This document shows positions 1 through 64,000 of a stretch of 64,000 nt of DNA, one piece after another. The stretch comes from Trueperella abortisuis (GTDB lineage: Bacteria > Actinomycetota > Actinomycetes > Actinomycetales > Actinomycetaceae), in contig NZ_JAUSQL010000001.1 in the NCBI RefSeq assembly GCF_030811095.1, positions 248,001 through 312,000 of the forward strand, written 5' to 3'. Position 1 is the first letter of the stretch, and each line of letters opens with the position of its first letter. The notes below the pieces were generated by a model, which saw only the letters and a list, made by a program, of their open reading frames with translations, was not told the DNA's origin and made no database searches. The translations under genes and the position numbers were made by a program.

Positions 1-90
1 CTCGAGGACACCGAGTCGCTGACGAACTTCTTCGACCCGATCTTCGACCTGTCCGCAAACACTCCGGCGGCCGCGCGCCCCGGCCAGTGA
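1..90 (+). CDS. 3' end of an upstream gene (partial)
   Basis: An open frame runs from the window edge to a TGA at 88-90 and encodes the last 29 residues of a protein ending in ARPGQ. It lies 13 bp before hpaH on the same strand, so it is probably the preceding gene of the same aromatic catabolic operon. The fragment is too short and its tail too unconserved for me to name the enzyme; a homoprotocatechuate-pathway enzyme is a guess from context only. Confidence 0.55.
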   Translation, partial: LEDTESLTNFFDPIFDLSANTPAAARPGQ

Positions 91-103
91 CGAAAGGAAG
101 ACC

Positions 104-889
104 ATGCTGGAACAGGCAACACTCGACCAGATCGCCGCGGAGCTGGCCGACGCCGACCGCCACCGCACGGTGATCAAGCGCATCACCGCGCGCTACCCCG
201 ATGCCACAGTGGAGGACTCCTACGCCATCCAAGCCGCCTGGCGCGACCGCGAGCTGGCCAGCGGGCGCTGGATCGTGGGCCGCAAGATCGGCCTGACCTC
301 CAAAGCGATGCAGGCCGCCACCGGCATCAGCGAGCCGGACTACGGCGTCATGTTCGACGACACGGTGTACGAAACCGGCTCCGTCATCGACTACGACAGG
401 TTCTTGAACGTGCGCATCGAGGTCGAGCTCGCCTTCGTGCTCAAGGACCCCCTCGAGGGGCCCGGCTGCACGCTCTTCGACGTGCTGCGCGCCACCGAGT
501 ACGTCACCCCGGCGCTCGAGATCCTCAACTCCCACATCGAGCTCGAGGGCCGCACGATCGTGGACACCATCTCGGACAACGCCGCCTACGGTGCCATGGT
601 GCTCGGCGGCAATCCGATGGGCCCGCACGAGATCGACCTGCGCTGGGTGTCGGCCCTGCTGTACAAGAACGAGACGATCGAGGAGACCGGCGTGGCGGCC
701 GGCGTCCTCAACCATCCCGGCACGGGTGTGGCCTGGCTGGCGAACAAGTTCGCCCAACACGGGGATCGCCTCGAGGCCGGCGAGGTCATCCTCGCCGGCT
801 CCTTCACCCGGCCCATGTGGGTTGAGCGCGGAGACACCGTGCTGTGCGACTACGGAAGGATGGGGACGATCTCATGTCGTTTCGTGTAG
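104..889 (+). CDS. hpaH: 2-oxo-hept-4-ene-1,7-dioate hydratase
   Basis: This 261-aa protein has the length and layout of the HpaH/MhpD hydratase family. It shows the [12 protein letters not shown] stretch near residue 59, the acidic metal-binding part around [10 protein letters not shown] and a C-terminal [16 protein letters not shown] core. HpaH adds water to 2-oxohept-4-ene-1,7-dioate in 4-hydroxyphenylacetate (homoprotocatechuate) breakdown, using a divalent metal, in the cytoplasm. An AAGGAAG ribosome site lies 5-6 nt before the ATG. The next gene encodes the aldolase that acts on its product and overlaps its end, so they form an operon. A related 4-oxalocrotonate-branch hydratase is possible, but the neighbour favours HpaH. 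Confidence 0.87.
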
Positions 890-1722
890 AGCTCCCGCCC
901 ACCTTCGGCCAGCTCCTGCGGGAGCGGCGGGCGGTAGGCGCTGGCGCTGATGGCGGCGCTGGTAGTGGCGCTGGTGGTGGCAGGCGCGGGCTGGTCGGCA
1001 TGTGGGTGACGTCCGGCTCGACCGTGAATGCGGAGATCTGCGCGGGCGCGGGCCTGGACTGGATCCTCATTGATGGTGAGCACGCGCCGCTTGGCCTCTC
1101 CCAGATCCAGGCCCAACTGCAGGTCATCGCCGCCTACCCGACCACCCCGGTGGTGCGGGTGCCGGTCAACGACTGGGTGGTCATCAAGCAGTTCCTCGAC
1201 CTCGGCGCGCAGAATCTCCTTGTGCCGATGGTCAACACCGCCGAGGAGGCCGCGCGGGCGGTGCGCTCGGTGCGCTACCCGCCGGCGGGAGTGCGCGGCG
1301 TTGGCTCGGCGCTTGCACGCGGAGCCAGGTGGAACCGGGTGCCGGACTATCTGACGCGCGCCAGCGACCTCGTGTCGCTGACCGTGCAGATCGAGTCCGC
1401 GGAGGCGGTGGACAACGTCGAGGCGATCGCCGCCACCGAGGGCGTGGACGCCATCTTCATCGGCCCCTCCGACCTGGCCGCGTCGATGGGGGTGATCGGC
1501 CAGCAGGCCCATCCCGATGTCGTGGCGGCCGTGCACCGCGCCATCGAGGCGGGCCGGCGGGCCGGCAAGCCCGTGGGTATCAACGCCTTTGACCCCGCCC
1601 TCGCCCACTCCTACCTGGATGCCGGGATCGACTTCATCCTCGTCGGGGCCGACGTGGCCATCCTTGCCCGGCAAAGCGAGCACCTGGCGGCCGAGTACCT
1701 CGGGGACAGTGCCTCCTACTAG
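874..1722 (+). CDS. hpaI: 4-hydroxy-2-oxoheptanedioate aldolase (HpcH/HpaI family)
   Basis: The 282-aa protein is a class II pyruvate aldolase that splits 4-hydroxy-2-oxoheptanedioate into pyruvate and succinic semialdehyde. Family features are visible: the DWILIDGEHAPLG active-site stretch, the VQIES metal-ligand glutamate and a GPSDLAASMG loop. I chose ATG 874, which follows GGAAGGA; an upstream GTG at 844 is open but lies inside hpaH without a good ribosome site. The gene overlaps the hpaH end by 16 nt. Odd feature: residues about 20-35 are a Gly/Ala-rich insertion encoded by near-repeats of GGCGCT, just before the conserved GLVGMWV start of the barrel. Confidence 0.87.
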   Translation: MSFRVELPPTFGQLLRERRAVGAGADGGAGSGAGGGRRGLVGMWVTSGSTVNAEICAGAGLDWILIDGEHAPLGLSQIQAQLQVIAAYPTTPVVRVPVNDWVVIKQFLDLGAQNLLVPMVNTAEEAARAVRSVRYPPAGVRGVGSALARGARWNRVPDYLTRASDLVSLTVQIESAEAVDNVEAIAATEGVDAIFIGPSDLAASMGVIGQQAHPDVVAAVHRAIEAGRRAGKPVGINAFDPALAHSYLDAGIDFILVGADVAILARQSEHLAAEYLGDSASY

Positions 1723-1740
1723 TCCGCGTCGACCGACCCA

Positions 1741-1800
1741 CGCGGGACGATTTGGGCCGCATCTTCATATATACGAAGATGCGGCCCAAATCGTCCCGCG
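1741..1800. repeat. Long perfect palindrome, copy 1 (26-bp arms, 8-nt loop)
   Basis: Arms 1741-1766 and 1775-1800 are perfectly complementary around the loop ATATATAC. It sits between convergent hpaI (+) and uxaC (-), so it may act as a bidirectional terminator, although no T-run follows. A related palindrome at 6752-6807 shares GGACGATT, CATCT and the ATATAC loop end. The arm differences between the two are all matched by compensating changes. Confidence 0.85.
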
Positions 1801-1838
1801 AAGGGCAGGCCTCTCGCCGATGCGGCCTGGACGGCCGC

Positions 1839-3245
1839 TTACCCCTCGAGCTTGAAGGCGCGAACCGGGTTGCCGACCACCAGCTCGCGGATTGCCTCCT
1901 CGGCCTCATCCATCTCCAGGCGGTGCTCGGCCACCAGCTTGGCCACGTAGCCGGCATCGATACGGCGCGAGACGTCATGGCGGGCGGGGATGGAGCAGAA
2001 GGCGCGGGTATCGTCGATGAAGCCCGAGGTGCGGGTGAAGCCCGCAGTCTCGGTGACGGCGCCGCGGAAGCGGACCATCGCCTCGGGGGCGTCGATGAAC
2101 CACCACGGCACGCCGATGAACACCGAGCGGTAGAACCCGGCCAACGGCGCAAGCTCACGCGAGTAGACCGTCTCGTCCATGGTGAACGGGATGAGGTGAA
2201 GGTTCTCCGAGTCCCCGAAGTCCGCCAGCGCGGGCTGAAGTGCGGCGGCGAACTCAGTCTTGAGCGGGATGTCGCAGCCAACGTCGGCGCCGTACTTGTT
2301 GAACGTGGGCGTGTGGTGATTGCGGTAGACGGACGGATGCATGGTCATGACCAGCCCGTCCTCCGAGGCCATGCGCACCTGCTCGTAGACCATGGAGCGG
2401 CGCAGCGCGTCGGCATCGTCGGGGGAGACCTTGCCCGCAAGGGCCTGCTGATAGATGCGCTCAGCGTCGGTGTCGGAAAGGCGTGCCGTTCCCGGATCGC
2501 GGTGGGAGTGGTCGGTCGAGATTGCGCCGGCCGCCTTGAAGTAGGCCCGGCGGTTCTCCATCGCGGCGTTGAAACCGGCCCAGGATGTCGTATCCACGCC
2601 CGACGCCTCCGACAGCGCCGCCATCAGCTGCGGCCAGTCGGCGCGGGCGGGCTCGAGGTACTTGTCCGGGCGGAAGGTCGGCACGACGATGCCGTCGAAG
2701 GTCTCGCGGATCTTCTTGTGGTGCTCGAGGGAATCACACGGATCGTCGGTGGTGGCGAGGAACTGGATGTTGAAGCGCTTGTACAGCGCGCGCGGGCGAT
2801 ACTCCGGCTCGGCAAGGCGCTCGGCGATCTGGTCGTAGATCTGGTCCGCGGTCTCCGCCGACGGGCGCACCCGCACGTCGAAGTAATCGAACAGCTCGTT
2901 CTCCATCCAGTATTTCACGGGCGTGCCGCGGTAAAGCCACCAGTTCGAGCACAGGATCCGGAAGGCGTTGCGGGACTGCTCCTCGCTGAATTCCTTCTGC
3001 CCCACGCCGAGCTCGCTGAGCTCCACGCCGTGGCTGTGCAGCATGCGGTTGACGTAGTGGTCGGGGGTGATGAGGAGGGAGGTCGGGTCCGTGAAGGGGA
3101 TGTCGTCTGCGATCCACTCCGGGGGGACGTGGCCGTGCGGGGAGATGATCGGCGCGTCCTTGATGAGGGAGTACAGGTTGCGGGCGATCTCGCGGGTGGT
3201 GGGATCGGCGGGGAAGAGCCGATCCGGGTGCGGCTGGAGTTTCAT
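1839..3245 (-). CDS. uxaC: Glucuronate isomerase (uronate isomerase)
   Basis: The 468-aa protein matches UxaC, an amidohydrolase-fold enzyme interconverting glucuronate/fructuronate and galacturonate/tagaturonate in the cytoplasm. The metal-binding HGH motif occurs near residue 38 in ISPHGHVPPEW, and the family sequences LCSNWWLYRGTPVKYW and DVGCDIPLKTEF are present. Length is normal. It is divergent from a TRAP transporter across 375 bp, which suggests that transporter brings in hexuronates. The next pathway enzymes (mannonate or altronate routes) are not adjacent; a decayed dehydrogenase remnant at 57931-58253 may belong to this broad family. Confidence 0.93.
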   Translation of the reverse strand: MKLQPHPDRLFPADPTTREIARNLYSLIKDAPIISPHGHVPPEWIADDIPFTDPTSLLITPDHYVNRMLHSHGVELSELGVGQKEFSEEQSRNAFRILCSNWWLYRGTPVKYWMENELFDYFDVRVRPSAETADQIYDQIAERLAEPEYRPRALYKRFNIQFLATTDDPCDSLEHHKKIRETFDGIVVPTFRPDKYLEPARADWPQLMAALSEASGVDTTSWAGFNAAMENRRAYFKAAGAISTDHSHRDPGTARLSDTDAERIYQQALAGKVSPDDADALRRSMVYEQVRMASEDGLVMTMHPSVYRNHHTPTFNKYGADVGCDIPLKTEFAAALQPALADFGDSENLHLIPFTMDETVYSRELAPLAGFYRSVFIGVPWWFIDAPEAMVRFRGAVTETAGFTRTSGFIDDTRAFCSIPARHDVSRRIDAGYVAKLVAEHRLEMDEAEEAIRELVVGNPVRAFKLEG

Positions 3246-3620
3246 GAGTGCCTTCCTATGCGTCGGGGCCGGCGGGGCGGCGGGTGATGGGCGGTCTGAG
3301 CGGGCGGCGGGCCGTGGCCCGCCGCCGTCGGTGGGACGGCGGCCGCGCTGAGACGGCGTGGGCGTGCCTGCGGTGGCGCGCCCTTGGCTTAACTCTATGT
3401 GTCGACTGCGAACGTGTCATGCGTTTCGCGGAATTAAACGCCCATTTCTGGTTGTGAAATAGTACATGGCGAAGGTCCCCCGCGCAGTCGCATAATCTTG
3501 ATAGTCTCAAAATAGCTTGGAAGACGCACGCAAGGCTGCCGCGTCGACGAGTACAACCACGGCCAATGCTGGCTCACACACATGGGGTAGCACTCGTACC
3601 CCGCATGCTAAGGAGATCCA
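3246..3620. other. Divergent uxaC/TRAP control region
   Basis: No gene is supported here. The uxaC-proximal part is very GC-rich, while about 3385-3540 is clearly AT-richer than its surroundings, as expected for back-to-back promoters. An AAGGAG ribosome site precedes the dctP ATG at 3621. I could not identify a convincing operator palindrome. Confidence 0.5.
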
Positions 3621-4658
3621 ATGAAGAGACGTTGGAACCTTCTCGCTCTCGCGGCAAGCGTGTCGCTCCTGCTGTCCGGCTGCGCCGGACTGGGAGGCAT
3701 TCAGCTTGACTCGGTGGGCGAGGCGGATACCGTTTCATACTTCAAGGTCGCCCTCAACCAGTCGGAATCGCATCCGTCCTTCAAGGCCCTTGAGAAGTTT
3801 TCTAAAGACGTCGCTGAGCGTACCGATGGGCGCTACGTGATCGAGGTCTTCCCCAACGAGCAACTCGGCTCGCAGCAGGAAGTCCTCCAGTACGTCAAGT
3901 CCGGCGCCATCGAAATGGCGATCGTGTCCGGTACCCAGCTGGAGAACATCAACCAGGACTTCCGCGTCCTCAACATGCCCACCACCTTCAGCTCCATCGA
4001 CCACCAGATCAAGGTCATCAAAGAGCCAGAGATTGTCGGCAACCTCTTCGCCTCCCTTGAGGACAAGGAAAATATCACGGTGCTCGGCGGCTACACCCAG
4101 GGTGAGCGTCACATCTACACCACGTATGGTCCGGTGCGTACGCCCGCCGACCTCGCGGGCAAGAAGATCCGTGTCCAAGAATCCGACATGCACATCGAGA
4201 TGATCAAGCTCATGGGCGGATCGGCCACGCCGCTGTCCTACGGCGAGGTCTACTCCGCGTTGCAGGCCGGCGTGCTCGACGGCGCGGAGAACAACATCGT
4301 CTCCTACAACACCGCCCGGCACATGGAGGTGGCGCCCTACCTGTCCTACACCAACCACCTGGTGGGCCTGGACTACATGATCATGCGCAACGACCTCCTC
4401 AAGGCCATGCCCGAAGCTGACCGTGAGATCCTCTACGACTGCTTCTACGAGTCCATGGACTTCCACACCGACCTGTGGAAGAAATACACCGAAGAATCCA
4501 AGGCCATCGCGGAGGAGCACGGCGCGACCTTCTACGACGTCGACAAGGAGGCCTTCGCCAAGGCGCTCGCCCCGATCGTCGACATGTACGTCTCTGACGG
4601 CTACCAGCGCGAGCTCTTCGACGCCATTCGCGCGGCCGACACCGAAGGGGGTCAGTAA
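3621..4658 (+). CDS. dctP: TRAP transporter substrate-binding lipoprotein (DctP family)
   Basis: This 345-aa protein captures the substrate outside the membrane. It starts with a lipoprotein signal: MKRR, a hydrophobic core and the lipobox LLSGC with Cys21 as the anchor. Family hallmarks are the GKKIRVQ arginine region near residue 180 that binds the substrate carboxylate, and GEVYSALQAGVLDGAEN near residue 208. An AAGGAG ribosome site precedes the ATG. dctQ starts at its stop codon. Being divergent from uxaC, it probably binds glucuronate or galacturonate; the substrate is inferred. Confidence 0.92.
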   Translation: MKRRWNLLALAASVSLLLSGCAGLGGIQLDSVGEADTVSYFKVALNQSESHPSFKALEKFSKDVAERTDGRYVIEVFPNEQLGSQQEVLQYVKSGAIEMAIVSGTQLENINQDFRVLNMPTTFSSIDHQIKVIKEPEIVGNLFASLEDKENITVLGGYTQGERHIYTTYGPVRTPADLAGKKIRVQESDMHIEMIKLMGGSATPLSYGEVYSALQAGVLDGAENNIVSYNTARHMEVAPYLSYTNHLVGLDYMIMRNDLLKAMPEADREILYDCFYESMDFHTDLWKKYTEESKAIAEEHGATFYDVDKEAFAKALAPIVDMYVSDGYQRELFDAIRAADTEGGQ

Positions 4659-5305
4659 TGGAACGCGTCCATCACTTCACCACTAAATTCCTCGGCTGGC
4701 TGTGCATCATCCTGTTCGTCGGCCTCGTCTTCTCCACCACGTGGCAGGTCTTCTCCCGCCTCGTCCTCCACTCACCGGTGACCTGGTCTGAAGAGCTGGC
4801 CAAAATGCTCTTCGTCTGGCTGTCTTTCCTCGGGCTTGCATTTGTGTACGGCGAGCGCGGCCACATGGCCGTCGAGTTCCTTGTGCTGAGGGCCCCCGAG
4901 CGCAGCCAGAAGGTCTTCGCGATCTGGTCCCACGTCGTCTCCCTCGTCCTCGGCCTCGTCGCCCTCGTGTGGGGCGGCTGGAACGCCGCGATGAACGCCT
5001 GGTCGCAGAATCTGACCGCCCTGCCGGTGAACATCGGTTCCGTCTACCTCGTGCTCCCCATCTCCGGTGTGGCGATCGTGCTTTACGCGATCTACCACAT
5101 CATCGAGATTGCCACCGGGCGCGAGTCCAACTTCCCCATCCCCGAGGCTGAAGCCGCCCTCGAGGAAGCAGAAAAGATCATGATTGAGGCCGAGGCCGAG
5201 GGTAGCGTCGTCGACGACGCCGCGGGCGCGGCTGGCGCTGACGGCGTCGTTAACAAGGGCGCAGGGGCGGGTAACGCCGCTGGCACGAAGGGAGCCCAGC
5301 TGTGA
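4658..5305 (+). CDS. dctQ: TRAP transporter small permease (DctQ family)
   Basis: This 215-aa membrane protein has four predicted helices in the first 155 residues. Family motifs are TWQVFSR and TWSEELAKMLFVWLSFLG, the segment that contacts the large permease. The start codon shares its A with the dctP stop. After the last helix comes an unusual hydrophilic tail of about 60 residues, rich in Glu then Ala/Gly, which is not part of the usual DctQ fold. Its ATPase-independent uptake is driven by a sodium gradient together with DctP and DctM. Confidence 0.88.
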   Translation: MERVHHFTTKFLGWLCIILFVGLVFSTTWQVFSRLVLHSPVTWSEELAKMLFVWLSFLGLAFVYGERGHMAVEFLVLRAPERSQKVFAIWSHVVSLVLGLVALVWGGWNAAMNAWSQNLTALPVNIGSVYLVLPISGVAIVLYAIYHIIEIATGRESNFPIPEAEAALEEAEKIMIEAEAEGSVVDDAAGAAGADGVVNKGAGAGNAAGTKGAQL

Positions 5306-6615
5306 CACCTACCGCTGTTGCAGGACTCATCCTGCTTGTTGGAATCATCCTCCTGATCGCCACTTCGGTGCCGATCGCCGTGGCCATCGGCCTGCCCACC
5401 GTCATCGCGGCGATGGCGGTGATGAACCCGGACGTGGCCGCCATGTCCATCGCGGGGCGCATGTTCACCGGCGTCAACTCCTTCTCGCTGCTGGCCATCC
5501 CGTTCTTCGTGTTGGCCGGCGTGCTCATGAACTCCGGCGGCATCGCGGCCAGGCTCATCGACGCCGCCAAGGTGCTCGTGGGCCGGATGCCGGCATCGAT
5601 GGCGCTGACCAACGTGGTGGCTAACGGCCTATTCGGCTCCGTGTCTGGTGCGGCCGTTGCCGCCGCCTCCGCCATCGGCACCATCATGAACCCCCGCATG
5701 GTCAAGGACGGCTACTCGCGCGAGTACACCGCCGCCGTGAACGTGGCCTCCGCGCCGTCGGGCATGCTGATCCCGCCGTCGAACACGTTCATCGTGTACT
5801 CCCTCGTGTCCTCCACCTCGATCGCTGCCCTGTTCATGGCTGGCGTCGGCCCGGGCACCCTGTGGGTGGTCGCGTGTATGATCGTGGCCCTCATCCTGTA
5901 CTTCCGCCACGAGAAGAAGAACGTGGTGCAGGTGACTGAGCGCCCGAGCGCGAAGGTTATCGGCGTGACCCTGTGGCGCGCGATTCCGTCGCTGCTCATG
6001 ATCGTCATCGTGGTTGGCGGTATCCTCGGGGGCGCGTTCACCGCCACCGAGTCTTCCGCCATCGCCGTGGTCTACTGCCTGGTGCTGGGCTTCCTGTACA
6101 AGAACATCAAGGTTAAGGACCTGCCGGGGATCATCATCAGCGCCACCCGCACCACCGCTGTGGTCATGTTCCTGGTGGCGGTCTCGGCCGGGTTGTCGTG
6201 GGTGATGGCCTTCGCACGCATCCCCGACATGATCGCCTCCGGCCTGCTGTCCATCACTGACTCGCCCACCGGCATCCTCATCATCATCATGCTGATCTTG
6301 CTGGTGGTGGGCACGTTCATGGATCCGACGCCCGCGATCCTCATCTTCGTGCCGATCTTCTTGCCCATCGTCACTGAGATCGGGATTCACCCGGTGCACT
6401 TTGGCGCGATGGTCGTCATGAATCTCTCGGTCGGCGTGATCACGCCGCCCGTGGGTAACGTGCTCTTCGTGGGTGCGAAGGTGGCCGGCTTGCGCATGGA
6501 GGCCGTGATCTCCAAGCTGTGGCAGTTCCTCGTGGGCATCATCCTGGCGCTGTTCGTGGTGGTCTTCGTCCCCGCGGTCTCGCTGTGGCTGCCAGGGGTG
6601 CTGGGGCTGATTTAG
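5302..6615 (+). CDS. dctM: TRAP transporter large permease (DctM family)
   Basis: This 437-aa protein has about 12 hydrophobic segments and is the transport channel of the TRAP system. DctM signatures include PFFVLAGVLMNSGG, SGAAVAAASAIGTIM, PSNTFIVYS and VGVITPPVGNVLFVG. It starts at a GTG overlapping the dctQ stop by 4 nt, giving a coupled dctPQM operon. Just after its stop is a 15-bp perfect hairpin (6621-6654), a likely operon end. Confidence 0.93.
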   Translation: MTPTAVAGLILLVGIILLIATSVPIAVAIGLPTVIAAMAVMNPDVAAMSIAGRMFTGVNSFSLLAIPFFVLAGVLMNSGGIAARLIDAAKVLVGRMPASMALTNVVANGLFGSVSGAAVAAASAIGTIMNPRMVKDGYSREYTAAVNVASAPSGMLIPPSNTFIVYSLVSSTSIAALFMAGVGPGTLWVVACMIVALILYFRHEKKNVVQVTERPSAKVIGVTLWRAIPSLLMIVIVVGGILGGAFTATESSAIAVVYCLVLGFLYKNIKVKDLPGIIISATRTTAVVMFLVAVSAGLSWVMAFARIPDMIASGLLSITDSPTGILIIIMLILLVVGTFMDPTPAILIFVPIFLPIVTEIGIHPVHFGAMVVMNLSVGVITPPVGNVLFVGAKVAGLRMEAVISKLWQFLVGIILALFVVVFVPAVSLWLPGVLGLI

Positions 6616-6620
6616 TCGGG

Positions 6621-6654
6621 AGGCGCGATGGCGGGAGCGCCCGCCATCGCGCCT
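6621..6654 (+). terminator. Hairpin after dctM
   Basis: A 15-bp perfect stem (6621-6635 with 6640-6654) with loop AGCG begins 6 bp after the dctM stop. It lacks a T-run, so termination or 3' mRNA protection is inferred from position only. It is the first of three strong stem-loops in the otherwise gene-free 6616-6978 gap. Confidence 0.55.
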
Positions 6655-6751
6655 GGCTCCCGCTTGCGGGTTCTACCTGCGGGTTCCGCTTGGCTCCCGC
6701 CCAGCTTGCGCCCCCGGGCCCGCGCGACCAACCGAGCCGGGTTTGACTTCA

Positions 6752-6807
6752 GTGGACGATTGTGGCGTCATCTCCCCATATACGGAGATGACGCCACAAT
6801 CGTCCAC
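6752..6807. repeat. Long perfect palindrome, copy 2 (24-bp arms, 8-nt loop)
   Basis: Arms 6752-6775 and 6784-6807 are perfectly complementary around the loop CCATATAC. It lies between convergent dctM (+) and gnd (-), as copy 1 lies between convergent hpaI and uxaC. Aligned to copy 1, 17 of 24 arm positions agree, and the seven that differ are compensated in the other arm. Confidence 0.85.
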
Positions 6808-6820
6808 GTTGCTTTGATCT

Positions 6821-6871
6821 CGGCCCGGCCCTCCGGCCCGGCGCCGGGTGCCGGGCCGGAGGGCCGGGCCG
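6821..6871. terminator. 22-bp perfect GC stem-loop downstream of gnd
   Basis: Arms 6821-6842 and 6850-6871 pair perfectly around a 7-nt loop. With the two stem-loops above, it fills the 363-bp gap between convergent dctM and gnd, where I see no gene. It may terminate gnd transcription from the minus strand; there is no T-run. Confidence 0.5.
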
Positions 6872-6978
6872 GGCAGGGCGGTGAAGCCAGATAGGGCCAC
6901 GCCCAGGCAGGCCCAGACAGGACTGGACAGAGCCGGACGGGCTAGATCAAGCCGGGCGGGCGCCCGGCGCCCGGCGGG

Positions 6979-8454
6979 TTAGGCCCACTGCTCCTCGGCC
7001 CGGTCCTCCGACCACGTGGTGTGGAAAGTGCCCTCCATATCCACGCGCTGGTAGGTGTGCGAACCGAAGAAGTCGCGCTGGGCCTGGATGAGGTTGGCGG
7101 ACAGGCGGGGCGAGCGCACGCCGTCGTAGTAGGCCAGCGACGACGTGAACGCCGGCACCGGGATGCCGGCCCCGAGCGCGGCGGTGAGCACTCGGCGCCA
7201 GGCGGGCACGGCGGCACCGATCTCGTGGGCGAAGAACTCATCGGCGAGGAGGAGGGGCAGGCCGGCGTCGCGGGCGTAGGCCTCGGTGATGCGGTCGAGG
7301 AAGCGGGCGCGGATGATGCAGCCGGCGCGCCAGATCTTGGCCAGCGCCCCGAGCTGGACGTCCCAGCCGTACTCGTCGGAGGCGGCACGGATCAACTCGA
7401 AGCCCTGCGAGTAGGCCACCATCTTCGAGGCGTACAGGGCGAGGCGGACGTCCTCGATGAAGGCGGCCCGGTCCGCGGGCGTCGCGGCACCCGCAAGCTC
7501 GCCCAGGTCGGAGGCGTGGCTCGGCAACGCGGACTGCGCGGCCTGCCGCTGCGCCACCGACGCCGACAGCGAGCGGGCGAACGTCGCCTCCGCGATCCCG
7601 GTGACGGGGATGCCAAGGCCGGCGGCGGTCTGGACGGTCCAGGCGCCGGTGCCCTTCTGCGAGGCGCGATCCGCCACGATGTCGACGAATGGGCGCCCCG
7701 TCTTCGGGTCCTCGTGGTGAAGGACCTCGGCGGTGACGTCGATGAGGTAGGACTCGAGGTCGCCCTTGTTCCACTCGGCGAAGACGTCGCCGATCTCGGG
7801 GGCGCTCATACCGAGCGCGCGCATGATCTCGTAGGCTTCGGCGATGAGCTGCATGTCGGCGTATTCGATGCCGTTGTGGACCATCTTGACGAAGTGGCCG
7901 GCACCGTCGGGGCCGACGTGCATGCAGCACGGCTCGCCGTTCGCCTTGGCGGCGATGGTTTCGAACATGGGGCCGAGGCGGTCGTAGGAGGCTGGGGTGC
8001 CGCCGGGCATGATCGCCGGGCCGAGCAGTGCGCCCTCTTCGCCGCCGGAAACCCCGGCGCCCACGAAGTGGAAGCCGCGCTCGGAGAGGGAGGCTTCACG
8101 ACGTCGGGTGTCCATGTACTGCGAGTTGCCGCAGTCGACGATGATGTCGCCTTCCTCCATCTCGGCGGCGAGCTGTTCGATGACGGCGTCGGTGGCGGCC
8201 CCGGCTTGGACCATGATGATGGCGACGCGTGGGGTGGACAGGCTGGCGACGAAGTCCTTTATCGACTCGGCCGGGAAGAACTGGCCCTCCTCGCCGTGCT
8301 CGGCGATGAGGCGTTCGGTGCGGCCGACGGAGCGGTTGTGGATCGCGACCTTGAAGCCGTTGCGGGCGAGGTTGCGGGCGAGGTTGGCGCCCATGACGCC
8401 GAGGCCGGTCACGCCGATGTCTGCGATGGCGGGGGTGGGGGCAGGGAAGCTCAT
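6979..8454 (-). CDS. gnd: 6-phosphogluconate dehydrogenase (decarboxylating)
   Basis: The 491-aa length fits the long, NADP-dependent form that converts 6-phosphogluconate to ribulose 5-phosphate in the pentose phosphate pathway. The N-terminal nucleotide-binding GLGVMGANLARN is present, followed by the substrate-site GVSGGEEGALLGP, MVHNGIEY and KGTGAWT. The family C-terminal segment FTSSLAYYDGVR and the RDFFGSHTYQRVD end are complete. The ribosome site AAAGGAGA lies 5 nt before the ATG. It stands alone, convergent with dctM and divergent from the siderophore operon. Confidence 0.95.
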   Translation of the reverse strand: MSFPAPTPAIADIGVTGLGVMGANLARNLARNGFKVAIHNRSVGRTERLIAEHGEEGQFFPAESIKDFVASLSTPRVAIIMVQAGAATDAVIEQLAAEMEEGDIIVDCGNSQYMDTRRREASLSERGFHFVGAGVSGGEEGALLGPAIMPGGTPASYDRLGPMFETIAAKANGEPCCMHVGPDGAGHFVKMVHNGIEYADMQLIAEAYEIMRALGMSAPEIGDVFAEWNKGDLESYLIDVTAEVLHHEDPKTGRPFVDIVADRASQKGTGAWTVQTAAGLGIPVTGIAEATFARSLSASVAQRQAAQSALPSHASDLGELAGAATPADRAAFIEDVRLALYASKMVAYSQGFELIRAASDEYGWDVQLGALAKIWRAGCIIRARFLDRITEAYARDAGLPLLLADEFFAHEIGAAVPAWRRVLTAALGAGIPVPAFTSSLAYYDGVRSPRLSANLIQAQRDFFGSHTYQRVDMEGTFHTTWSEDRAEEQWA

Positions 8455-8593
8455 GATTCTCCTTTGTCGGTCTACCCTTCTAACTTACCGCTCGCGGCTG
8501 TGAATGGGTGTGCCGAAATGCCTCTGGCAAGCGCTTGATGCGATTGGGCGGGGCTCACGGGCGGTGAATTACGCAAGACTTTTCCCCCGAGCT

Positions 8594-8629
8594 TTGAAAT
8601 CGCGCGCCAGATAGATTAGGTTGACCTAA
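8594..8629 (+). promoter_or_regulatory. Iron-box promoter of the siderophore uptake operon
   Basis: TTAGGTTGACCTAA (8616-8629) is a near-palindrome resembling the DtxR/IdeR consensus half-sites TTAGGTT and CCTAA. A TTGAAA at 8594-8599 is 17 nt from TAGGTT at 8617, a plausible -35/-10 pair, so the box would overlap the -10. It lies about 80 bp upstream of the siderophore-binding lipoprotein. Repression by iron-loaded DtxR/IdeR is inferred. Confidence 0.65.
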
Positions 8630-8709
8630 GTGCATTAAGCAACGCACGGCTTTCGTAATGACCGCACGACGCGCTAGCGCCCGCTAGCGCCACATTGAAG
8701 GAGACACAC

Positions 8710-9738
8710 ATGCACCTTCCCAAGGTTATGAAACTCGCGGCCCTCACCGCCGCGAGCGTCCTTGCCCTGAGCGCATGCTCATCGGCCACCCCGGGAAAGA
8801 CAAGCACCGCCACCGGTACCGAAACCACCGCCACCCAGGAGGCCACCACCGAATCCGCCGAGGCCACCTTCCCGCGCACCATCACCCACGCGCAGGGCCA
8901 GACGACCATCGAGGCCAAGCCCGAGTCGATCGTCGTGCTCGACATGGCGGCACTCGACACGATCGACGCCGTCGGCGCCGGCGACCGCGTGGTCGGCACC
9001 GTGACCGCCTCCGTCCCCACCTGGCTCAAGGATGCGGACGGCATCGACTACTCCAAGGTGACCTCCGTGGGCGGCCTCAAGGAGCCCGACATGGAGGCCA
9101 TCGCCAAGCTCAAGCCGGACCTGGTGATCGTGGGCGGGCGCTCGGCGAAGTTCTACGAGGAATTCTCCAAGGTCTTCACGACGATCGACGCCACCCACTC
9201 GTGGAAGACGGAGGACTACTCGGCCACCGTCCCGCAAAACGTGGAGATGGTCGCGCAGGCCGTGGGCGCCGACGCCAAGGGCGCGGCCGCAGCCGAGGCC
9301 ATCACCGCCAAGATCGCCAAGTACTCCGGCAAGGGTGAAGGCAAGGGTAACGCGCTCGTCATCATGACCAACGCAGGCGAAATCTCGCTCCATGACCGGG
9401 GCTCGCGCTGGGCGCCCATCTGGGACGTCTTCGGATTCGGCCAGGCCTACCAGAAGCCCGAGGCGGACGAGGGCCACAAGGGTGACAAGGTCTCCTTCGA
9501 GACCGTCAAGGAACTCAACCCGGACTGGATCTTCGTGGTCGATCGAGACGCCGCAGTCGGCAAGGCCGAGGCCGGCGACACCGCGCAACAGGTCCTCGAC
9601 AACGACCTCGTCAACTCCACCACCGCCGCCCAAAACGGCCACATCGTCTACCTGAGCCCGGAGCGCTGGTACATCGTCATGACCGGCGCCACCAACTTCC
9701 CCGCCATGCTCGACGAAGTTGCTGATGCGATCAAGTAA
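8710..9738 (+). CDS. Siderophore-binding lipoprotein (YclQ/FatB-like)
   Basis: The 342-aa protein binds iron-siderophore outside the membrane. A lipoprotein signal ends in the lipobox ALSAC (Cys23), followed by a Thr/Ala-rich linker. The periplasmic-binding fold shows the EPDMEAIAKLKPDLVIVGG segment. GSRWAPIWDVFGF and PERWYIVMTGATNF resemble YclQ, the petrobactin-binding protein of Bacillus. ATG 710-type start 8710 follows GAAGGAGA; a TTG at 8695 is rejected because it precedes the ribosome site. It is first in an SBP-permease-permease-ATPase operon behind an iron box. The exact siderophore is unknown, with a catecholate or petrobactin type favoured. Confidence 0.88.
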   Translation: MHLPKVMKLAALTAASVLALSACSSATPGKTSTATGTETTATQEATTESAEATFPRTITHAQGQTTIEAKPESIVVLDMAALDTIDAVGAGDRVVGTVTASVPTWLKDADGIDYSKVTSVGGLKEPDMEAIAKLKPDLVIVGGRSAKFYEEFSKVFTTIDATHSWKTEDYSATVPQNVEMVAQAVGADAKGAAAAEAITAKIAKYSGKGEGKGNALVIMTNAGEISLHDRGSRWAPIWDVFGFGQAYQKPEADEGHKGDKVSFETVKELNPDWIFVVDRDAAVGKAEAGDTAQQVLDNDLVNSTTAAQNGHIVYLSPERWYIVMTGATNFPAMLDEVADAIK

Positions 9739-9742
9739 GTCG

Positions 9743-10930
9743 ATGGAGGCGTCCGCGCCCGACTCGGGCGCGGACGCGCCACGCCAACCGCAGGCCCACC
9801 CGCGCGGGGCGGAAACCGCCCCGCGCCGGCCAGGCCAAGACCGGCCTGGCCAAGACCGGCCCGGCCAGCGCCGCCCGCTCCAACCTCTCAAGCTCGAACA
9901 GTTCCGGGGTTGCCGCCACGCCGAATGCGAGGAGTCGCGCTCGTGTACGCGCTCGGCGCGCCGCGGCCACTTCCTTCGCGCGATGGGGATCATGGCGGGC
10001 GCCGTCCTCGTTCTCGGCGTCGTCTCCACCCTCATCGGCGGGGCAGACATGTCCATCGGGGCGATCCTGACCGGCGAGGCCTCCGCCAGCGACCTCCAAA
10101 TCCTCTTCGTCTCCCGCCTGCCGCGCACCCTCGCCGTCATCCTCTCCGGCGCCGCGATGGCCGTTGCCGGCCTCGTCATGCAACTCCTCGTGCGCAACCG
10201 CTTCGTCGAACCGTCCACCACCGGCGTCACCGAATCCGCCGGACTCGGCATTCTCGTTGCCACCGTCTTCCTCCCCACGCTCTCCCTGCCCGGCAAGATG
10301 CTCATCGCCGTCGCCTTCGCGCTCGCGGGAACCGCGCTGCTGACGCTCATCCTGCGCAGCCTCGACCACCGCGACATCATCGTCGTCCCCCTCGTCGGAC
10401 TCATTCTGTCCGGCATCATCGGCTCCGCCGCCACATTCCTCGCCTGGGAATTTCAGCTCCAAGGCACCCTCAACGCCTGGATGACCGGCGACTTCTCCGG
10501 CATCATCCGCGGCCGCTACGAACTGCTGTGGATCGTCGCCGTCGTCGCCGCCCTGGCCTACCTCTTCGCCGACCGCTTCACCATCGCCGGGCTCGGCGAA
10601 GACCTCGCCCGCAACCTTGGCCTCAACTACGGCGCCGTCCAGAGCGTGGGGCTGACCATCGTCGCCGTCGTCACCGGCATCACCACCGTGGTCGCCGGGC
10701 CGCTGCCCTTCCTCGGGCTCGTCGTCCCCAACCTCGTCTCCATCTTCCACGGCGACGACATCCGCCGCTCCCTCCCCCTCGTCGCCCTCATGGGCGCCAC
10801 CTTCGTGCTCGTCGCCGACATCATCGGCCGCGTCCTCATCGCCCCCGCCGAGGTCCCCGTCGGCGTCGTCATGGGCATCCTCGGCGCCGGGATCTTCCTC
10901 GCGATCCTCATGAAGAGGGTGAAGAAATGA
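9743..10930 (+). CDS. Siderophore ABC permease 1 (FecCD family; start uncertain)
   Basis: This is a FecCD-type permease (YclN-like) with about nine hydrophobic segments. Family sequences include GAAMAVAGLVMQLLVRNRF, VEPSTTGVTES and GPLPFLGLVVPNLV. The frame opens upstream near 9719, but the first 80 or so residues are Pro/Arg/Gly-rich and come from near-repeats of CCGGCCTGGCCAAGA. ATG 9983 begins just before the first helix and would give a normal 315-aa permease, but neither ATG has a good ribosome site. I give the longer start with low confidence. A hairpin of GGGGCGG with CCGCCCC arms lies in the same stretch. Confidence 0.75.
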   Translation: MEASAPDSGADAPRQPQAHPRGAETAPRRPGQDRPGQDRPGQRRPLQPLKLEQFRGCRHAECEESRSCTRSARRGHFLRAMGIMAGAVLVLGVVSTLIGGADMSIGAILTGEASASDLQILFVSRLPRTLAVILSGAAMAVAGLVMQLLVRNRFVEPSTTGVTESAGLGILVATVFLPTLSLPGKMLIAVAFALAGTALLTLILRSLDHRDIIVVPLVGLILSGIIGSAATFLAWEFQLQGTLNAWMTGDFSGIIRGRYELLWIVAVVAALAYLFADRFTIAGLGEDLARNLGLNYGAVQSVGLTIVAVVTGITTVVAGPLPFLGLVVPNLVSIFHGDDIRRSLPLVALMGATFVLVADIIGRVLIAPAEVPVGVVMGILGAGIFLAILMKRVKK

Positions 10931-11991
10931 CCGCTCACACCACCCGCGTCGCCCACGACGCCGCGCCCGCACCCGCAACGCCGGCCCTTGCCGCGCCCGG
11001 CTCGACCCCGCCCCCGATCGAGAAGGTCCTGAGCGCCCAGCGCGCCAAGTCCCGCCGGCGCCTCATCCTCGTCGGACTCCTCGCCCTCGCCGCCGGCGCC
11101 TTCTTCCTCACCTACGACGCCCTCGACGCCTGGGCCATCATCGGCGCGCTGCGGGCCACGCGGTTAGGGGCACTCGTCGTCGTCGCCGTGTCGCTGACCA
11201 CCGCCACCGCCGTCTTCCAGGCAGTCACCCGTAACCGGATCCTCTCCCCATCCGTCATGGGCTTCGACTCCATGTTCCAGCTGGTGGCGACAGCCTCCGT
11301 CTTCTTCTTCGGCTCCGCAGCCGTGGGCGCCGTGCCCAACGCGATCATGTTCCTCATCAACACGGCCCTCATGACCGGGCTCGCCGTGTCCATGTTTTTG
11401 GCGGTCTTGCGTGGAAAACGCTCGAACGTCTACCTACTCGTACTCGTCGGGATCGTCGTGGGAACCTTCCTGCGCTCCGTCACCTCACTGCTCTCTACTG
11501 TGATGGATCCCGGCGAGTACCTCTCCGTCGCCGACGCCGGAACGGCCTCCTTCGCCGTCGTCAACTCCGAATCCCTCGGCATCTGCACCATCGTGGCGCT
11601 CCTTGCCGTCGCCTGCATCCTGGTGCGCAGCCCCGTGTGGGACATCTTGGCACTCGGGCCGGAGGTCGCGATCGGCCTCGGGCTCAACTACCGCCGGGAG
11701 GCGCGACTGGCGCTGACGGCGTCGTCGCTACTGGTGGCCTGCGCGACGGCGCTGGTCGGGCCGCTCATGTTCTTCGGGTTGCTCGTGGTCAACATTGCCC
11801 ACTACGTCGGCACCTCCACCCGCCTGCGCGAGCTCATCGGGGTGTCGGCGGGCATCGGCGTCGTCGTTCTCGTGGGCGGCCAGGCCATCCTGGAGCACGT
11901 GATCGACCAGGCCACCATCCTGCCCGTTGTGCTGGAGCTGGTCGGCGGCCTGCTGCTTCTTACGATGATCGTGAAAGGAACTCGCCGATGA
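10927..11991 (+). CDS. Siderophore ABC permease 2 (FecCD family)
   Basis: This 354-aa permease (YclO-like) starts at an ATGA overlap with permease 1. After a 40-residue Ala/Pro-rich cytoplasmic tail come about nine helices. FecCD-type sequences include VTRNRILSPSVMGFDS and GPLMFFGLLVVNIAHY. It should pair with permease 1 to form the channel for iron-siderophore import, powered by the ATPase that overlaps its end. Confidence 0.88.
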   Translation: MTAHTTRVAHDAAPAPATPALAAPGSTPPPIEKVLSAQRAKSRRRLILVGLLALAAGAFFLTYDALDAWAIIGALRATRLGALVVVAVSLTTATAVFQAVTRNRILSPSVMGFDSMFQLVATASVFFFGSAAVGAVPNAIMFLINTALMTGLAVSMFLAVLRGKRSNVYLLVLVGIVVGTFLRSVTSLLSTVMDPGEYLSVADAGTASFAVVNSESLGICTIVALLAVACILVRSPVWDILALGPEVAIGLGLNYRREARLALTASSLLVACATALVGPLMFFGLLVVNIAHYVGTSTRLRELIGVSAGIGVVVLVGGQAILEHVIDQATILPVVLELVGGLLLLTMIVKGTRR

Positions 11992-12746
11992 TCGAGCTGA
12001 CGAACGTGACAATGGCCTACGACGCCGACCCCGTGGTCCGCGACGTCACCCTCACCCTGCCCGATTCCGGCGTGACCGCGCTCATCGGGCCGAACGGCGC
12101 CGGCAAGTCCACGCTACTGTCCGGGATCGGGCGACTCCACCCGCTCCTCGGCGGGCAGGTGCGGATCGACGGGCGGACGCTTGACGAGTGGGACACCGAC
12201 GCGCTGGCCCGCACCATCGCCATCCTGCGCCAGGAGAACCACCTCGCCATCCGGCTGACCGTGGCCGAGCTCGTGATGCTCGGGCGCCACCCGCACTCCA
12301 AGGGGCGGCGTACCCGCGAGGATTACGCACACGTCGCCGACGCCCTGCAGTGCGTCAACATGCGCGACCTCGCCGACCGCTTCATCGACGAGCTCTCCGG
12401 GGGCCAACGCCAGCGTGCATTCATCGCGATGGCCCTGGCCCAAGACACCACATACCTGCTGCTCGACGAACCGCTCTCCGCCCTCGACATGCGCCACGGC
12501 CGGGACATGATGCGTCACCTGCGCCGCGTGTGCGACGAGCGTGGCATCTCGGTGGTCATCGTCATCCACGACGTCAACACCGCCGCCGCCTACGCCGACA
12601 CCATGGTCGCGATGAAGGACGGCAAGATCGCTCGCGTGGGGACGCCGGGCGAGGTCATGCGCGAGGACGTGCTGGGGCAGATCTTCGACGTCGAGGTGAC
12701 CGTCGCCGAGCTGGGCGGGCGCCTGGTGGCCATGCCGGTCGCCTAA
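11988..12746 (+). CDS. Siderophore ABC transporter ATP-binding protein (FepC/YclP-like)
   Basis: The 252-aa ATPase has Walker A GPNGAGKST (residues 34-42), signature LSGGQRQRA near 134, Walker B YLLLDEP and the switch histidine in VIHDVN. ENHLAIRLTVAELVMLGR is typical of the iron-chelate importer group. It starts at an ATGA overlap with permease 2, with AAAGGAA upstream. It ends the operon that begins at the iron box; a repeat element and a 17-bp hairpin follow. Confidence 0.93.
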   Translation: MIELTNVTMAYDADPVVRDVTLTLPDSGVTALIGPNGAGKSTLLSGIGRLHPLLGGQVRIDGRTLDEWDTDALARTIAILRQENHLAIRLTVAELVMLGRHPHSKGRRTREDYAHVADALQCVNMRDLADRFIDELSGGQRQRAFIAMALAQDTTYLLLDEPLSALDMRHGRDMMRHLRRVCDERGISVVIVIHDVNTAAAYADTMVAMKDGKIARVGTPGEVMREDVLGQIFDVEVTVAELGGRLVAMPVA

Positions 12747-12748
12747 CA

Positions 12749-12817
12749 TCCGCACATGCAACACTCATTGAGTAGATGCCACACTAAACAGCGGGTTTTA
12801 ATGTAGCATCCTCGGGG
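12749..12817. repeat. 69-nt intergenic repeat, copy A
   Basis: It starts 2 bp after the ATPase stop. It aligns without gaps to 30019-30087, with 44 of 69 identical. Both begin TCCGCA and end CGGGG, and both contain an imperfect hairpin (positions 28-39 with 50-61 of the repeat). Stem changes include compensated pairs (C-G to T-A and T-A to C-G). Function is unknown. Confidence 0.55.
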
Positions 12818-12834
12818 TTAGCTTGACATGTGCG

Positions 12835-12883
12835 CGGTGGGCCGGGGAGGGGAGCCCGGTTGGGTGCCCTCCCCGGCCCACCG
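12835..12883. terminator. 17-bp perfect hairpin between convergent genes
   Basis: Arms 12835-12851 and 12867-12883 pair perfectly around a 15-nt loop. The hairpin ends 7 bp before the pgm stop codon and about 90 bp after the ATPase stop, so it can end transcription from either side. There is no T-run. Confidence 0.65.
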
Positions 12884-12889
12884 CCGCCG

Positions 12890-14569
12890 TTATGCGAGAG
12901 CCGCGCTGACCACGTCCTTCGCCTCGGCCTGCACCTGCGCGAGGTGCTCGGGGCCCAGGAAGGACTCGGCGTAAATCTTGTACACGTCCTCCGTGCCCGA
13001 GGGCCGCGCCGCGAACCACGCGTTCTTCGTGGTGACCTTCAATCCGCCGATCGGCGCGCCGTTGCCGGGAGCCTCGACCAGCCGCGCGGTGATCTCCTCG
13101 CCCGCGAGCTGGGTGGCGGCGACGTCGGCGGGGGAGAGCTTCTTCAGCTTCGCCTTCTCCTCCTTCGTGGCCGCCGCATCGATGCGTGCGTAAGCAGACT
13201 CGCCGTAGGTCTGCGTCAACTCGCGGTGCAACACCGACGGCGACTTGCCCGTCTTGGCCAGGATCTCCGAGGCCAACAGGTCGAGGATGATGCCATCCTT
13301 ATCGGTGGTCCACACTGTCCCATTCTTGCGCAGGAACGACGCACCCGCCGACTCCTCTCCGCCAAACCCGATCGAGCCGGAGACCAGCCCGGGCACGAAC
13401 CACTTGAAGCCAACCGGCACCTCGACCATCGGCTTGCCCATCCCGGCAACCACCCGGTCAATGAGCGAGGAGGACACGAGCGTCTTGCCCACGCCCACAG
13501 TCGGGCCCCACTCGGGGCGGTGCTCGAAAAGATACTTGATCGCCACGGCAAGGTAATGGTTGGGGTTCATGAGCCCCGCGTCGGGAGTGACGATGCCATG
13601 ACGATCCGAATCGGCGTCGTTGCCGGTGGCGATGTCGAACGGCGCGGCGCCGTCGGCGCCCGGCTTCATCCGCTCCAGCAGCGAGGCCATCGCGTAGGGC
13701 GACGAGCAATCCATGCGGATCTTGCCGTCCCAGTCGAGGGTCATGAAGGGCCAAGCCGGGTCGATCACGGGGTTGACCACCGTCAGATCCAAACCGTAGC
13801 GCTCGCCAATCGCCCCCCAGTATTCGGCGGAGGCTCCACCCATCGGGTCAGCGCCGATGCGGACGCCGGCGGTGCGGATCGCCTCGAGGTCAATGATCGA
13901 CTGCAGGTCGTCCACGTAGGCCGACAGGTAGTCGTGCCCGCGCGTTGTCTCCGCGTTGCGCGCCTGCTCGTAGGGGACGCGCTTCACGTTCTTCCAGCCC
14001 TGACGCAGGATCTCGTTCGCGCGGGCGGCGATCACCTCGGTGGCGTCGGTGTCGGCGGGGCCACCGTGAGGCGGGTTGTACTTGAACCCGCCGTCACGCG
14101 GCGGGTTGTGCGAAGGCGTGATGACGATGCCATCCGCCAGGCCAGGGCCCTCCGTGCGCACGCCCGCCGCGGTATCGGCGCCGTTGGCAGTGAGGATCGC
14201 GAGCGACACGGCCGGGGTGGGAGTCCAGGAGCCGCGGGCGTCGAGCCGCACCTCGACGTCGTTGGCGGCCAGCACCTCAAGGGCGGTGCGTTCGGCCGGT
14301 TCGGAGAGCGCGTGGGTGTCACGGCCAATGTAAAGCGGGCCGTCGATCCCCTGCGAGGCACGGTATTCGACAATCGCCTGGGTCGTGGCGACGATATGGG
14401 CTTCGTTGAAGGCGCCGTCAAAAGCGGAGCCGCGGTGGCCCGACGTTCCGAACACGACCTGCTGAGCCGGGTTGTCCGGGTCCGGCTCGATGTCGTAGTA
14501 GGCGGAGATCAGGGCATCAACGTCGATGAGGTCTTCCTTTTGGGCAAGCATGCCAGCACGTTCGTTCAT
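12890..14569 (-). CDS. pgm: Phosphoglucomutase (alpha-D-glucose phosphate-specific)
   Basis: The 559-aa enzyme interconverts glucose 1-phosphate and glucose 6-phosphate. The phosphoserine loop [16 protein letters not shown], the Mg-binding loop [10 protein letters not shown], the sugar-binding [12 protein letters not shown] and the phosphate-binding [12 protein letters not shown] are all present. Length matches the bacterial Pgm family. The N-terminal FGTSGHRG substrate motif is intact. It is monocistronic, divergent from the sialidase gene and convergent with the siderophore operon. Confidence 0.95.
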
Positions 14570-14874
14570 GGCTCTATCGTCTCACTTTTCGGCCCTACCT
14601 TCTATCGTCAAATGCGTACTCGCCACCGCCAGGCGCCCGGTCGGCTCGGCCCGCGCCCGCCGCCACAGCGGCGCCACGCCGGGTTCATGCCCGCCGCCAG
14701 CGGGTTCGCCTCCTCAGGCTCGCGGACCGGCTTGCCAAGGCGCGCTCCGACTTACCCCAAACCCGTTGTCTGACAACACGCCGGCTGATAGAGTCGAAAC
14801 TGCACGGTACCCACGCATGCGCAGTGTCGCGCCAGCTCACGCAACGAAGCGTCGGCGGATTTGAAGGGGAACAC
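14570..14874. other. Intergenic region upstream of sialidase and pgm
   Basis: No gene is supported in these 305 bp. The pgm-proximal half is ordinary GC-rich spacer. The sialidase-proximal half holds the 14765-14777 palindrome and a GAAGGGGA ribosome site before ATG 14875. Confidence 0.5.
14765..14777. promoter_or_regulatory. Candidate GntR/FadR-type operator
   Basis: GTTGTCTGACAAC is a perfect 6-1-6 palindrome and fits the TNGT...ACNA pattern of FadR-subfamily GntR operators. It lies about 100 bp before the sialidase start codon. No GntR-family gene is present in this window, so the regulator would be encoded elsewhere. Confidence 0.45.
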
Positions 14875-17800
14875 ATGAATGGAATTCGGCGCCTGCTCGG
14901 CGTTGGCCTCACAGCCTCCGTCGCCCTGGCAGGTCTACTAGCTGTCCCGCTTGCGCCCGCGGCGCTCTCGGACGAGGGTCCGGTCGGGGAGATGGTCACC
15001 ATCGCCAAATGGCATGATGACATCCCCGGCGGCGTCAAGTACCGCATTCCCGCGCTGACCCAGGCGCCCAACGGCGACCTCCTCGCCATCTTCGACATGC
15101 GCCCGAACCAGGACGACCTGGCGAGCAACATCGGCGTCGTCATGCGCCGCTCCAAGGACGAGGGCCAAACCTGGGGCCCGATTCAGACGATCCGCTACGA
15201 GACGGGCAAGCGCGGCAACGGCGACCCGTCGGTTCTGGTAGACCGTGCGACGGGTCGCATCTTCGTCTTCTATGCCGGCTCGGAGAATCAGGGATTCGGC
15301 GGGGCGAGCGCCGGCAACTCCGCCTCCGACCCCAACACCATGACGGTCGCCTACTCCTACTCCGACGACAACGGCGCCACCTGGCGTCACCGCGACATCA
15401 CCGAAGACGTCAAGCCCGCGGACTGGGCCGGCATCTTCGCCGCCTCCGGCGAGGGCATCCAGGTCCGCTCCGGCGCCCACAAGGGCCGCCTCATCCAACA
15501 GTTCGTCACCCGCGCGGCCGGCCGCAACGCCAACGTTTCCCTCTTCTCCGACGACGATGGCGCCAGCTGGCAGTTCGGCACCCCGTTCGCCACCTATGGG
15601 GATGAGAACAAGGTCGTGGAGCTATCCGACGGCACACTCATGATGAGCGCGCGAGTGGGCGGCGGCATGCGCGGCGTGGCCTACTCCTCCGACGGCGGGC
15701 AGACCTGGGGCAACGCCCACACCGACGGCCAGCAGGTCGACCCCACCTCGAACGGCACGATCCTGCGTCTCTACCCCGACGCCGCGGCGGGCGACCCGAA
15801 GTCCAAGATGCTCATGCTGCTCAACTCGGACGATCCCAACATCCGCCGTAACGGAACGGCGAAGGTCTCCTGCGACGACGGCGCCACCTGGCCTGGCCGC
15901 GTCACCATCGAGGCTGACGAGTCGGAGTACATCACGGGCACCCCGATCTACCGCAACGGCGAGGCGACCGGCAAGGTCGGCGTCCTCCTCGAACGCGACG
16001 GCTACACCACGATGGCCTACACGTCGGTGGACACCACGGGGATGATGGTGTGCGCGCCAATCAGCGCCAAGCAAGGCCAAGCGGAGACGACCCCGAAGAA
16101 CCGCATCACCGTCACCGCCGGCGAGCGCTTCACCCTGCCGCTCACCATCACGAACCAGGGCACCGACCAGCTCGCGCCGGGCACCCTCTCCGTCACCGGC
16201 TACGACAAGTCGGAGTGGACGGCCACGGATACCGCCGACGTCGGGCCGATCGCGGCCGGCGAAAGCGCGGACGTCGACGTCGCGCTCAACGTCCCCGATA
16301 CGCTCCTGGGGGAGCGGACGCTGGTGGCAACGTACGCCGTCGGCGGGAAGACGTCCCAGCAGTACGTATACGTGAACGTGACCGGCGAGGCGGGCACGCC
16401 GACCCCGAAGGTGCTGGTAGAGCCTTACCTGGACGCCACGTACGAGGACGGGTCGAAGATCTGGCGCCCTGGGGTGACACCGCAGGAAGGCCCGCTCGGC
16501 GACATCGCCGTGCCCTGGGTGCGGGTAACCAACGTCGGCAACGTGCCGGTGCGCAACGTCCAGCTTAACTACGCCACCAACTACTGCCACCAGGACTCGA
16601 TGGCGCCGGGGACGAAGATCCTGCCGAACTCGGCCTACAACCCGGGCATCTGCTGGTCGCGCAACGACATGCGGCACGTGATCACCGCCGAGGACGTGGA
16701 GCGCGGATACTGGGAGCAGGAGTTCTACGCCACCTTCACCTACGACGGTCAGCAATACGAGTCCAACCGGGAGACGGTGCGCCTGGATCTGTCGGATGCG
16801 ACGATCAACGCGTCGGGAGTCGGAGCCGACGAGGCGAGGGTCTACCTGCCCACCGGAGACTTCCAGAGCTCGAGCTTCACGCGCATGCCCGAGGCCCAAC
16901 CCGACTCGTGGATCCTGCCCAGCGGGCACGATCTGGGCCTGGAGATGGCGAAGGACAACCGCGCCTCGGCCCAGCTCGTGGTCGTGTCGCCGACGGCGGG
17001 CCAGCTGACAGCCGAGGTCAGCCCGGCCGAGGGGATCGAGTGGGAGGTGAGCTACCCGGACCGGATCGTCAACTCCGACCAGGGCACGCTCCAGGCCGGC
17101 TCAACACTTGACCCGCTTCGCACCGCGGCGCCGACCGTGGAGGCGAATGCCAACCAGGCGGTCTGGTTCGTCGCCCACGTGGCCCCCGACGCTGCGGCCG
17201 GCGTCATCAGCCAAACCATCACCCTCAAGCTCGATGGTTTGGTCATCGCCAGCTATCCGGTGAAGGTGTCCGTGCGCGACGCGCAGCTGCTCGACCGGGC
17301 AGCGCGCCCCTTTGTCCTCGACCTGTGGTGGCACCCGGACGCGATCGCCGACTGGTACGGCGTCGAGCCCTGGTCCGAGGAACACTTTGCGCTCATGAAG
17401 CCCTACCTGGCCGAGCTGGCCGAGGCGCAGCAGGACGTGGTCAACGTGGCCATCGTCCACGACCCGTGGTACCTGCCCGACTCGGACCACCCGCAGACGG
17501 CCTCGCACTACAACTCCACAGTCGAATGGCGGTGGGACGGCCAGCGCTACTCCTTCGACTTCGACGTCTTCGACAGGGTGGTGGCCGCCCACGCCGAGGC
17601 CGGCATCACCGGCCCGATCCACGCCTTCTCCATCAAGGGATTCAGGCAGGACCGCCTGACGTACTACGACGACACCCAGGGCGGCAAGCTCGTCAGCAAG
17701 ACGATCGCGCTCGGCGGGGACGAGTACCGCGCCGCGTGGAGCGCCTTCCTGGCTGCCTTCGAGCAGCACCTCAAAGACAAGGGCTGGTTCGAACGCGCCT

Positions 17801-20800
17801 CGCTCTTCGTCGACGAGCCGCGCACGGAGCAGATGTCCGCCATCGAAAGCCTCATCAACGACGACGCCCCCGACTGGGCGGGCAAGCTCGCGCTCGCCGC
17901 GAACTCCGTCAACGAGGCGAACAAGGCCGACTTCGTGGCGTTCAACTACGACTTCCTCAGCCAGGTCCCCGCGGACCTTGTGACCAAGCGCAAGGAGGAG
18001 GGCAAGGCCTCGCTGTTCTACACCTACTACAGCCCGCAACGCCCGAACGTCATCACGGCCTCGCCGCTGCAGTCGGGCCGCATGCTCGGCTGGATCGTCC
18101 AAAAGCGCAACCTCGACGGGTTCCTTCGCTGGACCTTCAACTCCTGGCCGACGGACGTCTACGCCAACTCGACCTTCCTCTACCACCAGGGCGACGAGTA
18201 CCTCATCTACCCCGGCGGCCGTGCGGGCGCCCCCGAGGCGGGCCCCGTGTCCTCGATGCGCTGGGAGGCATTCCTCGACGGCATCGACGACTCGGAGATC
18301 CTGCGCGAGGCGATGAACACCGACGACGGCGACGCGGCCGGCCTCCAGCACACGCTGACCGGCGTGGCGGACACCGACGCGGAGACGGCACCCGCCTGGG
18401 GCGGCATGGTGGGCGCCCGCTCGATCGCCCTCAACGCGATCGGCGAACAGGCCGACCAAGCCGCGCGCATCAGCGCCTCCGCCAGCTCAGAACAGGTCTC
18501 CCCGGGTTCCCCGGTGAAGGTCACCGTCCAGATTCACGCCCCTCTCACCAGCGGGCTTGATCCGCTCACAGTGACGCCGACCGCGCCCGAGGGGTGGCAG
18601 ATCACCCCCGCCAACGTCACCACCTCTGCCATCGGCGCCAACCGCACCGCGAGCGCGGAGTTCTGGGTAGCCAACAACCGCGCCACCGGCCCGGGCACCG
18701 TCTCCTTCGCCACCACCGGCCCCGAGCTGGCCACCCAGGTGAACCTGACGGCGTCGGCAGGGACGTGCGTTCCGGCGTCGTTGGTGGGCGAGGCGTCCGC
18801 GAACTCGGAGGAGTCCACCGCCGGCCTGCCGAACGAGGGCCCGATCTCCCTCGCCTTCGACGCCAACCCGGCGACCCACTGGCACTCGGCGTGGAACGGC
18901 CACGCCTACCCGATTGAGGCATGGTGGAAGACCGACGCCGCGCAGGGACAGGAACTGTGCGCTGTGCAGTACCAAAAGCGCCAGGCGGGCGTGAACGGCC
19001 ACCCGTCCGAGGCCAAGATCTACACCTCGCCCGACGGGCAGGCATGGACCGAGGTCGCCACCGTCCACCCCGATAACTCCGCAGGGCTGCAGAACTTCGA
19101 GCTGCCCGCCGGCACCACCGGCCCCTGGGTGAAGTTCTCCGTGACCAACGCGGCGAGCACCGTGCCCGGCAAGTCGTTCGGCTCGGCCGCGGAGTTCGGC
19201 GCGGCCAAGCGTACAGTGTCGAATACTGCGCCGGCGATCTCCGACTCCATCATGGAGGGCACGGCAATCCAGAGCTACCAGATCCCGGATAACGGGATTG
19301 GCTACCTGGTCAATGGCGTGGTGGCCGAGCCCGGCGTCTACCGGGCCGAGCCCGGCCAGCGCATCGAGGTCAAGATGAACGGACTAGCCGAGCACGGTTA
19401 CACGCTACCCGCGGATGCCCCCATCGACTGGGCCCACACCTTCCTCAAGGTCAGCGTCGATCCGATCGCGGTTCACCCCGGCGACGCGATCCCGGCCACG
19501 CCCCTGAAGGTGGCCGGCAACGGCGGCAAGCTCAGCGTTGAACTCGGCGATGGCGCGCCCGCGTGGCTCACCGTCTCCGAGGACGCCGCCCTGACGGGGA
19601 CGGTCCCCGCGGACGCCGGGCCTGGACAGATTGAGGTGCCCGTGGTGGTCACCGAGGAGGTCGGCGCCCCGACGCTGCTTCCGAACATTGCGGGCACCTA
19701 CACGGCGCGCTCCGCCGCGGTGATCACGATCCTGCCGGCGGAAACGGACCCCGAGGATCTGCCCAAGCTGGACGTCCTGCTCGCCGGCGCGCCGGTGGAT
19801 GCGAGCGTCGGCACCGCCGCGACAAGCTACCCGCTCGACGCGATCGATGAGGACGCGAGCCCCGCCGAGTGGCCCGCGGGTACCACCTTCGCGCTCGCGG
19901 ACGGCTCACCCGAGGGCGCGAGCATTGACCCGGCGACCGGCGCCGTGACCTTCACGCCCACCGCGCAAGACGCGGGCAGGGACGTGGGCATCGAGGTGAC
20001 CATCGCCTACCCGCCGCTGAGCGTACACCCGGATTCGGCGACGTCGTTCAAGGTCATCTTCCGGGTGGCAAAGGCAGGCGAGCCGGGCGCGACCTGTTCG
20101 GCCGAGGAGTTCGCGGGCAGGGCGCCGGGTGCCACCAACCTCCTCGGGGAGGCGACCGGGGACCTGCTGGCCGACCTCTGGTCGCTCGACGCCGAGGGCA
20201 AGATCCACTTCTACGCGAACTACGGCTCTGCCTTCGCCCATCAGTACGTGGCCCACTGCCCGGGAGCGCAGATCACCGCGATGACCGCCATCTCGGACGT
20301 CAACGCCGATCGGCGCGCCGACCTGCTGCTTCGCCACGCGAACGGCGAGCTGTACTTCTACTACTCGCTCGGCCGCGGGCAACTGCAGCAGGGCATCAGG
20401 GCCGGCCACGGCTGGAACGGCATGGACAACATCGCATACGTGGGCAAGCTCGGCGCGGGCAATACGCAATACGTCGTCGCGCGGCAGGTCGCCACCGGTG
20501 ACCTCTACCGCTACGAGGTGACCCGCGACGGCCTGGCGAACGGCACGAAGATCGGCCACGGCTGGCAGGAGATGACGAACGTCGTCGGCGTCGGCCAGTT
20601 CGTCGGCGACGGCTACCCGGACGTCATCGCGACGCGCTCGGACGGAAAGCTGTTCGTCTTCGCCGGCACCCGAGGCGGCGGCCTGGTGAGCGCGGGCCAG
20701 ATTGGCCACGGCTGGTCGAGCTTCGGGGCGGTCTCCTCGCCGGGCGACGTGAATGGGGACGGCGCCTACGACCTGGTTGCCATCCGCAACGACGGGAGGC

Positions 20801-20886
20801 TGTTCCTCTACAACAACCAGCGCGGGTATTTCGCCACCGGCGCCCCGATCGGGCACGGCTGGAGCTCCGTGAAGCTGGTGAGTTAG
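14875..20886 (+). CDS. Secreted multidomain sialidase / GH123 hexosaminidase
   Basis: A 2003-aa exported protein with a signal peptide over residues 1-32. A GH33 sialidase domain (about 38-410) has the YRIP arginine motif at 56-59 and Asp-boxes such as SKDEGQTW (93-100), SDDNGATW, SDDDGASW and SSDGGQTW. A NEW3-type domain follows near 420-520. A GH123/DUF4091 domain (about 800-1160) carries the FVDEP catalytic Asp980-Glu981 pair typical of beta-N-acetylgalactosaminidases. A F5/8C (CBM32-like) domain starts near 1298, then Ig/Rib-like modules, then FG-GAP/VCBS repeats from about 1740 with recurring GHGW. It should strip sialic acid and GalNAc from host glycans. No LPXTG anchor is present. ATG 14875 follows GAAGGGGA. 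Confidence 0.88.
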   Translation: MNGIRRLLGVGLTASVALAGLLAVPLAPAALSDEGPVGEMVTIAKWHDDIPGGVKYRIPALTQAPNGDLLAIFDMRPNQDDLASNIGVVMRRSKDEGQTWGPIQTIRYETGKRGNGDPSVLVDRATGRIFVFYAGSENQGFGGASAGNSASDPNTMTVAYSYSDDNGATWRHRDITEDVKPADWAGIFAASGEGIQVRSGAHKGRLIQQFVTRAAGRNANVSLFSDDDGASWQFGTPFATYGDENKVVELSDGTLMMSARVGGGMRGVAYSSDGGQTWGNAHTDGQQVDPTSNGTILRLYPDAAAGDPKSKMLMLLNSDDPNIRRNGTAKVSCDDGATWPGRVTIEADESEYITGTPIYRNGEATGKVGVLLERDGYTTMAYTSVDTTGMMVCAPISAKQGQAETTPKNRITVTAGERFTLPLTITNQGTDQLAPGTLSVTGYDKSEWTATDTADVGPIAAGESADVDVALNVPDTLLGERTLVATYAVGGKTSQQYVYVNVTGEAGTPTPKVLVEPYLDATYEDGSKIWRPGVTPQEGPLGDIAVPWVRVTNVGNVPVRNVQLNYATNYCHQDSMAPGTKILPNSAYNPGICWSRNDMRHVITAEDVERGYWEQEFYATFTYDGQQYESNRETVRLDLSDATINASGVGADEARVYLPTGDFQSSSFTRMPEAQPDSWILPSGHDLGLEMAKDNRASAQLVVVSPTAGQLTAEVSPAEGIEWEVSYPDRIVNSDQGTLQAGSTLDPLRTAAPTVEANANQAVWFVAHVAPDAAAGVISQTITLKLDGLVIASYPVKVSVRDAQLLDRAARPFVLDLWWHPDAIADWYGVEPWSEEHFALMKPYLAELAEAQQDVVNVAIVHDPWYLPDSDHPQTASHYNSTVEWRWDGQRYSFDFDVFDRVVAAHAEAGITGPIHAFSIKGFRQDRLTYYDDTQGGKLVSKTIALGGDEYRAAWSAFLAAFEQHLKDKGWFERASLFVDEPRTEQMSAIESLINDDAPDWAGKLALAANSVNEANKADFVAFNYDFLSQVPADLVTKRKEEGKASLFYTYYSPQRPNVITASPLQSGRMLGWIVQKRNLDGFLRWTFNSWPTDVYANSTFLYHQGDEYLIYPGGRAGAPEAGPVSSMRWEAFLDGIDDSEILREAMNTDDGDAAGLQHTLTGVADTDAETAPAWGGMVGARSIALNAIGEQADQAARISASASSEQVSPGSPVKVTVQIHAPLTSGLDPLTVTPTAPEGWQITPANVTTSAIGANRTASAEFWVANNRATGPGTVSFATTGPELATQVNLTASAGTCVPASLVGEASANSEESTAGLPNEGPISLAFDANPATHWHSAWNGHAYPIEAWWKTDAAQGQELCAVQYQKRQAGVNGHPSEAKIYTSPDGQAWTEVATVHPDNSAGLQNFELPAGTTGPWVKFSVTNAASTVPGKSFGSAAEFGAAKRTVSNTAPAISDSIMEGTAIQSYQIPDNGIGYLVNGVVAEPGVYRAEPGQRIEVKMNGLAEHGYTLPADAPIDWAHTFLKVSVDPIAVHPGDAIPATPLKVAGNGGKLSVELGDGAPAWLTVSEDAALTGTVPADAGPGQIEVPVVVTEEVGAPTLLPNIAGTYTARSAAVITILPAETDPEDLPKLDVLLAGAPVDASVGTAATSYPLDAIDEDASPAEWPAGTTFALADGSPEGASIDPATGAVTFTPTAQDAGRDVGIEVTIAYPPLSVHPDSATSFKVIFRVAKAGEPGATCSAEEFAGRAPGATNLLGEATGDLLADLWSLDAEGKIHFYANYGSAFAHQYVAHCPGAQITAMTAISDVNADRRADLLLRHANGELYFYYSLGRGQLQQGIRAGHGWNGMDNIAYVGKLGAGNTQYVVARQVATGDLYRYEVTRDGLANGTKIGHGWQEMTNVVGVGQFVGDGYPDVIATRSDGKLFVFAGTRGGGLVSAGQIGHGWSSFGAVSSPGDVNGDGAYDLVAIRNDGRLFLYNNQRGYFATGAPIGHGWSSVKLVS

Positions 20887-20906
20887 CCCGGGCCGGGGCC
20901 GGCCCG

Positions 20907-23582
20907 CTAGACGATGTTGCGCTTCTGCGCGATCTGCAGCGCCACCCACCCGAGCGGCACCCGGCCCCAGAAGGTGAAGAGGCGGTAGAGCACAGCGGTC
21001 GAAAACGCGATGGAGGAGGGCACGCCCGCGATGACGAGGCCGCCCGTCAGCGCCGCCTCGACCGGACCGATACCGCCCGGCGAAGGAACCACGGAGCCCA
21101 CCGAGTTCGAGATCAGATAGGTCACGGCGAGGGTGATGATCGGCAACTCGTAGCCAAACGACTTCAGGGCGAACCCGAAGCAGGCGATGAACGCCACGGA
21201 CATGAGCATCGAGCCGGTGGCCCCCAGCAGGATGCGGGTGGGGTGGGTGAACAGCCACACGAAGCGCGGCCAGACCTGGTTGACGGTGGGACGAATCTTC
21301 GCCATCACCCAGCGCCGCAGCTGCGGAATACCCCCGACGATCCCGCCGACCACCACGATGATCGCGAGCGCGATCTGGATCGTGCCCGAAGGCAGGGACA
21401 GATTGCCGAAGTCGCCGGTGAAGAGGGACAGCACCACGAGCAGGGCGATCGTCACCACGAACTGGCCCACCTGCATCGCAGAGACGGTGGCGACGGCGGC
21501 GGGTGTGGAGACGTTCTTCTTCTGCAGGAAACGCAGGTTGATGGCGGCCGGCCCGATGCCGGCGGGCGCCACGAGGGTGACCACGGAGGCCGCCACCTGC
21601 ACGAGCAACGCCTCCCGGTAGGGCACGGGCTCCTTGGAAAAGGCGGTCAGCGTGACAGCCACACCCGCATACGTGCCGAGCCCGAACAGGAACGAAATCA
21701 CCATCCACCACGGGTTGGCGCCGAGGATAGCGGTGCGCAGATCGTCGAAGTTGAGGGAGCCGAAGAGGATGATCAGCGCGATGCCACCGATGGCGACGGT
21801 CGCGATTGTCTTGAGGGAGAAGCGCTGGTATTCGACGGTCTGCAGGTTGGAGGCGTCGGGAATCTCGGCGGCGAGGGCGTCGCGCAAATCCTGCAACTGT
21901 TTCTTCTCAAGCGCAGCCTTCGTGGCCTGGGGAAGGATGGTGGTCTGGAGGAAGGGCGCGATGGAGGCCACCGCCGTCGTCGGAAGGTTACGGTTCGCCG
22001 AGGCGACGGCACGCGCGACGCCGACCACCCCGGCCAGCATCGCGACCGTCTGGGCCAGGTCGACCTGTCGGGCGGTGTCGGTGGACAGGACGGAGGCGTG
22101 CTGCCAGTTGGCCACGTGCAGGCCCATCGGGGTGACCTTGACGTAGCTGGCGTGCATGTTGCCGTGCGACATGCCGTTGCGGTGAGCGAGGTTGAGCTCG
22201 TGCCAGAGGTGGTCGAGGTCGTCGTCGGTGATTGAATCGGGGTCGGCGTCCTTCAGGAGCGGGTCTGCGGTGGCGAGATCGGCCACGAGGATGGAGGAGT
22301 CGAGCCCGGCGATCGTGGAGGAGGCGCGGTCCGCGACCCCGATCTGCTCGGCGCGCATCTGGGCCAGCAGCATCTGCTCGGCGGTGGCCTCCAGGGTGCG
22401 GCGCGTCTGGCGGATCGCGGTGCGCAGGCTGATACGGGCCCACACGTCGTCGAGGAAGGACAGGATCTGGCGATCGTTATCGAGCACCTTGAGGTGGAAG
22501 GCCCGCCCATGGATGTCCGTGGCGATGTAGTTACGCGAGACCGCCGACGGCCGAGTGGTCGGGTAGCGTGCAATTGTCTGCGCGCGCAGGGCGTAGGAGT
22601 CGACGTCGGTGACCTCGCGCTCGTCGCCGGGCATCGTGAGGTTGTCAATCTCGTCGATGAGGGTGGCGGTCTCGGTGTCGGCGTCGTCGCTGTCGGGGTC
22701 CAAGATCTTGCGGATCTGTTCGAGGCCGGCAAGGTTGGTGTGCCCGATGGGGGAGGAGGTGGTGACGTCGATGGCCTGGAGCATCGAATCGCCGGTGAGG
22801 TCGTCGATGCGGACGGCGGTGACGACGTCGATCCCGGCGCGGCGTATCATCGCCACGAATCTGGCGCCGACCGTGCGATCGGGGGCGCCGCCCACAATGT
22901 AGCGGGTCAGGAGGCCGGCGAGGACACCGATGAGGATGGTGAACAGGGCGCCGGAGAGGTTCTGGTTGCCGCGCAGGATCGACAGGACGAGCGCGATGCT
23001 GAGCAGCCACCAGCCCGTGCGCGTGATCCGGGAGCCCTTGGAGGACCCGGAGACGGTGAGCATCGTGGCCAGGAGAGCGACATAGGGCACGGCAACGATG
23101 AGCGACTGGCCCGGGACGGGCTCAGAGAGCGCGTCGAACAGGTCGGAGCTGGGCAACCACTTGGCGCCCATCCACACCACGAGGGCGGAAATGCCGACGG
23201 CGGCGCCCGAGCCCACCAGGGTCGTGAAGAGGGCGCGCCAACGTTTGCGGAGCACCATCTCGCCGAGGATGAGGATCGGCAGGAAGAAGGACATGAGGCC
23301 TTCGAGGGCGTTGATCGGCAGGGCGAGGATCGTGGTGAGGATGCCGCTGGCGGCCCGCCGCACGTCCTGGGCGACGGCGATGGTGGTGGTCTTGGCGTAG
23401 ACGGAGACGAGGATGACGAACGCGATCCCGACCACGCACAGTACCGCGCCAAAGAGGTCGGCGGGGTTGCGTACCCAGCTCGGCTGGGAGTCGATGAGGA
23501 GAACCTCCCGCTCGGGGGTTCGCCCTGCCGCGGCGCGGTTGTCTGGTTTGTGCTGGGCCGTCACATCATCGATCCTACTCAT
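20907..23582 (-). CDS. Membrane protein: TM region, pseudokinase and UPF0104/LPG-synthase-type TM domain
   Basis: This roughly 890-aa protein has several N-terminal helices, a soluble middle (about 290-590) and a C-terminal UPF0104 (AglD2/MprF flippase-like) membrane domain with PAGIGPAAINLRFLQKK and VPSPGGIGPVEAALTGG. The middle resembles an APH/ABC1-type kinase, but the catalytic loop reads SHGNMHASYVKV and the DFG position VANWQ, so key Asp residues are missing. It probably acts in membrane lipid movement or cell-surface modification. I start at ATG 23582; an upstream extension to 23660 is Pro/Arg-rich. It converges on the sialidase gene with only 20 bp between. Confidence 0.75.
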   Translation of the reverse strand: MSRIDDVTAQHKPDNRAAAGRTPEREVLLIDSQPSWVRNPADLFGAVLCVVGIAFVILVSVYAKTTTIAVAQDVRRAASGILTTILALPINALEGLMSFFLPILILGEMVLRKRWRALFTTLVGSGAAVGISALVVWMGAKWLPSSDLFDALSEPVPGQSLIVAVPYVALLATMLTVSGSSKGSRITRTGWWLLSIALVLSILRGNQNLSGALFTILIGVLAGLLTRYIVGGAPDRTVGARFVAMIRRAGIDVVTAVRIDDLTGDSMLQAIDVTTSSPIGHTNLAGLEQIRKILDPDSDDADTETATLIDEIDNLTMPGDEREVTDVDSYALRAQTIARYPTTRPSAVSRNYIATDIHGRAFHLKVLDNDRQILSFLDDVWARISLRTAIRQTRRTLEATAEQMLLAQMRAEQIGVADRASSTIAGLDSSILVADLATADPLLKDADPDSITDDDLDHLWHELNLAHRNGMSHGNMHASYVKVTPMGLHVANWQHASVLSTDTARQVDLAQTVAMLAGVVGVARAVASANRNLPTTAVASIAPFLQTTILPQATKAALEKKQLQDLRDALAAEIPDASNLQTVEYQRFSLKTIATVAIGGIALIILFGSLNFDDLRTAILGANPWWMVISFLFGLGTYAGVAVTLTAFSKEPVPYREALLVQVAASVVTLVAPAGIGPAAINLRFLQKKNVSTPAAVATVSAMQVGQFVVTIALLVVLSLFTGDFGNLSLPSGTIQIALAIIVVVGGIVGGIPQLRRWVMAKIRPTVNQVWPRFVWLFTHPTRILLGATGSMLMSVAFIACFGFALKSFGYELPIITLAVTYLISNSVGSVVPSPGGIGPVEAALTGGLVIAGVPSSIAFSTAVLYRLFTFWGRVPLGWVALQIAQKRNIV

Positions 23583-23675
23583 GCGGACGGCTCCGGCTCC
23601 ACTTCGTGGGGTGCGTCGGTGCCCGCCCGATGCGGTGGCCGCATCGGGCGGGCACCGCATCGGACGGGCACGCGG

Positions 23676-25952
23676 TCAGGCGTTGCGCAGGCGTAGCGAA
23701 TTGCCCACCACGATCACCGACGAGCTCGCCATTGCGAACGCCGCGATGCCGGGCACGATCACGCCGAACACCGCCAGCGGGATCGCGATGACGTTGTAGG
23801 CAAAAGCCCAGGCCAGGTTCTCCTTGATGATCTGCAGCGTGCGGGCGGAAACCCGCAGCGAGTTCGGGATAGCCCGGATATCGGAGTTGACGATCGTGAT
23901 GTCTGCGGCGGCCTTGGCCACGTCGGTGCCCGAGCCCATCGCGATCGAGAGGTCGGCGGCGGCGAGGGCCGCGGCGTCGTTGACACCATCGCCCACCATC
24001 GCAACCTTCCTGCCCGCGCCCTGAAGCTCCTTGAGCACCTCGACCTTCTGCTCGGGCAGCACCTCGGCGCGCACGTCCGCGATGCCGAGCTCGGCGGCGA
24101 CGGTGACGGCGGCAGGCGCGTTATCGCCGGTGACGAGCACGGGGGTCAGCCCGCGCTCGCGCAACGCAGCCAGGGTCTGGGAGGCCTCGGGCCGGATCGT
24201 GTCGCGCACGGCGATGAGGCCCGTCCCGCGCCCGGCCTTCGTCACGACGACGACGCTTGCTCCTGTCCGCGCCAACGCCTGCGCCCGGTCGGTCAGCTCG
24301 GGGCTGACGTGGTCGGCAAGCCAGCTCAGGCGGCCGGCGGCGACGGGCTCGCCGCCGGCCGTGCCCGCCACTCCCTTGCCGGCATGGTTCGCGAAATCGG
24401 AGACGGCGGTGGGGGTGATCCCGTGCTCACGGGCGGCGCGCACGATCGCCTGTGCGATGGGGTGCTCGGAGTGGGCCTCGAGCCCGGCTGCCAGCGCAAG
24501 GACGGCGTCCTCGGCGCCAGACGTGCCCTCGGCGCCAGAAGTGCCCGCGGTCTCCACCTCGCTCACCGACATGACGCCGCTGGTCAGGGTGCCGGTCTTG
24601 TCCAGCATGATGGTGTCAACGGCGTGGGCGCCCTCGAGCACCTCCGGGCCGCGGATGAGCGCGCCGAGGCGGGAGAGTCGGCCGGAGCCGACCAGTAACG
24701 CCGTCGGGGTCGCCAGGCCCAGCGCGCACGGGCACGCCACCACCAGCACGGTGATCGCGGAGGCGAGCGCCATCTCGGCGTTGTCGGTGAACACGCGCAC
24801 GCCGAACGTGGCTAGCGCGATCAGAATAACGACGGGGACGAAGACGGCCGAGATCCGGTCGGCGATCCGCTGCACGGGCGCCTTGCCGGTCTGCGCCTCG
24901 GCGAGGAGGCGACCCATGTGGGCCAGCGTCGTGTCTTCCCCCACGCGCGTGGCGCGCACCTCGAGCGAGCCGTGCGTATTGAGGGTAGCCCCGGTGACGT
25001 CGTCGCCCACGCCCACGTCGACCGGCAGGGACTCCCCGGTCACGAGCGAGGCGTCGATGGAGGAGGAACCCGCCACGATGACGCCGTCGGTGGCCACGGT
25101 CTCGCCGGGACGCACCCGGAACACGTCCCCCACCTGCACCTGCGAGACGGGCACAACCCGCTCCACCGGCTCATCGGAGCCCGCGCGTCGCACGAGGAGC
25201 GCCTCGGAGGCGCCAAGCTCAAGCAGGGAACGCAGGGCGTCGCCGGCGGAGCGGCGCGAACGGGCCTCCAGCCAGCGGCCGATCAGCAGGAAGGTCACGA
25301 TCATCGCGCTGGTCTCGAAGTACAGGTGTGGCGCGGCGGCGTGGCCCAAACCGTGGATGCCGGTCATCTGCATGGTGTAGCCGATGCGGCCGGCCCCGCC
25401 CAGCGTCAGCGCCCACAGCGACCAGCCCATGGAGGCCAGCACGCCGAGGGAGACGAGGGTGTCCATCGTCGACGAGCCGTAGCGTGCCGCGCGGAATGCG
25501 GCACGGTGGAAGGGCCAACCGCACCAGAACGCCACCACCAGCGACAGGGCGCCGATCACCCACTGCCAGCCAGGAAACTGGAGGGCGGGAATCATTGACA
25601 GCCCAACCACCGGCACCGACAGGATCGCGGAGACCACGAAGCGGCGCCACAGATCCGCCACCCGCGCCTTCGCGGCTGCTTCCGCGGCGGCCTCGGCGGC
25701 CTGGATCATCTCGGCGTCGGGCGCGTCGCCGGTGCGGCTGATCACCGACGCGTCATAGCCGGCCTTGACGACGGTGCCGACCAGGTCCTCATTCGACAGG
25801 TCGGCGGCCGAGCCGTCGAGCTCGACGTGGGCCCGCTCGGTGGCCAGGTTGACCACCGCCGTCACCCCGGGGACCTTGTTGAGCTTCTTCTCTACGCGCG
25901 CCACGCAGGAAGCGCAGGTCATCCCGCGCACGGCGAGGTCAACTTCAATCAT
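23676..25952 (-). CDS. copA: Copper-exporting P1B-type ATPase
   Basis: This 758-aa pump exports Cu(+) from the cytoplasm. It has an N-terminal heavy-metal domain (MTCASC, Cys13/Cys16), the transmembrane metal site CPC in VVACPCALGLATP, phosphorylation site DKTGTLTSG and the SEHP motif. The hinge GDGVNDAAALA is also present. The last helices contain YN and MASSS, the Cu(+)-specific signatures. The start ATG shares its A with the copZ stop, so chaperone and pump are translationally coupled. Length is normal. Confidence 0.95.
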   Translation of the reverse strand: MIEVDLAVRGMTCASCVARVEKKLNKVPGVTAVVNLATERAHVELDGSAADLSNEDLVGTVVKAGYDASVISRTGDAPDAEMIQAAEAAAEAAAKARVADLWRRFVVSAILSVPVVGLSMIPALQFPGWQWVIGALSLVVAFWCGWPFHRAAFRAARYGSSTMDTLVSLGVLASMGWSLWALTLGGAGRIGYTMQMTGIHGLGHAAAPHLYFETSAMIVTFLLIGRWLEARSRRSAGDALRSLLELGASEALLVRRAGSDEPVERVVPVSQVQVGDVFRVRPGETVATDGVIVAGSSSIDASLVTGESLPVDVGVGDDVTGATLNTHGSLEVRATRVGEDTTLAHMGRLLAEAQTGKAPVQRIADRISAVFVPVVILIALATFGVRVFTDNAEMALASAITVLVVACPCALGLATPTALLVGSGRLSRLGALIRGPEVLEGAHAVDTIMLDKTGTLTSGVMSVSEVETAGTSGAEGTSGAEDAVLALAAGLEAHSEHPIAQAIVRAAREHGITPTAVSDFANHAGKGVAGTAGGEPVAAGRLSWLADHVSPELTDRAQALARTGASVVVVTKAGRGTGLIAVRDTIRPEASQTLAALRERGLTPVLVTGDNAPAAVTVAAELGIADVRAEVLPEQKVEVLKELQGAGRKVAMVGDGVNDAAALAAADLSIAMGSGTDVAKAAADITIVNSDIRAIPNSLRVSARTLQIIKENLAWAFAYNVIAIPLAVFGVIVPGIAAFAMASSSVIVVGNSLRLRNA

Positions 25953-26176
25953 CAGCGGACGATCTCGACGACGGTGTAGTTGCCCGCCTCGTCGACGGCC
26001 TCACGCAACGCGTCGTCGGAGACCTCGGCGGAGGTTGCGAGGCGAACCTCGGAGGTGCCCTTCGGATCGAGGGTCACGTCGACGGAGTCGACGCCGGGCA
26101 GCTCCATGAGCTCCTCGGTGACGTGGGCGACGCAGTGATTGCAGGTCATTCCGTTGACCTTAAGGGTGGTGGACAT
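25952..26176 (-). CDS. copZ: Copper chaperone (HMA domain)
   Basis: The 74-aa protein is a single heavy-metal-associated domain with MTCNHC (Cys12, Cys15) after the first strand. It carries Cu(+) to CopA. The start ATG 26176 follows GTGAAAGG at a suitable distance; a longer frame reaches 26311 but covers non-conserved residues. It is the first gene of a two-gene operon. No copper-responsive regulator gene is adjacent. Confidence 0.9.
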   Translation of the reverse strand: MSTTLKVNGMTCNHCVAHVTEELMELPGVDSVDVTLDPKGTSEVRLATSAEVSDDALREAVDEAGNYTVVEIVR

Positions 26177-26280
26177 GGCAAACCTTTCACTCGGTGTCAT
26201 TCGCGTTGACACTGAGGCCAACGACACCGGGTGCGGGTTTATTCCAGCGGGCCGCTCCGGGGCAAGGCTGGGTGCGCCGC

Positions 26281-27765
26281 CTATTGCTCGGGCTGGAGGT
26301 CGCCGATCCACTGGATGCCGGCGGTCAGGTCGGCGGAATAGGGCGAGCCCTCGCGGGGCGCGTGCGCGGCGGGGTTGCCGGAGCCACCGGCGTCGTGGGC
26401 GGCGTCGCGGGCGAGGCGGTGGAGCAACCAGTCGGGCATGTTATCGCCGTTGCGCGGGAAGGCCTCCACCTCGGTGTGCCACTCCTCGGCGCCCACGAGG
26501 TCGGCCCAGACGGGTTCCTGCACCGCGTTGACGTTGAGCTTGCCCTGCCCGTCCTTCGTCACGTTGATGACGGCCACGAGGAACGGGGCCTCACCCGCGA
26601 TCGCAAGGTTCTGCTTGAGGCGGCGCAGATGGTGGATGACCGCGGTGGGCAGCACGCGAAGCTGCGCGTTCTTCTCGCCCTCAAGCTTGGCGTAGCCCTC
26701 ATAGATCGCGGACTGGCCAACAAGCTGGACGCGAACCGTCTCCTCCACCCATCCGGGCGGCGCCGTCTGGGACAGGAGGGAGAGGCACTCGCGCAAGAGT
26801 ACGTTCGTGTCGGAGAAGTCGATCGCCTTGCCACGTGCGGCGATGGCGGGCCGGTTGGAGACGTCCCAGCTGACAGGGCGCGCCTCCTGGCGTTGCTGGT
26901 TCGTGAGATGGGCGGGGTCAACGAGCGCGGTGTACACGCCGGTCGACCAGCGCTGGAACTTCGCGCGCTCCAGGTACAGCGCGTCGTTGAGCGACGCCGT
27001 GACCTGGAAGAGCAGCTTGTCCTCGCTACGCACTGAGCGGACCACCCGCACCGGGATGCCGGAGACCTCCCCGGTGACGAGGTCGGCGTAGATGTCCGCG
27101 CCGTGGCCAACCGCGATGCGCTTGGCCCACATCCCCGACTCGAGCTCGGTGAAACCCTCCTCGGTGGGCGGGTTTGTGGGACTGACCATCGTCACCGCCG
27201 ACGGGCGGCCGCCGTCCAGTTCGACGTCGCACGGGACGCCACCCCAGTCGCGCTTGATCACCGGGCCGACGAACGGAGAGGGCACCGTCGCCGTGAAGGT
27301 GCCGGTGGCGACGTTCTCCCAGCCATAGGCAAGCCCGTGGTAGACGCCGCGCAGCTCCGGCTCCAAGCTGCCCGGGTGGAAGCGCCACAGGCGGGCGCCC
27401 GCCGTGAGCCGTGCCGGGTCCACGAGTAGGAGGTCCGTCTCCACCCCGCCGCCGCGGGCCACACCCGAGCCATCGAAGGGTGGATAGTCGACGACGCCGC
27501 CACGGTAGCCCTCCGGATGCAGCGGGCCGACAGCGTGGCGGTCAAAGATGAACGGATCCACGGGCACGTGCAGGATGTCGAGCGGTTCGTCCTCAGAGTA
27601 GGGCGAGCCGGGGAATCGGAGGCAGAGCAGGTCCATCAGGTCGGCGACGTCGGTGACGGAGGCCGCGGCGGCGGCGTCGACCGCGAAGCCGGAGAAGAGG
27701 TCGTAGCCCGTGTCAAGGAAGGCCTGCGCCTGCTGCGCGGTGACGGCCAGTTGGAAGGTAAGCAT
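26281..27765 (-). CDS. Uncharacterised 494-aa protein
   Basis: I do not recognise this protein. It has no signal peptide or membrane segment. It looks like a soluble, mostly beta-rich cytoplasmic protein, with a conserved-looking core VWADLVGAEEWHTEVEAF, IYEGYAKLEGEKNAQL and VIHHLRRLKQNL. The ribosome site GAAAGAG lies before ATG 27765, and TAGACT about 40 nt upstream could be a -10. It lies alone between copZ and the DedA gene on the same strand. Possible enzyme or toxin-immunity roles are not supported by any motif I can see. Confidence 0.7.
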   Translation of the reverse strand: MLTFQLAVTAQQAQAFLDTGYDLFSGFAVDAAAAASVTDVADLMDLLCLRFPGSPYSEDEPLDILHVPVDPFIFDRHAVGPLHPEGYRGGVVDYPPFDGSGVARGGGVETDLLLVDPARLTAGARLWRFHPGSLEPELRGVYHGLAYGWENVATGTFTATVPSPFVGPVIKRDWGGVPCDVELDGGRPSAVTMVSPTNPPTEEGFTELESGMWAKRIAVGHGADIYADLVTGEVSGIPVRVVRSVRSEDKLLFQVTASLNDALYLERAKFQRWSTGVYTALVDPAHLTNQQRQEARPVSWDVSNRPAIAARGKAIDFSDTNVLLRECLSLLSQTAPPGWVEETVRVQLVGQSAIYEGYAKLEGEKNAQLRVLPTAVIHHLRRLKQNLAIAGEAPFLVAVINVTKDGQGKLNVNAVQEPVWADLVGAEEWHTEVEAFPRNGDNMPDWLLHRLARDAAHDAGGSGNPAAHAPREGSPYSADLTAGIQWIGDLQPEQ

Positions 27766-27891
27766 GGGGCTCTTTCGTAGACGAGGTTGCCCCTCCAGTC
27801 TAGTGGCTCCGGGCAGGCGGCGGGGAAAACGGACGGGAGGCGGGCGCGGGAGTTGGCGTGCGGGCGCGGGAGTTGGCGCGAGACGCTGGCG

Positions 27892-28566
27892 TCAGGCCAT
27901 CCTATTCGCGCGCAACCGCTTGACCACCCACCACACGAGGAGCACCACGACTACGGCCGCCACAACGTAAGACAGGATCCCCACGTACTGCTCCACCAGG
28001 TGCCAGTTCTCACCCAACACGTAGCCCGCGCCTACCAGGGCCGTGTTCCAGATCGCGGCGCCCGCCGTCGTGAGCAGCGTAAACCACGCCAGGTTCATCT
28101 TGATGACGCCGGCCGGCAACGAAATGAGGGAGCGGAAAATCGGCAGCATGCGTCCGAAGAACACGGTGGACTGGTCGTGCTTGTGGAACCACTCCTCGGT
28201 CTTATCCACGTCCGACATCTTCACCAGGGGCAGCCAGTTGAAGATTGCGCGGGTGCGCTCGCGGCCGATGAGGCGGGCGATGGCGTACAGCGCCCACGCG
28301 CCCACGAGCGAGCCGGCCGTGGCCCAGACGATCGCGGAGACCAGGCCGAACGACGTGCCCTGCGAGGCCGTGAAACCGGCCAGCGGCAAGATGATCTCGG
28401 AGGGCAGCGGCGGGAAGAGGTTCTCCAACGCGATGAGGAAGGCCACCCCAAGACCGCCCAGAGACTCCATGATCGTGACGGCCCACGCGGCGATGCCCGT
28501 GAGCTGGTCGGCGGCGGCAGGTGCTGTGGCGGCGACGGCGGGTGCGGCGACGGTCAGTTGAATCAT
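27892..28566 (-). CDS. DedA/SNARE-associated family membrane protein
   Basis: The 224-aa protein has the DedA fold: an early LENLFPPLPSEIILPLAGF re-entrant motif, a charged loop and FFGRMLPIFRSLISLPAGVIKMN before the last helices. DedA proteins help recycle undecaprenyl phosphate or flip phospholipids and support envelope and pH homeostasis. ATG 28566 lies 4 nt after the purB stop, so it is probably co-transcribed with purB. A longer frame into purB is spurious. Confidence 0.88.
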   Translation of the reverse strand: MIQLTVAAPAVAATAPAAADQLTGIAAWAVTIMESLGGLGVAFLIALENLFPPLPSEIILPLAGFTASQGTSFGLVSAIVWATAGSLVGAWALYAIARLIGRERTRAIFNWLPLVKMSDVDKTEEWFHKHDQSTVFFGRMLPIFRSLISLPAGVIKMNLAWFTLLTTAGAAIWNTALVGAGYVLGENWHLVEQYVGILSYVVAAVVVVLLVWWVVKRLRANRMA

Positions 28567-28570
28567 GTGC

Positions 28571-29977
28571 TCAGCGTACGAGTTGGGGCGCCAGCCCCAC
28601 GTAGGAGGCAGGGGTGAGATTCGCCAAGCGCGTAGCGACGTCGTCGGGAAGGCCGAGCGAACCGATGAAGGCGCGCATCTCCTCCGCACTCACGCGGTGG
28701 CCACGGGTAAGCTCCTTGAGGCGCTCGTAGGGGTCCTGCATGCCGGTGGCGCCCGCAATCGCGGCGGCGCGCATCGCCTGCTGGATCGGCTCGCCAAGGA
28801 CCTCCCAGTGAGCGTCGAGGTCGGCGGCGAGCGCGGCGCGGTTGGCCTCCACGCCTGCCACGCCGCGGCGCAGGTTCGTGATCGCCAGCAGCGAGTGGCC
28901 GAAAGCCACCCCGACGTTGCGCAGGGTGGAGGAATCGGTCAGATCGCGCTGGAGGCGCGACGTGACGAGAGTGGCGCCGAGGGTATCCAACAGGGCGCAA
29001 GAGATCTCGAGGTTCGCCTCCGCGTTCTCGAAACGGATCGGGTTGACCTTGTGCGGCATCGTGGAGGACCCCGTAGAGCCCTGCGCCGCGAGGTTCTGTG
29101 CGAGGTAGCCCAGCGAGATGTACGTCCAAAAATCGGTGGCGAGATTGTGGGCGATCCGGTTGAAGCGGGCGACGTCGGCGAAGAGTTCGCTCATCCAGTC
29201 ATGGGACTCGATCTGGGTGGTGAGCGGGTTGAAGGTCAGCCCCAGCCCCTCGACAAACCGGCGGGCGAGGGCCGGCCAGTCCACGCCCGGCACGGAGACC
29301 GAGTGCGCGCCATAGGTGCCGGTGGCGCCGTTGAACTTGCCGAGGAATTCGGCCGCCTCGATGCGGCGGATCTGGCGGGAGAGGCGGTGGGCGAGGACGG
29401 CCACCTCCTTGCCAAGCGTGGTCGGGGAAGCCGGCTGGCCGTGCGTATGGGAAAGCATGGGGGTCTCGGCGTTCGCGCGCGCCATCTGGGAAAGATCGGC
29501 CACGAGGGCACGGGCGGCCGGCAGCCAGACGTTCGTGAGGGCCGCCTTGATGTTGAGCGCGTAGGCCAGGTTGTTAATGTCCTCCGAGGTGGCGAAGATG
29601 TGGACGATCTCGTGCATCTGGGGGAGGTGGGTGGCGGGCTCGGCAAGCGCCGCGGGCGCGGCGTCCATCTTTTCCTTGAGGAAGTACTCGACCGCCTTGA
29701 CGTCGTGGCGGGTCTCGGCCTCAATCTGCGCGAGCCGGGCGATATCGGCGTCGTCCATGTTGGTGGGGATCGCGCGCAGGTAGGCGATCTCGGCGTCGGT
29801 GAGGACGGGCGCGCCGGGGAGAACCATGTTCGTGGAGAGGAAGATCAGCCACTCGACCTCCACGTGGGCGCGGGCGCGGTTGAGGGCCTGCTCGGAGAGG
29901 TGGTCGATCAGCGGGGCGACCTCCGGCCGGTAGCGACCGTCGAGCGGACCCAGGGCGTACATGTCAGAAAAGTTCAT
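28571..29977 (-). CDS. purB: Adenylosuccinate lyase
   Basis: The 468-aa enzyme performs two fumarate-releasing steps of purine synthesis (SAICAR to AICAR, adenylosuccinate to AMP). The superfamily signature GSSTMPHKVNPIRFENAEA is intact. The active-site MLSHTHGQPASPTTLGKE and the N-terminal LGPLDGRY are also present. ATG 29977 gives the usual N-terminus. The 69-nt repeat copy B lies about 40 bp upstream, in its promoter region. Confidence 0.95.
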   Translation of the reverse strand: MNFSDMYALGPLDGRYRPEVAPLIDHLSEQALNRARAHVEVEWLIFLSTNMVLPGAPVLTDAEIAYLRAIPTNMDDADIARLAQIEAETRHDVKAVEYFLKEKMDAAPAALAEPATHLPQMHEIVHIFATSEDINNLAYALNIKAALTNVWLPAARALVADLSQMARANAETPMLSHTHGQPASPTTLGKEVAVLAHRLSRQIRRIEAAEFLGKFNGATGTYGAHSVSVPGVDWPALARRFVEGLGLTFNPLTTQIESHDWMSELFADVARFNRIAHNLATDFWTYISLGYLAQNLAAQGSTGSSTMPHKVNPIRFENAEANLEISCALLDTLGATLVTSRLQRDLTDSSTLRNVGVAFGHSLLAITNLRRGVAGVEANRAALAADLDAHWEVLGEPIQQAMRAAAIAGATGMQDPYERLKELTRGHRVSAEEMRAFIGSLGLPDDVATRLANLTPASYVGLAPQLVR

Positions 29978-30018
29978 GGTTCCATGGTGGCACATCCGCA
30001 AGCGGCGGCGTCGCCAAG

Positions 30019-30087
30019 TCCGCAAATGTAACGCTAATCCGCAACATGTGACACCAATTTCGGGCTTTTGGTGTGACATCTGCGGGG
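30019..30087. repeat. 69-nt intergenic repeat, copy B
   Basis: It is the partner of 12749-12817. Two half-units begin TCCGCAAATGTAAC and TCCGCAACATGTGAC, followed by a hairpin whose arms read ACACCAA and TTGGTGT around CGGGC. A third TCCGCA lies at 29995. It lies between purB (start side) and the end of the fructosamine kinase gene. Confidence 0.55.
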
Positions 30088-30119
30088 TGGGGCGCGAGGT
30101 GCGCGAGGTGGGCGGGAGG

Positions 30120-30980
30120 TCACAGGTAGGGGCGGGCCGTCGCCACCGTCTCCCGCCCGTAACCGCCACCGAAGAGGGCGGCGTGGACGATGAGCATGTG
30201 CAGCCGATGCAACCCGATCCTCTCCCGCCACCCCGGAGCAAGCGGCGAGGCCTCGTCGTAGCCGGCGTAAATCTCCTCCACGAACGGCGCGCCGAACACG
30301 GTCAGCTGCGCCAAGTCGGACTCGGCGTGACCGCCCTGGCACGCCGGGTCGATGAGCACGCCAACGACGCCGGCCCCTCCGGGCGCCGAATCCGCCGGGG
30401 TGGCCGGATCGACACCGCCCTCCATCGGAGAATCGGGCCGCGACCACAGCAGGTTGCCCGACCACAGGTCACCGTGAAGGAGCGCCGCGTCCGTGCGCAC
30501 CAGCCCAGGCTGGGGAGAATCGAAGACGCCGTCGCAGAGGCGGCCGGCCAGCCTCTCGATCACGGCCGCGTCCTGCGGGGTGAACGAGCCGTTGGCGAGA
30601 GCCGCGCCCACGTAGGGCAGAAGACGGTCGGCGGCGTAAAACTCGCCGAAACGCCGAGCCGGCGAACCGGGCGCGACCAGCGGCAACGGCGCCATCCCCA
30701 TCGCGCCCACCTCCCCCTCAAAGCCGTCGGGGGCCTGGCCGAACACGCGCGCCCCCTCGGCGTAGGCATGGGTGCGGGCAAGCCGGGCGCCGAACTCCCG
30801 TGCGGCGCCCGGCGTCGGCGGGGCAGGACGCAGCACATACGTCGACAGGGTGCCAGCGCCACCGGAGGCGACCCGCGCGACGGGAGCTCCGCCGTCGTGG
30901 GCGGCCTTAGCCAGCGCGGCGAGGCCGGACAGCTCGTGGGCGACGGCCCGCCTATCCCCGCGCTTAGTGTGGAGCGCCAC
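30120..30980 (-). CDS. Fructosamine kinase family protein
   Basis: The 286-aa protein is a fructosamine-3-kinase-type phosphotransferase, which phosphorylates ketoamine adducts on sugar-damaged proteins or amines. The catalytic loop LLHGDLWSGNLLW and the metal-binding VLIDPACQGGHAESDLA are intact. ELSGLAALAKAA carries the helix C region. The N-terminus is somewhat short compared with the family, so the Gly-rich nucleotide loop may be reduced. It starts 3 bp after the end of the holin-family gene, suggesting an operon. Confidence 0.86.
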   Translation of the reverse strand: MALHTKRGDRRAVAHELSGLAALAKAAHDGGAPVARVASGGAGTLSTYVLRPAPPTPGAAREFGARLARTHAYAEGARVFGQAPDGFEGEVGAMGMAPLPLVAPGSPARRFGEFYAADRLLPYVGAALANGSFTPQDAAVIERLAGRLCDGVFDSPQPGLVRTDAALLHGDLWSGNLLWSRPDSPMEGGVDPATPADSAPGGAGVVGVLIDPACQGGHAESDLAQLTVFGAPFVEEIYAGYDEASPLAPGWRERIGLHRLHMLIVHAALFGGGYGRETVATARPYL

Positions 30981-30983
30981 GGT

Positions 30984-31382
30984 TCACTCGGAGGCGGTGA
31001 CGAGAGCCGAAATCCAGTTGACCACGCCCACCACGACGCCGCCCGCGAGCGCCCAGCCGAAACCATCCACCACGAGCGATAGCTCGAAGTAGCCCGTGAT
31101 CCACGCGGTGAGCATGAGCATGAGCGCGTTGACCACCACGAAGAACAGGCCCAGCGTGACCACATAGAACGGCAACGAAATCAGCATGACGAAGGGGCGC
31201 ACAAACGTGTTCACCAGCGCTAACACCGCGCCGGCGAGGAGGAAGTAGACGACCATCCGGCCGACCGGGCCAAGACCGGCAAGCGGCCCATCCTCGGGGC
31301 CCACCAGCCGGATGCCGGGGAGAATGATCGTGGTAATCCACAGCGCGAGGCCGTTGGTCACTGTCCTGCCTAAGAAACTCAT
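30984..31382 (-). CDS. Phage-holin-family (PF04020-type) membrane protein
   Basis: The 132-aa protein has four hydrophobic helices with the family pattern LALWITTIILPGI and NTFVRPFVMLISLPFYVVTLGLFF. Such proteins are common single chromosomal genes in actinobacteria and are not lysis holins; function is unknown. TAGGAT lies 6 nt before the ATG with no ribosome site, suggesting a leaderless mRNA. It is co-directional with the fructosamine kinase gene and divergent from hisC. Confidence 0.82.
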   Translation of the reverse strand: MSFLGRTVTNGLALWITTIILPGIRLVGPEDGPLAGLGPVGRMVVYFLLAGAVLALVNTFVRPFVMLISLPFYVVTLGLFFVVVNALMLMLTAWITGYFELSLVVDGFGWALAGGVVVGVVNWISALVTASE

Positions 31383-31388
31383 GCCCCC

Positions 31389-31394
31389 ATCCTA
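31389..31394 (-). promoter_or_regulatory. Leaderless-type -10 box, holin-family gene
   Basis: TAGGAT ends 6 nt before the start codon at 31382, leaving no room for a ribosome site. It fits the TANNNT pattern of actinobacterial leaderless genes. Confidence 0.5.
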
Positions 31395-31456
31395 CGGCCG
31401 GGACGGGTGGGAAAACGGGGAGTGCGCGGCCCGCGAAATGGGTGCAAGATGGAGGT

Positions 31457-32512
31457 ATGAGTTTCTTCCGCCCCGAGATCGATCAGCTCCCCGCCTACGT
31501 GGCCGGCCGTAACCCGACCGACCCGGACGTCATCAAGGTGGCGTCCAACGAGATGCCCTTCCCCACCCTGCCCGGGGTGGAGGCGGCCCTCGGGCTACGG
31601 ATAGGGGACCTGGGCCGCTACCCGGACATGGGTGCCGCCGCCCTCAAACAGGCGGTCGCCGCCTTCCACGAGACGTCGGTGGACAACGTGGCGGTGGGCA
31701 ACGGCTCGGTGGCGCTCATCGAGAAGTTCCTCCAGGCGGTGTGCGGGGCCGGCGCCGAGGTAGTGCTACCTTGGCGTAGCTTCGAGGCCTACCCGATCGC
31801 AATCCAGGCGGCGGGCGGCGTAGCCGTCAAGGTCCCGTTGCGTGGCGGCGCGATCAACCTTCCCGCCATGCTCGACGCCGTCACCGCGCGCACCCGCGCC
31901 ATCATGATCTGCACGCCGAACAACCCCACCAGCTCGGCCCTCACCCACGACGAGCTGCACCGCTTCCTCCGCTCCGTTCCCGCCAGCATCCCCGTTCTCA
32001 TCGACGAGGCCTACGTCGACTTCGTCGAGATGGAGGATCCCGTACGCGGGGTGGAACTGGTTCGTGAGTTCCCGAACGTCGTGACGCTTCGTACCTTCTC
32101 CAAGGCGTACGGGCTGGCCGGGCTGCGGGTGGGCTACGCACTTGGCGCGACCGGCGTCGTGGCCGGCCTCGACAAGGTGGCCACCCCCTTCGGTGTGAAC
32201 GCGCTCGCCCAGGTGGCGGCTGTGGCCGCGCTCCAGCAGCGAGGCGAGGTGGAGCGCCGGGTGGGTGTCATTAAGGCTGAGCGGGCAAAGCTTGTCTCTG
32301 CGCTACGGGCTCTGGACTGGGAGGGCGGCGCGCCGCAGGGCAACTTCCTCTGGTTCGACCTCGGCGAGGACGCGGAGCGCTTCGCCGCCGCGTGCGGCAG
32401 GGAGAAGATCGTGGTGCGGACATTCCCCGACGACGGCGTGCGGGTCACGGTTGCGACGCCGGAGGCTTCCCTGCGCCTGGTCCGGGCATATCGGGCGTTC
32501 CGCGCTGCCTAA
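31457..32512 (+). CDS. hisC: Histidinol-phosphate aminotransferase
   Basis: The 351-aa PLP enzyme makes histidinol phosphate from imidazole-acetol phosphate, or acts as a related aromatic aminotransferase. Visible features are LPAYVAGR and KVASNEMPFP at the N-terminus, CTPNNPTSSAL, the DEAYVDF aspartate pair and the PLP-lysine motif TFSKAYGLAGLRVGYA. The conserved N-terminus begins at ATG 31457, though its GGAGG is unusually close; GTG 31442 is an alternative. It is not next to other his genes. Confidence 0.9.
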   Translation: MSFFRPEIDQLPAYVAGRNPTDPDVIKVASNEMPFPTLPGVEAALGLRIGDLGRYPDMGAAALKQAVAAFHETSVDNVAVGNGSVALIEKFLQAVCGAGAEVVLPWRSFEAYPIAIQAAGGVAVKVPLRGGAINLPAMLDAVTARTRAIMICTPNNPTSSALTHDELHRFLRSVPASIPVLIDEAYVDFVEMEDPVRGVELVREFPNVVTLRTFSKAYGLAGLRVGYALGATGVVAGLDKVATPFGVNALAQVAAVAALQQRGEVERRVGVIKAERAKLVSALRALDWEGGAPQGNFLWFDLGEDAERFAAACGREKIVVRTFPDDGVRVTVATPEASLRLVRAYRAFRAA

Positions 32513-32522
32513 TCGCGCTTCC

Positions 32523-32548
32523 CCGGGCCCACACCGGTCAGGGCCCGG
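32523..32548 (+). terminator. Hairpin after hisC
   Basis: CCGGGCCC (32523-32530) pairs with GGGCCCGG (32541-32548), starting about 10 bp after the hisC stop. There is no T-run. Confidence 0.5.
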
Positions 32549-32629
32549 TGCCCTCACCCTGCTCGAGCCCGACATAACTCAGGAATCTGAGGCCTACCAG
32601 GCGCGTATAGCGATCGGTAGTCGGTATAT

Positions 32630-32677
32630 TCAAGTGAAGTGTCGGCAGGTGGGTCAAATCCTCAAGTGAAGTGTCGG
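32630..32677. repeat. 16-bp direct repeat pair
   Basis: TCAAGTGAAGTGTCGG occurs at 32630-32645 and again at 32662-32677, with starts 32 nt apart, in the gap between hisC and the YwiC-like gene. It may be a remnant of an insertion-sequence end or a tandem operator; no nearby gene decides it. Confidence 0.5.
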
Positions 32678-32697
32678 GGCAGGCCCGTGCCGAGCGG

Positions 32698-33576
32698 TCA
32701 CAGGAACACCAGGAACAGCGCTACCGAGATGGCGACCTCGCCCAGCCCGATGGCGATCGGAGGCAACCAGCCGCGGTGGTAACCCCACGCGGGCACGGCC
32801 ACCGCGCGGATCGCGATGAGCCCACACAGCCACGGCAGTGCCAGCGGCAACCGCAGGTGCGCGTTGAGGACCAGCACCCCGATCAGCCCCGCCCCGTGGA
32901 AGAGGAGGGAGGCGAGGAACCAGGCCCAGTCGCCGCGCTCGCGGATGTTGGTCTTGACGTAGAAGATCGTGCCCAGGAAGTACCAGCCCACCACGGCCGT
33001 GACGATCCAAATCCAGGCCCATCCCGTCACTGAGCCGTCCGGGGAGGAACCGGGGAGGGCGGCGAGGTCATGGGTGGCGAGGTCATAGGCGACGGGCAGG
33101 GTAAGGGTGGCGGCGGTGACGGTGGCCGCGTCGTTGAGGAAGGAGCGTTCCTTGCGGCGGGCGTAGCACCAGGCCGAGACCACGACGAGCGGGGCGAAGG
33201 CGAACGCCCAGCGCACCAGGAATGGGGCCACCACGAGCAGTGCAACGCCGAGCGGAGCCGCGATCGCCGTGTAGGTCAGCGCTGGCCGCACGAAACGGGA
33301 GCGTCCGGAGCGCCTCCCCCCGGAGCCCCCGGAGCGTCGGCGCTCGCAGGACGTGCGGCGCGGTTGGCGCGATGTAGAGCGACCGGCCGGCCGGGCAGAA
33401 CGCAGCCATTGCCCGATGGCGTAGAAGGCGAAGTAGCCCACCCACCAAGTGCCGAGCAGGAGGAGGTGGGCCGGGACGAAGCCGCCGAGCGCGATCCCGA
33501 GCAGGATGGGAATGGTGACCATCGCCCACGCGCCGTGATAGCGCGGGACCCAGCCGGGTGGGAGCTTGCGGCTCAT
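32698..33576 (-). CDS. YwiC-like membrane protein
   Basis: The 292-aa protein has about eight hydrophobic segments. It opens with WVPRYHGAWAMVTIPILLG, the start typical of the YwiC-like family, and has GTIFYVKTNIRERGD later. Function is not established. An Arg/Ser-rich loop of about 40 residues near 60-100 is unusual and low in complexity. A GGAG ribosome site precedes the ATG. It is followed on the same strand by no linked gene and preceded by the 200-aa secreted-domain gene. Confidence 0.82.
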   Translation of the reverse strand: MSRKLPPGWVPRYHGAWAMVTIPILLGIALGGFVPAHLLLLGTWWVGYFAFYAIGQWLRSARPAGRSTSRQPRRTSCERRRSGGSGGRRSGRSRFVRPALTYTAIAAPLGVALLVVAPFLVRWAFAFAPLVVVSAWCYARRKERSFLNDAATVTAATLTLPVAYDLATHDLAALPGSSPDGSVTGWAWIWIVTAVVGWYFLGTIFYVKTNIRERGDWAWFLASLLFHGAGLIGVLVLNAHLRLPLALPWLCGLIAIRAVAVPAWGYHRGWLPPIAIGLGEVAISVALFLVFL

Positions 33577-33605
33577 GATCAGACTCCGAAGATCGCGGGT
33601 ATGTG

Positions 33606-33635
33606 TGGCGTTTACTGGTGTTTAGTGGCGTTTAG
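33606..33635. repeat. Three tandem 10-bp units
   Basis: TGGCGTTTAC, TGGTGTTTAG and TGGCGTTTAG follow one another directly, reaching the stop codon of the minus-strand gene at 33632. Probably a local slippage product. Confidence 0.5.
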
Positions 33636-34234
33636 AAGATCCGGTCGGCCGCGCGCTTGAGCTCAAACCCGTGCCCGGACATGACGGACCAGCAGGTCAC
33701 CCCGTCATTCTCGAGTGTGCAGGCGAATCCGTTGAGGGAGACGGCGGTGCCGTAGTCGTAGACGTCAGAGACGCTGACGGCGTATTGGCAGTCGGCGTTG
33801 ACGGCGCGCTCAGTTCCGACGACGTACGTGGCAGTCAGCCCCTCGCACTGGCCGGGGGAGGGGTAGTCGTAGGTGTAGATGGAGCACTCGACGTTGTCGG
33901 AGTTGATGCGGCAGTGGATGTTCTCGGCGGGGGTGGTGAATGAGGCGGCCTCGATGGCGCCGCTGGGGGCGGGCCGCATCGGCGTGGGCTCGGGCGTGGG
34001 CGTGGCCACGGTGGCCTCGGCGGTTTTGGGCGCGGCCTGGCTGGGGGCGGCCTGCGCGGTGGGGGCGGCGGTGGCCGACGTCGTCGGGCTGGTGGCGAGG
34101 TCGCGCCCGGAGGCGATGAGCCGCTGGAAGACGATGACAAGGATGACGACGAAGAGTAGGGCCGCGGCGCCGATGAGGAAGTAGAGGGGGCCGCGGCTTT
34201 CGCGTTGCGGCGGGCTGGCGTGGGGGTGGCTCAT
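33632..34234 (-). CDS. Membrane-anchored protein with extracellular Cys-containing domain
   Basis: The 200-aa protein has one helix at about residues 16-38, a Thr/Ala/Pro-rich linker to about 95 and a C-terminal domain of about 100 residues with five Cys (IHCRINSD, VECSIY, GQCEG, ADCQYAV, FACTLENDGVTCW contain them). The arrangement indicates a type II membrane protein with a disulfide-bonded domain outside the cell. I do not recognise a function. AAGGAGG before the ATG is a strong ribosome site. It is divergent from the moxR operon. Confidence 0.75.
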   Translation of the reverse strand: MSHPHASPPQRESRGPLYFLIGAAALLFVVILVIVFQRLIASGRDLATSPTTSATAAPTAQAAPSQAAPKTAEATVATPTPEPTPMRPAPSGAIEAASFTTPAENIHCRINSDNVECSIYTYDYPSPGQCEGLTATYVVGTERAVNADCQYAVSVSDVYDYGTAVSLNGFACTLENDGVTCWSVMSGHGFELKRAADRIF

Positions 34235-34285
34235 GAATCCTCCTTGAGTATCACGCCCATCTTAAAGGATGTCGGAGGCCCTGTG

Positions 34286-34363
34286 TAGGCTGGAAACATG
34301 CGCGCGCGGGCCGATCCGCGCGCCGATGGGAGGGCTGATGGCACTGGCAAACGGGCAGATTAA
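34286..34363 (+). promoter_or_regulatory. Leaderless-type promoter with short upstream ORF before moxR
   Basis: TAGGCT (34286-34291) is 6 nt before ATG 34298, which opens a 21-codon frame ending at TAA 34361-34363. That frame overlaps the moxR start (34338) out of frame. It may be a translated leader coupling into moxR; coding value is unproven. Confidence 0.35.
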
Positions 34364-35333
34364 CGACGCCGACCTGGCGCGTACCGCGGCGCTGCTCGGG
34401 CGCGTCCGGGGTATTTTCCATGGCAGCGTGGTGGGGCAGACGGATTTGGCGAGGGCGCTTGTCACGGCGTTGATTGCGCGCGGACACGTGCTGCTGGAGT
34501 CGGTGCCGGGGTTGGCAAAGACCACGGCGGCGCTGACGTTGGCAGACTCGATCTCCGGCACGTTTTCCCGTATCCAGTGCACGCCGGACCTCATGCCGAA
34601 CGACATCGTGGGAACCCAGATTTACTCGTATGAGACGGGTAGTTTTTCCACTCAGCTCGGGCCGGTGCACGCCAACATGGTCCTGCTCGATGAGATCAAC
34701 CGTAGTTCGGCCAAGACCCAGTCGGCGATGCTGGAGGCGATGCAGGAACGCCAGACGTCGATCGGGGGCACGATCTACAAGCTACCGGATCCGTTCATGG
34801 TGATGGCTACCCAGAATCCGATCGAGGAGGAGGGCACCTACGTGCTGCCGGAGGCGCAGATGGATCGTTTCCTGCTCAAGGAGGTGTTGACATACCCCGA
34901 GCCGGATGAGGAGGTGGAGATCCTGACCAGGTCGGCGCAGGGCAGCTTCGGGCGCGGTGAGGTGGAGCCGATCTCCACGGGCGACGTGTTGTTCTTGCAG
35001 GCCACGGCCCGGCGGGTGTACGTGGATGAGTCGATCAAGCGCTACATTGTGGCGCTCATTAACACTACGCGCGGTCGGGGGCCGCGCCCGTTGCCGGAGC
35101 TGGAGCGTCACTTGCGCGTGGGGTCCTCCCCGCGCGGAGGGCTGGCGCTCATGCAGGTGGGTCAGGCGCTGGCGTTGCAGGCGGGGCGGAACTACGTGAC
35201 GCCGGAGGACATCACGGCGATGCGTTATCAGGTGCTCAGGCACAGGCTCGTGCGCACGTACGACGCGCTGGCCGGCGGCGTCCGCCCGGAGTCCCTCATC
35301 GACGCCGTCTTCGAGGCGGTGCCAACCCCATGA
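34338..35333 (+). CDS. MoxR-family AAA+ ATPase
   Basis: The 331-aa ATPase has a Walker A-type loop ESVPGLAKTTAA, Walker B VLLDEINRSSAKTQSA, MATQNPIEEEGTYVLPEAQMDRF (sensor region) and the C-terminal lid. MoxR ATPases act as chaperones with VWA-domain partners to activate or assemble protein complexes. ATG 34338 follows GGGAGGG at close range; an upstream in-frame ATG at 34326 is possible. The Walker A Lys-Thr is preserved in LAKTT. It is the first gene of a six-gene run. Confidence 0.92.
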   Translation: MALANGQINDADLARTAALLGRVRGIFHGSVVGQTDLARALVTALIARGHVLLESVPGLAKTTAALTLADSISGTFSRIQCTPDLMPNDIVGTQIYSYETGSFSTQLGPVHANMVLLDEINRSSAKTQSAMLEAMQERQTSIGGTIYKLPDPFMVMATQNPIEEEGTYVLPEAQMDRFLLKEVLTYPEPDEEVEILTRSAQGSFGRGEVEPISTGDVLFLQATARRVYVDESIKRYIVALINTTRGRGPRPLPELERHLRVGSSPRGGLALMQVGQALALQAGRNYVTPEDITAMRYQVLRHRLVRTYDALAGGVRPESLIDAVFEAVPTP

Positions 35334-36220
35334 GTGGGCGGGTCAGGCACGCGGCCACCAGGTCGGCGTTGGTGCGCGCCAAGGTCGCGCTGCCGGTGAT
35401 CCGCCGCGCGTCGGGGGTGTTCGAGGGCCAGCACGGCTCGACGCTGACGGGTCGGGGTCACGACTTCGACGACCTCGCCGATTACGTCCACGGCGACGAC
35501 GTGGCGGACATCGATTGGAAGACGTCGGCGCGGGCCGGGCACCCGATCATTCGCCGCTTCGAGCGTGAGACTGACATGTTCACCCAGCTGGTCATCGACA
35601 CGGGCGCGCAGATGGGCGCCGCTGCGCCGTCGGGGGAGTCGAAGGCGGAGTTGGCGATGTTCGCCGCGGACGTGCTCGGCTACCTTGCGATCCAGCGCGG
35701 GGACCGGCTGTCGGTGGTGTACGGGGATAGCGCGGGGGTGCGCCGGATTCCGGCACGCAACGGCAACTCGCACCTGGACTTTGCGCTCGACGCGGTCCAG
35801 GAGCGGATGGAGGCGGGCGCGGGGGAGTCGGCGGTGTCGGACATGCTGGAGGAGCTGTTGCGTGTGCCCCAGCCGCGCGCGCTGTTGCTGCTGGTCACGG
35901 ACGAATACTGGCCAGACCTCCCGGACGGGCGGACGCTGCGCCGAATCCGCACCCGCCACGAGATGGTGGTCTTGCGGGTGGCGGACATGTCGGTGGCGGC
36001 GCAGGGCGTGGAGCGCATGGTCGACCACGCAACCGGCTCCCTTATCCCGGCCTTCCTCCGCGACGACGCCATGCTGCGGGCTGATCTTGAAGATGAACGA
36101 CGCCGCGCCCACGCATTCGCGGCCGATCTGCTGCGCTCCAACGGAGTGCGGCACGTGAGCGTGGCGTCGACCAAGGAGGTCCCCTCCGCGATCGTTGGGT
36201 TGCTGAGGCGCCATGCTTGA
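35330..36220 (+). CDS. DUF58-domain protein
   Basis: The 296-aa protein is the standard DUF58 partner of MoxR. The hallmark GRGHDFDDLADYVHGDDVADIDWKTSAR-type motif occurs near residues 43-70, followed by a VWA-like fold. It overlaps the moxR stop by 4 nt. Its predicted job is to link the MoxR ATPase to the membrane VWA proteins encoded next; biochemical role is not established. Confidence 0.88.
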   Translation: MSGRVRHAATRSALVRAKVALPVIRRASGVFEGQHGSTLTGRGHDFDDLADYVHGDDVADIDWKTSARAGHPIIRRFERETDMFTQLVIDTGAQMGAAAPSGESKAELAMFAADVLGYLAIQRGDRLSVVYGDSAGVRRIPARNGNSHLDFALDAVQERMEAGAGESAVSDMLEELLRVPQPRALLLLVTDEYWPDLPDGRTLRRIRTRHEMVVLRVADMSVAAQGVERMVDHATGSLIPAFLRDDAMLRADLEDERRRAHAFAADLLRSNGVRHVSVASTKEVPSAIVGLLRRHA

Positions 36221-36668
36221 CCACGTCGTGGATCCGTTCGGCGCGCCCGCTGTGTACTGGGTGATTTTTGCCGTGGCGCTGGTGGCGTGCGCCGGCGTCG
36301 TTGGGGCGGGGCGATGGTACTGGAGGCGCGAGCCGGCGCGGCGGGAGGCCGGGCCGGCGCCGATGCGGGCGGGCCGGGACCCGGGCGCGATCGAGCGGAT
36401 CGACGCGGTGGTGGCGCGCCACCCGGCGGAAACGCCGGAGGATGTGCGGGCGCTGCACCTGGAGTTGGCCGCAGAGCTACGGGCGATCCTGGGCGAGCGC
36501 GTGGGTGCGGACCTGTCGGCCTGGCAGGTGGGTCAGTTGCGCGAGGTGGCGGCTTTCCGGCAGGCGGCGGACGCGATCGAGGAGTGGGAGGAGCCTTCCT
36601 TCTCGGCCGAACCGCACGCCAGTGCGCGGGCGGCCCGGGACCGCGCGGTGAGGGCGGTGTCATGGTAA
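36213..36668 (+). CDS. Small membrane protein of the MoxR operon
   Basis: The 151-aa protein has one helix at about residues 15-34, then a basic Arg/Pro stretch and a helical domain with PEDVRALHLELAAELRAIL. Its position between DUF58 and VWA genes matches the DUF4381-type protein found in many MoxR operons, though I cannot confirm the family. It overlaps both neighbours (8 nt with DUF58, 7 nt with the VWA gene). Confidence 0.78.
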   Translation: MLDHVVDPFGAPAVYWVIFAVALVACAGVVGAGRWYWRREPARREAGPAPMRAGRDPGAIERIDAVVARHPAETPEDVRALHLELAAELRAILGERVGADLSAWQVGQLREVAAFRQAADAIEEWEEPSFSAEPHASARAARDRAVRAVSW

Positions 36669-37636
36669 ACCCGCTGGTAGGAATAGTGCTTGGCCTTGCG
36701 CTTGTGGCCGCGGCGGCGCTCGGTTGGTTGCGCGGGCGGCGCGCCGAGGGCGGGGTGCGCGTGGCTCATACCGGCGCTGCCCTCCGCCACCCGCGGCTGC
36801 GCAGGCGGCTTGCCGTGCTGCGCGTGGGAATCGGGACCGTGGCGGCGCTCGCCGTCGTCGTTGGCGGTGGTGGCGCGTATCTGGCGGCGCGGCCGGTGGA
36901 TGCGGACTCACTGCGCTCCGAGCTCGCCAGCCGCGACATCATGTTGTGTTTGGACGTGTCCGGCTCGGTGCTCGCCTACGACGCCGAGGTGCTGCGCTCG
37001 TTCGCCACCCTCGTGGAGAACTTCGAGGGGGAGCGCGTGGGGTTGAGCATCTTCAATTCGTCCTCGCGGCTCGTCTTCCCGCTGACCAGCGACTACGCCC
37101 TGATCACCGACCAGATCGACTCCGCCGTCGACGTCATGAGCACCCAGAACCCGGCCGGCCTCAACCGCCTCCTCGCCGGCACCGAGGCGGGGGTGGAGGC
37201 CTATGGCTCCTCCCTTATCGGCGACGGCCTCGTCTCCTGCCTGTACTCCTTCAACTTCGCCGATGACGAGCGCGCCCGCACCGTCATCTTCGCCACCGAC
37301 AACCAGCTCGCCGGCGAGCCCGTTTTCACGCTCGCCGACGGGATCGAGCGGGCCAAGGAGCGCGACGTCGTCGTGCACGGCGTCTACATCTCTGGGCCGT
37401 GGACGGACGACGACGCCGAGATGCGCGATCTGCTGGAGGCGGGCGGAATGTACTACTACCCCTTCAACGACATCGGGGCGGCGGGACGGATCGTTGAGTC
37501 GGTGCAGGCTCAGGACGTGGAGAACGTCGTCGTGCAGGGCGATGCGGTGATGGTGGACCGGCCGGGGCGGTGGCCGGCGGTCATCGCGGGGGCGCTCGTG
37601 GTGTTGCTCGCGCTGGCGTGGAGGTTCAAGCTATGA
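36662..37636 (+). CDS. VWA-domain membrane protein 1 (BatA-like)
   Basis: The 324-aa protein has N-terminal helices (about 5-20 and 55-75), a von Willebrand A domain with the metal-site DVSGS motif in IMLCLDVSGSV and a C-terminal helix at 300-320. VWA proteins of this type sit in the membrane and bind partners under MoxR control. It overlaps genes on both sides, showing tight translational coupling. Confidence 0.87.
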   Translation: MVNPLVGIVLGLALVAAAALGWLRGRRAEGGVRVAHTGAALRHPRLRRRLAVLRVGIGTVAALAVVVGGGGAYLAARPVDADSLRSELASRDIMLCLDVSGSVLAYDAEVLRSFATLVENFEGERVGLSIFNSSSRLVFPLTSDYALITDQIDSAVDVMSTQNPAGLNRLLAGTEAGVEAYGSSLIGDGLVSCLYSFNFADDERARTVIFATDNQLAGEPVFTLADGIERAKERDVVVHGVYISGPWTDDDAEMRDLLEAGGMYYYPFNDIGAAGRIVESVQAQDVENVVVQGDAVMVDRPGRWPAVIAGALVVLLALAWRFKL

Positions 37637-38646
37637 ACGTCCAGTTTTTGATTCCTCCGGTGCCGCTCGCCGTGGTGGCGGGCGTGGGGCTGGTGATCGT
37701 CGTCGGCGCGATCGTGACCGCGCGTGAGCGCTGGCTGGCGTGGCTACGCCGGGCCGGGATGCTCGCGATGGCGGTGGCGATGGGGGTGACGCCGGCGGTG
37801 AGCGTTCAGACGCGCACGCTGACCTCGAACCTGGCGGTGCTGTTCGTCGTGGACGCCACGGGCTCGATGGCGGCGCAGGATTACGGGGACGGGCGCCGGC
37901 TCGACGGAGTGAAGGCGGACGCGGCGGCGCTCTTGAACGCGCTGCCCGAGGCGCACGTCGGCATCGTCGAGTACAGCTCGCAGGCCACCGAGCAGCTGCC
38001 GCTGACCACCGACAAGCAGGCGGCCCGCACCTGGTTCGACGTCTACGATCGGGAGATGACGGACTTCTCCGCCGGTTCCTCCATCAACCGGCCGGTCGAG
38101 GAGGTCAGGGCCGTGCTCGAACGGATGCAGGGGGAGCGTTACGTGCCGGTGGTCATTGTGATGACCGACGGTGAGGCCACCGACGCGATGACATCGCGAC
38201 GCGACGAGGCCCCGGACTACTCGGCGTGGGCGCCGCTGGTGGAGGGCGGATTCGTGCTCGGGTACGGCACCGAGGCGGGCGCGCCGATGCTTCGGCGCGA
38301 CGCGGCGGGCGAGACCGGAGAGCTCATCACGGCGCCCACGGGCGAGGTGGCGATCTCGAAGGCCAACCCGGAGGCGCTGCGGACGATCGCCGGGCAGATC
38401 GGGGTGCCCTACGTGCACCGCAACGGGCCGGGCGGGATCGAGGAGCTGGCGAGGGAGCTGACGGCGAATGCGAGCCTGGGCGAGGGCGTGGAGGAAAACG
38501 TCTACAGCCCCATTATCTGGCCGTTCGCCGTGGTCCTCGCGCTGCTGGGGGCATGGGAGCTCTTCGATCTCATGCCGCGGGTGCGGGCGGTGGCCACGAT
38601 GTCCACGCGCCGGGCCACCCTCGACACGGGCGGAGGCAGACGATGA
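37633..38646 (+). CDS. VWA-domain membrane protein 2 (BatB-like)
   Basis: The 337-aa protein has helices at about 8-30 and 38-55, a VWA domain with a DATGS metal site (DXTGS rather than DXSXS) and VVIVMTDGEATD, then a C-terminal helix. DATGSMAAQD keeps the key Asp and Ser. It overlaps VWA 1 by 4 nt. The two together resemble the BatA/BatB pair of aerotolerance-type operons. Confidence 0.87.
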   Translation: MNVQFLIPPVPLAVVAGVGLVIVVGAIVTARERWLAWLRRAGMLAMAVAMGVTPAVSVQTRTLTSNLAVLFVVDATGSMAAQDYGDGRRLDGVKADAAALLNALPEAHVGIVEYSSQATEQLPLTTDKQAARTWFDVYDREMTDFSAGSSINRPVEEVRAVLERMQGERYVPVVIVMTDGEATDAMTSRRDEAPDYSAWAPLVEGGFVLGYGTEAGAPMLRRDAAGETGELITAPTGEVAISKANPEALRTIAGQIGVPYVHRNGPGGIEELARELTANASLGEGVEENVYSPIIWPFAVVLALLGAWELFDLMPRVRAVATMSTRRATLDTGGGRR

Positions 38647-39449
38647 GGCGGACAGGTAGGGCGAGCGCGAGGCCGGCGAGCCCCGCCGTGCGGCGCTCGG
38701 CGATGAAGCGGACCGTCGTGGCGCTGGCAGGAGTGTGCGCGTTGGCGCTCGCGGCGGTGAGCATCCTGGCAGGCGTCGCGGCCTTCGCCCTGGCGGCGGG
38801 AAAGTCCCGGTACGACGCGGGTCAGTACTCGGCATCGGCGCGAGCCTACGAGCTGGCCACCCACGCGATGCCGGACGCGCTTGGGCGCTGGAAAGCCTAC
38901 TTCGGCGCAGGTACGGCCCGGCTCAAGGCGGGGGAGGCGGCCGCGGCGATCGAGGACCTGACGAGGGCGCTCGATCTGGTGACGGCGCAGGCCTCGCCCG
39001 CCGAGCAGGACCCGTCCGGCGAGCAGGACCCGCCCGCCGAGGAGCGCGAGGTCAGCGACGAGTGCAAGGTGCGCATCAATCTCGCCATCGCCACGATGGC
39101 GGTGGCGGCAGACGAGTCCGACCCGGCCCTCGCCGCCGCGGGATACGCCGACGCCGCCAGCATTATCGCCCCCTGCCAGGACGAAGAGTCCATGAAGGTG
39201 GGCAAGCAGGCGCAGGAGAGCCAGAACGACGCCGAGGAAGAGGCGGCGCGCCAGGACGCTGAGCGCCGTGGCGAGCAGGGGCAGGAGGCCGACCAGGGCG
39301 AGCCCGGCGAGGATAGCCAGGACAGCGAGGGGGAAGCAGGCGAGCAGGACCGGGAGCTACTTGAACGCATGTCGGAGGCCGAGCGAGAACGTCGCGAGTG
39401 GGACGAGTATGATAAGAAATTCGGGAGCAAGAACGGAGAAAACTGGTGA
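38643..39449 (+). CDS. Membrane-anchored TPR-like protein (BatC-like)
   Basis: The 268-aa protein has a basic N-terminus, one helix at about 23-48, a TPR-like helical region (YDAGQYSASARAYELA, AYFGAGTARLKAGEAAAA) and a Glu/Gln/Asp-rich tail from about 180 ending in a Lys-rich tip. It completes the MoxR-DUF58-VWA-VWA-TPR set. It overlaps VWA 2 by 4 nt and aroD by 4 nt. Confidence 0.8.
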   Translation: MRRTGRASARPASPAVRRSAMKRTVVALAGVCALALAAVSILAGVAAFALAAGKSRYDAGQYSASARAYELATHAMPDALGRWKAYFGAGTARLKAGEAAAAIEDLTRALDLVTAQASPAEQDPSGEQDPPAEEREVSDECKVRINLAIATMAVAADESDPALAAAGYADAASIIAPCQDEESMKVGKQAQESQNDAEEEAARQDAERRGEQGQEADQGEPGEDSQDSEGEAGEQDRELLERMSEAERERREWDEYDKKFGSKNGENW

Positions 39450-40210
39450 TTTTCGACCAGGGCAAGCGCCCCGCGATCATCGTGCCGGTGGCGGGCACCA
39501 CCCCGCAGGTGATCCTCGAGGAGGCGAAGGCGTGCGAGAAGGCGGGCGCCGACGTCGTGGAGTTCCGCGCCGACTACCTGCTGGCGGCGCATCCGGGCAC
39601 GGACGTCGACACGATCGCGCGCGACCTCCTGCGCGAGCTGTACTCCCAGCTCGCCGTGCCGGTCCTCATCACGTTCCGCACCATGCCGCAGGGCGGCGAG
39701 GTGGAGCTCACCCCCTTCCGCTACCGGGTGCTCATGGCCACGATCCTCGACATCCTGATGCAGGAGGCCGTGCCGCCCGAGCGAGTGGGCGTGGACCTGG
39801 AGTTCGTCTCGGAAGCCACGCCTGAGCTCGCCGCGCGAGCGGTGGAGCTGGGCTACACGCCCGTCGTGTCGCACCACGAGTGGGAGGACACCCCTGACTC
39901 TGAGGTCCTCTACGTCATGGTGGAGGATATGCTCGCGATTCCGACCGCGGTGCCGAAGCTGGCCGTCATGGCGCACAACGAACAGGACACCGCGCGGCTG
40001 CTAGAGGTCACCAAGCAGCTGGCGCAGGAGACCGGCCGGCCGCTGATCACCGTGGCGATGGGGGAGGCCGGTATCCGCTCCCGACTGGAGGGCTACAAGT
40101 ACGGGTCGGTGGCCACATTCGCCACCGCCGGCGCATCGACGGCGCCTGGCCAGCCGACAATCGAGCGCCTCCGAGCGGTGCTCGGAGGCGCTGATCAGGG
40201 CGAGGATTAA
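39446..40210 (+). CDS. aroD: 3-dehydroquinate dehydratase, type I
   Basis: The 254-aa class I enzyme makes 3-dehydroshikimate through a lysine Schiff base. ADVVEFRADYL carries the substrate Glu/Arg pair, VVSHHEW the catalytic His, and VPKLAVMAHN the Schiff-base Lys. The C-terminal MGEAGIRSR and GQPTIERLR motifs are also present. It starts at a GTG overlapping the TPR gene stop by 4 nt, so it is translated as the last gene of the MoxR operon. Many actinobacteria use the unrelated type II enzyme. Confidence 0.93.
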   Translation: MIFDQGKRPAIIVPVAGTTPQVILEEAKACEKAGADVVEFRADYLLAAHPGTDVDTIARDLLRELYSQLAVPVLITFRTMPQGGEVELTPFRYRVLMATILDILMQEAVPPERVGVDLEFVSEATPELAARAVELGYTPVVSHHEWEDTPDSEVLYVMVEDMLAIPTAVPKLAVMAHNEQDTARLLEVTKQLAQETGRPLITVAMGEAGIRSRLEGYKYGSVATFATAGASTAPGQPTIERLRAVLGGADQGED

Positions 40211-40245
40211 GCCCGCGTGTGTTGGAGGCTCGGCCGCGGGCCGGG

Positions 40246-40680
40246 CTACTTGGATTCGCTGTCGGCGGCCGCGCCCTCGACCTGCTCGATCTTGCCGTCG
40301 AGCTTGTCAGCGATCGCCTTGAGGGCGGCCTCGTCGCCGGCGATGTACCAGTTGTCGCCCACCAGCGCGGTGAAAGAGTCGCCCGCAGCCTGCGCCCGGT
40401 GCATGTAGGCCGAACGCGCGCCCTGGTTGGTGAAGACGCCAAAGAAGTCGCTTTCGGAGCAGGTTCCCTGGTTCCAGTCGCCTTCGGTCCAGTTCGCGCA
40501 GGTGTAGCCGGCGTCGACGGCGGCGTTCTTCAGATCAGCCACCGTGTTGTAGCTGCCCGCGAGCGCGCGGACGGTGGCGCTGGCGGATTCGCTGGCGCCG
40601 GTGGTCTCGGTGGAGCTGGTCGCGTCCGAACAGCCGGCGAGGGCCAGTGCAATGGTGAGGGTCGCAAGGATCTTCTTCAT
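40246..40680 (-). CDS. Small secreted lipoprotein
   Basis: The 144-aa protein has a lipoprotein signal [17 protein letters not shown] (Cys17), a Ser/Thr/Ala linker and a small domain with two Cys ([16 protein letters not shown]). The domain resembles uncharacterised secreted proteins of actinobacteria; no function is assigned. TATAGT about 30 nt upstream of the ATG could be its -10. It converges on aroD with 35 bp between. Confidence 0.78.
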
Positions 40681-40867
40681 GTTGTTCCATTCTTCTGAGT
40701 GTTAGCCGTGCGCTACTATACTCCTTCCCGTTCCCGCGCTCCTATTCGCATCCGGCAGCGCCACGAGTGCCAAGAGCTCCGTGGGCGGTACGGCGACATC
40801 GGCCCCCGGGGCGGAGTGGGCCGTTCCACCCTCGGCGCAAAGTCTGCGGGCGCCCGGCCACCCTCAC

Positions 40868-40873
40868 TAGACT
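40868..40873 (+). promoter_or_regulatory. Leaderless-type -10 box, aldo/keto reductase
   Basis: TAGACT is 7 nt upstream of the start codon at 40881 with no ribosome site between. Confidence 0.5.
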
Positions 40874-40880
40874 GGCCACC

Positions 40881-41849
40881 ATGAGTGATATGCCGTACAA
40901 CCGTCTTGGATCCGCAGGCCTTCAGGTCTCCCAGTTCAGCTTCGGCTCCTGGGTCACATTCGGCGGGCAGGTGGACACCGGGCTCGCCAAGGAGCAGCTC
41001 CAGGCCGCCGCCGACGCCGGGGTCAACTTCTTCGACAACGCCGAGGTCTACGCCGGCGGCGAGTCCGAGAAGATCATGGGCGAGGCCATCCGCGAGCTGG
41101 GCTGGAAGCGCCACGAGTACGTCATCTCCACGAAGTTCTTCTGGGGAATCAACGGCGACATGCCCAACATGAGGAACACCCTCAACCGCAAGTACCTCAT
41201 GCAGGCGATCGACGGCTCGCTCGAGCGCCTCGGCCTCGACTTCGTGGACCTGGCCTACTGCCACCGCCCGGATCCGAACACCCCAATCGAGGAGACGGTG
41301 TATGCGATGAGCGACATCGTCGAGTCGGGCAAGGCGCTTTACTGGGGAACCTCCGAGTGGAGTGCGGAGGAGATCCGCGCCGCCTGGGACATCGCCGACA
41401 AACGCAACCTGCGCAAGCCCGTCATGGAGCAGCCGCAGTACAACCTCCTCCACCGCGACCGCGTCGAGAAGGAATACGCCCGCCTGTATGAGGACCTCGG
41501 CCTTGGCCTGACCACGTGGTCGCCGCTGGCGGGCGGCATCCTCACGGGCAAGTATGCGGACGGCGTTCCGCAGGGCTCGCGCGCCACGCTCAAGGGCCAC
41601 GACTATCTGCTTGCCGACGCCGAAGCCTCCCGCGGGCAGGTGCGCGAGCTCGGTCAGATCGCTGGCGAGCTCGGAGTCAGCACCGCGCAGCTGGCCCTCG
41701 GCTGGGTGGCCGCCAACCCGCACGTGTCCACGGTGATTTTGGGGGCGTCCTCGGTCAAGCAACTGCAGGAGAACCTCGGCGCGCTTGACGCTGTCAAGGC
41801 CCTCAACGACGACGCCGCCCTCAAGGCGAGGATCGACGAGCTGTTCTAA
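40881..41849 (+). CDS. Aldo/keto reductase (KCNAB/YghZ-type)
   Basis: The 322-aa NADPH-dependent oxidoreductase has the AKR catalytic set: [14 protein letters not shown] (Asp and Tyr), KFFW lysine region, and [15 protein letters not shown] with His. The group resembles the voltage-gated potassium-channel beta-subunit-like branch. [12 protein letters not shown] and [12 protein letters not shown] support this. Substrate is unknown; this branch reduces aldehydes such as methylglyoxal. An upstream open frame to 40767 is not supported because the leaderless -10 lies before ATG 40881. Confidence 0.92.
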
Positions 41850-41953
41850 GCCCGCGGCCCGCCGCCGGTAGCGCCGACCACAAGCCCGCCGCCGGTCGGC
41901 AAGCTGGCGGCGAGCCCGCCCCGGGCGGTATGAGATCCGAGGGCCTAATGAGC

Positions 41954-41959
41954 TAGGTT
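41954..41959 (+). promoter_or_regulatory. Leaderless-type -10 box, hemH
   Basis: TAGGTT is 7 nt upstream of ATG 41967 with no ribosome site. It also resembles one half of an iron box, but no second half is visible. Confidence 0.45.
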
Positions 41960-41966
41960 AAGACCC

Positions 41967-42971
41967 ATGCCCGGTATTTTGCTCGTCAACCTCGGATCGC
42001 CCGACTCGCCCGCGCCCTCGGACGTCGCCACCTTCCTTCGCGACTTCCTCTCCGACCCCGACGTCATCGACTTTCCGCGCCCGCTGTGGCTACCGATCCT
42101 GCACGGCATCGTCCTTCGCACACGCCCCAAAAAGTCCGGCGCGCTGTACGAGACGATCTGGACGGAGGAGGGCTCGCCGCTCGTCGCTATCACGCGCCGC
42201 CAGCGCGACCTGCTCGCCGAGGCGCTACCGTGGCAGGTGCGCTTCGCGATGACGTACACCGCGCCGTCGATCGCCGAGGAGCTCGACGCGTTTGCCCGCG
42301 AGGGCGTCCGCGAGGTCACCGTGCTGCCGCTTTACCCGCAGTGGGCGCCGTCCAACACCGGCTCGATCGCGTCGCAGGTGCGCGAGTGGCAGGCCACCTC
42401 GCCCGAAACCCGCGTGCAGGTGATCGGCCCCTGGCCCACCGAGCCCCACTTCGTGGACTGGCACGCGGGCAAGATCGCCGACGCCGTCACCGCTCTGCCC
42501 AACCCGGAACGCGCCCGCATCCTGCTGTCTTACCACGGGGTGCCCGAGCGGCGCGCCCACCGGCCGCACGAATACGTCGTCCAGTGCGAGGCCACCACGT
42601 CCGCTATCGACAGGGCGCTTCGCCTACGCGGAGTGAGCAACGACGTCGTGACCACCTACCAATCGAAGTTCGGGCCGGGCCGGTGGCTGACCCCCGCCAC
42701 GATCGACACGATGGCGGCCCTGCCCGGCGACGGCTTCACGAGCGTGGTCCTAGCCACCCCGGGTTTCCTCGCCGACTGCATCGAAACCCTCGACGAGCTC
42801 GACGTCCTCAACCGTGAGGCCTTCGAAAACGCCGGCGGCACGCACTTCGTGCGGGTGTCGCCGATGAATGACGATCCGGCGCTCGCCGACGTCGTCGCCC
42901 ACCTTCTCGCAGGTTCCGGCGCTTCTCCTACCCCGGTACGAGATCCCGAGGCCGCGGCCGAGGCGAATTAG
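41967..42971 (+). CDS. hemH: Ferrochelatase, proteobacterial HemH type
   Basis: The 334-aa enzyme inserts iron into a porphyrin. It opens LLVNLGSPDSP and contains FLRDFLSDPDVIDFPR, SPLVAITRRQ, LPLYPQW, LLSYHGVPERR with the metal-site His, QSKFGPGRWL and ATPGFLADCIETLDE. These match the protoporphyrin ferrochelatases of proteobacteria rather than the actinobacterial coproporphyrin ferrochelatase, which begins with a different LSFGGP-type motif. It may work on protoporphyrin IX. No other heme gene is in the window. The next gene, pcs, follows after 44 bp. Confidence 0.92.
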   Translation: MPGILLVNLGSPDSPAPSDVATFLRDFLSDPDVIDFPRPLWLPILHGIVLRTRPKKSGALYETIWTEEGSPLVAITRRQRDLLAEALPWQVRFAMTYTAPSIAEELDAFAREGVREVTVLPLYPQWAPSNTGSIASQVREWQATSPETRVQVIGPWPTEPHFVDWHAGKIADAVTALPNPERARILLSYHGVPERRAHRPHEYVVQCEATTSAIDRALRLRGVSNDVVTTYQSKFGPGRWLTPATIDTMAALPGDGFTSVVLATPGFLADCIETLDELDVLNREAFENAGGTHFVRVSPMNDDPALADVVAHLLAGSGASPTPVRDPEAAAEAN

Positions 42972-43015
42972 ACGATAATGATCTACACATACGCCGTTGC
43001 ACAAGGGGATTATTC

Positions 43016-43798
43016 ATGCCTATAGACCAGCCCGCCGGTGCGCCGCGTCGTATCCGCTCCATCGCGCCCGAAGCGATAGCCCCACTCCCACAGCGGGTGC
43101 GCGCCTGGCTGGTGCACATCTTCACCATGTCCGGCATGGCGTTCGCCGCGCTCGCGACCCTCGCGCTCATCAACCAAGAGATCACGTGGATGTGGCTATG
43201 GCTCGGGGTGGCGCTGGTGGTGGACGGCGTGGACGGCTTCTTCGCCCGCCGCTATCGGGTCAAGGAGGTGCTGCCGTGGTTCGACGGCGGCATCCTCGAC
43301 ATCGCGATCGACTACATTACCTGGACCTTCATCCCCGCGATCTTCATGTACACCCAGCTGGATCTGGGGCCGAAGCCGCTGGCGGGCGTGCTGACGGTAC
43401 TGATCTTGACGTCCTCGACGCTGTGTTACGCCAACGAAAACTGGAAGTCGGTGGACTACTACTTCTACGGCTTCCCCGCGGCGTGGAACATCGTGGCGGT
43501 GATCCTGTACGTGCTCCAGCTGGGGCAGGCGGCGAACGTGTTCTGGGTGGCGCTGTTCATCTTCCTGACAATCGTGCCGTTCTACTGGACTCACCCGTTC
43601 CGGGTGCGGCGCTTCATGGCGCTGAATCTGGCGGCGATCTCCGTGTGGATCATCGCCACCGGTTGGCTCGTGGCGATCTTCCCGCGCCAGCCGATGTGGC
43701 TCATGGTCTTATTCTGGCTCTCCGGCGGTTGGTTCATCGCCACGGGTCTGATCCGCACCCTGACGGGTCCCGACCGGCCGATCTTCCGTAAGAAATGA
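43016..43798 (+). CDS. pcs: Phosphatidylcholine synthase
   Basis: The 260-aa membrane enzyme should join CDP-diacylglycerol to choline. It has about eight helices and the CDP-alcohol phosphotransferase pattern DGVDGFFARR followed by VKEVLPWFDG and DIAIDY. The VHIFTMSGM start and YYFYGFPAAWNIV match rhizobial-type Pcs. An AAGGGG ribosome site precedes the ATG. The enzyme needs choline from the environment or host. Pcs is uncommon in actinobacteria. Confidence 0.9.
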   Translation: MPIDQPAGAPRRIRSIAPEAIAPLPQRVRAWLVHIFTMSGMAFAALATLALINQEITWMWLWLGVALVVDGVDGFFARRYRVKEVLPWFDGGILDIAIDYITWTFIPAIFMYTQLDLGPKPLAGVLTVLILTSSTLCYANENWKSVDYYFYGFPAAWNIVAVILYVLQLGQAANVFWVALFIFLTIVPFYWTHPFRVRRFMALNLAAISVWIIATGWLVAIFPRQPMWLMVLFWLSGGWFIATGLIRTLTGPDRPIFRKK

Positions 43799-43890
43799 GC
43801 CCGCGCGGGGCAGACCTATCGCGCAGCTGAACCCATTACACAGCTGAACCTATCGCACAGCTAGCCGCCGGGGCGCTGTCCGGCGGGAAA

Positions 43891-44958
43891 CTAGATCTGC
43901 CGGCTGCGCAGGCCCGTGGCCACCGCGCGGTCGCGCAGGTAGTTGAAGCTCTCGTACAGCAGGGCGCCGGCGATCATCGCCACCACCACGGCGTTGACGC
44001 CCCACGGGTAGCCGCGCCCGTGCGTCCAGAAGTAGATGTAGGGCGCGATGAACGTGATGAGCGTGACGGCGAACCCGACGGCCCGCAGCCAGGCCTTGTG
44101 CGCGGTGAAGAAGGCGACCAGCCCCCACGTGTAGGGAATCGCCGTGACCACGTCCATCGTCCACAGCAGCGCCACGCTCCCGTGGAAGTGCGGCACGAAG
44201 GTGACCGGCAGGGCGCGCAGCGCCGAGTAGCCGAAGACCACGACGTAGGCCCAGAACGTCGGGCTGTGCAACGCGCGGTAGAGCCGGGTGGAGGGGACGA
44301 GCCGTGCCCCGGCCTCGCGTAGTGTCCGATAGTTGCGCGAGCTGATCGTCGCCGACTCCGCCCCGACAAAGGCCGCCCTGACGAACGCGCGTTGCTCGGG
44401 GAGCCCCTCGGCCCACGTCCGTAGCCACGCCGAGGGGCTCATGCCGACGACGACGTGCGGCTCATCCATGTCGCCCAGATAGTGCTCGCTCACCTCGGAG
44501 GCGACGACGCCGTCCTTGATCATGCTGAGATCCTGCGGCAGGAACTCCTCGCTGAGCCGGTGGAGAAGGTAGTCGCCCGGCTCGACCCCGGCACCGCGCG
44601 CCGTGTTGCGGCCGAAGAATTCCCGTAGTCCCTCCACCCGCGTGGCGGGGACGAAGGCGATGAGGAGGTGCTGGCGGCTGCAGATGACGCGGCGCAGGTC
44701 GGTGGCAAGGGCGTCGCGCAGGTCGGTCAGGAGCCGATCCGGCGTCGTGAGCGGAAACTGGTCAAGGTGCTCGCTGAGGCGGTACATGACCAGGCTGATC
44801 ACGACCGAGCGGGCCGTGAGGTTGCCGAGGCGGTCGATGCCGGAGACGTGCTTGACGGCCGCGGGATCCACGCTCACCTCGCGCAGGACCCGGTAGCTCA
44901 ACGCCGAATGGCGGGTGAGGATCTTCGGGGTCTTGTCAGCGCCAAAGAGTGCTTGCAT
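43891..44958 (-). CDS. Uncharacterised membrane protein (355 aa)
   Basis: The first 215 residues look soluble, with a conserved-looking SVVISLVMYRLSEHLDQF and LLIAFVPATRVEGLREFFGR. Four helices follow at about 222-345, then a short basic end. I do not recognise the family. It begins 9 bp after the stop of the LTA-synthase-family gene on the same strand, so the two are likely co-transcribed and may work together in the envelope. Confidence 0.7.
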   Translation of the reverse strand: MQALFGADKTPKILTRHSALSYRVLREVSVDPAAVKHVSGIDRLGNLTARSVVISLVMYRLSEHLDQFPLTTPDRLLTDLRDALATDLRRVICSRQHLLIAFVPATRVEGLREFFGRNTARGAGVEPGDYLLHRLSEEFLPQDLSMIKDGVVASEVSEHYLGDMDEPHVVVGMSPSAWLRTWAEGLPEQRAFVRAAFVGAESATISSRNYRTLREAGARLVPSTRLYRALHSPTFWAYVVVFGYSALRALPVTFVPHFHGSVALLWTMDVVTAIPYTWGLVAFFTAHKAWLRAVGFAVTLITFIAPYIYFWTHGRGYPWGVNAVVVAMIAGALLYESFNYLRDRAVATGLRSRQI

Positions 44959-44967
44959 GTCTGATCC

Positions 44968-46830
44968 CTAGAACTTGTTGTCTTGATTGACGTCGGGTGT
45001 CTGCGCCTTGGTCTCTCGATGTTTATCATAGAACGGCGAGCGTTTGGCGAATTCCTGATTAAGTAGAGCCGTGCCGTCGCGCTCGACGAGGGTAGGAGTG
45101 CCAGAGAAGAGGTTCGTGCCGAGGCCGAGCCGGTCGCCGTCGATCGTGGCTCCGATGGCGGAGAGAATGGTGGGGAAGAAGTCGAAGGACGCGTACTGGC
45201 GGTTCTTCGTGATCTCTTTGGGCAGGTCGGTTCCCTGGACCGGGTTGAGGATGAGGTTGACGACCGTGCGGTTGTAGCTCTTGTCCCAGTCCTTGAAGAA
45301 CTCCTTGTCCATGGAGCGGTGATCGCCGGTGATGACGATCGTGGTGTCAGCGGCCCAGGGCTGGTCGAGGATCCACTCGACGAGCTTGACCGTCTGGGCT
45401 TGAGAGTAGTGGATGACGTTCTCGTACTGGGTGGGGAAGGGCTGGTCGGTCATGTTGGGGGAGAGGTAGCCGTCAGGCCAGTGCGTGTCGGCGTTCTCGA
45501 GGATGAAGTAGAAGGGCTTGTCGCCGTTTCCGCGTTCGGTGAGGACGTCGCGGGCATAATCGTAGAGCTTGTCGTCCTCCACGCCCCACCAGACCATGTA
45601 GTTCTTGGGCACGCGGCCCTCGGCCCTGAAGGTGGTCAGGTCGTGAATGGTGAAGTCGCCGTGGCGGCGGTAGTAGTCTCGCACCCCGCCCCAGGTGGAA
45701 TCCGAGCCGACCATGAAGTCGGTGGCGTATCCGGCGTCGTGAAGGAAATCTCCGATGGTGGGGAAGTCCGGGTAGGACATTTGGGTTCCGTTGCCCGCGC
45801 CCGAGGCGAGCATGGGCGTGCCGGCCCACATCGCCACCATCGCCGCGACCGAGTGCCCGGTTGCGTAGAGCTGCTGCGGGCCGCCGGCGAGCTCGTTGTG
45901 GGAGAAGGACACGCCGCGGCGCGAGAGTTCTGCCAGCTCCGGCATGACGTTGTATTCCCTGTACCCGCCGAGGTCTGCCGAGTAGAAGGAATTCTCGATG
46001 GACTCCATGTAGATGTGGATGAGATTGCGTTTCTTCTGCGGCAGATGCACGTTGTCCGGCGTCGCCATGACGAAGTTGTTTTCGATGTAGTTGGAGGTGA
46101 CGAACTGCTGGCGAATCATGTCCGCAAGGGGGAGGGCGTGGGCGGCGTAGGCGATCGATCCGGCGAGTGTTGCGAGCATGGCGACGAATGCGACCCCGCG
46201 AACGTGGCGGAAACGCAACGGGCGCCGCGTCGTTGACTGAGGCTGGTCCGCGGTGGCGGGTGAGGCGTCGACGCCTCGTCCGAGGACAAGGTCTGAGCTG
46301 ATGAGGCCGATGCAGGCGCCGACGAGCGCGAGCCAGGCGGTGGGGGCGATCATCAGATTGATGAACTCCAGAGCGCGTTCGGGAGTCGTCTCTCCATTGC
46401 CCTGAGTGAGGATGAAGAGGATCTGATCGGCGGTGACGTTATCGACCGAATCGGTGATGACCTTCGGGACGAAGGTGAACAGTGCGATCAGGGCCCCGAG
46501 AACGGCGCCGGCCAGTACCGAGGCGAGTTCGCGCAGGCGCCACGGGCGGTCCTTGTAGGTGAAGTGACGCTGTGAGAGCCGAAGAAGGGCAAGGATCGCC
46601 AGGCCCAGAGCGAGAACGAGGAGGAAATACACCAAAAGAAGCCACGGCGAGGCAGTCGTGCCATAGAAGAAGGTGCCGGCGCGGGCGAAGGTCCACCCGA
46701 TCGTGAGCGCGGCGTTGCTGACGATGCCTGCGGCGATTCCGCGGGCAACCGCGCGCACGTTGCCCCCGAACATCCTTATCGCGACGATTAGGAGGATCGT
46801 GATTGTCAGTACTTGGATAGCGAGAAACAC
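44968..46830 (-). CDS. LTA synthase / phosphoglycerol transferase family sulfatase-fold protein
   Basis: The 620-aa protein has five N-terminal helices plus one near 210, then an extracellular sulfatase-fold domain. Motifs include the nucleophile region HIYMESIENSFYS, GGPQQLYATGHSVAAMVA and the metal-binding VITGDHRSMD. Such enzymes transfer glycerol phosphate to surface polymers (LtaS or OpgB type). The start is GTG 46830, 8 nt after TATAAT, suggesting a leaderless mRNA. It heads a two-gene unit with the 355-aa membrane protein. Confidence 0.88.
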   Translation of the reverse strand: MFLAIQVLTITILLIVAIRMFGGNVRAVARGIAAGIVSNAALTIGWTFARAGTFFYGTTASPWLLLVYFLLVLALGLAILALLRLSQRHFTYKDRPWRLRELASVLAGAVLGALIALFTFVPKVITDSVDNVTADQILFILTQGNGETTPERALEFINLMIAPTAWLALVGACIGLISSDLVLGRGVDASPATADQPQSTTRRPLRFRHVRGVAFVAMLATLAGSIAYAAHALPLADMIRQQFVTSNYIENNFVMATPDNVHLPQKKRNLIHIYMESIENSFYSADLGGYREYNVMPELAELSRRGVSFSHNELAGGPQQLYATGHSVAAMVAMWAGTPMLASGAGNGTQMSYPDFPTIGDFLHDAGYATDFMVGSDSTWGGVRDYYRRHGDFTIHDLTTFRAEGRVPKNYMVWWGVEDDKLYDYARDVLTERGNGDKPFYFILENADTHWPDGYLSPNMTDQPFPTQYENVIHYSQAQTVKLVEWILDQPWAADTTIVITGDHRSMDKEFFKDWDKSYNRTVVNLILNPVQGTDLPKEITKNRQYASFDFFPTILSAIGATIDGDRLGLGTNLFSGTPTLVERDGTALLNQEFAKRSPFYDKHRETKAQTPDVNQDNKF

Positions 46831-46838
46831 AGCTTCTG

Positions 46839-46844
46839 ATTATA
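46839..46844 (-). promoter_or_regulatory. Leaderless-type -10 box, LTA-synthase-family gene
   Basis: A perfect TATAAT lies 8 nt before the GTG start at 46830, so transcription would begin at or near the start codon. Confidence 0.55.
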
Positions 46845-46852
46845 GGTAATCC

Positions 46853-46878
46853 TCGCCGGTATGAACTCATACCGGCGA
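46853..46878 (-). terminator. Hairpin after the ROK gene
   Basis: TCGCCGGTATGA (46853-46864) and TCATACCGGCGA (46867-46878) pair with a 2-4 nt loop. The hairpin lies about 50 bp past the ROK stop and just upstream of the next promoter. Confidence 0.55.
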
Positions 46879-46927
46879 AGTAGCCGCGGGTGGGCGGGAG
46901 CCGGGGCGCGATGGCGCCTCGGGTGGA

Positions 46928-48130
46928 TCAGGCGGTTTCGGTGGCGAAGGTGGCGAAGGTGGCGTTGAATCCCTGCGCGGAGGGGAAGACCTCCGAGGAT
47001 CGCGCGGTGGTCGTGAGGGTCTCGTTGAGGTGGTCAATGCCGAGCCTGATCGCACCCAGGCAGATCGCGCGCGGACCGAGCGCCGAGATGGAGACGTCGG
47101 GCATGATCGGGCACCAGCGGGCGAGGTTGGCGACGAAGCGGTCCAGGAAGAGGTCGGAATACGCGGAGTATTTGCCGCCGATGACGAGGTGGGAGGGGCC
47201 AAGCGCGAGGACCATGGCCGCCGAGCCGAGGCAGAGCGCGTCGGCGAACTCCTCCACGGCCGCCAGCGCAGGGCCGTCGCCCGCATATGCGGCCTCGAAC
47301 ACCTTGCTCCGGGAGCCGGGATGGGTGGCGTAGTGGTGGGAGATGAAGGTTTCGGCCTCGATGTCCTTCCACCGGATGGCCTCCAGCTCGCCGATCAGTC
47401 CGGCGCCGCCGAGGTGGCCGCGGTGGATGCGCCCGTCGATGATGGCCGCGGCGCCGGTGCGTTCGCCGGAAAGAACGTAGAGGACGTCCGAGTGCCCGCT
47501 CGCGGCGCCGAGCCAGGATTCGCCGAGGGCGCCGAGGGCGCAGTCTCCCGCGACGATCGTCGTGCGCCCGAGTTGTGCGCTAACCTCCGCGGCGATGTTC
47601 GTGCCCTGCCAGCCGGGCATGCCCGTGCCGCCGAAGAAGGTGACCGTGCCGTCGTTAATCACGCCGGGGGAGGCCACGGCGCACAGCGTCAGCTCCTCGG
47701 GCGCCACGCCGGCCTGCTCCATCGCCTTCCTTCCGACGGCGACGGCGGCGCGGATGCGTTCGTTGGCTGGCATGCCCGCGTCTAGCTCCTCCGTGCGCTC
47801 GCCGAGGAAGTCGCCATGGAAGTCGGCCACGATCGCTGTGCAGTGGTGGGCGCCGACGTCGAGGCCGAGCACGACGACCGTGCGGGGGTTGACCGCCCAG
47901 CGCGTGGCCGGCCGCCCCAGGGAATTATCCGGCGTGACCTGGGTGAGCCAGCCGAGCGCGGCGAGATCGGCCACGACGTTCTCGGCCGCACGCCGCGACA
48001 CGCCGATGTTCGCGGCAACGGCGGAAATCGACAACGGGCCGCAGAGCAGCTCGTTGAAGGTGTTGAGGAGGTTGACTCGGCGTTGGACTCGGCGCGCCGC
48101 TCCAGGTGTGTCGTGTAATCCGGTTGACAT
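46928..48130 (-). CDS. ROK-family transcriptional repressor
   Basis: The 400-aa protein has an N-terminal winged helix (LCGPLSISAVAANIGVSRRAAENVVADL, about 25-60) and a ROK sugar-kinase-like domain with LGLDVGAHHCTAIV and FGGTGMPGW. The zinc-binding Cys cluster usual in ROK proteins is absent or altered. It likely senses the sugar imported by the divergent ABC system and represses it. ATG 48130 has TAGTTT 7 nt upstream, suggesting leaderless translation. Confidence 0.88.
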   Translation of the reverse strand: MSTGLHDTPGAARRVQRRVNLLNTFNELLCGPLSISAVAANIGVSRRAAENVVADLAALGWLTQVTPDNSLGRPATRWAVNPRTVVVLGLDVGAHHCTAIVADFHGDFLGERTEELDAGMPANERIRAAVAVGRKAMEQAGVAPEELTLCAVASPGVINDGTVTFFGGTGMPGWQGTNIAAEVSAQLGRTTIVAGDCALGALGESWLGAASGHSDVLYVLSGERTGAAAIIDGRIHRGHLGGAGLIGELEAIRWKDIEAETFISHHYATHPGSRSKVFEAAYAGDGPALAAVEEFADALCLGSAAMVLALGPSHLVIGGKYSAYSDLFLDRFVANLARWCPIMPDVSISALGPRAICLGAIRLGIDHLNETLTTTARSSEVFPSAQGFNATFATFATETA

Positions 48131-48218
48131 ACATAACAAACTATCGTAATAATTCTCTTACGGCAAGACCTCCGCGAAGAGGCGCAGGTCAGAAGCCCAT
48201 TCCAAGATTGGAGCATAG
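48131..48218. promoter_or_regulatory. Divergent ROK / sugar importer control region
   Basis: This 88-bp gap is AT-rich at 48131-48165 and contains TAGTTT (48138-48143, minus strand, 7 nt from the ROK ATG). It is the most likely place for the ROK operator. A GGAG lies 8 nt before ATG 48219. Confidence 0.5.
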
Positions 48219-49160
48219 ATGCAAGCATCTGCCATCTCGGCACAACCAAGCCCGAGAGGAGCCGAGCGAACCAGCGGAAAAGCGCCACGGCGCCGTCGAT
48301 CTGACGCGCGCGCCGCCGCACTTTACCTCGCCCCGGCAGTGTTCGGATTCGTCGTGTTCTACCTCGTGCCGATCGTGCGCGGCTTCCAGATGTCGCTGAC
48401 CGACTGGAACCTGCTCGAAGACCCGCGGTGGGTCGGCTTCGACAACTACGCCCGCCTGCTCGAGGACGCCACATTCATCAACGCGATCAAGGTGACGGTC
48501 ATCTACGTGGTCGTCAACATCACCACCCAGACCATCCTCGGGCTGCTCATCGCGATGCTCATGATGCGAGTATCGCAATCGACGCTGATCCGCTCCACGC
48601 TCCTGCTTCCCTGGCTCATCCCGAACGTCACGATCGCAGCGATCACGCTGTTCGTGCTCGATCCGACCGTGGGCCTGCTCAACCACCTCATCGGCTTCCT
48701 CGGCGTCGGCCCGATTTCCTTCTACGGGGATTCGTCAATCGCGATCTACACCGTCGCACTCGTGAACTCGTGGCGAAACATGGGCTACACGGGCCTCCTC
48801 CTGTTCGCGGGTATGCAGACGATCCCGAAGATGATCTACGAGGCGGCCGAAGTCGAAGGGGCCTCCACGTGGCAGACCTTCCGCCACATCACGGTCCCGC
48901 TGCTGCGCCCGATCCTCGTCATGGTCGTCGTCGTGTCGATGATCGGCTCCTTCCAGATCTTCGACACGGTCTCGGTGGCCACCTCGGGCGGGCCTGGCAA
49001 CTCCACGCGCGTGATCTACCTCTACATCTACGAAAAGGCCTTCCAGCAGTTCGACATGGGATACGCCTCGGCGATGGCGGTGGTGCTCATGGTCGCACTG
49101 GTGGTGCTCACCCTCATCCAGCTCAAACTCGCACGGTCAAGCGAATCGGATATGGACTGA
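48219..49160 (+). CDS. Sugar ABC transporter permease (MalF-like)
   Basis: The 313-aa protein has six helices after a basic tail, with the permease EAA loop EAAEVEGASTWQTFRHITVPLL that docks the ATPase. The Pro-containing start ALYLAPAVFGFVVFYLVPI is typical of CUT1 carbohydrate importers. It begins the operon divergent from the ROK repressor, followed after 1 bp by the second permease. Confidence 0.92.
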   Translation: MQASAISAQPSPRGAERTSGKAPRRRRSDARAAALYLAPAVFGFVVFYLVPIVRGFQMSLTDWNLLEDPRWVGFDNYARLLEDATFINAIKVTVIYVVVNITTQTILGLLIAMLMMRVSQSTLIRSTLLLPWLIPNVTIAAITLFVLDPTVGLLNHLIGFLGVGPISFYGDSSIAIYTVALVNSWRNMGYTGLLLFAGMQTIPKMIYEAAEVEGASTWQTFRHITVPLLRPILVMVVVVSMIGSFQIFDTVSVATSGGPGNSTRVIYLYIYEKAFQQFDMGYASAMAVVLMVALVVLTLIQLKLARSSESDMD

Positions 49161-49161
49161 C

Positions 49162-50091
49162 ATGGACATGCGAAATCGAATCATCTCCCGGCCCGCCCGC
49201 AGCGAGCGCAAGGTGCAAAAGAAGAACCACGGCAAGGTGGCCGGCTGGGGCCTGCTGATCTTGCTCATCATCGTCACGCTGCTGCCGCTGGTGTGGGCGC
49301 TACGCACGGCCATCACCCCGAACGCCGAGATCTTCAACGGCAACTACTCGCTCATCCCGGACAACGCCACCACCATCAACTTCAGGCGCGTGCTCGGCAT
49401 GACCACGCCGGAGGAGAACGTCGCCGCTGGCGGGACGGCCGCCGTCATCAACTTCTGGCTCTACATGCGCAACTCGCTGATCTTCGTGGCGGTGCTCGTC
49501 TTTGCCCAGGTCGCGACGTCGACGATGGCGGCCTACGCCCTGTCCCGCCTGCACTTCAAGGGCCGGGACACGATCTTCGTCATCCTGCTCACCGCCCTCA
49601 TGATCCCGCCGATCTTCATCGCGCTACCGAACTTCGTGCTCATGGACGAGCTTGCCTGGATCAACACCTTCCAGGGCCTGCTCGCGCCCTACGTGCTCAT
49701 TTGCCCGTTTGGCATCTTCTTCCTGCGCCAGTTCATGCTCTCGCTTCCCCGCGAGGTGGAGGAGGCGGCGATGGTGGACGGCGCCTCGCGGTGGACGGTC
49801 TTCATCAAGATGATCGTCCCCATGTCAGCGGCACCCATCACGACCTTGGCAATCATCCAGGCGGTCTTCGGGTGGAACGAGTACATGTGGCCCCAGCTCA
49901 TTGCGAAGGCTGACGACGTGCGGTTGCTCAACGTCGCGCTGTCCGTCTTCGCCCAATCCTCACCCTCAACCCGACCCGACTGGGCAGGACTCATGGCGGC
50001 GGCAACACTGCAGGTCATCCCCATGTTCATCCTCCTCATCATCTTCGGTAAGCGCCTGGTGAACTCCCTGGGGCTGACCGCGGCGAAGTAA
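49162..50091 (+). CDS. Sugar ABC transporter permease (MalG-like)
   Basis: The 309-aa CUT1 permease has six helices and the EAA loop EVEEAAMVDGASRWTVFIKMIVP. The end GLTAAK matches MalG-type permeases. It lies 1 bp after the first permease. No ATPase gene is in the cluster, so a shared MsmK/MalK-type ATPase encoded elsewhere is implied. Confidence 0.92.
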   Translation: MDMRNRIISRPARSERKVQKKNHGKVAGWGLLILLIIVTLLPLVWALRTAITPNAEIFNGNYSLIPDNATTINFRRVLGMTTPEENVAAGGTAAVINFWLYMRNSLIFVAVLVFAQVATSTMAAYALSRLHFKGRDTIFVILLTALMIPPIFIALPNFVLMDELAWINTFQGLLAPYVLICPFGIFFLRQFMLSLPREVEEAAMVDGASRWTVFIKMIVPMSAAPITTLAIIQAVFGWNEYMWPQLIAKADDVRLLNVALSVFAQSSPSTRPDWAGLMAAATLQVIPMFILLIIFGKRLVNSLGLTAAK

Positions 50092-50149
50092 CTCATCGAC
50101 CTGCCGGCTCCGGCCGGAACACACACGGCTCTCAACGAAAGGAACAACG

Positions 50150-51520
50150 ATGGCCAAGTCATACAAAGTCGTATCGATCGCGGCTGGACTCGCGCTGGCA
50201 CTGACGGCGTGTTCAGGAACGTCGATCTCAGGCGGCTCCGGGAAAACATCCGGCGCCACCGGGGAGGCGAACGCGAAGGAGGTGACCTACCGCCTGTGGG
50301 ACCCGGGCCAGCAGGCCACCTACCAGCGCTGCGCCGACGCGTTCGAAAAGGAAAGCGGAATCAAAGTCAAGATCGAGCAGCAGGGCTGGGACGATTACTG
50401 GGCCAACCTCACCACGGACTTCGTCTCCGGCACCGCCCCGGACGTGATCACCAACCACGTCCAGTACTACCCGGACCTGGCGAGCAAGGGCCAGCTCCTT
50501 GACCTGAACACCTTCCTCAAGGACGGCGATGTCGACTTCTCCAAGTACACGGGCGATCTAGCGAACCTGTGGGTCAAGGACGGCGCCCGCTACGGCATCC
50601 CCCAGGACTGGGACACGATCGCGCTGGTCTACAACAAGAAGATGGTCGCCGACGCCGGCGTGCCCGAGACCGACCTGCGTAACCTCACCTGGAACCCGAC
50701 CGACGGCGGTAGCTTCGGCAAGCTCATCGCCCACCTGACCGTGGACAAGAACGGCGTGCGCGGAGACGAGGCCGGCTTCGACAAGGACAACATCGACGTA
50801 TACGGCTGGGGCCTGGAGAAGGGCGGCGGAATCGTCGGCCAGGGCCAGTGGTCGTGGCTCGCACTGTCGAACGGCTTCGAGTACCTGGACAAGAACCCGT
50901 TCGGGACGAAGTACCAGATGGACGACCCCAAGCTGATCGAGGCCATCTCGTGGTGGCAAGACCAGATCGCGGCCGGCTACGTCACCCCGCTTTCGATCGC
51001 GGGCCCGCTCGGCCTGGAGCCCATGATGGAGCAGGGCAAGGCCGCGCTCGTGCCTGACGGCTCGTGGCGCATCAACATGTGGTCGTCGTCGACGACGAAC
51101 GAGTTCGGCTTCGCCCCGCTACCCGAGGGCCCGCAGGGTCGCAAGACGATCATCAACGGCCTGGCGCCGTCGATCACGAAGCAGGCGAAGAACCCGGAGG
51201 GTGCGTTCGAGTGGGTCAAGTTCCTCACCTCGGACAAGTGCCAGTCGATCGTCGCGAAGGACGCCATCGTCTTCCCCTCGCTGATCGAGTACTCGGAGAA
51301 GGCCGTGGCCGCGCATGCGGACGCCGGCCGCGACGTCACCGCGTTCACCGATATCGCCAAGGACCCGGCAAGCCTCGCCTACTACCCGATCACCGACAAG
51401 GGCAACGAGATCGGTTCGGAAGGCCAGGTAACCTTCGATGAGATCGAGCAGCTGACCGTCAAGGCCGCGGACGCCCTTCCGCAGCTCAACGAGAAGGTCA
51501 ACAAGATTCTGACGAACTAG
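50150..51520 (+). CDS. Sugar-binding lipoprotein of CUT1 ABC importer
   Basis: The 456-aa extracellular binding protein has a lipobox LALTAC (Cys21), a Gly/Ser linker and the family 1 binding fold (DYWANLTTDFVSGTAPDVITNH, YGIPQDWDTIALVYNKKM). GAAAGGAA precedes the ATG. Context with GH36 and GH16 enzymes suggests a galactose-containing oligosaccharide; the ligand is inferred. Two hairpins follow its stop. Confidence 0.92.
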   Translation: MAKSYKVVSIAAGLALALTACSGTSISGGSGKTSGATGEANAKEVTYRLWDPGQQATYQRCADAFEKESGIKVKIEQQGWDDYWANLTTDFVSGTAPDVITNHVQYYPDLASKGQLLDLNTFLKDGDVDFSKYTGDLANLWVKDGARYGIPQDWDTIALVYNKKMVADAGVPETDLRNLTWNPTDGGSFGKLIAHLTVDKNGVRGDEAGFDKDNIDVYGWGLEKGGGIVGQGQWSWLALSNGFEYLDKNPFGTKYQMDDPKLIEAISWWQDQIAAGYVTPLSIAGPLGLEPMMEQGKAALVPDGSWRINMWSSSTTNEFGFAPLPEGPQGRKTIINGLAPSITKQAKNPEGAFEWVKFLTSDKCQSIVAKDAIVFPSLIEYSEKAVAAHADAGRDVTAFTDIAKDPASLAYYPITDKGNEIGSEGQVTFDEIEQLTVKAADALPQLNEKVNKILTN

Positions 51521-51548
51521 GCCGCCAAGCCGGATCGGCGAGGAGGCC

Positions 51549-51603
51549 GTGGCCAGGAAACGCTGGCCACACCAATACGGGTGCGGCGGTTCGCCGCCGC
51601 ACC
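51549..51603 (+). terminator. Two intercistronic hairpins before the GH36 gene
   Basis: GTGGCCAG/CTGGCCAC (51549-51570) and an 11-bp stem closed by a TTCG tetraloop (51578-51603) follow one another. Such structures after a binding-protein gene usually protect its mRNA or reduce read-through, giving more binding protein than enzyme; that role is inferred. Confidence 0.6.
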
Positions 51604-51617
51604 CCGAGGGAGGACAT

Positions 51618-53129
51618 GTGGATATCCAGGTAGGGGCTAAGACATTCCGGGTCAGCGGCGCGCCAGCCGTGGCGCGTGGCGAACGGGTGTGGATCGCCTC
51701 CGGGCGCGAGATGACCATCGAACACCCGTGGGGTGCCACAGAGTTCTACCGTCACGGCTGGAACTCGTGGTCCTCGACCCGCTGGTGGCGACTGGACAAG
51801 AGGCCGTGGCGCGTGTGGAACAACGCCAACCGGACCCTGACGGCCGAGGACGCCGCCACCGACACCCCGGACGCCCACACCTCCTCCATGCTCACCGCAC
51901 TCACCGGCCCGGATGGGCACACCTTCCTCGTCGGCGCCCTGCGCGGGTGCGCCCCGACGCTGACCATCGACGAGGCGGCGATCGTGGCGAGCGCGGAATC
52001 GGAGGCCGAGTGGTTCATCGGGGTGGGGACCGAGCTGGAGGTCTTCGAGCAGTACGCTACGGCGCTCGCGAGCGCCCGCGAGCTGACCCCGCTTCCGCGC
52101 GCGGCTGGCACGGTCGGCCCCGTGTGGTCATCGTGGTATTCGTGGTTCGAAGAGATCACGGCCGAGATTATCGCGGCAGAAATCCTCCCCGCCCGCGAAC
52201 TCGGCTACGCCACGATCCAGATCGACGACGGCTGGGAACGCCGCGTGGGCGACTGGCGCCCGAACGAGAAGTTCCCAGCCGGCGTCGTGGACCTCGCGGA
52301 TCGCATTCACGACGCCGGGCTCAAGGCCGGCCTGTGGGTGGCCCCCTTTATCTCCCTGGCCGCCACCCCCGTGCTCGATCGCCATCCGGAGCTGTTCCTC
52401 CGGGCGGGCGGGGAGCTCATGCCGGTCGGGTACAACTGGTCAGAGCACTACTTCGGACTCGACCTCTCTCGCGCCGACGCCCGCGACTGGCTTGCCGAGA
52501 CGATGGCGGAGATCGCCGGCTGGGGCATCGACGTCTTTAAGCTCGATTTCATCTACGCCGGCGCGCTACAGGCCGAACGCGCCGGGGCGATGAGCCGGGA
52601 GGAGGCCTACCGGGCGGGTTTGCAGACGATTCGCGACGCCGTCGGGCCCGAGACCTACCTGATCGGCTCGGGTGCCGTCCTCAATGCCTCGTTCGGCCTG
52701 CTCAACGGCGTGCGCGTGGGACCGGACACCGCGCCATACTGGGATAACACCGAGCGGGTGGGGGACCCGACCGGCCCGTCGGTGCTCAACGCGCTGCGCA
52801 CCTCCCTCTCGCGCGCCTGGCTGCGCACCCTCATCGACATCGACCCCGACGTGGCCTACTTCCGCACCCGCGGTTCCCTGCTGTCGCCGGAAGTCAACGA
52901 GCTCACCGCCGACGCGGCCCTCGCCTGCGGGTTCGCCCAGTGCTCCGACCCGGCATCCTGGCTGACGGACGAGGAGCGGGAGAAGGTGGCGGCCTGGACG
53001 CGGGCGGCGCGCACGGCGTCGTCGAAACAGATTGGGCGCTACGCATACGCGATTGATGGGCGCCAGGTAGACTTCGACGCCTGGCTCAACCCCTCCGGGC
53101 GCGTCTCGGACCGACTGATTGTGAAGTGA
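51618..53129 (+). CDS. Alpha-galactosidase (GH36)
   Basis: The 503-aa enzyme has the GH36 barrel sequences YATIQIDDGWE, DVFKLDFIYAGAL (catalytic nucleophile Asp in KLD) and RVGPDTAPYWD (acid/base region). HGWNSWSS and WYSWFEEIT are also typical of melibiases. There is no signal peptide, so it acts on imported oligosaccharides in the cytoplasm. I start at GTG 51618, preceded by GGGAGGA; an upstream frame to 51549 covers the hairpins. Its end overlaps or touches the GH16 gene. Confidence 0.9.
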   Translation: MDIQVGAKTFRVSGAPAVARGERVWIASGREMTIEHPWGATEFYRHGWNSWSSTRWWRLDKRPWRVWNNANRTLTAEDAATDTPDAHTSSMLTALTGPDGHTFLVGALRGCAPTLTIDEAAIVASAESEAEWFIGVGTELEVFEQYATALASARELTPLPRAAGTVGPVWSSWYSWFEEITAEIIAAEILPARELGYATIQIDDGWERRVGDWRPNEKFPAGVVDLADRIHDAGLKAGLWVAPFISLAATPVLDRHPELFLRAGGELMPVGYNWSEHYFGLDLSRADARDWLAETMAEIAGWGIDVFKLDFIYAGALQAERAGAMSREEAYRAGLQTIRDAVGPETYLIGSGAVLNASFGLLNGVRVGPDTAPYWDNTERVGDPTGPSVLNALRTSLSRAWLRTLIDIDPDVAYFRTRGSLLSPEVNELTADAALACGFAQCSDPASWLTDEEREKVAAWTRAARTASSKQIGRYAYAIDGRQVDFDAWLNPSGRVSDRLIVK

Positions 53130-54451
53130 GGACAATGAGGACGCCGACCCCGGCCGCGCTGATCGCGGCGACGGTACTGGCACTGGCCTCGGTTGTGGCG
53201 CCGGCGCAGGCGGACGGCGAGGCGGAATCGGGCGCGCCGGCCCACCCGGCGAGCATCATTGACCCGGACACGCCGCAGCGGGAGGGGATGGTGCTCACGG
53301 CGTCGGCGGAATTCAACGACGGCGTCAACGGGGCGCTCTTCACCGACCGCTACCTTCCGCACTGGTCGCTCTCGGACGGGACCCGCGCCCGATACGAGGT
53401 GAGCGACGGGACGCTCAAACTGCGCATCGACGCCGACCAGGAGCCGTGGGACCCCGACCACGACGGCTCGACCCGGGTCTCCTCCCTGCAGACCTACCAG
53501 CGCGATTACCTGCACAGGTGGACCAAGTACGCGGGCATCGCCCAGAAGACGACGCCGTTCCGCGGCCACCTGCAAAAGTACGGGTACTTCGAGGTGCGGG
53601 CGAAGGTCGCCGCCGGCGGCGGGCTCCACAGCGCGTGGTGGATGACCGGGGCTAACCAGGACCTGCCCGACGGGGATGGCAGCAGCTCGCATCAAAGCGG
53701 CGAGGTCGATATCTTCGAAGTGCTCGGCCGGCGCGGGGCCACCCAGGCTCAGACGGCCATCCACCCGTGGGGCGACCTCTGGCGGCTGTGGCCGTGGACG
53801 GCCCGGATCACGAATGGCGACGTCGACCTCTCGAAGGACTTCCACACCTACGGCTTCGAGTGGACGGCGTCGGGAATGAAGGTCTACGTCGACGGCGAGC
53901 TCGGGTTCTCGACGCCGCTGTCCCCGTCCTACCCCATGCTGACCTACCTGGGGGTGTACGAAAAGCGTGAACCGAAGGCCTGGACCGGGCCGTTCGATCC
54001 AGGCGTGCCCTACCCGAAGGTATTCGAGGTCGACTACTTCCGCGCCTACCAGTTCGACAAGGGCGATTTCCCGCACGCATACACGGTTGGCGACGGCATC
54101 CTTCAGGGCCAGACGAGGGTGAGCCACGGGGTGACAAGGTGGGTCGGCGGAGCTGGCAACGCGGCGACCGTGAACGTCTACGCGGCCCGGCCGGGCTTCT
54201 ATGACCTTGAGCTTGGCTACCGCTCCGGCGAGCCGCGCGGGCTGACGGTCGCGGTCAACGACACCCAGACCCTGCACTTTGACGGGCTGTCAAGCGGATC
54301 GTTCGTCGGCAAGTTTGACACGCTCAGGTTCGCGGCCGAGCTCGAGGAGGGGTGGAACTCAATCCGCTTGTCCAACCCTCGTGGGGTGGCGCCGGACCTG
54401 GGGGTGCTACGCGTCTTGGGGCAGGACACGGGCGGCGCCGACGCTTGGTAG
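53126..54451 (+). CDS. Secreted GH16 glycoside hydrolase with C-terminal carbohydrate-binding domain
   Basis: The 441-aa protein has a signal peptide ending near AQADG, then a GH16 beta-sandwich with the catalytic motif GEVDIFEVLG near residue 190 (Glu, Asp, Glu). A C-terminal domain (about 310-440) resembles a CBM35-type module. GTG 53126 overlaps the GH36 stop by 4 nt; ATG 53135 is an alternative. It would cut a beta-linked glycan outside the cell to feed the importer. Whether the target is a galactan, glucan or host glycan is undecided. Confidence 0.85.
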   Translation: MRTMRTPTPAALIAATVLALASVVAPAQADGEAESGAPAHPASIIDPDTPQREGMVLTASAEFNDGVNGALFTDRYLPHWSLSDGTRARYEVSDGTLKLRIDADQEPWDPDHDGSTRVSSLQTYQRDYLHRWTKYAGIAQKTTPFRGHLQKYGYFEVRAKVAAGGGLHSAWWMTGANQDLPDGDGSSSHQSGEVDIFEVLGRRGATQAQTAIHPWGDLWRLWPWTARITNGDVDLSKDFHTYGFEWTASGMKVYVDGELGFSTPLSPSYPMLTYLGVYEKREPKAWTGPFDPGVPYPKVFEVDYFRAYQFDKGDFPHAYTVGDGILQGQTRVSHGVTRWVGGAGNAATVNVYAARPGFYDLELGYRSGEPRGLTVAVNDTQTLHFDGLSSGSFVGKFDTLRFAAELEEGWNSIRLSNPRGVAPDLGVLRVLGQDTGGADAW

Positions 54452-54454
54452 CGT
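54449..54454 (+). promoter_or_regulatory. Leaderless-type -10 box, macro-domain gene
   Basis: TAGCGT overlaps the GH16 stop codon and ends 6 nt before ATG 54461, with no ribosome site. Confidence 0.45.
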
Positions 54455-54460
54455 TGAGCC

Positions 54461-54970
54461 ATGAAAGCATTACACGCGGATATCACCACACTGGACGTGG
54501 ATGCGATCGTCAATGCCGCCAACTCCACGCTCCTCGGCGGGGGCGGCGTCGATGGCGCGATCCACCGCGCCGCCGGGCCCGGCCTGCTTGCCGCCTGCAA
54601 GGACGTGCGTCGTGAGCGGTATCCCGGCGGCCTGCCGGTGGGCGAAGCCGTCATGACGCCGGGCTTCAACCTCCCCGCCCGCTACGTCATTCACACGGTC
54701 GGCCCGAACCGGCACCGCGGCGAGACGGACCCCAAGCTGCTCGCGCGAGCATTCCGATCCTGCGCCGAGCTGGCCACCCGCGAGGAGCTGACCCGGATCG
54801 CCTACCCCGCCATTTCTGCCGGGATCTACGGCTGGGACATGGGGCAGGTGGCGAGGATCGCCGTGGCTGAGCTGTCCAATTTCCCGAGCCTGGACGTGAC
54901 CTTCGCGCTTTTTAGCGAGGAAGCGCGGCAGACGTGGGAGCGCGCGATCGACGTCGGGACGCGCAATTGA
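54461..54970 (+). CDS. Macro-domain protein (O-acetyl-ADP-ribose deacetylase-like)
   Basis: The 169-aa protein is a single macro domain, which binds ADP-ribose and removes ADP-ribosyl or acetyl groups. DAIVNAANSTLLGGGGVDGAIH and AYPAISAGIYGWD contain the ADP-ribose loops and catalytic Asn/Asp. No ADP-ribosyltransferase (DarT) or sirtuin gene is adjacent. It is 9 bp after the GH16 stop but has its own leaderless-type -10. Confidence 0.9.
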   Translation: MKALHADITTLDVDAIVNAANSTLLGGGGVDGAIHRAAGPGLLAACKDVRRERYPGGLPVGEAVMTPGFNLPARYVIHTVGPNRHRGETDPKLLARAFRSCAELATREELTRIAYPAISAGIYGWDMGQVARIAVAELSNFPSLDVTFALFSEEARQTWERAIDVGTRN

Positions 54971-55009
54971 CGTCGGGGCGCGCCACCTGCGAGATTGAGT
55001 CGTGGCCGC

Positions 55010-56191
55010 CTATGTCCGACTCACCGTGCGCACATCCGGGACCAAGAGCGGGATGAGGTGCGCCGCCACCAGTGCGAATCCGCAAAAGAGAGCCACCTGA
55101 GTGGCGCCGAAGGCGAGTGCCGCCGGGCCGACCAAGAGCTGTGAGAGCGGCACGGTGGCGAAGGACAACGCATCGTCAAACGAGGACACTCGGGAAAGCT
55201 CGCCTCGCGGCACCTGGGTCTGCAGGGTCGAATCGTAGGTGATGGCAGCGGCCGTCGCGGCGAAAGCCGACACGAAAACGACGCCGATCAGCACCGCGAT
55301 CGAATCCGACAGGCCGAGCGCGATGAGCGGCAACCCCGTCAGAGATCCCAGGATGAGTCCGGTAGGCAGCGGGTTGCGAAAACGAAGCCGCATGAGCGCG
55401 ACGCTCGCCACCACCAGTCCCGCCGCGCGCACGGACAGCACCACGCCCCACCATGCCTCCGAGTGAGACCGGCCGATGATCGTCGGCCCGAGGATCTGCC
55501 ACGGCCCGATCAGCAGCAGGTTGATGATGGCGTAGGACAGTGCCAGCGTCCACACCCACCGCAGCCTGGAGAAGGCCTGCCAGCCCTCGCGCAGGTCGGC
55601 CCACATGCGCGCAGGCCGCGGTTGGCTCAGCCGTGGTAGGCGCGCAAACAGAATCGCGGCGAAAAGGGAGGTGACGGCGTCGGCGAGGAGGGCCCAACCC
55701 CCGCCGACGAACGTGACGAGTACGCCGGCGAGCGTGGGCCCAAGAATCCGGGTGGCGTTCTTCGAGGTGGCCAGTGCGGCGTTGGCCCGCTGGATGTCCC
55801 CCGGCGCCACCAGGTCAGGGACGATGCCCCGCAGTGCCGGGCCGGAGAACGCGGCGAGGATGCCGCTCGCCGCCGACAGGGCGGCCATGGCGCCGAGGCT
55901 GAACGCGTCCGAGAAAAGCAGCCCCGCCATCGCTGCCTGCGTGGCGGCGCTCGCCGCGGCGGTGGCGGTGAGGATTCGCGAGCGCGGGAACGTGTCGGCG
56001 AGAACGCCGCCGGCCAGCATAAAGACGAGCATGGGTAGCACGTTCGCGGCGAGCACCACGCCGGTTGCCGAGGCCGACTTCGTCTCCTCGAGTGCCACGA
56101 GCGTGAGTACGACGGGGGTCAACGCCGTGCCGAGGAGATCGACCGTGCGCGCAGCGAGGAAGGTGGCGAAGACGCGGTTGGTGAAAGCCAT
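55010..56191 (-). CDS. MFS transporter (Bcr/drug exporter-like)
   Basis: The 393-aa protein has 10-12 hydrophobic segments and MFS patterns such as GGVLADTFPRSRIL and the opening FATFLAARTVDLLGTALTPVVL. It belongs to the group of MFS proteins with unknown substrate that includes macrolide-type exporters. It is convergent with the macro-domain gene and co-directional with the MATE gene. Confidence 0.87.
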   Translation of the reverse strand: MAFTNRVFATFLAARTVDLLGTALTPVVLTLVALEETKSASATGVVLAANVLPMLVFMLAGGVLADTFPRSRILTATAAASAATQAAMAGLLFSDAFSLGAMAALSAASGILAAFSGPALRGIVPDLVAPGDIQRANAALATSKNATRILGPTLAGVLVTFVGGGWALLADAVTSLFAAILFARLPRLSQPRPARMWADLREGWQAFSRLRWVWTLALSYAIINLLLIGPWQILGPTIIGRSHSEAWWGVVLSVRAAGLVVASVALMRLRFRNPLPTGLILGSLTGLPLIALGLSDSIAVLIGVVFVSAFAATAAAITYDSTLQTQVPRGELSRVSSFDDALSFATVPLSQLLVGPAALAFGATQVALFCGFALVAAHLIPLLVPDVRTVSRT

Positions 56192-56272
56192 GGCTAGCCG
56201 ACGTCGTGAAGCGTGAGCGCCACGCGCGTGGCGCCGCTGGTGAGGCTCGCCCCGGCGAACGTGGCCGTGGCG

Positions 56273-57667
56273 TTAGCGGGCTGCGACTTCAACTTTGGGC
56301 TCCTCGACCTCGACGCGCATACGCACCGGTTCAACCCGCGGGGAGAGGTTCCGCTTCATGGCGTGGACCGCGAGCGTGAGAATAAGGCAGGCGCCAATCC
56401 ACGCCAGCGGTTGACACACGACGATCCCGACGTAGCCGTAAATCGGCGCGATGAAGAGCGCGGTGGCCACGCGGGCACCCATCTCGATGAAACCCGCGAG
56501 CGTGGGGATCAACGCGTTACCCAGCGACTGCAGGGAGTAACGGTTGACGAACAGGACGGTGAGGAAGGGGTAGAACGGGACCGTCACCCACAGGTAGAGC
56601 GAGCCGAGGCGAAGGATCTCGTCGGTCGCGCCCGAGCCGAAGAAGGCGCCGATCAACTCGTGTTGGAAGACGAGGATGAGGGTGCCGATGACGGCGGCGT
56701 AGGTCAGCGACATGTAGATCGCCTGGCGGATGCCCACCCACATGCGTTCCATCTTGCCCGCGCCGTAGTTCTGCGCCACGAAGACGCCGGCCGCGATGCC
56801 GAAGGAGACGAAGGGGAACATGGCCAACTGCTCGATGCGCTGGGCCACGGTGTAGGCGGCGATGGCGGCGGCGCCGTGGCCGTTGAGGGCGATCTGGATG
56901 ACGATGAGGCCGAGGGCGATGACGGAGGTCTGGAATCCCATCGGGATGCCGAGGCGGAGCTGCTCGAACGCCTCCACCTTGACGATGCGGAAGTCGGAAC
57001 GGCCGATGCGCAGGACCGGGATGCGGACCTGGATGTAGACGACGCACGCCACCACCGACAGCGCCTGGGCGATCACAGTGGCGAGCGCCGCGCCCTCCAC
57101 GCCTGTGCCGAGGTAGAGGATGAAGACGAGGTCGAGCCCGATGTTAAGCGCCGCGGCAAGGATAAGGAAGATCAGCGGCGTGATCGAATCGCCGATGGCG
57201 CGGATCGCGTTGGCCAGCAGGTTGTAAAAGACCGTGAAGATCGAGCCCGCGAAGAGGACCTGCAGGAAGTAGGTGGCCTCCGGGAGAATATGCGCCGGGG
57301 TGTTCATGAGGCGCAGGATGTCACCCGAGAAGACCACCGACGGCACGGTGATGGCGAGCGCGAGCACAGCCGACAGGATGATGGAGGTGCCGAAGTTCCG
57401 CCGCAGGGCCGGCAGGTCCTGGGCGCCGAAGTGACGCGACATCGGGATCGTCATGCCGACCGTGGCCGACTGGGCGAAGCCCATGATGAGGAAGAAGAGG
57501 GTGCCGACCGCGCCGACGGCCGCCACGGCGTCAGCGCCGAGTGTGCGCCCGACGATGAACGTGTCCGAAATGTTGTACAGCTGCTGGAAGAGGTTCCCCA
57601 CGAGAAGGGGAAGCATGAAAAGAAGGATCAGTTTTCCTTCATGGCCGTGCGTGAGTTCTTTTGCCAT
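56273..57667 (-). CDS. MATE-family multidrug efflux transporter
   Basis: The 464-aa protein has 12 helices, with the MATE start LPLLVGNLFQQLYNISDTFIVGRTLG and its second-half counterpart LGIPMGFQTSVIALGL. It exports cationic drugs or metabolites by Na(+)/H(+) antiport. The Arg/Lys/Glu-rich end MRVEVEEPKVEVAAR follows the last helix. ATG 57667 has GGAAAGAG upstream; a longer frame is not conserved. Confidence 0.9.
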   Translation of the reverse strand: MAKELTHGHEGKLILLFMLPLLVGNLFQQLYNISDTFIVGRTLGADAVAAVGAVGTLFFLIMGFAQSATVGMTIPMSRHFGAQDLPALRRNFGTSIILSAVLALAITVPSVVFSGDILRLMNTPAHILPEATYFLQVLFAGSIFTVFYNLLANAIRAIGDSITPLIFLILAAALNIGLDLVFILYLGTGVEGAALATVIAQALSVVACVVYIQVRIPVLRIGRSDFRIVKVEAFEQLRLGIPMGFQTSVIALGLIVIQIALNGHGAAAIAAYTVAQRIEQLAMFPFVSFGIAAGVFVAQNYGAGKMERMWVGIRQAIYMSLTYAAVIGTLILVFQHELIGAFFGSGATDEILRLGSLYLWVTVPFYPFLTVLFVNRYSLQSLGNALIPTLAGFIEMGARVATALFIAPIYGYVGIVVCQPLAWIGACLILTLAVHAMKRNLSPRVEPVRMRVEVEEPKVEVAAR

Positions 57668-57814
57668 TCTGCTCTTTCCCGGCACATATTCGATCGTCTC
57701 TAAAGCCGCTAAGGAGCGTACCAGGTAGAGCGCCGCCAAATGAGGTCGCGGCCATGTGAGATATGCGGCAGGTTGGCGGGTGGCGCGCCGTGGGCGAGGC
57801 GCGGGCGCGGGCGC

Positions 57815-57868
57815 GGGCCAAAACGGTAGGGCGGGCCAAAACGGTGGGGTGGGCGAAAGCGGTGGAGC
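57815..57868. repeat. Three tandem 18-bp units
   Basis: GGGCCAAAACGGTAGGGC, GGGCCAAAACGGTGGGGT and GGGCGAAAGCGGTGGAGC run head to tail in the gap between MATE and the dehydrogenase remnant. Probably slippage, possibly a regulatory array. Confidence 0.55.
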
Positions 57869-57898
57869 GGGCGTCGTCGGAAAACCAACGACGCCCGC
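57867..57898 (-). terminator. Hairpin after dehydrogenase remnant
   Basis: GCGGGCGTCGT (57867-57877) pairs with ACGACGCCCGC (57888-57898), with an inner GG/CC pair around AAAA. It lies downstream of the minus-strand pseudogene. Confidence 0.55.
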
Positions 57899-57930
57899 CC
57901 CCAGGCCAGCGCGACGAACGCGGTTGCGCG

Positions 57931-58253
57931 CTAGGCCATCTTCTCCAGCGGCGCGCGCACGCCGTGGTCGCGGATGACCTCGAAGGCGGCGAGGTAATCG
58001 CGACGGAAGGCCGGGTCCTTGGCGAGTTCGCCGAAGATCGGCTGAACGTTGAGGAAGGCCCCTCCTCTCCGCCTGCCTGCGCCGCGATCGGGAGCTTCAT
58101 CTCCTCCCACGCCTTGTCGCTGATCTGGATCTCCTTGCCATCCTCGGCCTTGCCCTCCAGCGAGATTGCCCACGCCGCGCCGGTTTTCCCGCAACCCGGC
58201 CGCTCGTTGCCCTCTTCCGCACTCACATTGGTCACATGTGTCTCACGGGCCAC
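57931..58253 (-). pseudogene. C-terminal remnant of a mannitol/fructuronate-type dehydrogenase
   Basis: The first part (from 58253) encodes AAWAISLEGKAEDGKEIQIS with a following Asp-rich helix; a different frame then continues FLNVQPIFGELAKDPAFRR to the stop at 57931. Joined, they match the last 90 or so residues of the long-chain mannitol dehydrogenase/UxuB family (G-D-x-G then IFGxLxxxPxF). The frame breaks in a GGAGAGGAGGGG run near 58060. The catalytic N-terminal 350 residues are gone, so it is non-functional. Confidence 0.6.
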
Positions 58254-58461
58254 TTCTGCCCCACGGCCATGCGGATCGGCGTTGCTAACTAGTGATCCTG
58301 AGCGCTAAACTGCCGGTTTTCGCGACGGAATCTCAAAAACTCACGACTTGGCCACACGTCCGAGGCGGGAAGAGCTACTGAATCCCGCCGGGCGACCCGT
58401 GACTGGGCGCCCTGCGGGTGCTGTTCCAAGCAAAACGCCCGCGCGGGCATGTGACCGCGAG

Positions 58462-58467
58462 TACACT
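58462..58467 (+). promoter_or_regulatory. Leaderless-type -10 box, ppk2
   Basis: TACACT ends 6 nt before ATG 58474, with no ribosome site in between. Confidence 0.45.
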
Positions 58468-58473
58468 GAGATC

Positions 58474-59433
58474 ATGTCCCATACCGATTCCCTCTCCACG
58501 AAGCTACCCAAACTAGACTCGCACGCCTACGACAAGGAGCTACGGCGTCTTCAAGCGGAGCTCGTCGAAATGCAACAGTGGGTCATTGCCACCGGCGAGC
58601 GTCTCGTCATCCTCTTCGAGGGGCGCGATGCGGCGGGCAAGGGGTCGGCGATCAAACGCGTCACCCAGTATCTAAACCCGCGCCACGCACGCGTCGTCGC
58701 GCTCCCCAAACCCACCGAACGCGAATCCACGCAGTGGTACTTCCAACGTTACGTGGCGCACCTGCCCGCGGCAGGAGAGATCGTCATCTTCGACCGCTCG
58801 TGGTACAACCGCGCCGGCGTCGAGCGCGTCATGGGTTTCGCCTCTCCGGAGGAATACCACCGCTTCCTGCGCCAGGCCCCCGAGTTTGAGCGGATGCTGG
58901 TCGACGACGGGATCCGAATCCTCAAGTACTGGTTCTCGGTGTCAGCCGAGGAACAGGAGGCGCGATTCCGCTCGCGGTCCTCGGACCCGATGCGGCGCTG
59001 GAAGCTGTCGCCGATCGACGTCGAGTCAATCAACCGCTGGGAAGAATACTCGCAGGCCAAGGATGCCATGTTTGCCGCAACGGACACGCCGTGGGCGCGC
59101 TGGCGCACGGTCGAGTCGGAGGACAAGAAGCGTTCGCGCATTAACGTCATCGCCGACATCCTCCGCGAGATCCCCTGGCAGCGCATCGAGCCGGAGAAGG
59201 TGGAGGTACCAAAACGGCCGGTGCTCGACGAGCAGGATTCACACCAGCGGCTGGACCGGACGAAGTACATCTACGTCGACGACGTCGCCGCGAAGCTCGA
59301 GAAGCGACGCGTGAAGGCGGCGGAGGAAAAGCGCAAGGCCAAAAAGAAAGCGCGTAAGGCTGCGAAGAAGGCGCGCAACGTGGAGATGGTGGATATGGTG
59401 GATGACGAACGCGGCGGCTCGGGCGAGGACTAG
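58474..59433 (+). CDS. ppk2: Polyphosphate kinase 2 (PPK2)
   Basis: The 319-aa enzyme uses polyphosphate to phosphorylate nucleotides. It has Walker A GRDAAGKG (50-57), the lid/Walker B part DRSWYNRAGVERVMGF and the YWFSVSAEEQEARFRSR basic helix. Its length fits one-domain PPK2. The last 40 residues are strongly Lys/Arg/Ala-rich, an unusual basic tail that may bind polyphosphate. The frame upstream of ATG 58474 is not conserved. It is followed by the SRP RNA gene on the other strand. Confidence 0.93.
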   Translation: MSHTDSLSTKLPKLDSHAYDKELRRLQAELVEMQQWVIATGERLVILFEGRDAAGKGSAIKRVTQYLNPRHARVVALPKPTERESTQWYFQRYVAHLPAAGEIVIFDRSWYNRAGVERVMGFASPEEYHRFLRQAPEFERMLVDDGIRILKYWFSVSAEEQEARFRSRSSDPMRRWKLSPIDVESINRWEEYSQAKDAMFAATDTPWARWRTVESEDKKRSRINVIADILREIPWQRIEPEKVEVPKRPVLDEQDSHQRLDRTKYIYVDDVAAKLEKRRVKAAEEKRKAKKKARKAAKKARNVEMVDMVDDERGGSGED

Positions 59434-59458
59434 GGCGGCGTCGTCGTTGGAAGAAAAA

Positions 59459-59548
59459 GGACTCCCCACGCACCCGCCAGAGCTCAAGTACCCTTGCTGC
59501 ATTCCTGCCCTGGGGGAGTTCCTCAAGATGGCGCCACGTGGGGAGCCG
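59459..59548 (-). ncRNA. ffs: Signal recognition particle RNA (small bacterial type)
   Basis: The minus strand carries the SRP core CAGGAATGCAGCAAGG, in which a GGAA tetraloop and its symmetric/asymmetric loops bind Ffh. The ends pair: CTCCCCACG (5') with CGTGGGGAG (3'). A TTTTTCTT tract follows the 3' end as a terminator. TAGTAT (59555-59560) is 7 nt upstream of the start. The roughly 90-nt RNA works with Ffh to target membrane and secreted proteins. Confidence 0.9.
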
Positions 59549-59682
59549 CAACCGATACTACCATGAGTTCGCGGGAGGCGGCGCCGCGCGGGTGAGACTA
59601 ACTGCACCCACGCCCGTCGGCATGCAATTTCCCAAAGCCCACCATGTTTCGTAAACTAAATAGGCAGATTCACTGAATCCGA
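59549..59682. other. SRP promoter and tRNA leader gap
   Basis: This gap holds the SRP -10 (59555-59560, minus strand) and an AT-rich stretch about 59640-59675 that is likely the tRNA promoter. No gene is supported. Confidence 0.5.
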
Positions 59683-59767
59683 GGAGGATTCGCCTAGTGG
59701 CCTATGGCGCTCGCTTGGAAAGCGGGTTGGGTTAACGCCCTCGGGGGTTCGAATCCCCCATCCTCCG
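59683..59767 (+). tRNA. tRNA-Ser (anticodon GGA)
   Basis: An 85-nt class II tRNA. The acceptor arms GGAGGAT and ATCCTCC pair, the anticodon loop reads CTTGGAAAG with GGA at 59717-59719, there is a long variable arm, and the T-loop is GGTTCGAATCC. CCA is not encoded (the sequence continues GCAG). Its 3' half is the likely attachment site of the integrated element that follows. Confidence 0.95.
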
Positions 59768-59785
59768 CAGATTGCCCCTTCCGGA

Positions 59786-59805
59786 AGCCCCGGGAGGGGC
59801 TTTTT
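59786..59805 (+). terminator. Rho-independent terminator after tRNA-Ser
   Basis: AGCCCC (59786-59791) pairs with GGGGCT (59796-59801) around GGGA and runs directly into TTTTT. Confidence 0.85.
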
Positions 59806-59876
59806 CGTTGTGTTTTCGCGGTTTTGGCCTATAAGCCTCAGAACACACCAGAAAACACCGCCGGGCACTACCCTAA

Positions 59877-59919
59877 GGGGTACAAACCGGGGTACAAACC
59901 GAAACGCAAAGGGGTACAA
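59877..59919 (+). repeat. GGGGTACAAACC repeats: candidate integrase arm-binding sites
   Basis: GGGGTACAAACC occurs twice in tandem (59877-59888, 59889-59900) and GGGGTACAA once more (59911-59919), just before the integrase start. Short iterated sites beside an integrase gene and its attachment site usually bind the integrase N-terminal domain. The role is inferred. Confidence 0.6.
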
Positions 59920-59937
59920 CAAAATGCGTGAATTCTT

Positions 59938-61273
59938 GGGTTAATAGACAAAAAATGTGTCTTATCCGGGCGTGTCGTTAGTGTCCTGCCCAGCCTTGGT
60001 GGATGGTCAGGCCGTCGTCCCAGGGGGCTTGGGTGTTGATGGCGTTGTCGATGTAGGCTGGCCCGTCGGGCTCAGGTTCGGGTTTGGGCTTGGTGGTGGC
60101 GGGGGTGTTGTTGATGAACGTGGCCAGGGGTTGGGGGTCGATGGAGCGGGTGTAGAGGAAGTAGTCCAGGGCGGTCTTCATGTGCTCTTCGGATAGGCCG
60201 CGGTGGGCTCGTAGGTAGGTCTTCAGCACGGCGTTCGTCCCGCCTTCTAAGGAGTTCGTGGTTGAGGCCAGGGGGCTTGTCGCGCCTGTGGTGGGGTCGA
60301 GGTAGGTAAAGAGCACCCCGGCCTTGACGTAGCCGTCTAAGGCTCTGACCAGGCGCCTGGTGGCGTGGTGGGTATACCACCAGGACTTGTTGTTTTGGGC
60401 AAAGCGCGGGATCTGTGAGGGGGCGACAGTGGCCTTGTAGGTGCGTTCGGCCAGCCAGGTGTCGTAGAGGGTGTGGAAGGCTGCGAGGCCTTTTTGCCAG
60501 GCGATGGCTTGGTCGGCGGTGGTGATCTTGGTCAGGTCCAAGGCCAGTTTGTATAGGGCCTTGTGCTGGTCGGTCTTGGGGCGGGTGGTGGTCAGGGTGC
60601 GGATGTTGCGCTGGATGTGGACTAGGCACCGTTGCAGGCGGCTGGTAGGCCAGCAGGCCTTGATCGCGGCCAGGGCCCCGCGGTCCCCGTCGGTGGTGCC
60701 ACGGCCGGAGCAGGGATACGCGACAGTAAGGCCGTGTAGGCGGCTTTGGATTCTTTGGCGCATAGCTGGTAGGCGATAACACCGTCAGTGGTAGCCGCCA
60801 CCAAGACGCACCAGCCGTGAGCGATGTAGGTCCCGTCGATGAAGATCTGGTCATGAACCTCTCCGGTGATGTCCCAGATCGGGCGGGTATCCCAACACCA
60901 AGCGTGATCGCGATCCCACGTCCGAGTAGAGCCGGTTAGGCGACGTTTGGGTTCAGTGTCGGTAATGAATTCAACGAATTCGCGGAACTGTTTTTCGCGT
61001 TGCTGGCGCCGATGAGTGCTGGTGAAGCTGTGGCCACAAGCCGGGCATCTCCAGCGCTGCCGGCCAGCACTCGTTGAGCCGTTCTTCTTCGTGGCGGTCT
61101 GACAAATCGGGCAGCGGCGGGCGTGCGGGTTTGGTCTTCTCACCCCATGCACGTAACCGGGCAGATGTCAACGAAGCAACCACTTTCAGCGTCTCAACCT
61201 TAAGAACCCTGACTTTCCCTTATTACACCAACGAAAAACTCGATCATAAAACACATTTTTTGTCTATTGACCC
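59938..61273 (-). mobile_element. IS256-family (IS1249-type) insertion sequence, 1336 bp
   Basis: The 28-bp ends (59938-59965 and 61246-61273) are inverted repeats with 26 matches, reading GGGTYAATAGACAAAAAATG inward. The element is flanked by an 8-bp direct repeat GAATTCTT (59930-59937 and 61274-61281). The ends and duplication length suit the IS256 group. It contains one transposase gene on the minus strand, now frameshifted. Confidence 0.93.
59978..61152 (-). pseudogene. IS1249-type transposase, frameshifted
   Basis: The N-terminal part (61152 to about 60705) has a zinc ribbon CPICQTATKKNGS...CPACGHSF and the first catalytic Asp in IFIDGTYIAHG. The C-terminal part (frame of 60763-59978) continues TDGDRGALAAIKACWP, the second Asp, and CLVHIQRNIR, with the final Glu in TNSLEGG. 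The two halves are in different frames and join near 60700, in CCGTGGCACCACC. There is no homopolymer slippery run, so a mutation (or a sequencing error) is likelier than programmed shifting. Confidence 0.85.
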
Positions 61274-62352
61274 GAATTCTTCGGCTCAATCGTCCCCCGC
61301 AATGGCCGCCACCACGGCCGCTACCGACACCAAGGAAAGGAATATTACACACCCACCAGACGCACCAAGACCGAAGTCAGAAACGACCTCACCAAAATCC
61401 ATGCCGCCGTCCTCGACGGCACCTGGCGACCCCCACACAGCCGGCGCACCCCACCCACACGTACACTTCGACAATGGCACGACCAATGGATGCGCGACCT
61501 TGAACTCGCCGGATACTCACCCAACACGCTACGTTCCTACAAGACGCACTGGCACGCCCACGTCCTGCCGAAGCTGGGGGAGTCCACGGATATGGCCATG
61601 CTGACCACGGGGATGATCGAGGACTTCCTACGCCAGGTCCAGGCTGACACCTCGCTGCGCACCGCCGGGAACGTGGCACGCTCCCTGTCGGCAGGTTTGA
61701 ACGCGGCACATGACAAGGGCCAGCTCGAGGTCGTGCCCGCGTTCCCGAAAGGCTGGAGGAGGCGCCCCACCGCCCGCCGCACAGCCACTATCACCTACAC
61801 GGCCGACCAGTTGGATGCGCTCATCGCTGCGGCTCAGGAGCGGTACCGGGCAGCGATTGTGCTTGGATCGTATGCTTTCCTGCGTTCGGGTGAGGTCACA
61901 GCCCTGCGCCGTAACGACATCACCGACGCCGGTGTGCGTGTGGATGAGGCGACCAAGACAGAGCCGGGTGGGCGCACTGTCATCGCGCCACCCAAAAGCG
62001 TGGCAGGGTACCGTACCGTCCCTATCGCCGCGCGTTACCAGCGCATCATCGCAGAGCATCTTGAGCGCTTTGTGCCACCGGCACCTGCCTCGTTGCTCTG
62101 GGCGACGCGCGATGGTGGCCCGGTGCGCTCCCGTGTCCTCCTCACGGCTCTGCATGCGGCCTGTGAGGCTGCTGGCCTACCGAAAGGCCGGTTTCACGAT
62201 CTGCGTCACTCTGGGCTTACCTTGTATGGGCAGGCGTGCGCCACACTCGCGGAGTTGATGGCGGCGGCTCGGCATCCGGATGTGGATGCGGCGATGATTT
62301 ATCAGCATGCTGGGCAGGCGCGGGCGATCGAATTGGTGGAGCGGATGGGCGG

Positions 62353-62568
62353 CTAGGGCTGGAGATCGGTTCGGGCGCCACGTCCGGGCCGGTTTACCTG
62401 CCAGTTGTCGATGGTTTCCGGTAGCCAACCAAAAGTGCAGCCTTTGCCTTGGCCGAGTTGGGCGTCGGGTTCAGGGAGTCGGCCGTCGGCTTGGTAGGTG
62501 CGGATTGTTTGGTAGGAGATACCGATTCGTTCGGCGAAGCCGCGCAAGGTGAGGTAGATGGTGGTCAT
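62353..62568 (-). CDS. Excisionase-like HTH protein
   Basis: The 71-aa protein has a MerR/AlpA-type helix-turn-helix: LRGFAERIGISYQTIRTYQA then GRLPEPDA and a wing. Small proteins like this next to a tyrosine integrase often direct excision or control integrase. Its stop overlaps the integrase stop tail-to-tail by 3 nt. The start ATG is inside the end of the 53-aa upstream gene (ATGA overlap). Confidence 0.8.
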   Translation of the reverse strand: MTTIYLTLRGFAERIGISYQTIRTYQADGRLPEPDAQLGQGKGCTFGWLPETIDNWQVNRPGRGARTDLQP

Positions 62569-62726
62569 CGGGTTTTCCTCCTTGTGATGCCGTAGGCGGT
62601 GGCGAGGATTGATAGAGCCCATAGGGTGGCGGTGACTAGATTTATTCCTATGGCGTAGGTGCCTATGGTCAGGATTGCCCAGGTGGGGGCGGAGGCGCGG
62701 AGCGTTTTACGGGTTTGGTCTTCCAT
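62565..62726 (-). CDS. 53-aa membrane protein of the element
   Basis: An unlisted small gene: MEDQTRKTLR, then a hydrophobic stretch (residues about 14-47, one or two helices) and a basic end ITRRKTR. GAGGAAC lies before the ATG, and its stop TGA overlaps the start of the HTH gene (ATGA). Coupling to the HTH gene and the clear ribosome site support it being real; function is unknown. Confidence 0.6.
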   Translation of the reverse strand: MEDQTRKTLRASAPTWAILTIGTYAIGINLVTATLWALSILATAYGITRRKTR

Positions 62727-62760
62727 GGAGGTGTTCCTCGTGGTAGTTTGAAGGGGAGAC

Positions 62761-62796
62761 GAGGGCTGAGAGCCTCGTGGTGGCTCCCAGCCCCTC
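62761..62796 (-). terminator. Imperfect 14-bp hairpin downstream of the 26-aa peptide gene
   Basis: GAGGGCTGAGAGCC (62761-62774) pairs with GGCTCCCAGCCCCTC (62782-62796) with one bulge. It lies just past the stop of the minus-strand peptide gene. It could end that transcript or a convergent antisense RNA. Confidence 0.55.
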
Positions 62797-62806
62797 CCTC
62801 ACCGCA

Positions 62807-62887
62807 CTAGTCGCGGGTGATCGTTACGATCTGCAGGCAGATCGAGATGATCATGAGGGAGATCATAATGCTGTCTGCCAGCGTCAT
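62807..62887 (-). CDS. 26-aa hydrophobic peptide (candidate type I toxin or membrane peptide)
   Basis: MTLADSIMISLMIISICLQ begins a 26-residue peptide with one hydrophobic helix (about 6-22) ending TITRD. AAGGAG lies 7 nt before the ATG, the best ribosome site in the element. The shape resembles small holin-like or Fst-type toxin peptides, but it may instead be an inner-membrane regulator. A hairpin follows. It lies in a minus-strand series below immA. Confidence 0.55.
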   Translation of the reverse strand: MTLADSIMISLMIISICLQIVTITRD

Positions 62888-62927
62888 GATTGTCTCCTTC
62901 CTGTTGGGGGTATTTCCTCCAACAACA

Positions 62928-63323
62928 CTAACTATACCCGCACCCCACACCAATATCATGGGTTGCGGGTATAGTTGTCTGTGTGTCACACCTCAAGCCC
63001 TCCCGATAAGCCACCACCCACACCGGCACACCAAGCTCCTCAGCGATCGCCGCAACATCACACCCATAGAGGTGCTCAGCGAGGATGTACTCGGCGGGTG
63101 AGACTAGTAGACGGGCGGCCCGCCGATCCACGCGGGCCTCTATGTGCGCCTCCTGCGGCCCATCATGACCCAGGGTGGCATGAACATACTCATGAGCCAC
63201 CTCCACCGGCTGGCGGTCCACCGCCCTCGACGGGCCGCCCCTGCGGTGGCTCACCGTACGCGCCGACTGGGGGTCAAGAAACGGCCCCGAATGGTCCGAA
63301 CACGTCGAACGGCTCGAGACCAT
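62928..63323 (-). CDS. immA: ImmA/IrrE-type metallopeptidase
   Basis: The 131-aa protein has the zinc-protease motif HEYVH in VEVAHEYVHATLGHDG, then EARVDRRAARLLVSPAEYILAEH, and ends in ELGVPVWVVAYREGL. ImmA proteases cut phage- or ICE-type repressors to induce an element. ATG 63323 is a plausible start but has a weak ribosome site, and the N-terminal part is shorter than usual. The first 40 residues overlap another coding-looking frame on the plus strand. Confidence 0.65.
   Translation of the reverse strand: MVSSRSTCSDHSGPFLDPQSARTVSHRRGGPSRAVDRQPVEVAHEYVHATLGHDGPQEAHIEARVDRRAARLLVSPAEYILAEHLYGCDVAAIAEELGVPVWVVAYREGLRCDTQTTIPATHDIGVGCGYS
62930..62976. promoter_or_regulatory. 13-bp perfect inverted repeat with TATAGT in each arm
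   Basis: AACTATACCCGCA (62930-62942) and TGCGGGTATAGTT (62964-62976) are perfect inverted copies separated by 21 nt. Each arm contains TATAGT pointing outward, so the site could be a divergent promoter pair bound by the element repressor. The minus-strand arm is about 45 nt upstream of the 26-aa peptide start. It also lies inside the end of immA. Confidence 0.55.
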
Positions 63324-63375
63324 ACACCGCCGCTGGCAGACCGCCTGCGAACCACCCAGCGAGATATCGGGGCAC

Positions 63376-63654
63376 TTGTGTCCGGCTTGCGGCAGGGCGA
63401 ACCTGAACTGGGCGCACAAGAACCAGCTCTACCGCTGCCCCGCCTGCGACTACGCCGGCACTCTCGAGCACGTAGCTAATCTACGCGCCTACGTCATCGC
63501 TCATGGTGACGTGTGGGTCAGTCGTGACATGGCTTGCGCCCTGTTTGGGCTGACTCGGGAAGGGCTGAAGAAGCATATTCAGCGTGGAAATCTTCACCCG
63601 CGTGAGGGGTTGTTTTCGACTGTGGCGTTGCGTGGCTTGCCAAGGCGCACCTAG
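63376..63654 (+). CDS. Zinc-ribbon/HTH protein (5' end unclear)
   Basis: From TTG 63376 the frame encodes about 92 residues: a zinc ribbon CPACGRANLNWAHKN with CPACDYAG, then an excisionase-like helix-turn-helix VSRDMACALFGLTREGLKKH. Upstream the same frame stays open to 63196 and reads like protein (RWLTVRADWG, EWSEHVERLETIHRRW) but has no start codon, so the gene may be a 5'-truncated phage-type protein. Confidence 0.55.
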   Translation: MCPACGRANLNWAHKNQLYRCPACDYAGTLEHVANLRAYVIAHGDVWVSRDMACALFGLTREGLKKHIQRGNLHPREGLFSTVALRGLPRRT

Positions 63655-63700
63655 GCGCCACATTTTGCGAGGGAGGCCACAAGCAACTGGCAAAATCAGA

Positions 63701-63729
63701 TTGAGAAAGTCTTGTCTATCTACTATTCT
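63701..63729 (+). promoter_or_regulatory. Candidate promoter of the NYN gene
   Basis: TTGAGA (63701-63706) and TATTCT (63724-63729) are 17 nt apart, in an AT-richer stretch. A 7-bp inverted repeat GCTCTGG/CCAGAGC (63741-63747, 63784-63790) lies in the leader before the ribosome site AGGAG. Confidence 0.5.
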
Positions 63730-63809
63730 TTTTGAAAGATGCTCTGGCCGTTGACGCTCCACTTATAGGGATGCCGCCGATGACCAGAGCCTTTTCACTA
63801 GGAGAAGCA

Positions 63810-64000
63810 ATGAAACCTACCTCGTCGAAACGCACATCTTCATCGAGTCCAGAAATCTCACGCCGCCCGATCGTAACCGCCATCCTCGTCGATGGAGGCT
63901 TTTACAGAAAACGTGCGTACTCCCTGTTTGGTGACAAAAGTCCTGAAGAACGTGCCGAAGAGCTCCTAGAGTACTGCCGTAGACACATCCGGAAATCTCG
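63810..64000 (+). CDS. NYN-domain (LabA/DUF88-like) protein, 5' part
   Basis: The first 63 residues run past the window edge. After a Ser/Thr/Arg-rich start comes AILVDGGFYRKRAYSLFG, the opening of an NYN/LabA-type nuclease fold, where the Asp of LVDGG is a metal ligand. Such proteins are predicted RNases or nucleotide-binding regulators. AGGAGAAGCA before the ATG is a good ribosome site. It belongs to the integrated element, but its role there is unknown. Confidence 0.65.
   Translation, partial: MKPTSSKRTSSSSPEISRRPIVTAILVDGGFYRKRAYSLFGDKSPEERAEELLEYCRRHIRKS

Follow-up and report, generated by a model that had tools for sequence, protein, structure and literature searches.

A probable left-end prophage stump at tRNA-Ser(GGA) of Trueperella abortisuis with an insertion sequence in its integrase gene

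The window analyzed here is a stretch of 64,000 bp from Trueperella abortisuis (contig NZ_JAUSQL010000001.1, positions 248,001 to 312,000). Near its right end it carries a tRNA-Ser(GGA) gene followed by an interrupted tyrosine integrase gene and a short series of small phage-related genes, the last of which runs past the window. The features are listed in Table 1; genomes and loci are designated by G and L numbers, respectively.

Table 1. Features of the tRNA-Ser(GGA) locus (window numbering; TSD, target site duplication; IS, insertion sequence).
Feature	Position	Strand	Evidence or remark
tRNA-Ser(GGA), host gene; 3' end is the presumed attL core	59683..59768	+	ARAGORN; 56-bp att repeat of the same tRNA in G011
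Three copies of GGGGTAC shortly before the integrase gene	59877..59917	+	Candidate arm-type sites (putative function)
Integrase 5' fragment of 4 2/3 codons with the start codon; contains the first TSD copy GAATTCTT (59930-59937)	59924..59937	+	Homologous starts in L015, L024, L025
IS1249/IS256-type insertion sequence, 1336 bp	59938..61273	-	Transposase family match, termini, seven full genomic copies including the window copy
Transposase pseudogene, overlapping ORFs 60622-61152 and 59978-60763	59978..61152	-	1-bp deletion near 60699
Second TSD copy GAATTCTT	61274..61281	+	
Remaining integrase frame, residues 5-362	61280..62356	+	First start codon at 61490
Small MerR-like HTH protein, possible excisionase	62353..62622	-	PF00376 E=2e-4 (below gathering cut-off); PHROG 597 DNA-binding E=2e-22; PHROG 66, 575 excisionase E about 1e-5
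IrrE/ImmA-like metallopeptidase frame; changed, in comparison with L015, by a deletion inside it	62928..63419	-	PF06114, PHROG 87
Zinc-ribbon-like protein, 92 codons	63376..63654	+	Family match not found; 5' end probably truncated
NYN-domain phage protein, extends past the window to 64604	63810..64000	+	PF01936, PHROG 5783

The IS within integrase codon 5 (59938-61273) is bracketed by identical 8-bp copies of GAATTCTT at 59930-59937 and 61274-61281. Of 200,000 positions drawn at random from the window, 12 showed an 8-bp match at equal spacing. The terminal inverted repeats of the window copy comprise 28 bp and are 93% complementary; its ends are shared by the six further full copies of the genome. 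Terminal inverted repeats and an 8-bp target duplication are traits of the IS1249-type family. The two transposase pieces cover consecutive parts (2-152 and 147-374) of the IS1249 model NF033544, which is 382 long. The respective matches reached E=5e-50 and 8e-65, corresponding to 170.8 and 219.4 bits, each piece alone scoring under the whole-protein cut-off of 300 bits. Additionally, the second piece matched Transposase_mut of the Mutator family (E=1e-5). The 1-bp frameshifting deletion is private to the window copy and absent from all six other full copies. With its transposase frame not intact, the window copy is defective and not autonomous.

The 2.45-Mb single-contig genome contains seven full copies of this IS plus shorter pieces, with variation among the seven confined to 7 alignment columns. 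Perfect 8-bp duplications were found at four of them, namely L001 (the window copy), L004, L005, and L006, and not at L002, L003, and L007. The full 396-codon transposase frame is open in L002 and L003; L004 to L007 have a common in-frame stop (a TAG, as deduced from the base change common to them). The latter four copies (genome positions 1795240, 2283413, 1567822, and 343697) carry this common stop, yet they occupy separate sites, three with their own 8-bp duplication, a pattern which suggests movement in trans or read-through. Copies L003 and L006 lie in the same orientation (genome 1564564-1569159) with about 1.9 kb between them; a scan of 1.5 kb of this interval revealed only three ORFs of at least 80 codons, the longest having 153. 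Instead of an 8-bp duplication, L003 has 14-bp repeats at its flanks, with an offset of one base. Within the genus, an IS match was obtained in five of the nine genomes examined, the own genome included. Genome G099, which is classed as the same species, has four IS pieces of 140-744 bp, all 100% identical to the window IS and located at contig ends or elsewhere. The plasmid records searched with the IS gave no match. The IS family has multiplied in this Trueperella-like genome, which is IS-rich.

Downstream of the IS, the integrase frame 61280-62353 is open over 358 codons and is then closed by a stop. A length of 362 codons for the integrase is the arithmetic sum of these and the four complete upstream codons, in agreement with the 362-codon allele L015 described below. 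The end of the IS puts a TGA in frame at 61268, ahead of the remaining integrase frame, and the first ATG, GTG, or TTG past this stop is the ATG at 61490, which is integrase residue 75. The integrase cannot be translated from its own start into the remaining frame, given this TGA and the position of the next start. No purine-rich ribosome-binding site was seen in the 20 bases preceding 61490. The window integrase is a pseudogene of the phage tyrosine integrase family.

An integrase allele free of an IS within the gene is present in G099, on a 5061-bp contig identical to contig JALEWQ010000108.1 of the Trueperella sp. MAG SUG403. This allele (L015) has a 362-codon frame and 94% protein identity to the window integrase over residues 5-362. 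L015 is itself broken by a nonsense codon, a TAG at codon 209, which lies three residues past the first catalytic arginine. Between the two same-species alleles, 41 synonymous and 24 non-synonymous differences were counted, giving a dN/dS of 0.20. The host gene PPK2 has an equal dN/dS of 0.20 between the genomes of these alleles; therefore, the integrase was under constraint during most of the history of the alleles, and its decay is recent. Between tRNA and integrase, G099 has an IS1249-family transposase gene of 377 codons (E=6e-145); the two contigs that cover this interval (end of L055, start of L015) share an exact overlap of 141 bp. The element there ends in TTTTGGCCTATAAGCC; the same 16 bases also occur at window positions 59822-59837, where they are possibly a relic.

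Integrase matches were obtained in 55 of the 99 genomes searched, the own genome included. The N-termini of the G011 and G001 integrases (MAREHFGSI, 46% identity, and MARALFGSI, 41% identity) aligned to the window start, and both genes are located just after a tRNA-Ser gene. An integrase fragment from G043 is 47% identical over residues 5-128, and L015, L024, L025, and the fragment L034 align with the window integrase from residue 5. A close relative in G054 (L028, G054:C1:1268142-1271591) was recovered as three separate pieces next to a tmRNA gene, with 44-48% identity in the two main ones; apparently, it is another broken copy, at another kind of attachment gene. The viral contigs scanned with the integrase contained no relative, and a search of solved-structure sequences returned one weak match, XerH (E=0.008).

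The integrase matched PF00589 with E=1e-9. Its residues were compared in a 28-row alignment of the own sequence, L015, and 26 relatives with loci at hand, the remaining homology-search matches being left out; rows that are incomplete or begin in another frame number at least three (L028, L034, L038). The catalytic letters R-K-H-R-H-Y are all present as R206, K243, H310, R313, H336, and Y345, the roles of which we take to be those known for the family. Residue 324 is Cys in the window integrase and Gly in 26 of the 27 other rows, the remaining one having a gap. Residue 335 is Arg; here 25 of the 27 other rows have Gly, one relative (L040) has Arg, and one row has a gap. To judge from this alignment, the changes at the near-invariant glycines 324 and 335 are possibly damaging to the integrase body, and Arg335 may be tolerated, as L040 has Arg too.

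Several statements of the first-pass annotation of this DNA can be assessed from these data. It had described an integrase split at codon 5 by 1336 bp of IS and formerly continuous over 362 codons; the start at 59924, the two TSD copies, and the borders of the IS bear out the former, and the insertion-free L015 allele, with its one internal TAG, the latter. Likewise, the ORF from 61490, beginning at residue 75, does lack the N-terminal region. Naming this region the arm-binding domain went further: none of the domain models gave a match within the first 60 residues, and the label would apply by position and homology only. The description of the gene as exactly restorable with all catalytic motifs holds for the six catalytic letters and is overstated with regard to the replaced glycines 324 and 335. 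Relatives lacking the upstream five codons, or a joined frame devoid of homology over the N-terminal 60 residues, would have contradicted the annotation; instead, relatives carry the upstream codons and align from the N-terminus.

We then considered the attachment site. In G011, the 3' end of tRNA-Ser(GGA) is repeated over 56 bp at a distance of 35.8 kb downstream, and the repeats enclose phage-like genes (read by eye). In G001, a second copy of the tRNA-Ser(GCT) 3' end, 15 bp in length, lies 37.5 kb downstream. The GGGGTAC repeats also recur in relatives, with three in L015, two in G001, and a single mismatched one in G011. A search of the window genome for the 17-bp tRNA end, allowing up to two mismatches, returned only tRNA-Ser(GGA) itself and tRNA-Ser(TGA). 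No second att copy (attR) was found within 44 kb downstream or in the whole genome, beyond the tRNA-Ser genes; the att repeats of the two relatives measure 15 and 56 bp, and a shorter or more diverged copy could escape this search. A tRNA scan of 19 integrase loci in other genomes revealed tRNA-Ser within 0.5 kb at six (L024, L025, L026, L029, L034, L039), another tRNA or tmRNA at nine, and none at four; members of the wider integrase family do not as a rule lie by tRNA-Ser. Among the four closest integrases, those of G011, G001, and G043 lie by tRNA-Ser and that of G054 by tmRNA. The element might thus not be a tRNA-Ser element at all, with the integrase near the tRNA by chance, as could be argued from the att repeat missing in the window genome, from the short tRNA-integrase spacer that differs between the two same-species alleles, and from the 13 of 19 loci, G054 beside tmRNA included, that have no tRNA-Ser nearby. 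We regard such a coincidence as very unlikely in view of the six loci with tRNA-Ser at 0.5 kb or less, which include three of the four closest relatives, and of the att repeats of the adjoining tRNA-Ser in G011 and G001. From these comparisons, tRNA-Ser is plausible as the attachment gene of the window element, and this part of the first-pass annotation can be retained.

The sequence beyond the integrase was followed past the end of the window. After the NYN protein, a second small protein is encoded which is similar to the first HTH protein and has no family match. A stretch of 172 bp near 63195 is present in L015 and absent from the window; as judged from this comparison, its deletion probably truncated the zinc-ribbon gene at the 5' end. 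The counterpart of this ORF in a second prophage of the genome has 218 codons (resemblance by eye). At 65466 (extended window numbering), an HNH gene is cut after 11 codons. Directly past this stub lies an 86-bp IS end (genome 313467-313552), and dnaX, which starts at 65587, is followed by the host genes recR, aspartate kinase, and asd. The phage part amounts to about 4.4 kb, IS excluded; packaging and structural genes were not encountered, the HNH stub being followed by host genes. The second prophage (1.89 Mb) has a similar HNH gene, located ahead of the small and large terminase genes; hence, the part beyond the HNH gene is what the window element lacks. The right-end deletion is deduced from these missing parts; in SUG403 the contig stops shortly past the HNH gene, and a search of G099 gave no match to dnaX.

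The second prophage (L082, genome about 1.886-1.900 Mb) contains, in addition to the HNH and terminase genes, a helicase gene and a 959-codon primase-like ORF, the middle part of which may be an intein (read from the translation). Relocation of the missing right half to the HNH copy at 1.89 Mb was considered and rejected: this region is a different prophage, similar only in short stretches.

The distance between tRNA-Ser(GGA) and dnaX was compared within the genus, with G003 left out and the G099 contig ending before dnaX. It is about 0.2 kb in G002, 0.5 kb in G006, 1.1 kb in G004, 3.0 kb in G007, 4.3 kb in G005, and 5.8 kb in the window genome; the spacing in G002 is presumed to be the empty arrangement. 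In G001, dnaX was not found within the 12 kb fetched. The interval of G007 contains sequence resembling the integrase upstream region, then an IS end, and that of G006 a GGGGTAC-like sequence; neither genome gave an integrase match. A 10,338-bp contig of G005 (L057, C3) has tRNA-Ser(GGA) at both ends in opposite orientation, with another copy on C2, an arrangement which may be an assembly artefact.

Taken together, the locus is very probably the left-end stump of a prophage at tRNA-Ser(GGA) that has an IS in integrase codon 5 and has lost its right end in an IS-linked event, either change immobilizing it. A prophage would have integrated at the 3' end of tRNA-Ser(GGA) by means of its own tyrosine integrase. 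An IS1249-type element would have transposed into integrase codon 5, duplicating 8 bp; with the start severed and an in-frame stop supplied by the IS end, integrase expression would have been lost. A separate deletion, presumably linked to an IS, would have removed the prophage sequence that starts inside the HNH gene and runs to the right attachment site, and would have joined the stump to dnaX, and the internal deletion would also be part of the decay. IS insertion and right-end deletion are possible in either order, and either event is enough to immobilize the element.

The first-pass annotation had held that the IS strands the tRNA-Ser element. We consider it very improbable that the insertion alone grounded a complete, otherwise functional element: the integrase is indeed cut at codon 5 with its six catalytic letters kept, but a second attachment copy was not found in the genome, the phage genes end at the 11-codon HNH stub next to dnaX, and the near-invariant glycines 324 and 335 are substituted. 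Since the right end is missing, as seen from the unfound att copy and the HNH stub, the element would be immobile whatever the state of its integrase; the statement that the IS is the cause of stranding finds no support in this form. The annotation had also called the insertion fairly recent. This agrees with the present comparison, in which a comparatively recent insertion is supported by the IS-free L015 allele of the same species and by the near identity of the seven IS copies.

Precise excision and reversible switching are known for some IS256-family insertions; our literature search for a precedent of precise IS256 excision found none. A switch of this kind, in which precise excision turns the integrase back on, would be served by the perfect 8-bp TSD and by the full-length transposase frame of L002 and L003, but the transposase of the window copy is itself split, and an active integrase would find no element to cut out, given that the right attachment site was not found. 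We regard such a switch as exceedingly improbable here, and the decayed stump remains our reading.

The integrase is broken in two same-species strains, by the IS in the window genome and by the nonsense codon in SUG403. Furthermore, G006 and G007 have only relics at the tRNA-Ser(GGA) site, and the G054 relative lies in three pieces. That these independent breaks and relics reflect repeated selection for immobilizing prophages at these sites, as opposed to neutral decay, appears unlikely. The case is one of routine prophage decay in an IS-rich genome, which is of a well-understood kind. It adds one decayed prophage and a multiplied IS family for a Trueperella-like genome and corrects the idea of an element stranded by an IS alone; consequences past genome annotation are small.

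With respect to known systems, the window integrase shares homology over most of its length and the catalytic letters with the tyrosine integrases of actinobacterial temperate phages. It is 29% identical to that of Actinomyces phage xhp1 over 99%, and about 26-29% identical to mycobacteriophage integrases among the best 25 of 112 records; unlike in these phages, the window gene is interrupted and its N-terminus severed. The IS resembles the IS1249 family of the IS256 group (NF033544) in its consecutive transposase matches, 8-bp TSD, and size of about 1.34 kb, whereas the window copy differs by the 1-bp deletion splitting its transposase. In Helicobacter pylori, 145 of 298 genomes were found to have insertion sequences in the prophage (PMC11321410). 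A review describes 'grounded' or cryptic prophages immobilized via damage to recombinase or attachment site (PMC6379469). The window element is the same in having lost excision through damage to both recombinase and attachment site, and it differs in that what remains is a very short stump, which has IS sequence in the integrase as well as at the right border.
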